64,000 nucleotides of DNA from Anadara kagoshimensis (taxonomy: Eukaryota; Mollusca; Bivalvia; Arcoida; Arcidae). Position 1 is the stretch's first letter. The number at the start of each line of letters is the position of its first letter. Below are positions 1-64,000 of this stretch, piece after piece. Both the position numbers and the translations under genes were made by a program. The notes under the pieces were generated by a model. The model was not told the origin of the DNA. It ran no database searches and saw nothing but the letters and a program-made list of their open reading frames with translations. Location: the NCBI GenBank assembly GCA_021292105.1, contig CM037864.1, forward strand, positions 47,256,094 to 47,320,093, in the 5' to 3' direction.

Positions 1-1012
1 TCTTTCCAACAATAAACTAACGCGTATGGATAATGGAACATTTGCTTCCTTGAGAACTGTCATCAGATTGGATATATCAAGGAATCATTTAGAACGAGTT
101 GAAAGCGAAGCATTTTTTTCTTTGCGAAAGTTACAGTACTTAGACTTGTCTCATAACAAGTTACGAATCATTCCAACAAGACTGGCTTATGGGATGATTG
201 AGCTTAAACAATTACAACTGGACCACAACTTCATACGGGTAATTAAACCACGTGCTTTTGTCTCAGCGCCCGGAAGTACTTTATCAAAACTGTCGTCACT
301 GTCGTTGCATTTTAACGACATCCGAAAACTAGAATCTGAATCATTGATAGGATTAACTAATTTGAAATCCCTAAGTTTAGACAACAACAGAATAAGACGT
401 GTACATAGTTTGGCCTTCTCGTCTCTAATAAACCTCAGAACGATGAAACTGAATAACAACAGACTGAAAAATCTGAATAATGGCGCCTTCACTAATCTCC
501 AAAACTTAGTTACTTTGGATTTGTCAACCAATAAATTCAGATCAATTCCTGCCAATATGTTTTCCGGCTTGAGGAACCTGGAAGAACTGAAATTAGCCAC
601 CAATGGTATCCATGATATTGCAACAGGCTCCTTTGAGCCTTTGAACAATTTGTATGAACTTGACCTGAAGGAAAACAAATTGATGAATTTTAATTTTTCG
701 TTAGTTTGGAATATTCGACCATTGTATGCTTTGGATTTAAGTGATAATCATCTGTTTTGGATTAATATCCCAAAAAATATGTCGTCAATAAAGATAAAAG
801 AGCTATCTCTGGCTGAAAACAACCTCCAAAGTGTGAAGAAAGATATTCAGAAAATAATGCGCGACTCTTCGATTCTATCCCTGACTGGAAACCCATTACG
901 ATGTGATTGCCAGCTCAGTTGGATCCGCGTTCCTGCAACTTCAAGGAACTTTGAAATTGAAGACTTGGACCACTTAGTATGCAGATCGCCGAATCAGCTA
1001 AATGGGAAGAAG
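1..1012 (+). CDS. Gene A, LRR exon (5' partial) of an LRR / serine-protease-homologue protein
   Basis: The reading frame is open from base 2 at the window edge, so the ATG at 26 is internal and the true start lies upstream. It encodes about 12 leucine-rich repeats of 24 residues (pattern LxxLxLxxNxLxxLxxxxFxxL), one of them lengthened (around VSAPGSTLSK), then an LRR C-terminal cap beginning NPLRCDC and continuing to LVCRSP. The exon ends at AAG|GTTGGT (1012/1013), on a codon boundary. Every repeat aligns with the LRR exon of gene B at 20919-22738, including the odd long repeat and the NFNFSLV segment near the end, so the two are paralogues. LRR proteins of this form are normally extracellular or cell-surface binding proteins; the ligand is unknown. 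Confidence 0.93.
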
Positions 1013-2389
1013 GTTGGTGCTTGTATTACTAATATTTTTCTATTTTTATGATACTATTATTGTGTACTTGACTTAAAATACCAATTGTGTCCGTATTTTC
1101 CAGATAGTGTCTTTTCTAAGTAAGAATGTCTCATTTTGCTTATTCTTCCGGAGCACTCGGTCTCACTTTCCTGGTGGAAGTTTACGTGTCTGACCTAACA
1201 AGTCATTTCCAAAGTTTTTACTTTGCTTCTGGATTGTGATTCCGAAATGGATTAGTATGTTTGTTTTTGATGATTTGTACATTCAAAATGACAATAAGGT
1301 CTAACTTTCATTTGGCTTCTGATAGCAAGGTAAGGGAAAAGCGATAGGGTTATAGTTATATAAGGTTTAAGTTTAACAGACATACTTGGAATATAAGAAC
1401 CATGAAATAGATACCGTAATGACTTATTTTAAATGACATTGTGTAACCATATATAATGATATATTGAGCTATTTTACCAAAAACCCTAAATATTCGTGGT
1501 ACTCTCAATTGTAATGGAGTTACAGATATAAAACTGATCTAAACATTTAAAGTCAGGGGATGGAGTTACTCATTTCGACCAGATAGACCGATATAATATA
1601 TGGTCAAACAGTTTTACAGAATGTGAATTTTAATTTAAAAACTACGTGATTTCTCGCATTTATCAAGTATTTGAACCTCAAACCATGCAATCGTAACGTT
1701 AACCCGCTTAAGTTTTCGGCAATTTTTGGAAATGCTATAGCTTTGTACAATACTATCACAACAGTTGGCAGTTTGAGGTGAAGCTCATGTATTTCAATTT
1801 AATATCAGTTGTATTGTGAATGGATGTGGTTTTAGAAACTTAATAGTATTTCTTGAGTCTTTGGTTCACGAAGTACAGCGATTTTGTTAATGACCATTTC
1901 GCGTGTGCTCGTGTATACGTTACATATCGATACTCAGTAGTGGTTCATTAAATCAAGTGCTGGGATTTTATTGTTTCAGAATGTATATTTCGATCTTTCA
2001 AATATATCCATAAAACAGTCATTTTATTTCAAATACAATATTGATTTAACCATATTTTCTGCAAAGTGATTACATCAATAGTTTTACTGTCAATTTTAAG
2101 GTATTTTAATATTGACATTTGGATCAAAGCGCACATTGTCAATCAAATAATGACATTGTAAGCGTCTTTGTTTTAGCAGCTCTAACAACGGAGACTTCAG
2201 TTACTAGATTTCTAAAGCGCCGGGATACGGATCACACAGGTAGTGATACCGGTGCACGTTCCTATCTTAAAGTGCTGACAATATGTCTTAAAATATGATT
2301 GTAAAAATGGCAAAATCTATAATCCATAATCATCAACATGATACTGTTGTTTCAAATAAAGACTGAACATATGTTTATCAACATTTCAG
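1013..2389 (+). other. Gene A intron after the LRR exon
   Basis: AT-rich intron of 1377 bp with GT and AG ends. Apart from the retroelement tail at 1133-1275 I see no further exon; reading frames are short and of low complexity. Confidence 0.8.
1133..1275 (+). mobile_element. Truncated 3' tail of the Penelope-like retroelement family
   Basis: Contains the family motifs CTTCCGGAGCACTCGG, then TTTACGTGTCTGACC, CTTCTGGATTGTGATT and GGATTAGTATGTTTG in the same order as in the longer copy at 14775-15430. Sense orientation is +. It lies inside a gene A intron. Confidence 0.7.
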
Positions 2390-2502
2390 GTTACCAGTTT
2401 AAAAACTTCAGAACTGAGTTGTTCCACAAAGCTCGAAAGAACGACAAATCCACCATCAATTATTTGTAGTGATGTGCCAGATTTGAAAGCATTCAGCGGA
2501 AG
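2390..2502 (+). CDS. Gene A, linker exon completing the LRRCT cap
   Basis: A short exon between acatttcag and a GGAAG|GTTTGT donor, 113 nt, entered in phase 0 and left in phase 2. It encodes 37 residues starting VTSLKTSELSC and ending DLKAFSG. The first cysteine (ELSC) is the fourth LRRCT cysteine; a second (IICSDVP) sits in the linker. The gene B exon at 20205-20323 has the same phases and matching residues (EELTC, LVCNDVP, YSG), which confirms it. Downstream of the donor the frame stays open by chance to 2677. Confidence 0.85.
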
Positions 2503-3493
2503 GTTTGTATTGTATTTTTATAACTACAGAATCTTTTTTTTCAAAATTCAGAACCAGATGTATCAATATCACAATTTAGAAAAGAAGGTTCTGAACAACG
2601 CACAAGAACAAGATCTAATTACTAATGATCAAAAACATACTCTTTCATGCCCAAGTCAAAATTCGAAAGCGAAGTAAAAACTCTGAAACTGACAAATTAG
2701 GTTAAACACGTGAGGCCGAGTGCTCCGGAAGGGTGAGAAATGATGATAATAAAAATTGTATTACCATCTGGCTTTATTAAAGATGTTCATTTAGTCGTTC
2801 AGTATGAAATCCTCAGTACCTTATTCTTTAGCTAATGACTAGATTTTGTTTGTTTGCAACTAAAACAATATTTTGTACGACAATTTTATTCAATACTTTT
2901 ACTATACAAAATACACTGGAGGTAAGATAGAAATGTTTCAAGTCAAAATCTGGTTCTTGTTTCGATTAAAAATAATATTCTTGACTGGATTGTAAAACAC
3001 CATTTGCAAACAGACAATATGATATATCAACATGTCGCACACCTACATGTTAGTATATACCAGCCATGGACTTGTACTTGTGACACTAAATTTTGACTTA
3101 TAAAAATACTTTATTATGAATAAGAAATGTGTTTTACCCATTGGAAAATATTTGCTTCGTGGTAGCTCGACTGACTTCTATATAGTATTTTTGTTTTCTT
3201 GAAAAATATAAGTTTGTGTGAAATGTGTCTGGACCATCTTTTTATTTGAACGGTTTGTCCAAAACACATGGTACGGAGATTTTATATTGTTCTAGAATTT
3301 CAAAGACACGAACATATTCTGCATGTTTTGCCAAACAAGGACTGGGATAGAATCTTGAAAATACGTATATAGATCAGCCTGACATTAAAGACTAATCATT
3401 AAGTTGCACCTTTAATTTGTTTTAGTTATTATATTCAGTCAAAGATGTTTTATGTTTTTCGAAATTATCATTCTTCTTCACTTATTTTTTCAG
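2503..3493 (+). other. Gene A last intron
   Basis: 991 bp between the linker exon and the protease-homologue exon, with GT/AG ends. It holds the antisense retroelement tail at about 2615-2748 and otherwise nothing recognisable. Confidence 0.8.
2615..2748 (-). mobile_element. Degenerate 3' tail of the Penelope-like family (antisense to gene A)
   Basis: Reads AAGCGAAGTAAAAACT, then ACTGACAAATTAGG, AAACACGTGAGGCCG and GTGCTCCGGAAGGG, the reverse orientation of the family tail. The CACGTG is joined directly to GAGGCCG, so about 15-20 bp of the usual tail is missing. Confidence 0.6.
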
Positions 3494-4232
3494 AACCGCT
3501 GCTAAAGCTTTGATTAACAGGCATGTCACCGTGCTTGATGAAAATAAACGGCCCCAGTTCAACGGGGTACTTCTTAAAAACGGATGGGCGCTCGTTCCAG
3601 GAAATGCAATTAAGGAAATACAACAGTCTACGTCATCGGATGTGCGTGTAAAAATTGGTCGTAAAAAAGGGATGAGAAGAGTTACTCATGCCATCAGACA
3701 CCCCTTAGGAGCCATTGGAATGGATCAATATAATATTGGGCTGCTTCATTTAGATGGCAATGATTCGTTTAGTCATCCACTGTGTGTAATGACAGTTAAC
3801 CAGTTTGACACAGTTACAAGAATCCTGCCACGAGTTTCTGTTACTACCCGGATAGATGGTAGAAAACCATTCTCAAAACTAAAAGTTAGAAATGGTAAAA
3901 TCCACCCGGAATGTTCTAATCCCAGTTACTTGTGTTTAACGGTAAAGGGTAATAATAAAGGTAAAAGGAAGATGCTTCTCGATGGTTCTCCAATGTTCTT
4001 TGGTCAAATGAATGATTTAAAAATTGCTGGATTAGGCACTGCAGTGAATGATCCGGGTAACAAAAACTCTTTATTTACGCCATTATGGACAGTTTCCGAA
4101 TGGTTGGAAAGGGTAATGGACGAATACAACACAAAATGTGCATATCACGGAAAACACCGAAGATGTTCAAATATATCCTTACCAACTGCAAATGAATTGT
4201 TATCTGACGTGAGGAGACCAGAACGGCATTAA
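3494..4232 (+). CDS. Gene A, last exon: non-catalytic trypsin-like (S1) domain
   Basis: Entered after tttttttcag in phase 2 (AG|A gives Arg) and open to the TAA at 4230-4232; about 245 residues. The fold is read from S1 landmarks: FNGVLLKNGWALVPGNAI takes the place of the GGSLI..WVLTAAHC strand, THAIRHPLG matches the IxxHPxY segment, QYNIGLLHL matches NDIxLLxL, LLDGSPMFF replaces GDSGGPL, and LFTPLWTVSEWLERVM matches the C-terminal YTxVxxxxxWI helix. The catalytic His reads as Asn, the Asp as Asn and the Ser as Gly, so peptidase activity is very unlikely. There is no IVGG-type activation site and the Cys pair around the usual His is missing. Cysteines at PECSNPSYLC and near the C terminus (TKC...RRC) recur in gene B. 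No membrane segment follows, so the protein is probably secreted. The S1 assignment is mine and lacks profile support. Confidence 0.82.
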
Positions 4233-5339
4233 CTTTCCCAATTCTATTTACCTCTGGTGTTACGTTCTAGAATCAACAGAAAACAATCATGTCTTGGCAG
4301 TCTAAGCGTTTGTCAACTAAATCTGATACAGTTTTAACGCGACGCGCTGAATATAAATTGAATCGGGAACAAATAAAGATTCTACCAAGGAAATAAGGCA
4401 TAACACCGACAGTTAACACCAAAGGTGATATGGAATGAAAAGTGTAGAAATTATGTTACAAAGATTTTCTGTGATAAAACTATACAAATAGTGTTTTGGA
4501 CCTAGAATAGATCCGACGTGGTAAATATCGCGGAGACCACAAGATTTTTCAAATCGAGTTAAAAGGAAAAACGTGTTTATATTTCGCGTACCTACACTGC
4601 TGGTAGAAATACTTCGCGTCATATTGTGATTTGCTGCCAATTTTATCTAAATGTATTAATAATCCTTAATAAATTACTTTCAGAAAAGTTCCAATTGATA
4701 TATTAAATAATACCAAGATCTAGAAGTGACAGTGTTTGAAAATAACACTGTCCTGATTGCACGGACTTAGTTTAAGCCGGAGCATAGCTTTATGAGGTAT
4801 TGGCAACTATAAGTAAGATTCTATGGTTAGATATTAAGCATTCACTGTTCAGATTGAATTCGTTCATATGAGTGTTGGAAAATGAAGTATGAGGTGGTTA
4901 TTTGACCATATAAAACAGTTCTGAAAACGATATCTTCATTATGGTTAATATGAACATTAATATAATGTCTGATAGGTCAAGTACACACATAAAGACAATG
5001 AATAACCTTTTGTTCCGTGAACATAGTTAATGTAATTTTTAATATAATAGAATCTAAAGACCTATGAAGGGGCGCTTAAAACTGGTAAAATATAAATATT
5101 GATCGTAAAGATGAATTCAAACCAAATGCGCTTCCTTGAACTCGGCTGTTGTACATAGATTTGTATATTTTCTACCGATTGTATTTTTTAGATTATTTGT
5201 AAATCTTGTTATACATATGAATCATGATGTCAATATTTAGTTCTGGTCATATATATTGATTTTTAGAATAAATTAAATTAATCATTGTACATAACCTAAA
5301 CATGACTTAGTTATTAGTACGTTTGTTTTTTACTTTTAC
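4233..5339. other. 3' flank of gene A
   Basis: Presumably starts with the 3' UTR of gene A. AT-rich; I see no other gene, repeat or RNA in it. Confidence 0.5.
4668..4673 (+). terminator. Candidate polyadenylation signal AATAAA for gene A
   Basis: First canonical AATAAA well downstream of the gene A stop codon (about 435 nt). Another lies at 5267-5272. Neither can be preferred without transcript data. Confidence 0.25.
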
Positions 5340-5828
5340 TACTACTGTAGATACCATATTGTTTGTGACAGTAAAATAATCTTTATATTCATAGAAAATC
5401 AAATAAATTTGAATAAAGATTGATATTTTTCACTTACTTGTACCTAGTCGTAACAGGAAATCTGTATGTGCATCTGCGGTTGTGATAAAGTATGTCTGTA
5501 GAAAGGAACATTTTAGCATTATGGGGATATAACATGGCGAAAATAGCGATGTTTACACCGGAAGTGATGTCCTTGGTGACGTTTTACGTCAGATTCGCAA
5601 CAGAATCCGCCATTTGCCTGGTTTTTCAACATGTTAAATCCCCATAGCGCCAACGTTTTATCCTGTGCAGATATATTCTGGGCTAAACGCGGATGCGCAT
5701 ACAGATGTCCCGTTACGACTAGGTACAAGTTAGTGAAAAATATCAATCTTTATCCAAATTAATTTGATTTTGTATGGATATAAAGATCATCTCAATGTCA
5801 CAAACAGAGTGGTTCCTACAGAAGGTCA
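5340..5828. mobile_element. Fold-back element / long-TIR MITE
   Basis: Two inverted arms of about 140 bp. The left arm (about 5341-5485) carries GTTTGTGACA, CTTTATATTCATAGAAAATC, TTGATATTTTTCAC, TTGTACCTAGTCGTAAC and ATCTGTATGTGCATC. The right arm (about 5685-5828) is their reverse complement with scattered mismatches. The roughly 200 bp core is richer in CG (TGGGGATA, CGCCATTTGCC) and has no convincing coding frame. The ends read CTACTGTAGATACC / GGTTCCTACAGAAG. No transposase is present, so it is non-autonomous; the superfamily is not identified. Confidence 0.75.
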
Positions 5829-7966
5829 GTGTCTCTGATGGTGGAATTTTCCCCGAGGATACCATTCGCATCTTGCCTCTGGATTGTGATATTTTTTATT
5901 TTTACTACTGTTCCCGAGGATACCATTAGCCATTAGCTAGCTTTTGGATTAGTGGATCACGTGTATCTATACATGTAGCTTATAGCACAGAAGAGCATAC
6001 ACAGTGGGGGCCAGATTTCAAAACATTCTTACAACGTTAAGCAATATAAAATATAATTTCCATAAAGTTTTTATATTAATATATATTTTATTCACTGTTT
6101 GAGGCCAATATCGCAGATTATTGAGTTTGTTTTGAGCTTCTGGTTGATTTACGCTCAAAAAGATAGCGAGAACAAGGCTTGGGGTTGTACTTAGGTTTGT
6201 GCTGACTTAAATTTAAGATTAAAGTGAAAACAGTAACGAAGTCACAAGAATTGAGACATTTCTTAGCACTTTGGTCGCAGTTTGCTAAATATACATCATT
6301 TAAAGTGCTTTCACGCGACTACCCACTGTTGCATTAACACTAATACATCTAAAGGTGAGTGAAACTCAATAAACATGAATTTATTTTGGGAGCACCGCTC
6401 TAGATAGGTAATAGAAAGGACTGAGATAGCAAATAACCGAAATGTTTCGGTTGTATTTGCCTTGTGTGAAATAAACAGTCATAGAAATAAATGTTTAAAA
6501 ATAGAAATGAAGTTAGGCCTACACCATGCAACAACTAGACATGTTGAGTGGGCTTAAAGAAACTTCAGTAACACCTTATAATGCAAAGAAAAATTACGTA
6601 ACAACAGTCACAAACATTTTCACATATTAAATCGTATATGGGATAACAAGGTGTCAATGTGCTAGTTAAATCAGCAAAACATGTCCAGTGCGTTCGCGTT
6701 ACTGAACACCAGTTTCATCATCGGGTACATTTATTGAACAAGTACACTCTGATGACATTATAACAGTGAACCAGAGTACCTGTCAAATTATTTAGAAAAA
6801 AACATGTTATTTTCACTTTCTATGCATTGAAATGCATTTAATCTTGTAGTCCTATAGAAGAAAGACTTTCTTTATTACCACGCCTTTCGAAAAAAGACTA
6901 GGCATTTAATTCAAAGTTCCGTCTTTCCTTCCTTCCGTCCGTCCAGACACTTCTGGCCCAATTGGTTAACCAATTGCAAGTTTGCTTAAATGCATCAATA
7001 CAAAATGCAAATATGTTTTTTATCAGAATTGTTCTTTTTCTTCAATTTTTTTGAGTTATGACTCTTTGACTGAAAAGTACCTTCTGACGATACGATGGAG
7101 CCTACATACAAAATCACTGAATGTTCTTGTTATTTCTTTTCCCAGTGTTTTGCCTCCTGAACTTGCAAGGTTAAAATATATAGTAATTTATTGTTGCTGA
7201 TATAACCGATTCCCATGTTGGGTTTATGGTCATTTTGTAAATATATATGATTGCATATTATAACTATACACCAAATGTTTATAGATGCACACTATCCTAA
7301 ATATGTCATACATGTGATCTTGTGTGTATCGATGCCCTTCTCTTTGTTGTATATAATCGGTACATCAATTAACATTCTTTACGCAAGAAACACTGAAGTG
7401 ATAAAACAGTCTTGGCACGCTTAATGCCTGTATAGCTGTTGATTAGAAATGGTACCAATGATAGCGACCTGACATTGTCGTATGTTGCGTAATTACTTTG
7501 ATGATTAATATACAATATACATATGTGTCCCAAAACACAACTACAAATGTAGTTAATGTCAATTCGTATCAAAAACGAAACCAAAGTTTTTATTTTACAT
7601 GCACGTGACAACAAATGCTAAATTCAACGAACACTTGATTCTGCTTAACATTCCTTTCAAAAAGAGTAATGAGTCGACCGTCATTTAACGCATCAAATTC
7701 TTTTAATTGAATTTAAAAAATAATCAGTTAAATGAATGAATTCAATTATTTGATATGAGGAGCTGTGTTTTACCTAGAGCATCTGTGGTATAAATATATG
7801 TAATACCAAAACACATGGTTAATCTACATGAATTTTATTAGATGAACATAATATTTATCAGTGGGCACAAAACAGTTCGTTTCTCTCATGAAACAGTCCA
7901 AGTACTGTCTCATACCTCTTAGACGAGAACACAGATAAAAGGAGCTAAAGTCAAACTAGTCTTATA
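5829..7966. other. Intergenic stretch with minor repeats
   Basis: A short motif, CCGAGGATACCATT, occurs twice (near 5855 and 5915) just beyond the fold-back element and may be debris of it. Near 6905-6960 a TTCC/GTCC-rich run leads into a segment resembling dispersed mollusc repeats. No gene is seen. Confidence 0.4.
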
Positions 7967-8150
7967 TACAGTCAAACCTCTCTATAAAGGCCACCCAAGG
8001 GAATCATCAAAAGTGGCCTTTATGGGAAGGTGGCCTTTATATACAGGTTCAAATAATATTAATAAAGAAAATTGGAATACAATTCTACGTGCCTTTATAT
8101 GCAAGGTGCATTTAAATATAGAGGTGGCCTTTAAGGCAGATTGGACTGTA
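7967..8150. mobile_element. CAGT-ended MITE, copy 1
   Basis: Starts TA-CAGTCAAACCTCTCTA and ends GGCAGATTGGACTG-TA, with TA on both sides as expected of a Tc1/mariner-type target duplication. Inside are repeated GTGGCCTTTA(T/A) motifs facing each other. A second copy with the same order of motifs lies at 24257-24437. No transposase is present. Confidence 0.75.
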
Positions 8151-8304
8151 ATTGTAGAACATTATCTTTTCTACAGATAATGCTATAAAGGTGAAAGGGC
8201 ATAGAACAAGACGATTAGACATATAAAGAGACCGTTGATTAAAAACCTCCAGACAGTGGACAAGCAACGGCCATAATGATGACAATTGGTGCGATTATTA
8301 AAGC

Positions 8305-8545
8305 GAGTTAAGTTTAGTCGAGTAATGGTGTTTAATGTCCCAGTCAAGAATATTTCACTTGTATCGAGAAGTCGCCATCTATATATAGGCAAAGGTGCAG
8401 AAAGTTTGCCTGTACATTGCACTGCTGGCATCATATAGCAGGGTTCTTTGTCGTGACACGGTACCTCTTTTAAGTTCCTATCCGAAAGAACCGTGACTTG
8501 GCGGAGCGAGCACTCTACCAACTAAACTACCGCAGTGGTACCCCC
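8305..8545 (-). mobile_element. tRNA-headed SINE, reverse copy
   Basis: On the minus strand it begins CCACTGCGGTAGTTTAGTTG followed by GGTAGAGTGCTCGCTC (A-box region of a tRNA-like head), but the B box is deleted. It continues through GTCACGGTTCTTTCGGAT to the tail TCGATACAAGTGAAATATTC ... GGGACATTAAACACC. The tail matches the better copy at 17328-17655. The long minus-strand frame here (8183-8521) is incidental. Confidence 0.75.
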
Positions 8546-10267
8546 GTCGTATTAAAGCGATGGTATACGTAGTGGGTCGAAACCAATGACGGTTCACACT
8601 TAAACCAATTACAGATACCACTTATCCTTCTAACGGTGGCATTACTTCAGTAGTGTTTATAGTATTATTTTACATTTTATTTATAAGTTAAGAGTAATAA
8701 GGTGTGTAGATTAAGTCTTATTCTGTAATAATCCAGATTATCAGATAATCCTATAAGTAAATATTATCGTTTGTTATAATTTGTTGAACCACAAACGCAA
8801 TGCACAAAAACTTGAACTAAACATCCATGTGGTTAACAGCACAACTTTAGCCTGCGGTGCGATTAAACGAATTACTGTTGATTTCCAAATCCGAAATACT
8901 AGGCGAATATTAATTTAGGGTCAAATTCTTGATTATCTATAATGCATGCAATTCAATAGATATCAAGTCAACGTATCCTCGATCAAATCCTAATTTCTTA
9001 TTACTTGGCGACAGATCAATAGACATGTTTGACGTTTTGTCTGTTCGGCACATATTGTAATGCAGTTATAAAAGTATATATGTATGAATGCATTGGCTGA
9101 TTCAGCCACAGATATGTCAGACTGGCGGTCTTCTGAGTATCGGCATTTTCTCTATTAGTGACCTCCATTGATTCTCTTTACGTAAGGAATACAATACTAT
9201 GATAAAAAAGATTCCTATATCAACACGCTTATATATTGGTACGCCAAACGCTTACAAGGCTAATTATTAGGAATGTATCAATTGGTTGTAGCAATGTTGG
9301 TTCACTCTCAAAATAATGTGTACACCTTGTATTAGAAATAAGATTTCAGTTTGCCTATGAATTATATATGTTTGACCGATAAATCCATGAATCTTCCATT
9401 ATCAAAGGGAGGTAACTCTGATGAAAGGAAAAACATTTTTTTCAAGCGGTCATAGATATTTCAGCTCAAACCTATATCAGTATTGCTTAGCTTCTGTTAT
9501 TCAATTTATGAGTTTAGATAAGTATTTTGCCTTTAGTGCATTGGAAAATGCAGTTTTAAAATTTAGTTTAATTAATATGTATTAAAGTTAAAGTGTTCCA
9601 GAATCACTGTCTTTGACCCACATAACCACACTACTGAATTTAGTCATACCCAGTGCACGGGCAAGTTTGGGATCTTTATCAGTGGTCTTGATATGTATTT
9701 GAGTGATGGAAGCGCAGTTAATTTATCCTAGTTAATTAAAGTTCGATTGTTATCACAATTCTTGATTGGTTCTAATCTAGCACATAAATCGGCTATCTAT
9801 ACTTTTTTTCAAAACGCATTCACGACACATTGTAATGCGAGTCCCAGTTTCAATTCCAAACCAATTTAAGTAAACATAATATTTAAAACAGCATCTTCAA
9901 TTTTCTCATTTTGAATTTGAAATAACAACATAATAATTTCAAATCGTTATTTTGTTTACAACTATTTCACATGATTTAAAAATTCATAAATCAATACAGT
10001 TTCTCAATCGATATATGATTTTGCAACATCGTTACGAGGGTGTGTTTGTGTTTGCTTGATTCAGCCTCCATTGTTGAAAAGCTCTTTTTTCAAAAGCATC
10101 TTGATGCTCACTTGATAGCTGCTTTGCAAAAGCATACTGTTTTCAACAGGGACATAACCAGGCATCAAACCCTAAACTTAACACTTCCTACATGTAATTG
10201 CACACAAAGAAGGCAATTATGGGTTAATTGCTTTATTTGTTATGGTTTATAATAACAGTGTGTGTGT
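8546..10267. other. Intergenic, nothing recognised
   Basis: AT-rich sequence without a supportable gene or repeat. Confidence 0.4.
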
Positions 10268-10285
10268 GGGGGGGGGGGGGGGGGG
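10268..10285 (+). repeat. G18 homopolymer after a short GT run
   Basis: Eighteen consecutive G following (TG)n. It could form a G-quadruplex and is a probable sequencing or assembly length error. Confidence 0.9.
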
Positions 10286-11217
10286 ACTGCGTATTGCCCG
10301 AATTTTAAATTTTTCAGAAATTTAATATTTGCTCTGATTTGTTTCGTTTGCATTTAACCCGCAATAAGAATCTGTAAAATATGCACTCTGCATGTCCCTG
10401 ACTGAGCAATGTTAATAACCATAAAGTATGAATACCATACTGATAAAAAGGACCAATGTTTAAAATGTTCCGCCTTTCGACAACTGTTCGTTAATGATAT
10501 ACCAAAAATACACTGGATGTTTCAATAATCGTAAACCACATGAAATGATCTATTAATACGTAAAGGAAATACACATTAAAAAGGAAACAGTATTTGATGA
10601 GAGCAAGGTCTCACTGTTCCTATGATATAACTTAAACTTTGCTCCAAAAAACTTATCAGCAATCGGCGACCCATGCGTGTTAATGTTACCGTTTGGCGTG
10701 TTCTAACGATCTTGTGAAGCATTTTTTACTCAATAACATTGTGCTGTAAAAACACGTAATGATCATAACATATGTGCCTGTGTTATCAAATTATCTTTAA
10801 ATGCTTCAGAAATCACTCGCTTGTTTATCTACCCATTATTTGTTATCGACGTAACACATTTTCTATCTTTCATTCAAAAGATCATATTTTTATTCTTGCA
10901 ATATCTTAATCATTCAAAACGATCGTTTTTTGTTGTAATCTTATAATTTATCGACGTAACATATTTTCTGTCTTTCATTGAAAGATATAGTTTTTAACGA
11001 TGTAACAATTTTATATTTTGTTCATTTTGGATGTTTCAACCCCGTGGCTTTTGTGACCTAATAGATTCATTCATTATACAATTTAATCACCTTTTCCATT
11101 AATTTTCTAAGTATTTGTCTCTATAACATGTATTTTTGTTGTCTTCTTTTCTTATTTTTCTCGATTGTTGTGTGATGGTTGTGGTTCTTGCTATTGTCTT
11201 GTACTTTTTATCTCGTT
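10286..11217. other. Intergenic flank of the minisatellite
   Basis: No gene is seen. The last 80 bp are T/G-rich (TTGTGTGATGGTTGTGG, TTGCTATTGTCTTG) and look like eroded repeat units. Confidence 0.45.
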
Positions 11218-13662
11218 TGTTGTGTGTTGGCTAAGGTTGCTCTGGGTATTGTCAGGTTGTGTGTTGGCTAAGGTTGCTCTTGTTATTGTCAGTTTGTGTG
11301 TTGGCTAAGGTTGCTCTTGTTATTGTCAGGTTGTGTGTTGGCTAAGGTTGCTCTGGGTATTGTCAGTTTGTGTGTTGGCTAAGGTTGCTCTTGTTATTGT
11401 CAGGTTGTGTGTTGGCTAAGGTTGCTCTTGTTATTGTCAGGTTGTGTGTTGGCTAAGGTTGTTCTTGTTATTGTCAGGTTGTGTGTCGGCTAAGGTTGCT
11501 CTTGTTATTGTCAGGTTGTGTGTTGGCTAAGGTTGCTCTTGTTATTGTCAGGTTGTGTGTTGGCTAAGGTTGCTCTTGTTATTGTCAGGTTGTGTGTTGG
11601 CTAAGGTTGTTCTTGTTATTGTCAGGTTGTGTGTTGGCTAAGGTTGCTCTGGGTATTGTCAGGTTGTGTGTTGGCTAAGGTTGCTCTGGGTATTGTCAGG
11701 TTGTGTGTTGGCTAAGGTTGCTCTGGGTATTGTCAGGTTGTGTGTTGGCTAAGGTTGCTCTGGGTATTGTCAGGTTGTGTGTTGGCTAAGGTTGCTCTGG
11801 GTATTGTCAGGTTGTGTGTTGGCTAAGGTTGCTCTTGTTATTGTCAGGTTGTGTGTTGGCTAAGGTTGCACTTGTTATTGTCAGGTTGTGTGTTGGCTAA
11901 GGTTGCTCTTGTTATTGTCAGGTTGTGTGTTGGCTAAGGTTGCTCTTGTTATTGTCAGGTTGTGTGTTGGCTAAGGTTGCTCTGGGTATTGTCAGGTTGT
12001 GTGTTGGCTAAGGTTGCTCTTGTTATTGTCAGGTTGTGTGTTGGCTAAGGTTGCTCTTGTTATTGTCAGGTTGTGTGTTGGCTAAGGTTGCTCTTGTTAT
12101 TGCCAGGTTGTGTGTTGGCTAAGGTTGCACTTGTTATTGTCAGGTTGTGTGTTGGCTAAGGTTGCTCTTGTTATTGTCAGGTTGTGTGTCGGCTAAGGTT
12201 GCTCTTGTTATTGTCAGGTTGTGTGTTGGCTAAGGTTGCTCTTGTTATTGTCAGGTTGTGTGTTGGCTAAGGTTGCTCTTGTTATTGTCAGGTTGTGTGT
12301 TGGCTAAGGTTGCTCTTGTTATTGTCAGGTTGTGTGTCGGCTAAGGTTGCTCTTGTTATTGTCAGGTTGTGTGTTGGCTAAGGTTGCACTTGTTATTGTC
12401 AGGTTGTGTGTTGGCTAAGGTTGCTCTTGTTATTGTCAGGTTGTGTGTTGGCTAAGGTTGCACTTGTTATTGTCAGGTTGTGTGTCGGCTAAGGTTGCTC
12501 TTGTTATTGCCAGGTTGTGTGTTGGCTAAGGTTGCTCTTGTTATTGTCAGGTTGTGTGTTGGCTAAGGTTGCACTTGTTATTGTCAGGTTGTGTGTTGGT
12601 TAAGGTTGCTCTTGTTATTGTCAGGTTGTGTGTTGGCTAAGGTTGCACTTGTTATTGTCAGGTTGTGTGTTGGCTAAGGTTGCACTTGTTATTGTCAGGT
12701 TGTGTGTTGGCTAAGGTTGCTCTTGTTATTGTCAGGTTGTGTGTTGGTTAAGGTTGCTCTTGTTATTGTCAGGTTGTGTGTTGGCTAAGGTTGCTCTGGG
12801 TATTGCCAGGTTGTGTGTTGGCTAAGGTTGCTCTTGTTATTGCCAGGTTGTGTGTTGGCTAAGGTTGCTCTGGGTATTGCCAGGTTGTGTGTTGGCTAAG
12901 GTTGCTCTTGTTATTGTCAGGTTGTGTGTTGGCTAAGGTTGCACTTGTTATTGTCAGGTTGTGTGTTGGTTAAGGTTGCTCTTGTTATTGTCAGGTTGTG
13001 TGTTGGCTAAGGTTGCACTTGTTATTGTCAGGTTGTGTGTTGGCTAAGGTTGCACTTGTTATTGTCAGGTTGTGTGTTGGCTAAGGTTGCTCTTGTTATT
13101 GTCAGGTTGTGTGTTGGTTAAGGTTGCTCTTGTTATTGTCAGGTTGTGTGTTGGCTAAGGTTGCTCTGGGTATTGCCAGGTTGTGTGTTGGCTAAGGTTG
13201 CTCTTGTTATTGCCAGGTTGTGTGTTGGCTAAGGTTGCTCTGGGTATTGCCAGGTTGTGTGTTGGCTAAGGTTGCTCTTGTTACTGTCAGGTTGTGTGTT
13301 GGCTAAGGTTGCTCTTGTTATTGCCAGGTTGTGTGTTGGCTAAGGTTGCTCTTGTTACTGTCAGGTTGTGTGTTGGCTAAGGTTGTTCTTGTTATTGCCA
13401 AGTTGTGTGTTGGCTAAGGTTGCTCTGGGTATTGCCAGGTTGTGTGTTGGCTAAGGTTGCTCTTGTTACTGTCAGGTTGTGTGTTGGCTAAGGTTGCTCT
13501 TGTTACTGTCAGGTTGTGTGTTGGCTAAGGTTGTTCTTGTTATTGCCAGGTTGTGTGTTGGCTAAGGTTGCTCTGGGTATTGCCAGGTTGTGTGTTGGCT
13601 AAGGTTGCTCTTGTTACTGTCAGGTTGTGTGTTGGCTAATGTTGCTCTTGTTATTGTCAGGT
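11218..13662 (+). repeat. 37 bp minisatellite, about 66 copies
   Basis: Unbroken array of a 37 bp unit whose core is TGTGTTGGCTAAGGTTGC followed by TCTTGTTATTGTCAGGT. Variant units swap CTTGTTATT for CTGGGTATT, CACTTGTTATT, or GTC for GCC. The variants are arranged in longer patterns: a block near 12510-12880 recurs 370 bp (10 units) later. The unit is not a multiple of three and no frame stays open, so it is not coding. The plus strand is strongly G+T-rich. Confidence 0.97.
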
Positions 13663-14774
13663 ATTAATTTTCAGCTGAAACATTAGATTGGATCTATAAC
13701 ACTGTCATATACCTTTTGTTTTAAATTTAATCATAAAATACATTTTTAAAAATGGGTTATGACAATATATACCATTTTTTAAATGTATTTTGTGATTAAA
13801 TTAAAAACAATAATATATGACAACGCTATACCCGACTAGTCTACCAAATAGTGAAATGTTCTAATTTTAATTCCTTTGAAATAAAACATCAAACTTTTGA
13901 AAGAATACATTGAATTGTTTTGAAAATAGCTCATGCTCTACCCATGAAAGTATCATTTCGTAAAAATTCAAAGGTAGCGCATGTTAGTATAACTAGTTAG
14001 ATTTAATTTTACCATAAGCAGCGTAAAGTTTTCTAATCCTTAATCTTCTTCCTTATTAACATTTTATATTTTATATTATCTTAAACAAAATGTTCTTTAA
14101 ATTTGTTACATTTTTTCTACTTTTTATTGATGAATCACTTCAAACTTAAACATATCAGAATTCATTGAAGTGCGTACATTTTATTAGGAACTTTATACCT
14201 ATATATATTTTTAATCTTCGATATACATGCACTTTAATTATTTTTGATTTCGCTTCCTATCTTTATTACAGATATCTATATTTATATATAAGTGTAATAA
14301 TTTATCTAAGATAAATTTTAGGCTGCATGTATATCAGTTATAAAGATATTTCCGCCCGATAATAGACCAGTTGGTGTATTTTTTTGTACGAGGGAATTCA
14401 AAGTTCTAAAGTCCTTTCGTTTTGAAAACCGATGCCGTCAACGGTGTTACAGTGAAGAATTTATAAATAGCATCAAAGCATGCAGAACTGTCGATAAAAT
14501 ATGCCACATAGGGAAAATAACATTTAAATATCATGATGTGCAATAATATTTTTGAGATTTGTGTTCTCAAATTTGTTTCCCTTTGGGTGAATTTTAAACG
14601 TGTGAACCTACCTACGATACTTATACTAAATGAGTGAGCCATGTGAAGCATTTAATATTTCCTTAATTGTACATTTGAGGTATTAAAGGACAAATGGCGT
14701 ACTTACGAGTACACATCTAGCACTTCTGGTTTGAATACGCCTTAATATTGTAAAGGTTTAAAAGTTGTAGATAT
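13663..14774. other. Intergenic, AT-rich
   Basis: About 13720-13810 contains a loose inverted repeat around AATCATAAAATACATTTTTA / AAAATGTATTTTGTGATTAA. Nothing else is recognised. Confidence 0.4.
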
Positions 14775-15430
14775 CAAATCAACAACAAACATACTAATCC
14801 ATGTCCGAATCACAATCCAGAAGCAAAGTAAAAACTTTGGAAGTTAGGTTAGACACGTGAACTTCCACCAGGGAAGTGAGACCGGGTGCTCCGGAAGAGT
14901 AAGCACCTTCTGTTTAGCTAACTACACCCGCCACGTGTGTAATCAAAAACATGGAACTATGAGACGTCACATATATCTAGGCCAATCCTGGACACAGAGA
15001 CATCAAACTTATCAACAATACTGTAATGACGGCCATAAAACTTTTTAGGGCCTCGATAAGCCTATGCTTACAATATCCCTGAGTCAACAATTTATTTGCA
15101 AGCAGCCTACTTAGTTGTTCAAAATCCCCGTATTGGTAACAAGCTCTACGCTAGCGTATTAATTGGGAAACAAATACACCATAAGCAGGAGAAGTAGTTA
15201 TATTGCTGCATAAAAAAGGAAAGTTGACAATAGAAAAATTTAAGTCATCACGTTTGTCATAAAATTTCAAATGTAGCCTTTCGTGTGCGTCATAATTCAG
15301 GTATAAGTCTAAATATGAAGCAGAACTTGAGGAATCAGTCGTGTTTTTTATTTCAAGCTCACTAGGATAGATGACATTTACATTGTCTCCAAAGTTAGGA
15401 CTGTTAAGAGACAATATTTGCAACATATAT
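14775..15430 (-). pseudogene. Penelope-like reverse-transcriptase remnant with 3' tail
   Basis: The minus-strand frame 15426-15151 encodes 91 residues with motifs VIYPSELEIKNTTD, SASYLDLYL, LKFYDKRDDLNFSIVNFPF and SPAYGVFVSQLIR. I recognise these as the segment after the catalytic YxDD region of an RT family common in mollusc and cnidarian genomes; I place it with Penelope-like elements. After QLIR comes a stop codon (TAG) where a Tyr is usual. The frame then continues (RRACYQYGDFEQLSR ... LIEALK) and shifts by one base before FYGRHYSIVDKFDVSVSRI. The 3' tail follows, with GGAGCACCCGG, TTCACGTGTCTAACC and TTAGTATGTTTG. The copy is 5'-truncated near 15430 and dead, but it shows what the dispersed tails elsewhere in the window derive from. 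Confidence 0.78.
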
Positions 15431-15736
15431 ATTTATAGATATATATTTGCAACAGATCATCATCTGTCAAACTAACAATGATTTTTGTCTAAATTATACA
15501 CATCCCATTTTTGTTTCTTAAGTCGGTTGCTTCGTGTTTTGATCGATTGGTTATTGCAAAAAATATCATAGTTACATTTCGCTTTCGTCTGTATTTGTAT
15601 ACTATTGAATTTGTTATCATTAATAGTTCCAATACATGTATATGCAAGATATGCTTTGATTCATATGGTTCCTGTTTCTTTATTATGGTTCAATTGGCTG
15701 TTGCCAAGTACATTTTAACTACAAGTTGGTTGCGAA

Positions 15737-15973
15737 AGAGCCCGTGAGGTGACATGTGTAAAAAGTAATTTCGTATTTTTGAGATAATATTTCAAATATC
15801 CAAATCACATTTCGTAATTCCGAAATGTTTTTCGAAAATTCGAAATACTCATTCAAAAATACGAAAATAAAAATTGCAAATATACGAAATGACTATTTCG
15901 AAAATACGTAATACATATTGCGAATATACGTTAATTTAGCATGTTTTCAAACATGTCACCTTACGGACTCCGT
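15737..15973. mobile_element. MITE with CGTATTTTCGAAATA core, copy 1
   Basis: Ends are inverted: GAGCCCGTGAGGTGACATGT at the left and ACATGTCACCTTACGGACTC at the right. The interior consists of repeated, partly palindromic AATTTCGTATTTTTGA / TTCGAAAATACGAAAT words. A related element lies at 18277-18613. No coding capacity. Confidence 0.72.
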
Positions 15974-17327
15974 ATTTTTCGTATATTTTAAAATTATTTT
16001 TTATGAATGTAATTATTTAAAAATAAAATAAGTCAACCTGTGTGTCGATCTTGTGTGTACTGACATTTACTGAGTTACGGATTACTCATCATCCGTCAAC
16101 AAAGATAATAACGCATTTCATGCGTGAAATTTTGATTACTTTACAGTATGATTCATTGTAGAACTCCCACGCCTTTACAATAAATGACTCGAAAGTGGAC
16201 CGTTAATTTCAGTTAAACTCCCTTTGAAAATTGAAAGTTTAACTGACAAAGTGATTTGTGTTATAACGGATTATCAATATCAGATAGTTACTCCAAATGT
16301 GTTTTAACCGTAATCTACAATAATTCTTTAGAAACGTTTAAACTATATATATGATTAATGTTTATTTAAGATCTGCTAAGATAGAAAGGTTAAACTAGTG
16401 ATGGACTGATCTTCGTATCCCTTTCCCAAAATGCTGTGAACCCCAAACACTTTCCTATATTATTCCAAAACAAAAAAACAAACACTCTTTCCTTATAGGG
16501 CTGTTTAATGTTTAGATTCTGATTTGCATATGAAACGATAACGCTTTTACTGTGACCAAAGCATTACATGTATATTCAATCTATATTCAAACAATAGACT
16601 GACATGTGTGCTATGGTGATCAGTACCATTGTTTTAAGGTTGAACAAGGAATAGGATAAAATAGAATTCTTATTTAGTTTTGAATAAAGTGTAACAATTA
16701 TAAGATATAGCTACAATAGCGAAAGTATGACATATGCAGTATATCTTCAATACAACCCGACGGTTCCACTCTCATATTGGGAATTCCCCTTTGTATCTTA
16801 AAGTGGCGCCAGTTTTTTTCAATTCACTTTGCTTTTGTTATCACTTAATCAGTGATAGTATTTGTTTGATTTCAGCAGTTCAACGGGTTTCAATGGTATA
16901 AATTTTAAATAGAAGTTGAAAAGTATGTTTTGATTACATTTTATGAAATGTCTATTAGAAGCCCCGCAAGAAATTTCACCCAAATCCAAAAAGAATACTA
17001 CACTTATTTTGTTCTTATTTCTCGAAAACAGAAAAGTGTACAACAAAAGGATATTTATCTGTATAAAGGTTGTTCGTGTATTCAAGGGTCAATTTTAGCA
17101 AGTGTTATTGCAAAAAGATGAACAATTCTTCCAATTCCAATCATCATACTGCTGTTGTTCAATGTTTACACCAAGGCGGCTTCAAGGTTCAACAACTACA
17201 TTTAGACGAACTTTGATGATTTGTAAACCATTTATAAATATGATATTTATCTATAAATACACAACTATGATGAGCGTAGCAGTTTGTTTTATTTTTCTAA
17301 AGATCTGGTATTCTTGCGTTTTTTACA
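15974..17327. other. Intergenic, nothing recognised
   Basis: AT-rich; short open frames around 16849-17121 overlap on both strands and show no family features. Confidence 0.4.
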
Positions 17328-17655
17328 ACCACTGCGGTAGCTCAGTCGGTAGAGTGCTCACTCCATACGTGGGAGGTTGTGGGTTCGAACCCCAGCCGGG
17401 TCTGACCCAAGACTTGAAACTGGGTAGTGACTGTTCTTTCGCCAAGCACTCGGCATTACGAAACGAGTCACGTTTTTTCGGATGGGGACTTGAAATAAAC
17501 TAGGTCCAGTGTCATGGTGGGTTTGGTACGCTAAAGAACACTGCTGTATCATGACATCAGCACAGGCAAAATTGCTGCACTTTCGCCTACAGCTGGCGAC
17601 GTCTCGATATAAGTGAAATATTATTGACGGGACGTTAAACACTACTCAACTCAGC
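17328..17655 (+). mobile_element. tRNA-headed SINE, forward copy
   Basis: The head (about 17331-17405) has an A box TAGCTCAGTCGGTAGAGTG and a B box GGGTTCGAACCCC, as in RNA polymerase III promoters of tRNA-derived SINEs. The acceptor arms do not pair well, so it is not a functional tRNA. The body runs through GTGACTGTTCTTTCGCC to a conserved 3' tail, GTCTCGATATAAGTGAAATA then GGGACGTTAAACACT. This organisation resembles the V-SINE/RUDI type known in molluscs; the family name is not certain. Confidence 0.82.
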
Positions 17656-18276
17656 TCTGCATCTTTTTACGTCAGATCAACATTACGAAGCCATTTACGA
17701 GATGAGACATTCTTAAATTGATGTCAATGAACCACTCGCGATCGTGCATTCCACAAATAACTTGGATCCATGAAGCGTTTTATCATCAGCAGAATGTAAA
17801 GGAAAAACTGAGTTTATAAAGATTTGAGTAATAGAGCCGAATTGTTAAAGCTATTACAGAATTACCACATTAAGAGATAAGTAAGTCATTATATAGTTGT
17901 TAACATGGTATTTACATTTTATTGCTCAACACAAAAATAAAAAGAATAATCATCATCATATGATACTTACAATACATGACAACTAATTATATATAAACAG
18001 ACAACAATAAAAAATAAACTTAAACATTACACACGGGATTTTACAGCTTAAATAAGCCAAATTATTGATCAAAAAATATGGGACAACATACATGACAAAT
18101 TAAATAAGAATCATAATTGAAAAATAAAACTACAAAAATGTCGTAATTAACAAGACATACTACTATTGTAGCTTTTTACATAGCAGGTGCCAACAATGAT
18201 GTAAAGACCAAAAATGTAACTAGTTTACAAAGAAACGTATTAGGTACCAAACTGTACTGAATGTGTTTGAAATACT
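17656..18276. other. Intergenic, nothing recognised
   Basis: AT-rich sequence between the SINE and the second MITE. Confidence 0.4.
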
Positions 18277-18613
18277 ACAGAGCCCGTAATGTGACATGTG
18301 TAAAGATTCGCAATATAGTTAATTCGTATTAGCAATAGTTGTTTCGTATTTTTGAAATAATATTACCTATATTTAAATACTAATTCGAAATACTGTTTTC
18401 GAAATTCGAATTACTTTTTTGAAAATACGAAATACCTATTTGGAATAAACAAAACAACCATTACTGTGATGATATACACATTAATAATTCGAATTTTGAA
18501 ATAGGTCTTGTGAATATGCGGAATAGTATTGTATTGTGCAAAATACGAAATAACATTTCGGAAATATGAAATACATGTAATTTGATTGGCTCATGTCACC
18601 TTACTGGATCCGT
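18277..18613. mobile_element. MITE with CGTATTTTCGAAATA core, copy 2
   Basis: Ends CAGAGCCCGTAATGTGACAT / CTCATGTCACCTTACTGGAT are inverted and match copy 1 at 15737-15973. The interior again has ATTTCGTATTTTTGAAATA and TTCGAAATAC words, with more divergence and about 100 bp of extra length. Confidence 0.68.
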
Positions 18614-18883
18614 AGAATTAACGTGCCTTGGTTTTATATTATAACAAGTCTATTTTACGTAGCACAAGACGGGTATACAAATTAAATAGAAGTTAATAGA
18701 ATTAAATAGAAAGTATAAATAACAGTCAATATGACGTTTAAATTGATATAAAACAAAAGAACACAAAAAATGAATTATTCATGCAAAAAATGCAAATTTT
18801 GAAATACAATGTAGTTGCGTTGCGTGTAGTGTGTAATGGTGATGTTATGATTATGAAACACTTGGTAAATGGATTATCACAGA

Positions 18884-18889
18884 TTTAAT
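18884..18889 (-). terminator. Possible poly(A) signal ATTAAA for gene B
   Basis: ATTAAA on the minus strand, only about 22 nt beyond the gene B stop. A 3' UTR this short would be unusual; no AATAAA is seen in the next 250 bases. Confidence 0.15.
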
Positions 18890-18910
18890 GTCATAATGTG
18901 GGAACTTATA

Positions 18911-19652
18911 TCAATGTCGTTCGACCATAGATGATTTTGCCAGTAATTCGCTTTCTGTAGGAAGATTTATGGTTGAACAACTTGAGACATTTTGGCGAGT
19001 AATAGGACATTTTGTGTCATACTCCTGGATAACTTTGTTCATCCAATCTATCATTGTCCATAGTGGTATAAATAGTGTATCTGATGGATAGGAACCCTTT
19101 AAGTTGGTCCCAATTCCAGCAAGTTTATAATCACCTGCAAGTCCCAAAAACAATGGTGATCCGTCCAACAACATCTTTTTATTGGCAGCTTTTTTACCTT
19201 TTGCCTTCACACAAAGGTAATTTGCATTAGAACATTTTGGACGGATCTTACCATATCTGGATTTCAATTTTGTCCACGGTTTTCTCCCGTTCATTCTAGT
19301 TGTAAAAGTAGATTTTAGAATAATTCTTGAAATGGTGTCAAATTGATTAACATTCATCAAACAAATCGGATAACCTTCATCCTCTGCTTCTAAATGTAGA
19401 AGAGCTACGTTGTACTGTCCCATCCCAATACTTCCAAGTGGATGACGAATAACGTGGTGGACTTTACGAAGTCCCTTAGCTCTTCCAACCTTAATTTTAA
19501 GGTCTTGCTTGACTGTCTCTTGTTGCACACCTTTGACAGCGTTACCAGGAACTAAAGCCCAGTTGTCATGGATAAGTATGCCACTGAACTGCGGTACTCT
19601 GTTGTCATCCAAAACGGTCACATGTTTCTTGATGATGGCTTTCATGCCAGCT
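18911..19652 (-). CDS. Gene B, last exon: non-catalytic trypsin-like (S1) domain
   Basis: Acceptor tgtttcag then AGCTGGCATG; stop TGA at 18913-18911; 246 residues (755-1000). S1 landmarks: FSGILIHDNWALVPGNAV (about 776-793), HHVIRHPLG, QYNVALLHL (834-841), YPICLM, LLDGSPLFLG (915-924) and LFIPLWTMIDWMNKVI. At the catalytic positions there is Asn 791 instead of His, Asn 835 instead of Asp and Gly 918 instead of Ser, the same three changes as in gene A. The domain is Lys/Arg-rich (GKKAANKK, GRKPWTKLKSR). The protein ends ...MVERH, close to ...RPERH in gene A. The upstream open frame (to 19729) is intron read-through. Likely role: binding or scaffolding rather than proteolysis. Confidence 0.85.
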
Positions 19653-20204
19653 CTGAAACAAGCGAAATACAAATAATACATAATTAATAATACATTTAGG
19701 ATATCGTTAAATAATTTGAGTATAAACACTAGAATTTTCGACGAATGAGAAATGCCTCCGATACAGTATTTGTAAACTCAATACTATTTTAAAGAATTAT
19801 TTTTGTTTATATTCAAAACAATTCACTAATATGAGGACCTTGACCTTGTGAACTTAATAAGTTCAAAGTCATTCCACAACCGACAACCTTTCAACCGTCC
19901 TTGTTTATAAACGAAGCAAGGTCTTATGAACCAGACACCGTTTTGAAACATATTTGCTCAGGTATCGTAATTTATCAGATATGACCTGAATGACATGACT
20001 TTACAGACACAGAAACGGACAAAAAAACAACAACGAACAAATAGACAGACACACAAACAAACAGACAAATAGACAGACACACAAACAAACAGACAAATAG
20101 ACAGACACACAAACAAACAGACACATAGACAAATTAGGAATTTTATAACATTATAAACCGCCTTTACTTTGCATTGTTCTGAAGTTACACACTCAGGTAC
20201 TCAC
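19653..20204 (-). other. Gene B intron between linker and protease-homologue exons
   Basis: 552 bp with GT/AG ends. It contains the 28 bp tandem repeat at 20041-20130. Confidence 0.8.
20041..20130. repeat. 28 bp tandem repeat, about 3 copies
   Basis: Unit ACAGACACACAAACAAACAG plus ACAAATAG, repeated three times with the last unit slightly changed (ACACATAG). Confidence 0.9.
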
Positions 20205-20323
20205 CTTCCACTATACCTGGATATTTTGTGGTTTGGTACATCATTACATACTAACGAAGTACTCTCCTGTTTCAACGTAGACTTTGCAGCACATGTCAGT
20301 TCTTCAGTTTGTAAATCCATCAA
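20205..20323 (-). CDS. Gene B, linker exon completing the LRRCT cap
   Basis: Acceptor atatttgtag|TTGATGG, donor GGAAG|GTGAGT; 119 nt, phase 0 in and phase 2 out, residues 715-753 plus a split Arg. Cys 725 (EELTC) is the fourth LRRCT cysteine; Cys 740 (LVCNDVP) lies in the linker. Two residues longer than the equivalent exon of gene A. Confidence 0.87.
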
Positions 20324-20689
20324 CTACAAATATAAAACATTGAACTGAAATATATATCAGCAAAATAAAATTGTATATAATAACAGAATAATGCATGCAT
20401 TTACGTTTGTGTAGCTGATGATGCCATATTTTCAATATATAATCAGAAGGCTCATAGACTGTCGTTTCCTGGTTATTCTGAAAGGACCTGACTTGTTTTA
20501 GATTGTTTAGTCTTTTGAATATTGTATCTTAAATCGAAGCTCTACTTGGCATTTGCTAATAGGACCAATAACAGATCAACAGAAAAAAGAAAACAAGACG
20601 ACATACCGTAATACCACTTGATGTAATTAATCACAAGGTCGTCAATTTTCGTCTGACATCATATGTTAACAATAGTAATATATCATGAA

Positions 20690-20830
20690 AATTGTGTGAA
20701 AGTTTCATGAAAATCGATTGAAGGGTTTAGGAGGGGTTGTGGATAAGAGGTAGGTACCCTAAGGTGTAACGGAAGGACGGACGGACACCCCTATCACTAT
20801 ATACCCCCACTTTTTAAGCGGGGTATAAGC
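20690..20830. repeat. Dispersed-repeat tail with GGAC run and hairpin
   Basis: Reads AGTTTCATGAAAATCGATTG, then GGAAGGACGGACGGACA and a hairpin ATACCCCCACTTTTT / GCGGGGTATAA. This composition is typical of 3' ends of interspersed repeats in mollusc genomes. It lies in the gene B intron 20324-20918; the class is not determined. Confidence 0.5.
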
Positions 20831-20918
20831 TGTGTAGTCTCAGAATTTATAGGGCACTCGCTATCAAAATTGTTTTAACAATCAATGGTATGTAATCAGA
20901 CTTTATAAATTTTCTCAC

Positions 20919-22738
20919 CTGTTTACCACGATTACGAAGGGGAGTCCTGCAAAGTAAATTTTCTATACCCTCAACTCTAATATGTCGACTAATAGAGGAA
21001 TCACGCATCCAAGTCATGTGACAGTCGCATGCTAACGGGTTTCCAGATACAAATAATGTAGATTGGTCTTTTAGAATTGTCTGAACGTCTTTTCTAATTG
21101 TATGCAAACTATTTTCCGACAGTAACAGCTCTTTAAGTCTCATCTGAGAAGATTTTGGCACATTTATCCAAAGTAAATGGTTATCACTAATATCCAGTGT
21201 TGATAACCACTGTAGCATTTCCACAAGCGAAAAGTTAAAATTAAGAAGTTTATTTCCTGATAAATTTAGATCCACTAATCCAAGAATTTGTCTGAAAACA
21301 TTTGCTTGAATATCAATAATACTGTTTGACGCCAAATTTAAATCTCCGATATTTTCGAGTCCAGAGAACATGTCATTCGGAAGCGATTTTATTTTATTGT
21401 TTGACAAGTCAATGCTGAGTAAACTCTGTAGCCGTCTGAAAACTCCAGTGCTCAACTGTTTGATTTTATTGTTGTTTAAGTATAACTTTTGAAGACTGTC
21501 GAGCGTGGATAAAGCTAAGCTATGTATACGTTTAAGTCTGTTATTCCCAATTTTGAGAGTTTTGAGGTTTGGCATTCCAGAAAGTGTATCAGCATCAAGC
21601 TTCCTTATACCGTTATACTGCAAGTCCAACGTAGTCAATTTCGAGAGATGTGACGGCGAGGCAGTTGCAAAGGCCAGTTGTTCTATCCTTCCGATGAAAT
21701 TATGTTGTAAATTTAATTCTTTTAACTCTGGTAAACTGCTAAATATATTCTGACGGATAGTCCTTAATTTGTTATGAGACAAATCTATATATTTAACGTA
21801 TTGTAACGGCAAAAATGTACCTTCTTCTATGTTTTCAATGTGATTTCGAGATAGATCAAGTCTGTTGAGATTACTTAAATGGGTAAATGCATCACTTCCA
21901 AGAGATGTCAACTTGTTACTGCCAATATAAAAATCAGTTAAAGCACCCAAACCATAAAATAAGGTAGCGCGGATTTCATGGATATCATTTGTTGAAAGGT
22001 CTAGGATTTTCAGTTTATTTAAATGACGTAACGATCCTTCTTCTATCGTTTCTATAACATTAGCGGACAGCAGTAATTCCTCTAAGTTACGAAGATTAAC
22101 AAAAGAATCTGCCCTAACAGACGATAGCATATTCCCTCTCAATGACAAAGATTTAAGAGCATGGAGATTGTGAAACCATCTTGGCCGGATGTCAGAAATA
22201 CGGTTTCCGCTCAGCAAAAGTTCTTGTAGCCGCACATTCCTATCAAATGTATCCTCAAAAAAGGTTGTTAAATTGTTGCGTGACAAATCAAGTCTTTGTA
22301 GATATACGAGAGTGCGGAACTGGTTTCTATTCAATCTCTGCAATTTATTCCCATTCAAATTTAAAGTCTTGATATTTTGGATAAACTCAAAAACGGATGG
22401 CGGAAGGCGATATATGACGTTGTCGGACAAATCCAATTCGTTTAAGCTTTGAAGTCCTCTGAATACAGCAGACGATAGATGACGGATGTTATTGTTTGGT
22501 AATGACAGTTTCCTCAAGTTTCCCAATCTATTGAACACATGCGGATATAATACCCCGATGTTATTCCCGGATAATGTAACCTCGTGAAGGAGATAATTGT
22601 TCGCAAACACATCTCTTTCTATATAACGTAACTGGGTGTTGGGTATTATTGGTCGGTCATCACTCTGTTGTCCTGGTGATAAAGTTGGTCGCGGTGATGA
22701 TCCACTACTGTCACCAAATATGGTTAATGAGAATATAT
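20919..22738 (-). CDS. Gene B, LRR exon
   Basis: Acceptor tatattttcag|ATATATTC, donor CAG|GTGAGA, 1820 nt, phase 1 in and phase 0 out, residues 108-714. It begins with a Ser/Pro-rich stretch (about 117-140, SSGSSPRPTLSPGQQ), then about 21 repeats of 24 residues (first at about 158, LHEVTLSGNNI) and the LRRCT start NPLACDC (674-680) to LLCRTP. Repeat 13 is five residues longer (FATASPSHLSK), as in gene A. All repeats sit in one exon. The frame upstream of the GTG at 22610 stays open and coding-like back to the acceptor, so no start is needed here. The protein should form a solenoid used for ligand binding. Confidence 0.95.
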
Positions 22739-22976
22739 CTGAAAATATATGAATACAAACAATTTTTTAAAATGAAGATGCATCTGGACAATGTCGGTGA
22801 AGTTATTGCTAAAAATGGAGAAAAAACTGGATAATGTTTGTAAATCGGTTGTGCAAATTCGTTTATATTTGAAAAAAAGTTCTCTGCAGGCACAACATCC
22901 GTTGAAGAATATTTACCTTCGGATTTTTGCGTAACACTTAAGTATGTACTAGAGACTCGTTTATGAGTGTTCATCC

Positions 22977-23038
22977 CTCTCTCTCTCTCTCTCTCTCTTC
23001 AGGTCAATATACACAGCCATTTGTTACTTCTATCCAAC

Positions 23039-23072
<34 letters not shown>

Positions 23073-23111
23073 AGGTCAATATACACAGCCATTTGTTACT
23101 TCTATCCAACA
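22977..23111 (+). repeat. Tandem duplication of a (CT)n block plus about 44 bp flank
   Basis: Two copies of (CT)n followed by TCAGGTCAATATACACAG ... TATCCAACAC, the flanks being identical. The CT runs differ in length. The block sits about 240 bp upstream of the gene B LRR exon. Confidence 0.92.
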
Positions 23112-24256
23112 CCTGTTACCTACGAACTGTTTCAACAATTCCTGCAACTCTCACCGTGTTCAATGACAGAGCAAACTATGCAAGATGTTTAGTTGGTCCA
23201 TTGGTGGAATTTATTTGTTCACTGTTATAGTTTACAATGCATTTCGCTTATAATGGTTTTAAACAGCTGATAATGTTTATAGTTTATTTTCTGAATATCG
23301 GACTCCCCTGTTTGGCCTTGAAAAATAATGAAGATATACCACGAAATTCCAATTACAAAAGAAACATGTCTAACATAATGATATAGCTGAAATATACCTT
23401 ATGTTCAATATGTCATATCCCACATTTTGAATTTAATCATAAAATACCTTCAAAAAGTGATATATTACACATGTATCATGCAGTTTGATACAAATATTGT
23501 TTTAAATATTATACATTCATCGTCAAATATTAATTTTAATTTTCATTTCAGATTATTTTGCAAATACATTCATGTCTAAGTTATGGAAGGCTGCAGTTAG
23601 AAATTATTGTAAAACTTAAATCTTGGGTCTGTTGCATTTGCAAATCATTTAAAACTAAATCACATGTTTCTATCATTTACCATATGAAAGGTTGCAAGCT
23701 TCTACACACTACTATAAAAAGTAGTTGGTATATGCTGTGTGGTCAATTATAGCCGTCCAGTGTGGTCATTTTGATGGACAAGAGCTCTCAATTTAAAAGT
23801 GTTTTCTTTCATTAATACAGGGTCATGACCGGTAGAGCTATCATCGTTAGACCCTTGAAGATAATAAAAACTGTCTGAATTATTACCAGCTAGGAAGTAT
23901 CCAATACAAAGATAAATGTTCATTGCTTTTTAATACCGTTTTGTTAAGGTATTTACACAGTGCAGTGTCATAAACACATTTAATTGAAACAAACGTTCAG
24001 TAATAAACATGTAGCTAATGCACATATAAATGTTCATTGCTTTTTAATACTTTTTGGTGAAGTTATTTACACGGTGCAGGGTCTAATTGAGACAGGATAC
24101 AACATTTACAACGCTTAAAAGGAATTTAAGTCAAACTTTGTTACAAAGTTTATCAGTAAAACACCTTTAATTATAACATTAATACTTCCTCGTCAGTGAC
24201 ACTTTGCACATATTACATACGTATTGATCAATTAGGTGTAGTGCATTAATGTGATA
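23112..24256. other. Intronic, nothing recognised
   Basis: Within the gene B intron. GTTCATTGCTTTTTAATAC occurs twice (near 23918 and 24029), so there may be a small local duplication. Confidence 0.35.
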
Positions 24257-24437
24257 TACAGTAAATCCTTACCATAAAGGGCGTCTAAGGGAACCTGTAA
24301 AAGTGGCCTTTATAGGCACTTGGTCCTTATATACAAGTTCAAATCGTCAGAATAAAGAGCAAATGGGATATAATTTCACCGGCTTAGAAGCAGGTGGTCC
24401 TAATAAAGAGGTGGTCTTTAAGGCAGGTTCGATTGTA
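24257..24437. mobile_element. CAGT-ended MITE, copy 2
   Basis: TA-CAGTAAATCCTTACCATAAA at the left and AGGCAGGTTCGATTG-TA at the right, with internal AAGTGGCCTTTATAGGCA and AGGTGGTCTTTAAGGC as in the copy at 7967-8150. Overall length is nearly the same (181 and 184 bp). Confidence 0.72.
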
Positions 24438-27262
24438 CATGTATATGTAATTTGAACTTTCAAAATCATTTCAGAGTAACATAACTTGATTTGTAATTTC
24501 AAAGGGACACGGTGACTTTAATAACATAATAATTTATCACAGTAAAAGAATATTAAACGTGAAAATGATATATACATGTATTATGTATGATTTTGACATT
24601 TTTTATTTGAAACATGTGATATATTACATGTACTTGAAAATAAATACAGACATTTTTTCTCACAATTAACACACATGTAACATAACATAAAATAAATAAG
24701 CAAAGAGAAAATGAAAACTTTGACATCTGCGGTTAATGGGATCTAACCCTGGAGCGGAAAGTAGTAATTGCGTCATTTATTTAATATAGCTTTGATCAGG
24801 TCCAAAATTACGAAAATAAAGATCTTATCAAAGACTAGAATAGTATTCTACGGATGAGTTGTTGAACGGTAATGAGATTGGCAAAGAAATGATTAAAGTT
24901 TACAAATTAAGGAACTCATGGACTGTTGAAATAATGATGTTATTATGTGTTTCCAAGCGTGTGTGAATCCGTCCCACTGGAGAGACCGAGGTCTTGTTAA
25001 TTATTTTTCAAAATCGTATTAAAAGACGACACGAGGCTGTGATATGTTTGATAAGCAAACGACACATTCGCTTTGTAGATAACGAGATATTAATGTGACT
25101 GTGAATGTCATCTTCCCAGGCTTAAAATTTTGTTATAATTAGGCTTTTACGACCCTCAGTTGTATAATATCAAAATGATGATGTAGGACACTACATTAAA
25201 TTGTAATTTTCATAAAGTGCTTTGCTAGGTCAACACTTCACGCGGAATATATTATTTCACATTCTTATTAATTTTCTGAACATGCTTAGAATTTTCTGTT
25301 CATGATGCAAGTTTTTGTCAAAAACAAGCGACACCACGTAATCACAATACATGCATTAACCCATTAACCGTCAAAAACTTCAATAATTATGTTGCATAAT
25401 GATTACCTTGATCCGTTTACTTATTCCACATGCTAACTAGTGTTGTTCTTGGTTGTTTGTGGCTGTTGCCAAAGATTTGCAAGTTTGCATTTGACCTTAG
25501 GTCAGCATTATTGTTAGAAATCCCAACTCTTCGCAAGTTCTGTTAGATCAAATCCAACTCTTGATAACGAAACTTTCACTTTATTTATGAAATTATCTAA
25601 TTTATTCTAGAAATCGAAAAATAAAAGTACATTGTTTAGAATATGGCGCGAAGACAAGAACTATTGGCAATATTTCCGGTTTACGGAATGGGTGTCGACG
25701 GGAAATGTAAAACTACAATACAAAACGGAAAGGGTGGGTGAACTTTTTATTAATGAAATGTTTTAAGGCTTATCCGTACGCTATCATTCCTATCTATGTT
25801 TACAGATGAAGCAATTATGATCAAACACACACGTTAATTATGTAATTTGTATTCTTTTCAATTGGCATATTACCACCATTTAACGCGAGCTGTAAACTAT
25901 AAACCGACATCATCTCTTATTAGTTAGGCGGCTGCCCAATGTCATGAATTACCATCTGCCCGAAATATATCTCGTGTTGTTTAATTTGTTACACAGTTTT
26001 CTTATATATTTTATTTCATGTAATTTTGACATAAGAGGCTACCAATGAGTGAATTCCTCTCCAACTCTTCAGCTACAACAGTACCAGACAAATGTCCTCT
26101 AAGAATTGGCTGTTTACGAGTAGAACGCAGTTGTTATCTCTACTCTCTCGATTCGCAGTACATGTCATCGGCCAAATTTAGTATAGTATGGCTGACGAAA
26201 GCGTAGCAGACCTCTGTGGCAGAAGATTTTATCCAGCAAGTTTACCATAGATCTAAAATAGGTTAGGTACCAAGCCAAACTTTCGGAGCCCTAATATATT
26301 TTCTTGAGGAATATCCGGAATTCATTCGAAATGATTTTGTTTTAAATTTCTCGAGATCCCGAAATCCCGTTGATGATACTTTCAAAATGGCGAAGAATTT
26401 GTGGAAGTTCCACGTGATTTTGACACGAACTTTGCTACTCGCCCATATATGGATTGTTTTGTTGGAGTGAAGGACTTCTGCAGTTTGATTAGTTTTAGAA
26501 TTATCAAACAGGTTATTCAAAGTGAAAGCCTCGATTTTGCGGCCTTTGGTCCAGCTTCGCTTCCTATCATTTGATCGGCGACTTTGTTATTCAGATGTCA
26601 TATCTTGTTTTTGTTTTAATTTAAATTGTTAAAATTTAAAAATAATTTGAAGCTTGTGTTCCAAATGTAAAACTGCCAAACGACACATTTAAAATACTTT
26701 TGTGCAAGGTTTATAATGAAAGTTTAATAGATAGAGCTCGTGTATATTGAAACCTATGACTCTAGACCAGCTCTTGCTATATTTATACAATTATAACCAG
26801 TGGTTCGGTGTGCTTAAACACTTTTGAAGATGTCTAACCATCTCAGTTTTGTTACAGCCAGCGGTCCTTTAACATGCCGTATTTTGAAATAAAAAAATGA
26901 TTTTAAGAACCTATCGTGAGCCAAAGATAAAGATGTTTCGTATCTGTTTATATAAATCTATATCGTATAAAAAATTCCAATTAGTAATTGAACGGAAGCC
27001 AAATCCGCTGTAACCGTTTACGAGAAATGAAAGATGATTATACAATATGGATCATTTAATAACGGTAATGGGATTTCTTAACAGATTAATGGGAACGAGG
27101 TTTTCTGACTTACACATGCTTTAACTTTTTTTCTTTTTTCAATTTCAAACTTTTATAAGTTTTTGAAATCGTTTGTTGACTGTTTCGATCAAAAAGGCAT
27201 ATTTTTTCAGTTTTTAAATGCTTGGTTGTGAATTTTTGACGATTTTATATACAAAACATAAA
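24438..27262. other. Intronic stretch with a CG-richer patch
   Basis: Mostly plain AT-rich intron. From about 25620 to 26600 the sequence becomes less AT-rich, with several CpG and balanced codon-like stretches. Short frames there are ATGGCGCGAAGACAAG (25643-25741) followed by a GTGGGTG donor-like site, and a 20-codon frame starting MADESVADL (26188-26250). A minus-strand frame (26520-26263) also falls here. None matches a family I know, so none is called as a gene. Confidence 0.35.
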
Positions 27263-27263
27263 C

Positions 27264-27264
<1 letters not shown>

Positions 27265-27297
<33 letters not shown>

Positions 27298-27312
27298 TAA
27301 TAATAATAATCA
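27265..27312 (+). repeat. (AAT)n microsatellite
   Basis: AATAATAAT... run broken once by AAAA. Confidence 0.95.
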
Positions 27313-29434
27313 GGTATGACCGGTAAACAACGCAAAAACAAAATGCATTGTATATAGATCTATATAAATGGACCTGTAAACCTTCAAACAAGGAAATGTC
27401 GAACAGCAATAAATGTGTTTGTTTTATACAAAACTTCCTATACTAGTTTTACCTTTATGGCTCATTGTTTAGAAAAAATGTAATTGTAATCACCATGTTT
27501 ATACATTTTGCCTGGCATCTGTCTAGGTTGTTATGATATTGTCGATTTAGGGGTATATTAGAGAGATAAGGCGCGATATGCATTTACCTTGCATTTAATG
27601 TCTGACTGGACTGTTTGAAATGACCTGTTGTGTGAGGAGAATGCCTTATAATCAAGAACAGCTATAAACAAACTTAAAATGCACTCGGTGGTATCATCTT
27701 GGTTGCAATCAAAGTATTTTAAAAGATAAATAAAAAAGAATATTACTTTTTATACTACAGGCCTAGCGAAATTTTGATGCCCATTTGTCAAAGATTTAAT
27801 AGAATTGCCAAAAAAAAAAAAAACTAAAATATTATCAGTTTATTGAACTGATATTGTGAAATATTGCCAAGTAGCAAAATACATAAAATTTACTTTCACT
27901 AGTATTTCATCAAAGCATACAGTTTTTTGCATCTCATAATGCAAACTGTTTCACTAGTTCTTGTATAAGGGTATAGTGATTCAGACGAAAGTGTCATGTG
28001 GTGAAGTTTGCAGTATAAAAAATGGATTTGGGAAAACCTCGCGCAGAAACAATATCATTTGCGCCTCATAATTTATTGTTTAATTTCTATGCGAAACACA
28101 TATTGTTAAAAATCAAAATAACAATTAATTTTAACATGTTACATTGCACTGCCATATTTTTGCATAATACTGTATTTTGATAAATGAAATAACAAATATT
28201 GTGTAAAGTGTGTACAACATGTATGTATAACATGTGTACTTTTAAGTTTTAAAATACTTTAGCGCAATGATCTTTTTAATTTATTTCGAATTGCTGTATC
28301 AATAATTGCCTGTAATTTATATTTCAAGATCTAAAAGCACATGTATTCATACATGTATAAATTTGTTATTCGATTTTTACTCCAAATAACGAAAAACAAT
28401 AAATACATATATGTATTTCTATAATTAAAGTGTCTCACGCTAAATGAGCAATAAAATTAGAAATGTTTGAAGTCGATCTGTTTACAAAATGCAAATAATA
28501 AAAAATATAATCTCCGAACATAAATTACATTAAATTAAACTTAGGTCTAGTATCATTATTTGATTGTGTTCAGCAAGGCGTGGTGTTGACGCCGTGCCTG
28601 TTGTGTTGAGTTTCTGGTGTGAGGTATCTGATATATTATAATCACATATCACACACACGTGAGAAAACATCATAAAAAATTAAACAAGATCTAATGAATA
28701 TTAAACATGCAATTCATTCTAAAAATAAAACTTAAGTTCTCATAAAAAATGTTTTAATGGATTATTTTTTCTGTATTTGATGACTCTGAAAAAACTGATG
28801 TCTACCGAAGGGAAATTGGTTTCCAAATATAGAAATTAAAAAAGAGAATTTTAATCTATTTCCTGTATTCCGTCTCATTGCATTATCCATTTCACAAAAT
28901 TGCCCCTCTTGTTTAAAATCACGAATGAAGAAATAAACGAAAATTTAAAAAGGTGCCTTCTCCCAATTGTGGCCTCAATGGGGTTATGATATTTTTTCTT
29001 ATCAAATAATTTATCAAATGGAGATTTTCATTTAAGACGTCAGATGTGGTCTTTTGTTTCACAAATGGAATAAAACCCCTATATATCGTTTTTATAATAG
29101 TAGGTATAACTGACCGTATAGAAGCATATATTTTGCATAACACCTGTGAATTTGAATTTTAAGTGCTTAAGAACTCATTCAAGACGAGCAAATGTTAGCC
29201 TTATAAACAAAGATAAAGGGGTTTGGATTTAGGATAATGAGGTATAGATACCATCTGAATCAGCTTCGTACTAATACACAATGTAATTTAATGCAGTCAA
29301 GGTTGTGAGTTTCATCATCAGTAGTCCAAACACACTGTGTTTATATTGTCTTGTTTCGTTCCTTAGTTGGTTCATGTACTCGGTAGTAATTGCTAATGAT
29401 AAGAACAAGCTTAGGCATCAACAATGAACGATGT
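27313..29434. other. Intronic, nothing recognised
   Basis: AT-rich sequence without a recognised element. Confidence 0.4.
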
Positions 29435-29590
29435 CCAACACAAACATACTGGTCCATGTTAAAATCACAAACCCAAAAGCAAAGTTTGTTAAAAACGTGA
29501 ACTTGAACTTCCAAAGAAAGAGAGTGAGGCCGGGAACTCCGGAAGTGTAAGCACCTCTTGTTTATTGTTTAGATACAGGCTACGGTGAAC
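29435..29590 (-). mobile_element. Degenerate 3' tail of the Penelope-like family
   Basis: Motifs CAAACATACTGGTCCATG, GTGAGGCCGGGAACTCCGGA and GTAAGCACCTCTTGTTTA in the reverse orientation, with internal losses. Confidence 0.6.
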
Positions 29591-30279
29591 TCAGATTGGG
29601 AATGAAATTTAGAACATGAACTGTAGGGAGTTAAAATATCCATATGTATCTTAATTAGTTTGTTTGTCTGAATTATGTTTTACGCCCAGCAAGATTTGTC
29701 TGTTTAAGAACGGTAAAGTGAACCGAACAACCGGAAAGAAAACACACTGTCAATACAGTTTGACAGTTGAAAACTTTAATCAGGCGCTGAGAGGTGCTAA
29801 AATCAGAAACTCGTTGGAGACTATTTCATAACAGTGAACACATGTAAAATGTTATATTAATATAAGTAATACTGCAGTTATGGACATAAAGGTCACTTGT
29901 TCGTCCCATGTTTAGAACCTGACCCAATTTGAAAAAGGCAACTTTGCTGAAGAGAACAATGACCCAATTCGCTATCATAAATAGGTTTTTTTACCATTAA
30001 CCGTGTTGGATGATAATACTTGAAATGTCATAAGTGGTTTAAATACAAATTTATATTTGTTCAAAATGCGTCAACTTGATTTTTAAGCAAACATATGTAT
30101 AACATGTAGTGGCAGGTTTGTCCTCGTGGTTGATTCATGTTTTCTTATGAATGAGCTCGATGATAATTACTACAGTCAAATAAATCTATATCTTAGATAA
30201 CAAATAATTAATTCACCTTAAAATGTTATATTTGAACTTTATATATCATTACTTTAAGGCCAGTCGGGATAGTGATATT
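29591..30279. other. Intronic, nothing recognised
   Basis: No recognised element. Confidence 0.4.
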
Positions 30280-30496
30280 ACAGACCTGTCGATCGTTTAA
30301 CACTGAGCTAACGAAAAGGAATGAAAGCTTAAATTTGGATGCCGAGAATCCGATATATATATGGATAGCTATAGCGACCGTAAAGTAGCCAAAAGATACA
30401 TAGCAGCCGAAAAAGTGTAGAGATTTCTCTAAAAAGGGCCAAAATGAACTGACATTAATCCGTAAGTGTTAAAACTTCTCGACGCACCTGTACTGT
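30280..30496. mobile_element. ACAGACCTG-ended MITE, copy 1
   Basis: Left end ACAGACCTGTCGATCGTTTA (continuing ACACTGAGCTAACGAAA). The right end is its imperfect reverse complement (GTGTTAAAACTTCTCGACG, CACCTGTACTGT). A similarly sized relative lies at 43027-43237. No coding capacity. Confidence 0.62.
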
Positions 30497-32789
30497 ATGT
30501 ATTTGAATAGTCAAAAAGAAGTGAAACTTTACGTTTAATTTAGACTCGATAATCGAAAAGTACAGAATGATAATTATTTGTGTATTGTATTAAGGTGTTT
30601 TATAACATGTCTTTGATATACCCACACCCTAAGTCTAACAATAAAAACATCTACTGCTTCATTAACCATTCAAAACATGAAGGTTAGACAACTAATAGAG
30701 CCCTTAAGTAAATAAAATACTTCATTAACTAAAGATTACTAATACTATGACATTAGTACGATTTTTTAATGAAATGTCAAATTCGATTTTATGTCCAGTT
30801 GTATTGATTATTATCGATTTTTATACCTGTATGTTTCTATTTTGATTGCTATCTCTTCTTTATTTCTATTTGTTGATAGTTTGATAAAAGATAGTTTTGA
30901 CATTTTAAAATCCAAAGAAACAACAAAATAATAAATATGATATCAGTAATATTAAATATGATGAAAACAAGCTTTTAATGGACTTAGTAGAGACATATAT
31001 TTATATGTATTTTTAATTATAGACACTTACACTGTATCTTGTAATTATTTATGGAAAATTGAAGTTGTAATGTTTTGAAGTCTATTATTGTTATTATTAT
31101 CATTGAAGCAAACATCAATAAGCAGATATTATTGAAAAAATACATACATTTAAAAGCATAAAATGACACATTATTGTTAATAAGAATGTATTTAGCAACA
31201 TACGTCTATCTATCTAGGTTTTATCGGAGTTGTCTATTGAGTCGGGGGGGGGGCAATTCTAATGGTTTCAGTCGATCATCGACGCGTTTCTTACCACAGG
31301 TGACACTTGCATAAACCGCGATTTAACATGTAATGATGCTGTATTTCTTCTTTCATACATTTTAACATCACATGTGTAGGTATTGACTAATTCCTTCCAG
31401 TTTCAAATGTTGTATTTCAATCTCCGTTTTCTAACATCAATGTTATATGTGTATTTTTTTTTAGATTTTTAACAAAGAGACATATTCAAGATTCTCTACA
31501 CGACGCTAACATCAAATTCCAAAATACGTGTCTAGTATTTTTAAATTAACACAGGTGTGTTGATATAATTGAATTTTAATTCTTGATGAATAGGGTAAAG
31601 ACAAAACACGTGGAAAGATTTAAACTAAATCTTCTTTAGTTAAAACATTAAATCTTAACGATCTGAATACATTGTAAACGAACCGGTCATCTCCGTTTAC
31701 TAATTACGCTTGCACGGTCACTTAAGTCAGTTTTGTTCTTCTACTAAATTAAAGTTTGTTCTTTGAATGATAAAGTTTAACTGTAACTAAAACATGCCTA
31801 ATTTTAAAAAAAATGAAATAATCTATACAGATTTGAAAACAAAATGTTCGTTTCAAAACATGCAGTGTTTATAATATATAGTATTGACGTTTAATTACAT
31901 CAACATTACTAAGAAGAAACGTGTGACATATTTCATGTCTTTCTTTTTTTCAAAATGTTGTTACACTTTAGCTTGTGGGTAATGTTTCTCATATTATTTA
32001 GCACACCCAATGTATGACTTCTCTTTTTGTTAGTCCTCTATCAACTTTGTAAGATACTTCTATGTAGAAATGTTTTAATAATAATGGTTGCATAATTACA
32101 TGGCAAAGTGCAACGATCTACAAACAAGAAAATAAAACAAAAACGTGTATACTAGTTTTGTTTTTGAATGTCAAGGTTCAGAAAAAAAAATCTTACATTG
32201 TATAGGAATAGAAAAGGTTACTTTTACTCCTCTTGTCAGAAATTAAATCATGGTTGATATCGTTAGCCAACATATCCATACAAGATAACATTCCCAACGG
32301 CATCGATTTGTCAGAAAAACCGCTTGATGGACCAAACATTTTCACCGATTGTTCAGAACTAATCATTTGAAGCCGGTCGTAATAATTACATATTATCAGA
32401 ATAAATGTATCTATGTATTGTCTAGAATTGCCTGAGGTAGCTGCTATAAGTTTGTGGTTTTGAAGAGATGGCTATCTTTTATCTGTTTGCCTTACATAAG
32501 AACGCGTCTTACTCAATTTTTATCAAGTTCTATAAACATTGGAGATAAACAACACAGCTATAATTGGCAAAATTAAGATAAACTACCTTGTTGTTTCAGA
32601 TCCGACATCAACAAGTTGTGTAACGCCGGATAACATGATGGCCTATTTGCATAACTCCTAAAATCATCATCGTATATTATTCTATATCCTATAGTTAGAT
32701 AGTCATATTGCATCATTGTTTTTAAAATGTTGAATATGTTATTGATATCGATACTTTTTATATAGGCAAACAACTTTGACCTGTCCGAT
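30497..32789. other. Intronic, nothing recognised
   Basis: AT-rich. It includes a G10 tract near 31242; no other element is seen. Confidence 0.4.
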
Positions 32790-33315
32790 TGACCTTTAAT
32801 TTAAATATTTATCACGGACCAAGTATTATAATGTGGAAAAGAGTAGTAGACTTTGTAATTGTTGTAATATGAAAGTTCAAGAAAATGAATATCATTTTTT
32901 GTTAGTGTGTTCTGTTTATATTGATTTACGGCGAAAACATTTTTCTACTTATTATTGTAACTGGCCTAACATACAAAAATTTACAAGTCTTTTGTCTTCA
33001 AAAAATGCTTCTTTAATTAAGAAAACCTCAAAATATTTATATTATGCATTTAAATTGAGGGACGAAATATTATGTTTAGTATAATCTACACTTTTTTTGG
33101 ACAAATGTGTAACTTATTATACATGTAAAATGGAAATATTATACATTTATATATTATATTATCATAATTATTATTTGTGATGCTCTCTTACCATATTGAT
33201 TGTTTCTCTTTGTATTACATGTAATTTGTAACATAATTTGCCACAAGTTATGTAAAATATATTTGTGGCAAAAAGCATATGTATGCTTAATGCAATAAAG
33301 ATTGAATTGAATTAA
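32790..33315 (+). pseudogene. LINE (non-LTR retrotransposon) C-terminal fragment and 3' UTR
   Basis: The frame around 32812-33083 reads LSRTKYYNVEKSSRLCNCC, then VQENEYHFLLVCSVYIDLRRKHF and KKTSKYLYYAFKLRDEIL before a stop. The CxxC ... EYHFLLxC pattern is the zinc-binding C-terminal tail seen downstream of the RT domain in many invertebrate LINEs. The following 230 bp of 3' UTR ends in AATGCAATAAAGATTGAATTGAATT, with a short ATTGA repeat tail. No RT core is present: 5'-truncated and inactive. Confidence 0.72.
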
Positions 33316-35332
33316 AATTGTATATCCATGTATAGGGAGCAAATGTGTTTATTTTGTCTACATAATGTGAACACTAATCATGTTCCTTGAGTACACATTA
33401 TTAACAGTGAATCCTACTACAACCTATTTATTGGGTGGAACCTTCTATATGAACATTCCTAATGAAAGGTCAAACGGACAGGTCAATGTTGTTTACCTAG
33501 TCTTCGTACACATGTTTATTTCTGTCTTGCTTTGTTCTTTCGTTGTGTATTTTTCTAATTGTCTTACATAAGATTGTTGGCAATTACCGCTTACAAGTTT
33601 CATGAACAAATATATATCTTTTGCAATTTGTACATTGTAATAATAAAGAAAAAAAACGAAATTGGATGAAAATATAGGTTCACAATATAAAACTCAACAT
33701 CGTTAGGCTTTGCAAGGGTTTCTGAGATAATGACTTAATGTACAAAGATATGGACGCTTTTGGAAACTGACCATCGCATATGTTTTATATATAATGATCC
33801 ATACTTCTGGCTTAGGGCTTTCCCAAAGTTGGATTCTGGCAAGTATCTATTGTCCAAATAATAATGTAAAGTTGAGGTTATTTAAGTTACATGTGCGCTA
33901 AAGGAGAATACAGAAACACATAAATGTAGTGAAATACAAGTTTGGGAAATTATTAGGAACGCATCTATGTAACTCAAGCGTATCCAAGACAATCCTCAAA
34001 TAGAGTTAATAAAGAGTCACCGGGCATAGCGCTTCCGGATTCCGGCCTTTTCTGGTTAGTTTTATACCAGCCTCATGTATTTATCGCGCCACATGCAACA
34101 AATATACTATTATGAGACTTTTAAGACAGTGCTTCACAACAAATTCCGCATCAAGCCTTTCTCCAACTCTCATTTGATTTAAGGTGGAGTTTTTATTTGC
34201 ATAAAAGCACCTAATCGGCTTCCATAGAATTAAATTCAATATCCTTTAATCCTGTAATTGATCATATATAAAATAAATGTTCGTGGGATAAGATTAACAC
34301 ACAAAGTGCACTGTTATAATACACAACGTACTTAATAAAGTGAATTAAACGGTTTGTCAGATCGAGTTTAAAGTTTGACACTTGTTTACTCAAGTTTTGA
34401 GTGGATTGCCGAATCATTGTTAATTGCTTAAAAAGAACCGTTTTAACCTATTAAGTTTGGCCTGATTTCTCATACTGTTCAAACGAACACGATTTTTGTT
34501 TGCAATATAATGGTTAATACACACGCGTTTGACGGGTATTCTTCAGTTTTGTTATTATATAGAAATTTTCACTTTCATTACGAATGCTTTGAAGTTATAT
34601 TGAATTTAAAAAATCAATCAAATTTGCATTAATTTAATTGAATCAAGACAGTTACACTTATGATTATGAATCAATACATTGGTAAATTTATGCGCATAGG
34701 TCTAGGGTTTTAATTTTTGGTATTGATATAATATATTTGATTCTGTTTTGATTTTGATTAAGACATTTAAAATGATCTTTTATCTATGTGTACTATGGTT
34801 TGTAGAATGTCGCGCTGACGAAAAATGTGGATGGTGACGCTGGTAATTAAAACATACGAGCTATCAGGATATTTTTACATTCAGTGCAAATAAACATATG
34901 CCAATGGATCGTTAAAAGAAATAAAAATAATTATGGGTATTACTGACAAATAAGGACTAATTACAAGTTGTCCTTTTGTTATTTTGCAAAATTATTTTAT
35001 TTTTGCCAGATTTTCACATTTAGTTTCAAAGGTTAACGCTAATACAATGTCAAGCATCAAATACTAATGTATGTTGCATTTTATTTGTGATGAATTCATA
35101 TTTGTTCCTGGTTTAACGTGATATACTTCAATAAAATTACAATGTTTACTGTAAAAGTTCAGGAGAAACAAATATTAAAGCCTATGCATTCTTTCAAATA
35201 TCTGCAATGTGTTGCTTTTCTATAAGAATGCAATGTTGTTATAACCGTCTTGTACTGTCAAAACGGCACATGATAATCTACTTATAATTCTGAATGTGTG
35301 TTAAATTGTGTATCATAGTTCCAGAAACTTAC
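33316..35332. other. Intronic, nothing recognised
   Basis: 5' part of the gene B first intron; AT-rich and without recognised elements. Confidence 0.4.
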
Positions 35333-35654
35333 CTGATGGCACTGGCTTTGGTAACCTCTGTAAGCCCTGGCACACCATGCTCCTACCAGGATCTACAGCC
35401 CTTCCATAGGAGTGGGATCCCCTGTGACTCCCTCTACCCCAGTTCCTTCCAGTATCGAACCCATCTAAAAGATCCCTGGATTGTCGTTGATTTACGGACA
35501 CGCACCTGCATTTTGATGGACACGTATCCCGTGCTTTGTCTCCACGGATATTCCTACTGGGACGTGAACTATAAACACTTAATGTTACAGAATATGTGTA
35601 CTCCAAAGTTGAAAAAAGTAAAAATAAAAAACTTTTCCAATTTAAAATGTTCAT
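35333..35654 (-). CDS. Gene B, exon 1: signal peptide and LRR N-terminal cap
   Basis: ATG at 35654-35652; 107 codons plus one base; donor CATCAG|GTAAGT. Residues 5-22 (NWKSFLFLLFSTLEYTYS) form a signal peptide. The LRRNT signature follows: CPSKCRC (45-51), then MVCQGLQRLPKPVPS (93-107), the usual C-x3-C-x-C ... C ... LxxVP layout. The gap between the third and fourth cysteines is 43 residues instead of about 10 and is filled by a Gly/Arg/Ser/His-rich insert (TGRNWGRGSHRGSHSYGR). The split codon G|AT joins the LRR exon at 22738 in frame. The antisense plus-strand frame (35294-35788) is a shadow of this exon. Confidence 0.8.
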
Positions 35655-35781
35655 CGTTTCTTAATTTTAAAATAACAATCTACATCGCAATTGCAATATT
35701 TTATATTACAAATTTTTATTTATCCAATAAATTAAAACTATTTTCAAAAAAATATTTTTACATTTTCACATCCCTGCTGCA

Positions 35782-35787
35782 CTTATA
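35782..35787 (-). promoter_or_regulatory. Possible TATA-like box for gene B
   Basis: TATAAG on the minus strand within TTTTTTTATAAGTGCAGC, about 130 nt upstream of the gene B ATG. In an AT-rich genome such words are frequent, so this is only a candidate. Confidence 0.2.
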
Positions 35788-36547
35788 AAAAAACAATAAG
35801 AATCCTCCTGTAAATGTGTGTTAATGTCTGTTTCACTATTCCACTAACAAGGTGTAAGAGAACAATGAGATAATATCGTATCGCATTTAAATATAACAGA
35901 CATCTATTACTACCTGCCTACACGTCACAGCGTGATAGTATATATATACACTTGTTGAATGCATGTATTTATATATATATCAAATAGTATTTAGCAGGTG
36001 CCCGTTTATCTGTCAATCACGGGCCCACTGAATACCGGATTGACGGTCCAATGGAGAACTTACTTTTTAAAACTATTGTATCTTTAGATTGTTGACAAAT
36101 TGTACACCAAACAAAACGAGGCTTTAATTTTTGTCAAACTCTGGTACAAGGAATGTTTGATTTTATCGGTGGACTGAATATCTGAATTAAAACAACAGAT
36201 ATCTTCACTGGAGAAACATTTGGAAAAAAAGCGGCGGAGATACAGAATTGTCAGTCACTGACCTATAGTTATATGTAGCTCATCTGTCTATTGGTAAATT
36301 GGAGTTACAGAATTATTTTTCTTTTTAATTTAACAAATTCTATGACCTAGCGAAACACGACCTTAAGTGCATGCGGTGACAGGGCAGTTTTTTATCAGTC
36401 ACTGGCCCCATACTTTAAAAAATACTTTTTTCTGATCTCTTCTTAAAATGATAGAATGTAGCTAGTTATTAGTTCTAAAATATTTTGTTGATACACCAAA
36501 CAAACTTTCTTATAATAAAGGCGATACAAATCGCTTTCACTTTTAAA
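35788..36547. other. Upstream flank of gene B
   Basis: Putative promoter side of gene B. Contains (TA)n runs near 35940-35980. Around 36340-36420 the words CGGTGACAGGGCAG and CAGTCACTGGCCCC may be SINE debris. Confidence 0.35.
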
Positions 36548-36765
36548 AGCAACGTTGGATTGTTGATTGAATGTGGTTTTACGTCCCAGTAAAGCAATAT
36601 TTTACTTATAACAAGACGTTACCAGCTTTAGATTAAGTGACAGAATTTTTTACCTTTGCAGTTTGGAATGTACAGGAAGGGTTATTTAACGTGCCACGCC
36701 TGCGGTGATACGGGGCGTCGGTTTTTAAGGTCTCTTTCAAACGACCTCGTGACTTTTAATTCTTA
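36548..36765 (-). mobile_element. SINE fragment, reverse
   Basis: Minus-strand tail GTCTTGTTATAAGTAAAATA then TTGCTTTACTGGGACGTAAA matches the tail of the SINE at 17328-17655. The upstream part contains GTATCACCGCAGGCGTGGCA and no tRNA head, so the copy is truncated or of a sister family. Confidence 0.6.
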
Positions 36766-37867
36766 CTAGTTTAGAAAACCTACGAAAAACACGGTCTTGT
36801 GTGAAAAAGCTCAATACAAATGTCGAGCACTATCCTTGTAAATACTAGCTTATCAATTGAATTCATTTGGGCAACTTTGTTTTACAAAGAAAAAGTTTTT
36901 CTTGTCAAAGAAGAGGTAAGGGGGAAATGCGAAAGCTAAAAGGCGAAAATAAATGAGTGAGCTATGATCTTGCTATTGGTTTTTCTTTCTTTTATTCTTT
37001 TCGCCAAAATAATTTTGCAATATTAGTTCTAAAAAGCAAAGAAACTATGGCCAATGCAAATGGACTGAAACATACTAATACAAATAGTAAACATACATAA
37101 AATCCATCCTTGGCACCTTTGTACAAATACCATTTCAGCGTCAATCATTAATAGACATTTTGACCTAAACGAACAATATTGTGTATTTTTTTACTGCTAA
37201 CTTTCTATTTTTTTTTTACAAACCCCGAGTCAAATAACGGCGACATTTATCCTTGATAACAATGTAGTAACAAATGTTCTAACTATAATTGGATTAGGTA
37301 ACTGACACATTTGACATTTAAGTTTTAAAAACTGGGATTCATTTATGTGATATAACTTTCACAATGAACCATGTTCCCGTCAATCTAGGACAATTTGTCT
37401 GTCATTTTAGGAGAATTAAATTGGGTCCTATTTTTATATATGTAATAGTTTAGAAATGTTATAGTTATAAAATGATTGTGAATGAAAGAGACAATGTCCC
37501 TATGTTTTAAATTTTACATTATTTAAATAACAAACTAATGAAACAATAAACAATGCTATGTACTTTTAGGTAAAGTTGAAGAGTTTAATTGCATTGTTCA
37601 GCAACAAAGGACGATTTACAGCCATTCGAAACATTTTCAAATGGTTTCTATTTTGTTTGCTTTCGAACAGTGAAAATGTTTTGTTATCAACAAATTCGGG
37701 CATGCATGTAATATCGGAATGAAAATCTACAAAACTTTATTTTGAAAATGATTTCGTTGCATACAAAAGAGTACCTTTTGCTAAAACGGATGCTTCTCCA
37801 AATGAAAGGCAGGATGACTATTGAAAGCACTGGTTTCGGAAGGAATATTTAGCAGAGTAATCTAAAG

Positions 37868-38022
37868 CGCACAATAACGGTTACAGTCTGATCCCAGTGT
37901 GATTAGGTTTGACAGCACGCTTATCGAAGGAAGGCATTTTCTCCTGACATTCCTACGTCTCAATATAAGTGAAAGGATCTCGATTGAGACGTTTGGCACT
38001 CTCGCCCACTCTACTCAACAGA
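37868..38022 (+). mobile_element. SINE fragment, forward, degenerate
   Basis: Tail words ACGTCTCAATATAAGTGAAA, GATTGAGACGTTTGGCACT and ACTCTACTCAAC follow those at 17596-17655. The head is not recognisable. Confidence 0.55.
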
Positions 38023-39657
38023 AAATAATTTGCATTGAAGACTTGTTAATGCATTTGATAATTATCATCTAAGCTACCGATGTTTCAATATCAATTATAG
38101 ATACAATATAGCCAAAACATAAAACAAGAATCTGGAGTAATAAAAACGAAAAAGCACAAAAATATACTACATATATACTCAGAGGATTAAGCATTTAAGC
38201 TTAAAAACAATGTAAACATGTTATCTTCACAGGAGTGATTCGACGGCTTTCATAAATGTTTTAAAAAAACAAATAAACATATTTTGGCACCTAACAATAT
38301 GTAAACAAAAAATTGTATTGCAACAATTGCGTAAGAAAAACAAAAATAGAATAAAGACGGCACTGAAAAATATTTGGTGGACCAGAACCACATCTTATAT
38401 ATTAAATGCAGTATATTAAAGGTAGTGCTTACATTGTAACATAGTGCATGTGCAGTAATAGTTGATACAATAACCCACTAACTATAAGTACATTGTATAA
38501 TGAAAGTTTGTCCGTCAGCACCAACAGTTCACACACTGCGGAAAGCAATCTGACATGAACATTATAGTGACACTGTTTAAATTAGCCCGTTAATAAACAT
38601 ACTGGCATAAATACAAACTGTCATCAGAAGATGCATCTTTGTTTATAGAAATCAGATGTATCAATAACTCATACCCAGGTATGTGACAGATGAAATGTCA
38701 AAATATACAGCGCTGCTGCATACATAAAAATGTCACAAAAACTGTCAAAATTTTACCATGCAGTGTGTGTGTGACATTGTTAACAACATTATTTTATCAC
38801 AGACCCAGTTATTGCTGTTGTGAAAATAATTACTATCGAGGTTTTTATTGTTTCGCACTTAACAATAAACAGGGTAGTATTTCTGATATGTTTTTACAAT
38901 ATAACGATTTTCGATGATCCGTTTGGTACTGTGTAGTAAATGTAATGCACGGTACAGAATAGAGCAATAGTACTTCTAAATCAGCAATACATGGCAGGAA
39001 TGAAGATTAGCAGTGTCCCAGTAGCCATGGATACTAAAAATCAGTCTGGACCCCTTAATGTTTTAGCTATTTATTACTATTACAACTTCTTTAAAGAAGT
39101 GAGCTGGACCCCTGACTCAATATAGTTAAGCTTCATCCCGACATGAATGTATGTATATGCGTGTATATGCTTGAATAAATTGATGCTTTCTATAAAATTG
39201 GAATCTACTTTTAAGTTGGAACTAGTAAACGCCTTCCAGAGTCGCAACATTGTAAAAAAGATTAACAATAAATTGAAGGATCAAATAAAAATTCGTTAGA
39301 ACAAAATGACCCATTCTATACTTTGGGTGTATCCTAATTTTCTATTGGACGACACACAGGGATCGTTAATCTCATCTAGATCTTATAGTTTGCCAACACG
39401 TTGTACTTTGAGGAATAATACATCATCGGGAATATACTGTGCCAGCATTCATCTTAATTATATATAGAAAGTTGAAAAACCTCCAAAGTCGTAACAAAGA
39501 GACATCTCTGTAATTGTAAGGAGGTTCGTGGTACACCTATATAACTGGCAGTAAAACAATAATGAAGTGTGCCAAATATTGGACAACTATTCTACGGAAC
39601 AATTGATTGTTAAAACGGTTTGAAATAAACATATTATCATATCATAATATTAGATTG
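38023..39657. other. Intergenic, nothing recognised
   Basis: AT-rich; scattered short frames only. Confidence 0.4.
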
Positions 39658-39745
39658 AAGTTCACGTGTCTAACCTAACTTGTCAGTTCCAAAGTTTTTA
39701 CTTTGTTTCCGGATTGTGATTCGGACTTGGATTAGTATGTTTTTT
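39658..39745 (+). mobile_element. Truncated 3' tail of the Penelope-like family
   Basis: TTCACGTGTCTAACCTAACT, CCAAAGTTTTTACTTTG, GGATTGTGATTCGGAC and GGATTAGTATGTTTT in order; about the last 85 bp of the element. A GATT repeat begins where it ends. Confidence 0.75.
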
Positions 39746-39769
39746 ATCGATTAATTGATTGATTGATTA

Positions 39770-39807
<38 letters not shown>

Positions 39808-39822
39808 GATTGATTGATTGGT
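39746..39822 (+). repeat. (GATT)n microsatellite
   Basis: About 18 tetranucleotide units with a few interruptions, adjoining the retroelement 3' end. Confidence 0.95.
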
Positions 39823-42800
39823 TAGTTGAACTGGTCACTAAAAGAAGTTTATGTTACCCAGCTGGACTCCCATTTCGGCCCTTGCTTTCTAACACATTTT
39901 AGTCTGCATATACTTTCATTTATGTTTTGTTGTAGCATTAGTATTTCGTTCTATCTGCATGCAAGAGGAGTATTCTAGGTTTGGTGACTACGGTGTTAAA
40001 ATGCCAAACAGTTTCAGGTACAGTTCTTAACTTATATTTTCGCATAGCGCCAAATTTATATCCGATACTATATTATATAAGTAAAGGAATTTACTTGGCT
40101 ATACCCAATACAAAGAAGGTTAAACAATTACAGTATAGAGATGATGAAAGTTAAGAACTAGGTAACGAATTAGTGCCGAGTCGGGAACTCGCCCCTGCCC
40201 CTAATTATCTGTACCTCTGCAGTTTTTGGCCCAATAGCTATTCGTATCTCAGTCACTTATAATTTCGACCCCTTTTCGTTATCTCAGTGTTAAAATTTCG
40301 ACAGGTCTGATTTGTATTGCGATCACAGCTTAAACAACAGTTGTCTTGAGCGGAAGAGGTGTGTAGTTTTAACAGTTGGTGTAAAATGTTTTCGGAAGTT
40401 ACACAGACAGACAATTTAGCTTGACAAACTAACACCGATGTTGAAATTCCATAGATAAAGTTGTTTTGTTTTATCCTAATACCCCAACATTATTGTGTCA
40501 TTTTTCGACAGATATATCTTATCTATCACTGTTTGAGATCATGGTATGTTGTACCCGGTTTGTCAAAAACACCTTTGAACAGTGTTCAATTTGTGTGCAT
40601 TATCAACACTTTTTATGGTATTTAAACTTTTACTGAATTCGAATTGTTGTCGAAAAAATGCGCTTAACCCGATGACACCGTAGTTAATATGTAATTTTTA
40701 CGGCAGAGTTTTCCAGCGTGAACTTTGACACACTGAAATGCTGAATTCTGGTTGACTTTACATTGGAACAATGTGGAGCAATGTGCCCGAAATATAGCTA
40801 TATGTGGAGTAGCCAATTACATGAAGAACTACCGGTTATTACCTGTGCTTCAAGCATTAGGCTAACGCATACACCAGTTATTGAACCAGCAGGTTCCTTT
40901 CTGGCAATATGTTAGTCTTTTTCCGAAAGCCAAATGTTTGCTTACAATGTCACCGTGTCATAGATAGTAAAATGTACTTTCTAAGAAAGAGTTCGCAACG
41001 TTTCTTTCAATCCGTTTTATCTAAGTCATGTTAGAATTAAAATGATCATCATTAACCATCGTTAACATGCGACGAACATATCATTCGGTGGCAATGCTTC
41101 TTCCGCATGTGAACTCCGACCCGTGTATAATTCGACGATATACCACGGGTAAATGTTGATTATTTCAATTCTAACATGACTTGGATAAAAAGGACTGAAA
41201 TAAACATTGCGAACTCTTTCTTTGGAAGTGCACAATACTATCTATTTGCAAAGAGGACCATTGAAACAATGCGGCTATTGAGATTACCTCCATTGAAATA
41301 AATGATTTATGAATGAAAATTACTTCACAACCATTGTTCGCGGAACATAACATGACGTCATAAGATAAGCAAGGGAGTACGTCATTAAAACGGAGCAGCG
41401 ATGGGTATATCGTTTGTTGTACCACGGCTGGCTCTCTTCATATTTTAAATGAAGGAAAACGCAGGTCATGTTAGAATTCTTAATTAACTTAAGTGTATTA
41501 AACGAAACGGTTGCAGACATTTCGGCTGGTATGGCTTGCACATGAGGAGAAAAACCTTGACCATTTCTGATTGAACAAGAGCATACGCTTTAATAGGTGA
41601 TTAGTGTAAACCAAGGAGACGCTTGTCACACGGGTATATCTTGATATCTCCATGTCTATAATAGTGACTTGTTGGTCAAAAGTGCCAGGATACATAGCTC
41701 AGTGTTTTTAACACCTAGATATTTCCTTAAGGAATTGAATCGACATATGTTCTTATATTTCGTCAACAGTATTGTTTTATATCTCGGCCTGGACATCAAA
41801 ACCAAATGAACTTCATGCGTTTTACAAATGGAATATGAACTCCTTTGAATAAAGCTTAAAATTCACACGCAATGGTTTCAGGATCCATTCATCAGAAAGG
41901 TCACACTGTATATATTTACGTGTATTAAAACTTCATTCATTCTACTCAATGACAATAAGCAAGTACAAGATAAATGGCGTCTTCTTTGATCAAGTGTTTT
42001 ATGAATGGAAATGTTATACTTATTTATCTTATATCATTATATTTAATGATCAAAGCTAGAGATGAAACCAAATACGACATACAAACATAAACCCTTCCCG
42101 ATAACAAACACAATTAAGATAATTTTAAATAAAACTCACACACATTTTAATTCATCAGATTTTACGCTTATCAAACCATTCATTCAAGACTTGAATCTCT
42201 CAGTCATAATATTTGCACATATAACATAGAGCAGTAGTAATGAATGAAAAAATATTATTTGAAAACCCATCTACTTCTATTTTGACTATGTTTGTTTTGG
42301 CATGTATAGACAGAATAAGTAGTCATAGACAAGTTTTATTTCAATATTTAAAATATTAAAATTTAAAATCAAATTGGATTAAACAGGTCAGGGAGAAATT
42401 TATATCAAACTCAGAGAACATTTAAAAAGGAAAAGACACCCTGTCTGTGGTAGACATTTGTTCGTATTTTCTCGTTAATTGCTAAGAAGTTTCCCATACG
42501 TACTATTATGGTTTTTTTCTTGTAAATTTGGAGAAAATTAGATTTTTTAATTTTAAACAGACATATAGTCCACGTGCATAATTTAAATCAAATTGAAAAC
42601 AACAAGTATATATCTAACTGCTTATTATAGAAAACGAACCGAGCCTCTCCCGTTATCAGAATCTAATTTTCCCATCATGTCATTATTTACTATTTCAAGT
42701 GCAAGTTTAGGGTGGTTTGAACGGAAGATGAGTTTTATTATAAGTTCTAAATTACATTACCTAATATTACTTACATGCACGTGTTTGTTGGAATAAAACT

Positions 42801-43026
42801 TGAACGTAATTCAATTTTATTTTCTATGCGCACGTTTTAGATTAAACAATGCATTTTCATATGGACATCCGCTAAAACATAAACACTGACATAGGTAACA
42901 CAAATACCTCTTTAAACTTATTTTGTTGTGGTTAACCAACATCCTAAAACACTTTTTTTATTAACAATACACAGTAAAGTTAGACAAGATCAATTAAGAC
43001 CCTGAAAACCTGATCCAAGATGCAAT
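39823..43026. other. Intergenic, nothing recognised
   Basis: Overlapping short minus-strand frames at 41171-41695 show no family feature. No other element is seen. Confidence 0.4.
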
Positions 43027-43237
43027 ACAGACCTGTAGAAATTTTTAACAGCGAGCTAACGAAATTTCGAAGCTAGGCTACCGGATGCATATGGCTGATA
43101 CATGTGGCTGAAGACCGAAAAGCGTCCGAGAGATAGATAACCGCTGTCGTAAAGCTAATGTGTTTGAGCTAAAGAGGAACGAGAGGAGCCCCCGATTCTC
43201 GAGCTTACTTTTAAACTTTCAACGGGTCTGTACGGTG
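43027..43237. mobile_element. ACAGACCTG-ended MITE, copy 2
   Basis: Left ACAGACCTGTAGAAATTTTT then AACAGCGAGCTAACGAAA. The right end is the imperfect reverse complement (TTCTCGAGCTTACTTTT, CAACGGGTCTGT). Same layout and size as 30280-30496. Confidence 0.62.
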
Positions 43238-43439
43238 TATATGATAACAAAAGATGTTAAAACGGACGAAACATTACATAACTTTGTTCGAAAGACCTAC
43301 ATTATAATCATGAATCAAGTTACCGTTTCATAAAATCTTTGCATTCGAACGACTATGCTAGATCTTCTGAATCGATGACTAATGTTTTACACATTTGGTC
43401 CTTACACTCTTCACTAATGAATTTCATTACACACATGCA

Positions 43440-43600
43440 GGCTGTGGCTAGCTGGACAGAAGGTTCTCACCCTTTGGAAGCACCTGACTCACTTCCCTGG
43501 TGAAGATTAGGGTGTTTAACTGAATTTGTCCATTTCAAAGATTATGATTCGCTTTGGCATTATGATTTTGAGTATGGATCAGTATTGTTTTTATTTGATT
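43440..43600 (+). mobile_element. Old, degenerate 3' tail of the Penelope-like family
   Basis: GGCTGTGGCTAGCTGGACAG, GAAGGTTCTCACCCTT, TCACTTCCCTGGTGAAG and ATGGATCAGTATTGTTTT follow the family order with many substitutions. Confidence 0.5.
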
Positions 43601-45035
43601 GGTCAACGCGTAATTAAACTAGACATCGAAGAAATTTGTTAAATTCGGTTTTAAAACTGGGGGTGTAAATGCAATCAGTCACCGTAATGAGTAATATGCA
43701 AACATGAGTAGTGGTCGTTATTTGGGAATATCTTTTAGAACTAGAGAAATACATACATGTATTGTTTTATTCAGATCATTCCCATACTCCGAATATAACA
43801 CATTTCTTTTGGGTGAAGCAAAATCTAATTTAACCACTCTGGTTTATACTATGTAGTTGTTTTCAGAACATTTCTGTTCGTGCAATTTTTACATCAGAGG
43901 ATTGCGGTTTCAGGACTTATACCAATAGTGTCTGAATCATGATCAAAATATTCACAACATTTAATAATCTCATAACCATTGACTTCATTTTATATTATTG
44001 TCTATAACAAAAAATGCAAGTAAGAGGTAAGTCTCTCTTATTGTATATACATGTATATTTAGGCTCGTTATTGAATACCTGTATGTCTGTGTGATATGTT
44101 ATAAAAATTTAAACAGGTCAACGTCAAAGACCATGCAACCTCAGCAAACACGTCAACTGTTTATTAATCTTATTGGCAACCGTGAGTATTTATGACTGAT
44201 AGTCAATTTCAAACACCATTTGGTATTTTTGCTTGCAGATTTTGATGCATTAAAAACAGTTGTTTCAGTTAAAGTATCACATTTCAGGTGAAACTTGCGA
44301 TTTGGAAGTTTTTTGTATTTGGCTAAACTGTTTTTGATCCATTGTGTTGCGCGGTAGAGTGATATAACATGCCCAATATTGAGTAGAATTGAATATTTGC
44401 GTAACCCTTATCGAGAGAAATCGAAAGCTATCCATTCCAAGTAACGTGGAAGCATACAACGTTTTTTGATAGATTCTATTGTTTCTGAGTCGCTGTTTTG
44501 TAAACAAAATACAACATACCACATAATGTGTAGGATTTACTAGTATCATGATTGCGTATTCTCGGTTTGCATATATACAGTTCCTGTCTTGTAATTAACC
44601 ATTAACATGTATATTCTAAAATGAGGCCGGTGCAACTAGTGAGGTCACTGGGTAGGGAATCCGTTTAAAAAAATTAAAATAAAAATTTTAAAACCTTTGC
44701 AACATTACAACACTGACTTGGTATTGAAATGGTAAGGATCCACACATGTCTAATTCAAACAGAAAACAATTTACAAAATGTAGATGTCTGAACAATACAT
44801 CGGATGTGTACAGAAGGTATTTGCTGAAAAGACATATCACTTTGGTGCAATACATTTATAAATTAAAAACCAATATTAAATATTAGAAGTTTTTTTTTTC
44901 ATTACGCATAACCCGATCCTTAAGATTAAAAAGTGATTAATTAGAAAAATTTAAAGTAAAAAAATCCATTATGTCTGACCGATATAGTGAATAGTTTCAA
45001 GTGCAAATATTACCAAATCGGATATTTATTTAACA
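43601..45035. other. Intergenic, nothing recognised
   Basis: No recognised element. Confidence 0.4.
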
Positions 45036-45110
45036 AAGACCAATTTGAGGAAATTGGCATATTATTGGCAAGCATTTAAACTACAGGGGGAAATTTTTAG
45101 CCATTTAATG
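45036..45110 (+). pseudogene. Possible LINE C-terminal scrap
   Basis: The frame TNLRKLAYYWQAFKLQGEI resembles the last conserved helix of LINE ORF2 tails (compare KKTSKYLYYAFKLRDEIL at 33010-33070). The rest of the frame (to 45419) is not recognised. Confidence 0.3.
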
Positions 45111-45419
45111 AATTTATTGTATTCCGTGAATTATATATCATTTAATCATATAATACAACCATTCAATTATTTTCATTCAAATGCATTTTATTTGATTTTT
45201 TTATTTACTTTGTCTCGTCAAGTTGAGGAGAATGTAAAGAAAAGAAATAATAGTGTTTTTGTCGGTACATTAAAATACCTCACAAAAGCTAATCAGCATG
45301 TTATAACAATGAAGGTCAGACAGTGCAATCCCTCTGTGTGCGCAGACCATCGGTGGGAAATACTAGTCACGAGTAGACCATCTCATACTTTAACAACGCG
45401 GAGAAAAAAATCAAACTAA

Positions 45420-48400
45420 AACGTGTTAATACGTCTGTTTTATTTATTTTATTGAATTCTAAATAAATAATAAACATTTTTATTAACCGTAATAACGTAT
45501 TTAATACAGACGTATGAAAATTCACACCAAATTTCATAATATGTCTCTATTTTTATTATTGTAATTGTGGTGAACGGTTTTGTTATTTCTATACAATTCT
45601 GTGGAATATTAATTATAACTTTGTATTTGGTAATTAAAATGAGAAAAGGAGCGGCTAATAATGGGCTATGTTTGTAAAATCAAAGGCAGCTTTAACAACA
45701 TGGCCCACTGGAGGTAGGTGTCAATGTCTCTAAGTGAGGTATTTACTAGCATGTATAGGTGACATTGGAAATTGAAGTGTTGGTGCTTTTCCCAAACATT
45801 TCCATCTCTTTTGAATATATGTAGGTTTTGATTTTTGTTTGTTCAACAAAACTCATTACCGTACATCGTAGTAACATTGGCAATGAAATCGCAGCGGGGT
45901 TGTCACCGTGTGTGAAATCAAATCATTATCCAAAGCTTTGCTGTGCCGAGTTCACTGTTAATGTTGGTCTTACGTTTGGCCATGGTAGTATTGTAAATGC
46001 TGATAATTTGAAGCATCATTCTTTGGTACGTTATCGATATACAGGTAGCAATCAGGGTCCAATAACTAGTAGATGGCAAATTTATGTAGGTGATTTTAAC
46101 GTTGGGTCTCCCCGTTGGTCTCTCCTGGTGCGTCCGGTATTGGTACAATGCAACCTAATGGTCTGCAATTTGAGTATGGGACATTGTAAACGACATATGA
46201 GTATTTTATAATTCAAAGTCGAAGGATATACTTAGTAGATTGCAAACCAATCAAGGACAATAATCTCAATCATTTATAAACGTATTCGAAAAATAAACCA
46301 GGCACAAATATTTAAAACGGTTTAGGCAAATAAAACATAGCCATAGATCTGATCATTTCTATTTTTACTTAAATGATTCAAATGAATTTAACACTTTCAG
46401 TTTTCAGATGTTAGTCCCTTTACATGTCCCTTCATTTCTGAGAAAGCTGTTCATACCGTATTATTATTGTATCATTATAGATTATGAACATCTCCAATAA
46501 AACCAGGGTTAGTAAGCTTTTTGGTTAACGTTTTAGCTATGGCCCTGGTTCATCGAGCATGTTTCAGAACCATCTCACTTTCATATCTACAGTGTTTTTC
46601 ACTACTGTTGCAATGAAATAACACTGGGTCTGCAAAATTCACATTGTTTAGATCAATAATACAGCATTCAATGTTCGGCATATTTTACCGTACAAGCTGA
46701 TGCAAAAGGTAACTTCTGTGCGTCTGTTCAAAATCATAGGATGTGCCCTTTGATCTTAAGATTATTAACAAAAAAATGCAGGGTTTCAAAAAGAAATAAA
46801 GTAATCGTGAAGATTCCATCCTTGAATGTTTTTCATCTCTCTGATGTAACATGACCCGGATGATCCGACTTACAGGATACACCTGTCCCTGTAGTTAGAT
46901 AGCCTTAAAATTTCTGACGTGCATTTCTACGAAAGTCCAAACATAAAAATTGTTATTCAAGAATAAAAAAAACACCCACTCTGTTCTCGATTAATGAGCG
47001 ATTGAAATTACAGACATATACAATACCATCAAACTTTCCGTTAGATAAAATTTACTTTAAATGAAAGTTTTAATTTAAAAAATTAAATTGAAATTCATAT
47101 ACTTTACTTAGAGTCGTAGATTAATTAAAACCATCTTCGATAAAGTAAACTTCACAAGTTCCAAGAGGAAGCTTCAACGAATCAAGGTTTAGCTACCTGC
47201 TGCAGTTGCCAAAGAATACAATACGAAAACTGTAGCTCGAAAGATCAATCTAAAACGGATTTAAACATCGATGGATAAAATGTTCAACTATGGACAGTTG
47301 GCAATACATGTGAACATTGACACTGGTAAAAATTGTGTACAATGGAGAAGATTAACACCATTTTACAAACCAGTTAAGTCATGCAGACAAAAATGTTCGT
47401 TAAACCATGCTACAGGCCGTTCCTACAGTAGTAAGTTGCTATGGGTTTTAATGAGCTATAGATTAAAAAGTAGCGGAAAAACATTTTAAAGAATTATATA
47501 TAGAGTAGATTTTACACTCAATATTCGAACACCTAGTATGTGTATCTAACTTTACCTACCACAAGCACTGTTACATATTATAATTATAACCAGGTGTCAA
47601 ATTTAGACCTTAAGATAGCAACTTCACGAGGGGGTGTTAATTAAGGTAATTAATTACCCAAAACGAATTTATAAGATTTTTTATGTACCACGGATCGAGA
47701 TTTCAGTGTGTTACCCCGTTGTTTTTGTGTGTAACCTTATATCATTTATCGTAATTTAACACAATTTAGTTCATGTCTAAGATCACAGGGTTCTAAAAAG
47801 GTCATATCGTTTACTACCCAACTACAGAATTTTGAATGAAATTAATCGAAAGAGTACAAACTCACCATGCTACACATACTACTTCGCAAAAATATCGAGC
47901 TATGAGTTTTGTAAATTATTTATATCAATAATTGATTATTAATGTGTAAAGCTTGAACTAAAAGAAATCGAAGCTAATATTCCTTATAATGGAATAAATA
48001 CGTATACGTCGTGCAAGACGAATTCTGATTACTGATTAAATATACTCGTACTCCCTATTTTGGAAGGGAAGGATGTAAGTAATGCATTTAAATTTCCCCA
48101 ATGTAGTGCAGTGGATCAAACATTTACAATACACATGGACAACCTTTATTGCAATTATTGTCACCTTTAAGACAACATTTATATAGCCTTACAGTACTCG
48201 GACTAAGATCGCCTAATGTGTGATGTGTAAACATAGTGTCTATTTTGAACATTTCGGAATAACTGGTCTACCTTGGTATCTCAGAGTGTATGGTACATTT
48301 CCCAATATTCATACTTGTATAAAAAAAAAGTGCACCAGTACTTTTGGCAATTTTTCTTAATAGTCATCTCAACTTTCGACGCATGCATTACAGATGAATC

Positions 48401-49979
48401 AATGCATCTTTGACATGTAATATGCAAGATGACGTTTGGGAATCTTGAAGGTTAGGTTGTATTAATATAATGTGGCATTCTAAAGATTCCATGTTTGTTC
48501 TTTTATTCTAACCTTGTGTTATATAAAAGGCGAATCTAAAATAAACAGTATCAATGTTATTACAAATTTCGACAAAAATAGAACAGTGACTTAAGATTGA
48601 TTTTTATTATTGCTATTTATGGAACCATCGTAATTAAATATAATACCAGTGAATACTTAATTAGGTAAATTAAAGAAATTTATATTTGATGTGTCTATTT
48701 CTATGTCCAATTATGCAAGATAAATGATATAAACTATATCACCTATCCTTTGATGTGATGGACAATATGATTGATGAACTCCTACTTACTAACTGTTGGA
48801 TTCAATGTCTTATTTTGGTATAAGGTTTATGGCGGTTGGGGTGATGAGGGCAGATACGATAAGCAATCATGAATTACAGCAAAGTTGTGTGAAAAGGCGG
48901 TTAAATGTTTGCAAGGTGAGCTGTACGAAATCTCAACTTGTCATTATTTAATAATTGTAAAAGTTAATCAACTCTTTAGTCATATAGAGGTTATTACTAC
49001 ATCAATATTCCAAATAATTTCGGAAGCTCTCATGGTTACACTAAAAACGTATGCACGGTAATGAAAGAAGGTAAAATGCTTAGAAAATTATATTTAATTT
49101 TAAATGGGAGATAAAACGTGCAATTTCCTAAATCCGATTTGAAATTCTATTTCTGATTTAAGCATTGTGCAATGTAATCGAGGAAGCGGTTTGATTAAAC
49201 CACGTATGAGCAGATTGGATACGTGACATACGTTGTACATTCAGCAACATTTAACGCTTGATAAAGCCATTACATCAATGGAAGCAAATGGCAGCTAACG
49301 CCAGATTTAACGCCGCCGCGCTTTATACATATTCTGTTTATCAGACCTGACAAATGTCAACAAATTCTCAAAATACTAATTACAATTCACATAAAGTTCA
49401 GAAATGAAAATGTAGAGTATATAATAATACTATAAATACCCTAGAACATTATCAGCTGAAAATTTGCAATATACAAAACAGCTAAGAACAACAAAAAAAC
49501 ATATTAAACTAATAAATAATGCCAAGACATAGACCCAGGTAACCAGCGCACTTTGTGTTACGAAGCATGCAAAAACCTGCGTAGTTTTTGTTGCCCCAAC
49601 ATCAGTAACAACGGAAACGCCAAACATTTTATTTTTACACTTCAGTATCATTTTCTGACAGACGGGTTATTTAAAAGAAACAACAAAATCTGTAGACGTA
49701 TAGTGCATGAAATAAATTTGACATTTATGGAGGAGTAATATTTTGACATTTATATTGAAATGGTATCATAAATAAAATCTCGGGGATGTTAACAACCTAT
49801 TTTGACTTTTAAAATTCTAATTAATTTTTAATTTTGCTACAAAAAGATGACATCATTTTGTACTTTAAAAAATATTTTTATACGCCTATGTTGATTTATA
49901 CACCCATTTCGATCTTTTTCCGTCACATTCTGTTTATGTCCTCGTCAGATGACATTGTTTGCTGTAAAATTCACAAGAA
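45420..49979. other. Long intergenic stretch without recognised genes
   Basis: Around 45870-46190 both strands are open (127 codons plus, 76 codons minus) and base composition is less AT-rich, but I recognise no family. At 48829-48915 a 29-codon frame, MAVGVMRADTISN..., ends at AAG|GTGAGC, a good donor; it could be an orphan first exon. Neither is called as a gene. Confidence 0.3.
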
Positions 49980-50310
49980 TGAATTGGAATCAAAAACAAA
50001 CATACCAACCCATTTCAAAAACATAATCCCAAATTCAAGGAAAACTTTGAAACTGGCAAATTCAACGTGGGAGCTTTTACCATGAAATAACGACCGATAC
50101 TTCAGAAGGATAAGCAGCTCCTGTTTAGCTGGCTACACCCGGCTTTGTAAAAAATAGAATGAAAACATAGAACTTTAGAACGTAAAATATATCCAAAGTT
50201 ATTTTTTATACAGAGACATCATACTTATCAACAATATTGTGATGACAATCATAAAACTTTTTGAATGACTTGATAAACTCGGATTTGCAATACTAGTTTT
50301 CCTTGGTCAA
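49980..50310 (-). mobile_element. Degenerate long 3' tail of the Penelope-like family
   Basis: AACAAACATACCAACCCAT, AAGGATAAGCAGCTCCTGTT, GCTGGCTACACCCGGC, ACAGAGACATCATACTTATC and ATTGTGATGACAATCATAAA parallel the copy at 14775-15060 over its full tail, including the end of the coding part. Confidence 0.65.
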
Positions 50311-51234
50311 CCGGATTGGTTCGTTGTGTAAAATTAAGTCATATGATTTTTTTCTTACTCGCTTTCTTTTATCTTCATTTCCATTTTGTTTGGTTTTACT
50401 ATATGGACACTGGTCACTTTAAGTGTTTTAACAGAATAATGAGATGAGTTTTGAAATCATAAACGTGTCTTTATATCTCCATATCAAAAGGAGAAAGCAT
50501 TCCAATCAAATCTTATTCCATGAAATATTGCATTAATACTCTAACATTCTCTGTTACATTAGAAATTTATACCACCACAGGTGAAGTTAACAGTTTTTAG
50601 GGTCTTGTTAAATTTAGTCATGTCTAAGAATAAGTAGTTTTAATATACAACATTATGATCAGTTTTACGGAAAGCGACAGAAATATTCAGACTTCCGGTT
50701 GTATTGTTCAAAGTGAGGAAATAAGAGTAGAGCAGAACGCGAGAATTAATGGTTTAGATACATTATCTTAAAGAGACTGGGATGTTTATTTTGTAGATAA
50801 GATAAGGTTGTATATAAGACAATATATCATATATACATATTACATTTGTTCATTTGTTTTCAGCATTGGAAATGTATCAAAAGAAAATACCAATTAATCC
50901 CATGTGAAATAAGCTGACGTAAGGATGTTTTATAACGCAAAATTATGGCATGCCAGAAAATAAGGAATCGGGCTTAACAACGAGTAAACATGCATTAAAA
51001 ACCCCAAAGAATAAACAGCCATCACAAAAGGCAGTCAGGAAGAAAATCACTGACCTTCAAAAAGCAATGTGACCAACCTTTCCATATTACAGAAGATTCC
51101 ATTCAGAGAGGAACGGTAATCAAGCGCCTCAAGTCAGCGTTTAAGAACATTCAACCGTTGAGGAACCAAGAAAAAACGTTAAAGATGGATACACTTGGAG
51201 CAAAATACAAACGAATAAAATAAACAAATACTAG
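50311..51234. other. Intergenic, nothing recognised
   Basis: No recognised element. Confidence 0.4.
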
Positions 51235-51910
51235 AACAGAATTCCAACGATGGTTCCATGCTGACTGGATTTTCCACTGATTTTGCTTTTTGGCTTAGAC
51301 TATGGTTACAGATGGAAAACCATTTGGCACAACAATAATGACTTCTTCCTTGTTGACTGTTTTTTTCCACTGATTTAACACTTTCACTTGAATAATGGTT
51401 ACAAGTGGAACTCCCTTTGGCACAACAAGGATCATGACTTCTTGTTGACTGGATTTCAACTGATTTTGCTTTTTACCTGATGGTAACAGGTAGAACCTAA
51501 TTTGGCACAACAAGGGTAATGACTCCTTCCTTGTTGACTGGATCATCCACTAATTTAACACTTTTACTTGAATGATGGTTACAAGTGTAACCCCCTCTGG
51601 CACAACATGGATGATGATTTCTTTTTGACTGAATTTTCCATCCACTGATTTTGCACTTTGAGCTGGGTGATTTTTACAAATGGAACCGTCTTCAGTACAA
51701 CATGGATGGTGATGACTGCTTGTTTTTCCTCTAAATTTGCATTTTGACCTGGTTGTGTGTTACGAGTTGAGAACCCTTGATAATAACTTGGAAGATCCTA
51801 GCTTCCTTACTCGGGTGATTTTGCTTTTTTATCTGACCTATTGTCAAGAATAGATAGCCCCATAGCACAAATAGGAAGAAGACTGCTAGCTAACTTGATT
51901 TTCAACTGAT
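51235..51910. repeat. Degenerate tandem repeat, 85-95 bp units
   Basis: About seven diverged units. The marker GGCACAAC (or AGTACAAC, AGCACAAA) recurs at 51326, 51419, 51504, 51599, 51694 and 51864, spaced 93, 85, 95, 95 and 170 bp. Each unit also carries TTGACTGGATTTTCCACTGA- and TGATGGTTACAAGTGGAA-like words. The minus strand is open across three units (51546-51295), giving repeated VVPxGxPxVTI and NQWK peptides, but unit lengths are not multiples of three, so a coding role is doubtful. Confidence 0.75.
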
Positions 51911-53867
51911 TTTAAAGATTACGAGTTAAAATAAAACTTTTAAACAGTTTAAAAAAGAAGTTACCTGCGATACCGTCATCCGAATTTTTACCATACTACA
52001 TTCAGTTTATTGAAAATCTTTAATCGACCAGTAAGTAAGCAAGTAAAACAAATGAAAAACCATTTTAATTAACACTTTTGTCACAAATGGTGTTAAGCAG
52101 TGTTCAATTCGGAATAGTAAGCGAAGAAAAGACCTGGATTTTCTGATGAATACTTCCATAAAACAAACAGCTGGAGAGGGAAAAACATGTCAATACGAAA
52201 CTTGCAAATAGGGGTTATATAGGACTAAAATGTACAAATGGGATGTAAATCAAATCCACATTCTGTTTCAAGAAAAATAACAATAGGATGCGGATAAAAT
52301 ATTAGTACAGAAAATATTATTGTAGACTTAACGTGTCCAACATTCTAAAATCGGCCTCCTAATCTAATTAGTTACAATAATTATATATATGTTATTAGCA
52401 ATTGTCTGTCTGCCACGTTATTATATTATCCTATATATTTTGTTACCTGTTCTGTTAACATCATACATGCATGCACTTCCTGTTTAACATGCAACAATCA
52501 ATTTATAACATGTTGTGTAACAGATGTAATAAATTATAACGCGTGTGCAGGCAAAATTATTAACCTGTATAACTGATGAAAATTAAAAACATCCCCATGC
52601 TTCCTGTTAAACCATGGAACATTTTTTTAACTTTCGGATTTTATGGTTTTTTAACATTGAATGCAATATGTGTTCACGTTGACATGGAGTCCTTCAGAAG
52701 TACCTAAACTATATACCATATATCGTTGTGTATCATATCGGCATTATATCCGATGACCGTGCACAGTCGGGAGTTGATCATGGAACCCTATACATGTACT
52801 TTTTTCTCCCATTTTAACTTGCCTTTTTTCTATATAAAGTATTACAATTTAATACATTTTTCCCGATTTTTTAAGTTTTGATGCCATTAACAAATACATC
52901 GAGATTCTTTGACGACAAAATTTTTATATGGCAATCAGTTTTCACTCAATTTCGTATGTTTTCTCTCATCCTCATTTCTGTTTTAAAGGAGTGCATGTGG
53001 TACACATTTTGTTTAAAGCCCATTTCATTTCATTCTTGATTTATACACTGATGTACAGTTGTAAGTAAATAACAGTTATATTGAAGTAATTAAACAATCG
53101 GATGTATATATTTGGTTAAAATTAACAAATAAAAAAAAATCAACATTTCCCTTGATATGTTACGCCTATATTGAATTCAGATATTGGTTTGAACTACTAA
53201 TAGAGATTATCGCTACTGGTCGTATTGGATAAGGACACCGAGATTTGAGATTTTCCTATCTCATATGACAAGTAGCGGTTGCCGATTCTTTTTTTACACC
53301 TTTAAAATCCATAAAAAGCTTCTAGGGTCACAAAAAACAGCTGTTTATTCAGGCGTATGAATACGTATTTTTTCAGGATTTTCATATTTTCATCGGATTT
53401 GCCAAGCGCAACACTATCTTTTATTACTCCTTGGAATACCATGATCAGAATGTCATTTCTTAACTCAAAAACGCCAATATTCGTTAATAAGTGCATGAAG
53501 GGGTTGGGAAGAAAGAAATGTAAATATTGGTACATTCACAGCATTATTAAAAAAGAAAATAAAGAACACGTTGACTATGAGATTTTCATCTAGTCCAACT
53601 GCGAATTAAACTAACCATCGAGTCATATTCCTTCGGATCTTTTGCGTGTGTACTTCATTTAGTATTGCATTTACATATTAAATTATGATCATTGAGATTA
53701 GACTGTTATTAGTATTATTATTATTATTATTATTGTTGTTTTGTTTTGTATTTGTTGTTGTTGTTTTTGTTGTTCATGTGATTGTCGTTGTTGTCTTTTT
53801 CGTTCACGATCTGTTGACAGAGTGTTTATAATTCCTTAGCTTAAACCGACTTAAACAGCGTGTATTT
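51911..53867. other. Intergenic, nothing recognised
   Basis: Contains (ATT)n/(GTT)n-like runs near 53705-53780. Both strands are open for about 77 codons at 53302-53593 without a recognisable family. Confidence 0.35.
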
Positions 53868-54002
53868 TATTATCCTAACGGAGCACCCGGCCTCACTTCC
53901 CTGGTGGAAGTTCACATAGCTAACCTTACTGGTCAGTTCTAAAGTTTTCCTTTGCTTCTGGATTGTGATTCGGACATGGATTGGTCTGTTTGTTTTTTAT
54001 TG
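53868..54002 (+). mobile_element. 3' tail of the Penelope-like family
   Basis: CGGAGCACCCGGCCTCACTT, CCCTGGTGGAAGTTCACA, CTTCTGGATTGTGATTCGGA and GGATTGGTCTGTTTG; a well-preserved end of the element. Confidence 0.78.
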
Positions 54003-54764
54003 TCATATAACTATTGTTCTTGCTATATCATTGACTTTTGCTATATGCAATATCCGCGCCATTCAACTGCATTTGCCTAAAGTAAATAAGAAAAGTTACC
54101 GTGTGAAGGTTTGATAGGCGGAGGTCACACTTCCCCGGAACTGATATCTCTACAATGTCTGTTTACAGTTTGACATTTCCTCGTGTCTTGTGGAAGCGCT
54201 TACAACATCGGTTATATATATATTACTAATATACATGTTTATACATGACAGGTTTTGGCAATCATTCCAAAATTATTTAAAATTGACATAAATATAACAC
54301 ATGCAGCCAACATTTACATGTGTAAAATGGGTGGATTTGATTTTAGTCCAAATTAAAAGTTTACCATTCATATTCTATTGTGCTTTGTTTTAGATCATTG
54401 TTCATATTTGTAACCACAGGTGCAAACCAGCTTTTAAACTTTCAAATTGCAGATGGAGTGGTTGTTTGACTTTAGTTCAAGTCAAGCATTTCTATAAGAT
54501 ATAAAGCAAAAACCAGGGGCATTAAACAGATGGAGTAAGAATGGTAAACCCCATTACTGTGATAAAGCTCCAGTTCAAGACATCAGATATGACGTCACGG
54601 AATGGTATTAATATTTGTTACTACTGATGTGTAAAAAACCATGGACATAATAGTCAAGATAATTGTTAAGCAATTATAATATGCAATATAGACAGACCTT
54701 GTGACATAGCTAATAGCATGCAAAAGACCTCTAAATTTGATATGTTTCATATTGCAAGGCCCTC

Positions 54765-56238
54765 AAAAAGTTAAATGTATTGTTGATAAGTTTGACGTCT
54801 CTGTGTCAAGGATTGTCCTGAATGTATTTGACATCCCATAGTTCCATGTTCCTTTCACACAATTTTAATTACAATCGTGGCGGGTGTAGCTAGCTAAACA
54901 GAAGGTGCTTACCCTTCCGGAGCACCCGGTCTCACTTCCCTGGTCGAAGTTCACGTGTCTAACCTAACTTGTCAGTTCTAAAATGTTTACTTTGCTTCTG
55001 GATTGTGAAGTATGTCTGTTTGATTATCAATATAAAACAAACATACTAATCCATGTCCAAATCACAATCCAGAACCAAAGTAAAAACTTTGGGACTGACA
55101 AGTTAGGTTAGACACGTGAACAGGAAAGTGAGGCCGGGTGCTCCGGAAAAAGTTACAATAAAGATGATCAACTTACAGAGTTTGTATTCCGAATATCGTA
55201 AGTCTGTCTCTTCTTCATTTGACCATAGCTATAGCAACCTAAAATACATTCATTTAAATGGGACCGGGCAAGAAAATACAGAAACTGATCTTATATGTAT
55301 TTTCTTCCTCAACACTGCCTATATTCTTATAAAACCACTTTGATATACATAATCGGCGGAAAATAGAAGATTGACCAAAGATGTCTTTGCATTGGAAGAA
55401 TCTCTTGTGACATCCCACGATTATTAATATTTCCATGATCAGTGCAGACAATAATAAAAGAGATAAAGATTGGATTTTAGATGGATGCATCAAAATGCAA
55501 TATATTTATAAATGAATTATTTTACAAGTCGGATGGTACTACTCAGTATCCCCAGTACCTTACACGTGGTGGGTGTAGATTGTTTGTTTGTTTTTTTATC
55601 ATATGAACTTTTGGTAAGGGAAAAAGGTCCTTGTAACAGGTCGTTTATTAAGTTCCATTCCAAATGTTTTGCCGCTTGTTTTATTTTTAAGCAACACTTA
55701 ATCACCTACAATTTTCCATATTTTTAATGTGCCTCTAACTGTTACGACTTTGCTTACAGTTACGCAATATGAAAAAGTCAAAAGTCCCATCTTATTGACT
55801 AATTAATAACGAGGTAACTCTTTTGATACACAGATAAATTCCACCTCACATTTTATCGTCGGTTATCGCCCTTACGCCTATTAGCTGCCCAAACATTCCC
55901 TTCGCCAGACTCCTGGTGTTTGTTGCTTTGAACTTGTTACAGAGAATAAAACTGGAAAATCATATCACAATATTGTGGATTTGAAATTGAATTTGATGAA
56001 TGAAAATAAATTTTCTCACAGAATTTGGACATTTCTATTTTGTTCTTATTTATAATTTAATTCAATTGGAAAACTTTTGGTTTTTCCTAATATGTTTTCT
56101 TTTTATTATCTCACGTAAAAGTCTAACAGGAAACGGGGATGTGTTTTGTCAGAAGATAACTGCTAATTAGTCCTGAAAAAATTTAATTTTAGATAATTTA
56201 AATGTTATTGCTCCAAAAAAGTGATACATTACATCGTG

Positions 56239-56276
<38 letters not shown>
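54765..56276 (+). repeat. 1.5 kb composite tandem unit, copy A
   Basis: Composed of a 3' tail of the Penelope-like family in sense (about 54765-55022), an inverted copy of the last 110 bp (about 55034-55148, AACATACTAATCCATGTCC to GGGTGCTCCGG), a 1.1 kb body beginning GTTACAATAAAGATGATC, and an (ATT)n run at 56241-56276. The next unit starts directly after the run. Confidence 0.88.
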
Positions 56277-56278
<2 letters not shown>

Positions 56279-57799
56279 AAAGCTTTATGGCCGTCATCAC
56301 AGTATTGTTGATAAGTTTGACGTCTCTGTGTCCAGGATTGCCCTGGTTATATTTGACGTCCCATAGTTCCATGTTCCTTTCACACAATTTTGATTACAAA
56401 CGTAGCGGCTGTAGCTAGCTAAACAGAAGGTGCTTACCCTTCCGGAGCACTCGGCTTCACTTCCCTGGTCGAAGTTCACGTGTCTAACCTAACTTGTCAG
56501 TTTCAAAATGTTTACTTTGCCTCTGGATTGTGAAGTATGTCTGTTTGATTATAAATAAAAAACAAACATACTAATCCATGTCCAAATCACAATCCAGAAC
56601 CAAAGTAAAAACTTTGGGACTGACAAGTCAGGTTAGACACGTGAACAGGAAAGTGAGGCCGGGTGCTCCGGAAAAAGTTACAATAAAGATGATCAACTTA
56701 CAGAGTTTGTATTCCGAATATCGTAAGTCTGTCTCTTCTTCATTTGACCATAGCTATAGCAACCTAAAATACATTCATTAAAATAGGACCGGACAAGAAA
56801 ATACAGAAACTGATCTTTATATGTATTTATTTCCTCAACACTGCCTATGTTCTTATAAAACCACTTTGATATTAATAATCGGCTGAAAATAGAAGATTGA
56901 CCAAGGATATCTTTGCACTAGAGGAATCTCTTGTGGCATCACACGATTATTAATATTTCCATGATCAGTGCAGACAATAATAAAAGAGATAAAGATTGGA
57001 TTTTAGATGGATGCCTAAAAAATGCAATTAATTTATAAATGAATTATTTTACAAGTCGGATGGTACTACTCATTATCCCCAGTACCTTACACGTGGTGGG
57101 TGTAGATGGTATGTTTGGTTTTTTTATCATATGAACTTGTGGTAAGGGAAAAAGGTCCTTGTAACATGTCGTTTTATTAAGTTCCATTCCAAATGTTTTG
57201 CCGCTTGTTTTATTTTTAAGCAACACTTAATCACCTAGAATTTTCCATATTTTTAATGTGCTTCTAACTGTTACAACATTGCTGTACAATTACGCAATAT
57301 GAAAAAGTTAAAAGTCCCATCTTATTGACTAATGGGAAGCGAGGTAACTCTTTTGATACACAGATAAATTCAACCTCACATTTCATCTTCGGTTATCGCC
57401 CTTACGCCTATTAGATGCCCAAACATTCCCTTCGCCAGACTCCTGGTGTTTGTTGCTTTAAACTTGTTACAGAAAATAAAACTGGAAAATCATATAACAA
57501 TAATATTGTGGTATTGAAATTGAATTTAATGAATGAAAATAAATTTTTTCACAGGATTTGGAAATTTCTATTTTGTTCTTATTTATAATTTAATTTAATT
57601 GGAAAACTTTTGGTTTTTCCTTAAGATGTTTTCTTTTTATTATCTCACGTAAAAAGTCTTAACAGGAAACGGGATGTGTTTGTCAGGAGATAACCGCTAA
57701 TAAGTCCTGAAAAATTTTTAATTTTAAATAATTTAAATGTTATTGCTCCAAAAAAAGTGATACGGTTACATCGTGTCATTATTATTATTATTATTATTA
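56277..57799 (+). repeat. 1.5 kb composite tandem unit, copy B
   Basis: Same order as copy A: sense tail (from AGCTTTATGGCCGTCATC), inverted tail end (about 56560-56676), body from 56683, and (ATT)n at 57778-57799. High similarity to copy A with scattered substitutions and small indels. Confidence 0.9.
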
Positions 57800-59512
57800 A
57801 AAAGTTTTATGGCCGTCATCACAGTATTGTTGATAAGTTTGATGTCTCTGTGTCAAGGATTGTCCTGGATGTATTTGACGTCCCATAGTTCCATGTTCCT
57901 TTCACACGTTATTGTTTACAAACGTGGCGGGAGTAGCTAGCTAAACAGAAGGTGCTTACCCTTCCGGAGCACCCGGCCTCACTTCCCTGGTCGAAGTTCA
58001 CGAGTCTTACCTAACTTGTCAGTTCCAAAGTGTTTACTTTGCTTCTGGATTGTTAAGTGTTAAAGTTAAAGTCTGTCCCGAGCCATTAGGCCCATCAGGC
58101 CGGAGCTTATCCCGGTTTCCGTGGCGTTAAGCGACTGAGAGTACAAGACTCTCCCCTGAATGGGACGCCGGTCCATCGCAGGGTTAACCCCCAGAATTTT
58201 GCTGGTACTCATTTATTTTTCAGCTGAGTGAACTGGAACAACGTGAAATTAAGTGTCTTGCTCAAGGACACAACACATCGCCCGGTCCAGGTATCGAACC
58301 CACGACCTTCGAATCATGAGTCCAACGCCTTAACCACTAGGCCACATGCTTCCACGTGAAGTGTGTTTGTTTTTTATTATCAAGTTACAATAAAGATGGT
58401 CAACTTACAGAGTTTGTATTCCGAATATCGTAAGTCTGTCTCTTCTTCATTTGACCATAGCTATAGCAACCTAAAATACATTCATCAAAATGGGACCGTG
58501 CAAAAAAATACAGAAACTGATTTTTGTATGTATTTTCTTCCTCACACTGCCTATGTTCTTATAAAACCACTTAAATATTAAAAAATCAGCTGAAAATAGA
58601 AGATTGACCAAGATACTTTGCACTAGAGAATCTCTTGTGGCATCACACGATTATTAATATTTCCATGATCAGTGCAGACATAATAAAAAAAGATAAAGAT
58701 TGGATTTTAGATGGATGCATAAAAAATGCAATATATTTATAAATGAATTATTTTACAAGTCGAATGGTACTACTCAGTATCCCCAGTACCTTACACGTGG
58801 TGGGTGTAGATGGTATGTTTGGTTTGTTTTAACATATGAACTTTTGGTAAGGGAAAAAGGTCCTTGTAACATGTCGATTTATTAAGTTCCATTCCAAATG
58901 TTTTGCCGCTTGTTTTATTTTTAAGCAACACACAATCACCTAGAATTTTCCATATTTTAATGTGCCTCAAACTATTACGACTTTGCTTCCAAAACAAAAT
59001 GTACAGTTACGCAATATGAAAAAGTTAAAAATCCCGTCTTATTGACTAATGTGAAGCGAGGTAACTCTTTTGATACACAGATAAATTTCATCTCACATTT
59101 TATCATCGGTTATCGCCCTTACGCCTATTAGATGCCCAAACATTCCCTCCGCCAGACTCCTATTGCTTTGAACTTGTTACAGAGAATCATATCACAACAA
59201 TATTGTGGATTTGAAATTGAATTTGATGAATGAAAATAAATTTTCTCACATGATTTGGACATTTCTATTTTGTTCTTATTTATAATTTAATTCAATTGGA
59301 AAACTTTCGGTTTTTCCTAAATGTTTTTCTATTTATTATCTCACGTAAAAAGTTTTAACAGGAAACGGGGATGTGTTTTGTCAGGAGATAACCGCTAATA
59401 AGTCCTGAAAAAATTTATTTTTAATTAATTTAAATGTTATTGCTCCAAAAAAGTGATACGGTTACATCGTGCCATTATTATTATTATTATTATTGCTGCT
59501 GCTGCTGTTGCT
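57800..59512 (+). repeat. 1.5 kb composite tandem unit, copy C (SINE-interrupted)
   Basis: Sense tail (57800-58054), then a SINE insertion (58060-58358). The inverted tail end present in A and B is missing; the body resumes at 58385 (GTTACAATAAAGATGGTC). It ends in (ATT)n at 59473-59494, which runs into (GCT)n (59495-59512). Confidence 0.87.
58060..58358 (-). mobile_element. tRNA-headed SINE of a second family
   Basis: On the minus strand: head AAGCATGTGGCCTAGTGGTT, AAGGCGTTGGACTCATGA and B box GTGGGTTCGATACC (about 58356-58285). The body contains TGTGTCCTTGAGCAAGACAC and CAGTTCACTCAGCTG, resembling the conserved central domain of Deu-type SINEs. The tail is GGCTCGGGACAGACTTTAAC with a short TTTAAC repeat. 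Flanked by the 5-base word AAGTG on both sides (58055-58059, 58359-58363), a possible target duplication. Confidence 0.8.
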
Positions 59513-60604
59513 ATAAAGATGTGTGTAGTGTGTTTAAGCGTAGTAGTTTTGAGATTTTCTCAACGGTTGCAATGTTTTAATTGTTATTCATTTACGGTAT
59601 ATTATAATCGTTGGTATAATGCATTATCTTTCGTTAACAAGCCACTTAAGAAATTAATGCCACCCTCATGCACACATATATGTAACAGTTTGTACTCATT
59701 CCGTTAACAAAAATATTTCCTCATATATGTGACGCGTTTGATGTATAGTGTAACTATCAAAGACAGTTTTATATGTATAAAGCAATTTATTTATATTTTT
59801 GTCTAAACCAAAGAAACCAAAACAAAACAATAAGATTTTTTTCTTATTTTTTTAAAATTTTATTGGGTAATAACCTAACCATTCACTTTACGTCGAGGAA
59901 GTTAACTAATGCCGAAATTTTAAAACTGAAATATATAAATCAGTGACAATTTGCGGAAAAAAATTATCGATTTATAGTATTTTTATAATTGAAATAAAAA
60001 TGCTTTTATCTTTTATACTTCATAAGAAATGGGAATCCTTATACGTGTATACGTGCACGTGCGCGTAATAACGTGCGTGTTGGTAACATCGACCAACTAC
60101 AAACTTTATCATTACAGACCTGTTGTTTCGGTACATACTCAGGGGCTCTTTAGGCTGAAGGGATGTGGTGCATGGTTACCGGTTGGTAATGAGTTAGAAT
60201 TGAAACTTAAGGCGTTTCATCAATGTTGAGTAGACTCAATAGGCAAGTGAGAAAAAATCAACTGTAAATACATGTATGTATTAGCGACAGTATCGCGGGA
60301 AAGTGCACTGCAATACGTGCACATATGTTCAAAGAATATCAGAATAATTACACAAAAACGCACACATCACATAAACTTATGTTTATTATATCATTATATA
60401 TACATTAATAGAAAAAATGTTTAGACCGAATATCAAAACAATTGGCGATCAGTAATGCGACGAAAAAACATTCAACCCGTCGGAGCAACTGATGTCTTGT
60501 AATATCCATGACTTCAAACTTGGTGTTTGGTTTTCCTATTATGCGAAGCATGTGTTCTACTACTATCATAATTTCCTCTAAGGTCCATGCTTATGTTTCA
60601 TCAA
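59513..60604. other. Intergenic, nothing recognised
   Basis: Short open frames (59507-59707, 60029-60229) show no family features. Confidence 0.4.
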
Positions 60605-60725
60605 AACAAACACAAACATACAAGAACATGCCCAAATCACAATACCAAAAGCGAAGAAAACACTAGCAAATTCAGCTAAATACGTGACCTGTCACCAAGG
60701 AAGTAAGACCGGGTGCTCCGACAAT
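60605..60725 (-). mobile_element. 3' tail of the Penelope-like family
   Basis: ACACAAACATACAAGAACAT, CCAAATCACAATACC, CACCAAGGAAGTAAGACCGG and GTGCTCCG; the copy stops abruptly at the CCGG motif. Confidence 0.65.
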
Positions 60726-62389
60726 TAATTGTCACGCGCCACTTTTGAATACATTGTTTCAGAAGCACATGACAAATCTTTATCATATATATAAGTTCAC
60801 TGTATTAAATGGTGTATTCATTTCTTCCAATTCATGTTATTTATTTTATTTCCTGTTTGAGTTGTATTTTGAATAGAATATAAAAAAACTGCAGGAACAA
60901 GATAATAAAAGAATAATTATATCTGCCCACACGATTTCCGGGAAATCCTGATTTTGAAACAACTATTTTTAGAAGAGGGCGCGCATTTTTTACACACACA
61001 ACAAAACAGAACAAAAGAAAGAAATAGAATAACAAAAAAAAAAAAAAAAAAAAATTGAAGGGAAAAAGAAGCATCATTTATTCTATGAATTGTTGTTCAT
61101 TATCGGTATCTATATAGGACGGTAAAAGGACACTATCTTCTTGATCTCAAGAATGAATTTAACAATTTCTATGTTTTCAGCAAAATATAAACGTTTAAAA
61201 TACAAATATTAATGCGAGACAAAATAAACTGTATAGTTTGTAAGGAATAAAATAGAACAATCCATATTTATAAAATGTACGTATATGTGTCTTAAACTAT
61301 AAACTTCGTAAAATCCTTCCTTTAACATTTTCGTACCCATTTTAACTAATTGTGTCAAAATACTATATTATCTCTGATAATCAAAAATAATCGAAAAACG
61401 CCGCAATTTTACAATATCAGTTTGAAAGATAAGAATAATTTGTAAGGAAGTATTTGGAATTTTATCCTTATTTGACGTAAAATCGTCCAATCAAAATACA
61501 GAAATATGTGGTTTTGAAGAAACTTCCAAATGTAAAATTTTTAGGGTCGTAATCTGAAACTAATTTTGAATTTCAAGGATATTTCGATTGTATATATTGT
61601 ACTAAAGGACAAAATGACAAAATGTCATGGAAATCATGGCTAGTACACCAAAATCGGTTTAAGGGTGTCTCCGTGGAAACTATCCTTTCTAACACAGAAT
61701 ACGAATATTTTATGTCACAGTTTGACTTATGCGTTTATTTGTAATTACGGTAAATCCAGACGTCAATTTTAATATACAATCAACTGCCAAAAAATGCACT
61801 CTATTACAAGGAAGATCAATAATACGCCCCCCCCCCCCCTCCGAGCCAACGAAATTGGGAATATAGAGTTTATGCTATTTCGTCGGCCAACAATACATCC
61901 ACCGGTACCACTGGTCACTTTTCTCGAAACCTATTCAACAATAGACCTTTGTTACTTTATAGGTACAATCTTTGGATGAAAATGGCTGTTCTTATTTTGA
62001 TCATGAACATGAATGGGAAAACATGGGTTTTCTCAGGTTCCGTTTGACGACACTTTTAAAATGACATTCCATTTCAGTTATAGCTTGTATATTTATTCAA
62101 CATATGTTTCCATCAATTGTGATACCTCACAACAGCAAATGTGGTCCAAAACAATAAGCAATCACTAAAATCGTATTTTAAAAAATCACAAAAAAGTTAA
62201 TGTCAATTTGAAAGTTTTCCACCGCATTTATCTGTCTCATGAAGCAAAAATACTTATTAACAGTATCGATTGTATTGTATCGACTCAAGAAGCTGTTAAG
62301 ACCCCGGCCATTGCCGATTAAAGAATGCATTTTCCATCAGATTAGTGTGAATTCAGAATTTTATATTATCTAAAACTAAAATGTAGTTC
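60726..62389. other. Intergenic with homopolymer runs
   Basis: A long A run near 61031-61054 and a C13 run near 61827-61839. Otherwise AT-rich, with no gene recognised. Confidence 0.4.
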
Positions 62390-62640
62390 TTTGTCTTTAG
62401 AACGAAATCTTTATATTCCTTTTCATTTTAGAAATAAACCGAATACTCTTAATATTTGTAATCTTTTTTCTTCTAACAAATTGTCTATGTTAAAAATAAG
62501 AGGATCAGTCCTCCGGGTTAGTGAGTTAGTTATTATTAATTTTTCCCTCTCGCGGCATGTGTGTTTTATGTTTATCTATTATATGTGTTCTCTGTATTGA
62601 TAAAATTCAGTATGAGAAATAAAGAAACTTGAACAAATGT
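62390..62640 (+). pseudogene. LINE 3' end (C-terminal coding scrap and UTR)
   Basis: The frame RNLYIPFHFRNKPNTLNIC resembles the region near the C terminus of invertebrate LINE ORF2 proteins. The UTR then has GAGGATCAGTCCTCCGGGTT, TATGTGTTCTCTGTATTGA and GAGAAATAAAGAAAC. These UTR words recur downstream. Confidence 0.5.
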
Positions 62641-62909
62641 CTTGAAATATAATTCATTTTAACTACAAAGAATCTGTTACTTTTAAAATTAAAACAAATC
62701 CATCGTTGATTAAAAAAGCCTTATAATTAATACAAGAAAGGGATGAAAACGGGTACCCGAGGTACAGCTCATACTCAGCAGACAACACGTTGAGCCAATC
62801 CGATGAAAGTTTTACGTCATTTTTTCTAACAGTGTGAAGTAAAAGCTAAAATATGCCTTTTGTTGTGGCGCGTCACAAATATTATATGTAATTTCATTAA
62901 AATTATTTT

Positions 62910-63780
62910 TGAGAGGGTCAGTCCGCCAAGATAATTTCAAATTGTCAATTCATATGTAAAATTAATGTACATGTATTATAATAATTTGGTTTAAACAATA
63001 TTTATTATAGTATAATCCATTATTATTATTTGTAAACACAAAAATTACAATACAAAAACCAACTGTAAGCTGGATTTAAGATGAAGCACACGTTTATATA
63101 ACCTGTTTCCAGAACAAATGTACAACATACTTTTAATAATTTATTGTATGTTCTCTATGTGTAATTATGAGAAATAGTAAATGTAAATATATTGTAGCAA
63201 ATTATTGTATTAATAAAAAAAACCAAACAAACATACTAATCCGCAATGCAGTAGCAAAGTAAAAACTTTGGAACTGACAAGTCAGGTTAGACACGTGAAC
63301 ATCAACCACGGGAGTGAGGCCGGGTGTTCTAGAAGGGTAAGCACCTCTTGTTTAGCTAGCTACACCCGCCACTTGTGTAATCAAAAAGAAAGTGGAACTA
63401 TTAAATCAATTCATGCACGTTAATGTATATATGTAAAGGTCAAATATATTGTAATCATTTATTGTATGTTCTCTATATGTTGTAAATATGCAATGATGAT
63501 AAAAAAGGAATATTTTGAGAAGGTCCGCTCTCCACTGAGGTTAATAGTACATGTATGAATTTATGTTTCAATTCATGCATGCGAATGTAAATGTTTATAT
63601 ATTGTAATAATGTATGTGTTCTCTATATGTTGCAAATGTGCAATTATTAGAAATAAAAATAACAAAATATTTGTATGCAATTCATGAATGCAAATGTAAA
63701 TGTTATGATATTGTAATAATGTATTTGTGCTCTATATGTTAAAAATGTACAAATGTGAGAAATAAAACAAATGGATTTAA
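62910..63780 (+). repeat. Cluster of degenerate LINE 3'-UTR blocks
   Basis: The same ordered words appear in several copies: a GAGAGGGTCAGTCCGCC-like start (62911, 63518), AATTCATGCATGCGAATG, TATATTGTAATAATGTAT, GTTCTCTATATGTTG and GAGAAATAAA (ends near 63175, 63505, 63655 and 63765). A Penelope-like tail (63222-63400) has landed between two of them. Confidence 0.6.
63222..63400 (-). mobile_element. 3' tail of the Penelope-like family
   Basis: AAACAAACATACTAATCC, CAGGTTAGACACGTGAACA, GAGGCCGGGTGTTCTAGAAG, AGCACCTCTTGTTTAGCTAG and CTACACCCGCCACTTGTG; well preserved, with a small deletion after AATCC. Confidence 0.78.
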
Positions 63781-64000
63781 AATGTTTGTACTCCGTCATG
63801 TGTGTAAGTAAATCACGCATTGTCATACTGACTACATCACAGACTGATACAAATTGAAGTAGTTGTGGTTTGTATAATTTCAATTGAAGCTTCCTATTTA
63901 AGACGGAAACGGACAAAGAGCAGTGAAAACACACTTAACTTAAATGTATCTTGTCTTATCAGCAATCATACAGTTATATCAAGGTCACAAGTTGTCGGTT

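Follow-up and report, generated by a model that had tools for sequence, protein, structure and literature searches.

Gene A of the ark shell Anadara kagoshimensis encodes a protein of leucine-rich repeats (LRRs) followed by a catalytically dead, S1-type serine protease domain. Such LRR-S1 proteins make up a long-established family of bivalves, and gene A is more than a fusion peculiar to this locus. The architecture is apparently undescribed so far, although long conserved in bivalves; the combination has been kept across distant bivalves and is masked by the automatic names of the family members, such as acid-labile subunit and artichoke-like. Pseudoproteases and LRR receptors are both important in invertebrate defence and matrix biology. 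We propose, with a probability of roughly 0.45, that the gene A product is secreted, binds its targets without catalysis, and docks on polyanions through its cationic pseudoprotease domain.

Exons and paralogues of gene A

Gene A spans 16.7 kb of the window, the 64,000-nucleotide stretch of DNA analysed here (Table 1). All its introns have GT-AG boundaries and matching phases, and the joined exons form an uninterrupted reading frame of 1000 codons from the ATG at 35654 to the end of the TGA at 18911. The four in-phase exons and 1000-residue product proposed in the first-pass annotation are thus borne out. The protein is 88% identical to a protein of Tegillarca granosa, and exon 3 is 80% identical to the Tegillarca protein P0002. 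In intron 1, just upstream of exon 2, a 72-base sequence that has a CT repeat at its core is perfectly duplicated (22977-23114). The open reading frame of exon 4 begins about 42 residues before the acceptor and includes a methionine, but a translation start there was ruled out, as the counterparts in the two paralogues lack the methionine.

Table 1 Exons of gene A and of paralogue B within the window
Feature	Position	Strand	Description
Gene A exon 1	35333..35654	-	ATG, signal-like hydrophobic stretch, LRRNT cysteines C45/C49/C51/C95; phase-1 donor; kept in relatives
Gene A exon 2	20919..22738	-	21 LRRs and first LRRCT cysteines; LRR_8 match, repeat pattern, splice sites
Gene A exon 3	20205..20323	-	Last LRRCT cysteine, linker, Cys740 (Cys1-type, S1 domain)
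Gene A exon 4	18911..19652	-	S1-type pseudoprotease domain and stop codon; fold from profile and AlphaFold model
Paralogue B exon 2, 3' part	1..1012	+	LRRs and beginning of LRRCT; exon 1 and the 5' part of exon 2 fall outside the window, to its left
Paralogue B exon 3 (linker)	2390..2502	+	
Paralogue B exon 4	3494..4232	+	S1-type pseudoprotease domain, stop codon; B and gene A are convergent

The genome, comprising 1.1 Gb in 36 contigs, was searched with the last exon of gene A; counts for large families from this search are lower bounds. The exon has three matches, each in a full four-exon LRR-S1 gene (A, B, and C). Paralogue B is intact, encodes 995 amino acids, and lies partly inside the window. 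Paralogue C is also intact, encodes 982 amino acids, and is located about 21 Mb away. The region between genes A and B contains a tandem array of 66 copies of a 37-base unit with 95% identity (11219-13662), which coincides with strong GC and AT skew. A tRNA-like Rfam match at 17335-17398 (33.4 bits, E 0.0036), for which ARAGORN makes no call, is perhaps a tRNA-derived SINE.

The gene A model was built from genomic DNA, and it is conceivable that the S1 exon belongs to an adjacent gene and is never spliced to the LRR exons. We consider this highly improbable, since three loci of the genome share the order and exon layout, all three matches to the S1 exon fall within LRR-S1 genes, and many bivalves have full-length proteins. 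Seven of these relatives, which carry the unexplained tag "lgn", are proteins of 973-1000 amino acids on contigs of 3.4-4.3 kb, and we take them to be spliced cDNA assemblies. The shortness of these contigs relative to the gene A span lends indirect transcript support to the splicing.

The gene A protein has the features of an extracellular LRR protein. It begins with a hydrophobic, secretion-like stretch, judged by hydrophobicity only, at the place of the signal peptide read in the first-pass annotation. No membrane anchor is evident past residue 30, where the top 19-residue Kyte-Doolittle window scores 1.0. The exon 2 reading frame gives a strong match to LRR_8 in a Pfam scan (E 1.4e-131), and a strict pattern delimits 21 LRRs of about 24 residues each. 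Fourteen cysteines are distributed among LRRNT (four), LRRCT (four), and the S1 domain (six), and each is kept in 17-21 of the 21 family sequences. The Pfam LRRNT and LRRCT models are absent among the matches listed for exons 2 and 4 and seven relatives; the repeat pattern and the conserved cysteines agree with the earlier reading of an LRRNT, about 21 LRRs, and an LRRCT. At the start of exon 2 (residues 108-147), a variable insert breaks the first repeat after a conserved GDSS-like motif, and does so family-wide. Cys740 and Cys851, a putative pair of the Cys1-Cys122 type, probably tie the S1 domain to the LRRCT linker.

Fold, catalytic positions, and charge of the S1 domain

Exon 4 alone has no Pfam match at E<=1, and its S1 sequence gives only a chance match to the PDB (phmmer, E 1.3). 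Because single-sequence searches gave no real match, the domain was assigned to S1 by way of its family. A 12-sequence family profile searched against PDB sequences retrieves S1 chains, with the protein C heavy chain as the best match (E 1.8e-5), and the best 60 of 382 matches are all named S1 or S1-like. The Pfam Trypsin model does not match gene A exon 4 alone but scores above the cut-off in the relatives P0004 and P0019. Similarity to the S1 superfamily is therefore found through the profile and the relatives, not through the gene A sequence by itself. The AlphaFold model of the domain (pLDDT 81.5, pTM 0.83; final 32 residues barely tested) has a predicted two-barrel chymotrypsin fold and, in a structure search, resembles S1 structures among the matches listed. 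An earlier model built from 8 sequences was too poor for use (pLDDT 53.9). Profile, Pfam matches in relatives, and predicted structure all uphold the S1-type fold suggested originally.

The profile alignment places Asn791 at the position of His57 and Asn835 at that of Asp102, as previously read. The residue at the Ser195 position is most likely Asp917, and not Gly918 as the first-pass annotation had it. The stretch around Ser195 aligns without gaps but scores -3.3 bits alone; it is anchored on a cysteine and a proline, which we take to be positions 182 and 198 in chymotrypsin numbering, and a one-residue gap would bring Gly918 to the serine position. With either residue, the gene A protein is, by this alignment, without any residue of the triad, and the claim that its S1 domain is catalytically dead holds.

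The complete His57-Asp102-Ser195 triad of an active S1 protease is found in no family member. Among 21 family sequences, 12 lack all three residues, nine retain a single one, and none has two. Position 57 is occupied by Ser (7), Asn (4), Asp (3), Thr (3), Gly (3), and His (1); position 102 by Asn (16) and Asp (5); and position 195 by Asp (9), Asn (6), Glu (3), and Ser (3). The single His at position 57 belongs to copy C (L007, about 100-825), and Ser at position 195 is restricted to three scallop proteins (P0004-P0006). In Sinanodonta, column 57 itself contains Ser, and a His is located one position earlier. A catalytic remnant is rejected, as the His57 of copy C and the Ser195 of the scallop proteins never co-occur. 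Different lineages have, to judge from these columns, lost triad residues in different combinations. The domain is a good test case for why dead proteases persist: its catalytic residues vary, and its fold, cysteines, and charge are retained.

The S1 part has a net charge of +12 to +30 and a pI of 9.4-10.2 in 20 of 20 sequences, with the truncated P0015 left out. For the remainder of the protein, the net charge varies between -4 and +27 across the family; this comparison is with the rest of the same proteins, and the positive charge may not be special among S1 domains. In the S1 part, 11 columns are at least 90% Lys/Arg versus three that are at least 90% Asp/Glu, compared with 16 versus 20 in the LRR part. 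The residues K882, K884, R886, and K889 form a K-x-K-x-R-x-x-K motif, located at or on a predicted strand, whose positions are Lys/Arg in 19-20 of 20 sequences. Between close orthologues, the S1 and LRR parts are conserved to a similar degree, with identities of 93 versus 88% for gene A and 89 versus 90% for paralogue B. The corresponding values for Sinanodonta are 28 versus 43%, that is, the S1 part diverges more at distance.

The conserved positive charge of the dead domain suggests a docking mechanism. The solenoid of 21 LRRs with its LRRNT and LRRCT caps would present the face to which a protein ligand binds. The chymotrypsin-fold pseudoprotease, presumably unable to cut, may have been retained as a cationic module that would dock the protein on polyanions such as glycosaminoglycans, bacterial surface glycans, or acidic matrix. 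Secretion, polyanion docking, and ligand binding by the LRRs are what we infer, as is any function in defence or in the matrix. A non-enzymatic docking module is favoured because the S1 domain is conserved, basic, rich in Lys/Arg columns, and azurocidin-like. The docking proposal is supported by the S1 fold predicted by both profile and model, and by the family-wide limit of one triad residue per member. It is weakened by the net basic charge of the rest of the A and B proteins (+20 and +26, respectively) and by the divergence of the S1 domain beyond that of the LRRs at the distance of Sinanodonta.

Distribution among bivalves and candidate functions

Two single-protein searches with the S1 part identified five relatives of full length, two of them in Tegillarca and one each in Pecten, Ylistrum, and Argopecten. 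An eight-sequence profile, for which 7985 word-sharing candidates were scored and the best 120 of 3070 matches listed, extended the family to 18 relatives (P0002-P0019), among them proteins of Saccostrea, Mytilus, Pinctada, and Sinanodonta, a freshwater mussel. Full-length relatives thus come from ark shells, scallops, oysters, pearl oysters, mussels, and one freshwater mussel, and the domain order noted first in gene A recurs across several bivalve orders. Below the 18 relatives, the score falls from 829 to 641 bits and the coverage to about half; the next matches, among the best 120 of 3070, are LRR proteins, mainly of arthropods and nematodes, many of them named artichoke or chaoptin. A profile of the S1 domain based on 20 family members detects it in 18 of 18 relatives, including the truncated P0015 from outside the profile, and in none of the 102 other LRR proteins among the matches listed (E<=10). 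Together with the three intact four-exon genes in the same order, this distribution argues for the docking proposal. The relatives are all bivalves among the matches listed. No names of gastropods, cephalopods, or heterodont clams occur among the best 120 of 3070 matches, of which some are nameless.

Artichoke and chaoptin are extracellular or cell-surface LRR proteins. As they are the nearest LRR relatives outside the family among the matches listed, and as the family itself is confined to bivalves there, gene A might encode a matrix or adhesion protein of shell, mantle, or connective tissue, with LRRs binding matrix proteins and the basic S1 domain binding acidic polysaccharides. We regard this as rather unlikely, given that the LRR similarity is generic and that the available text of a single-cell study of the shell mentions LRR genes only in general terms (PMC9261976). 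The matrix role overlaps with polyanion docking, and differs from it in being placed in structure and not in defence.

In a tree of 20 sequences, drawn with a root for display only and with Sinanodonta as a long branch, the proteins A, B, and C group with those of Tegillarca (support 100/99), and the mussels have separate copies. Separate duplications in ark shells and mussels would fit immune genes, but duplications do not tell functions apart. An immune role is plausible by analogy with Anopheles, where, in the available text, cleaved TEP1 (TEP1cut) is complexed with LRIM1 and APL1C, and TEP1 accumulation on microbes requires the non-catalytic SPCLIP1 (PMC3764210). By this precedent, the LRRs would serve to recognise microbes or a complement-like partner, with the pseudoprotease recruiting or positioning a protease or thioester protein in the manner of insect serine protease homologues. 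A single chain would then cover the tasks that mosquitoes divide among LRIM1, APL1C, and SPCLIP1. Such a cofactor function is doubtful, as neither a clip domain of the SPCLIP1 type nor other homology was seen.

A further and still less probable speculation is that the protein is a single-chain recognition factor exclusive to bivalves, in which the LRRs pick the target, where a protease or complement-like protein is then recruited or restrained by the cationic pseudoprotease. The fusion would then predate the split of the sampled bivalves and have been duplicated separately since. If this were true, one fused bivalve gene would do the job of separate insect LRR proteins and serine protease homologues.

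Comparison with known systems

No description of an LRR array and a dead S1 domain in one protein was found in the titles and abstract beginnings of the open-access literature, and within this scope the statement that no named family joins the two stands. Among the accessible parts of individual papers, one figure legend places Tryp_SPc in its SRCR panel and not with LRRs (PMC11797021), and another text names LRR and trypsin-like domains for different genes (PMC4746906).

Artichoke and chaoptin share the long LRR arrays of the bivalve family, but none of the 102 listed proteins from outside the family has the S1 domain. The S1 domains of the vertebrate proteins haptoglobin and protein Z are inactive and accompanied by other accessory domains. 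Both are among the closest profile or structure matches listed, a fold-level resemblance that is not specific. They use the inactive S1 domain for binding and, unlike the bivalve proteins, have no LRRs.

Human azurocidin, also called heparin-binding protein or CAP37, is a cationic, dead S1 protein in which, according to the available text, the catalytic His and Ser are replaced (PMC12467777). A cationic S1 domain without the triad is likewise present in 20 of 20 bivalve sequences (net charge +12 to +30). Azurocidin is a neutrophil granule protein without LRRs, and its likeness to the bivalve family is one of kind, not of descent.

The clip-domain serine protease homologues of insects and crustaceans, including SPCLIP1, are secreted proteins that combine a non-catalytic S1 domain with another module. 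Their module is the clip domain, and LRR proteins are separate chains, whereas the bivalve family has the LRR array in the place of the clip; no clip domain occurs among the Pfam matches of gene A exons 2 and 4 and of seven relatives. The nearest functional parallel is provided by mosquitoes, in which, in the text available, a non-catalytic protease works in the same pathway as LRR proteins, there as separate chains (PMC3764210).
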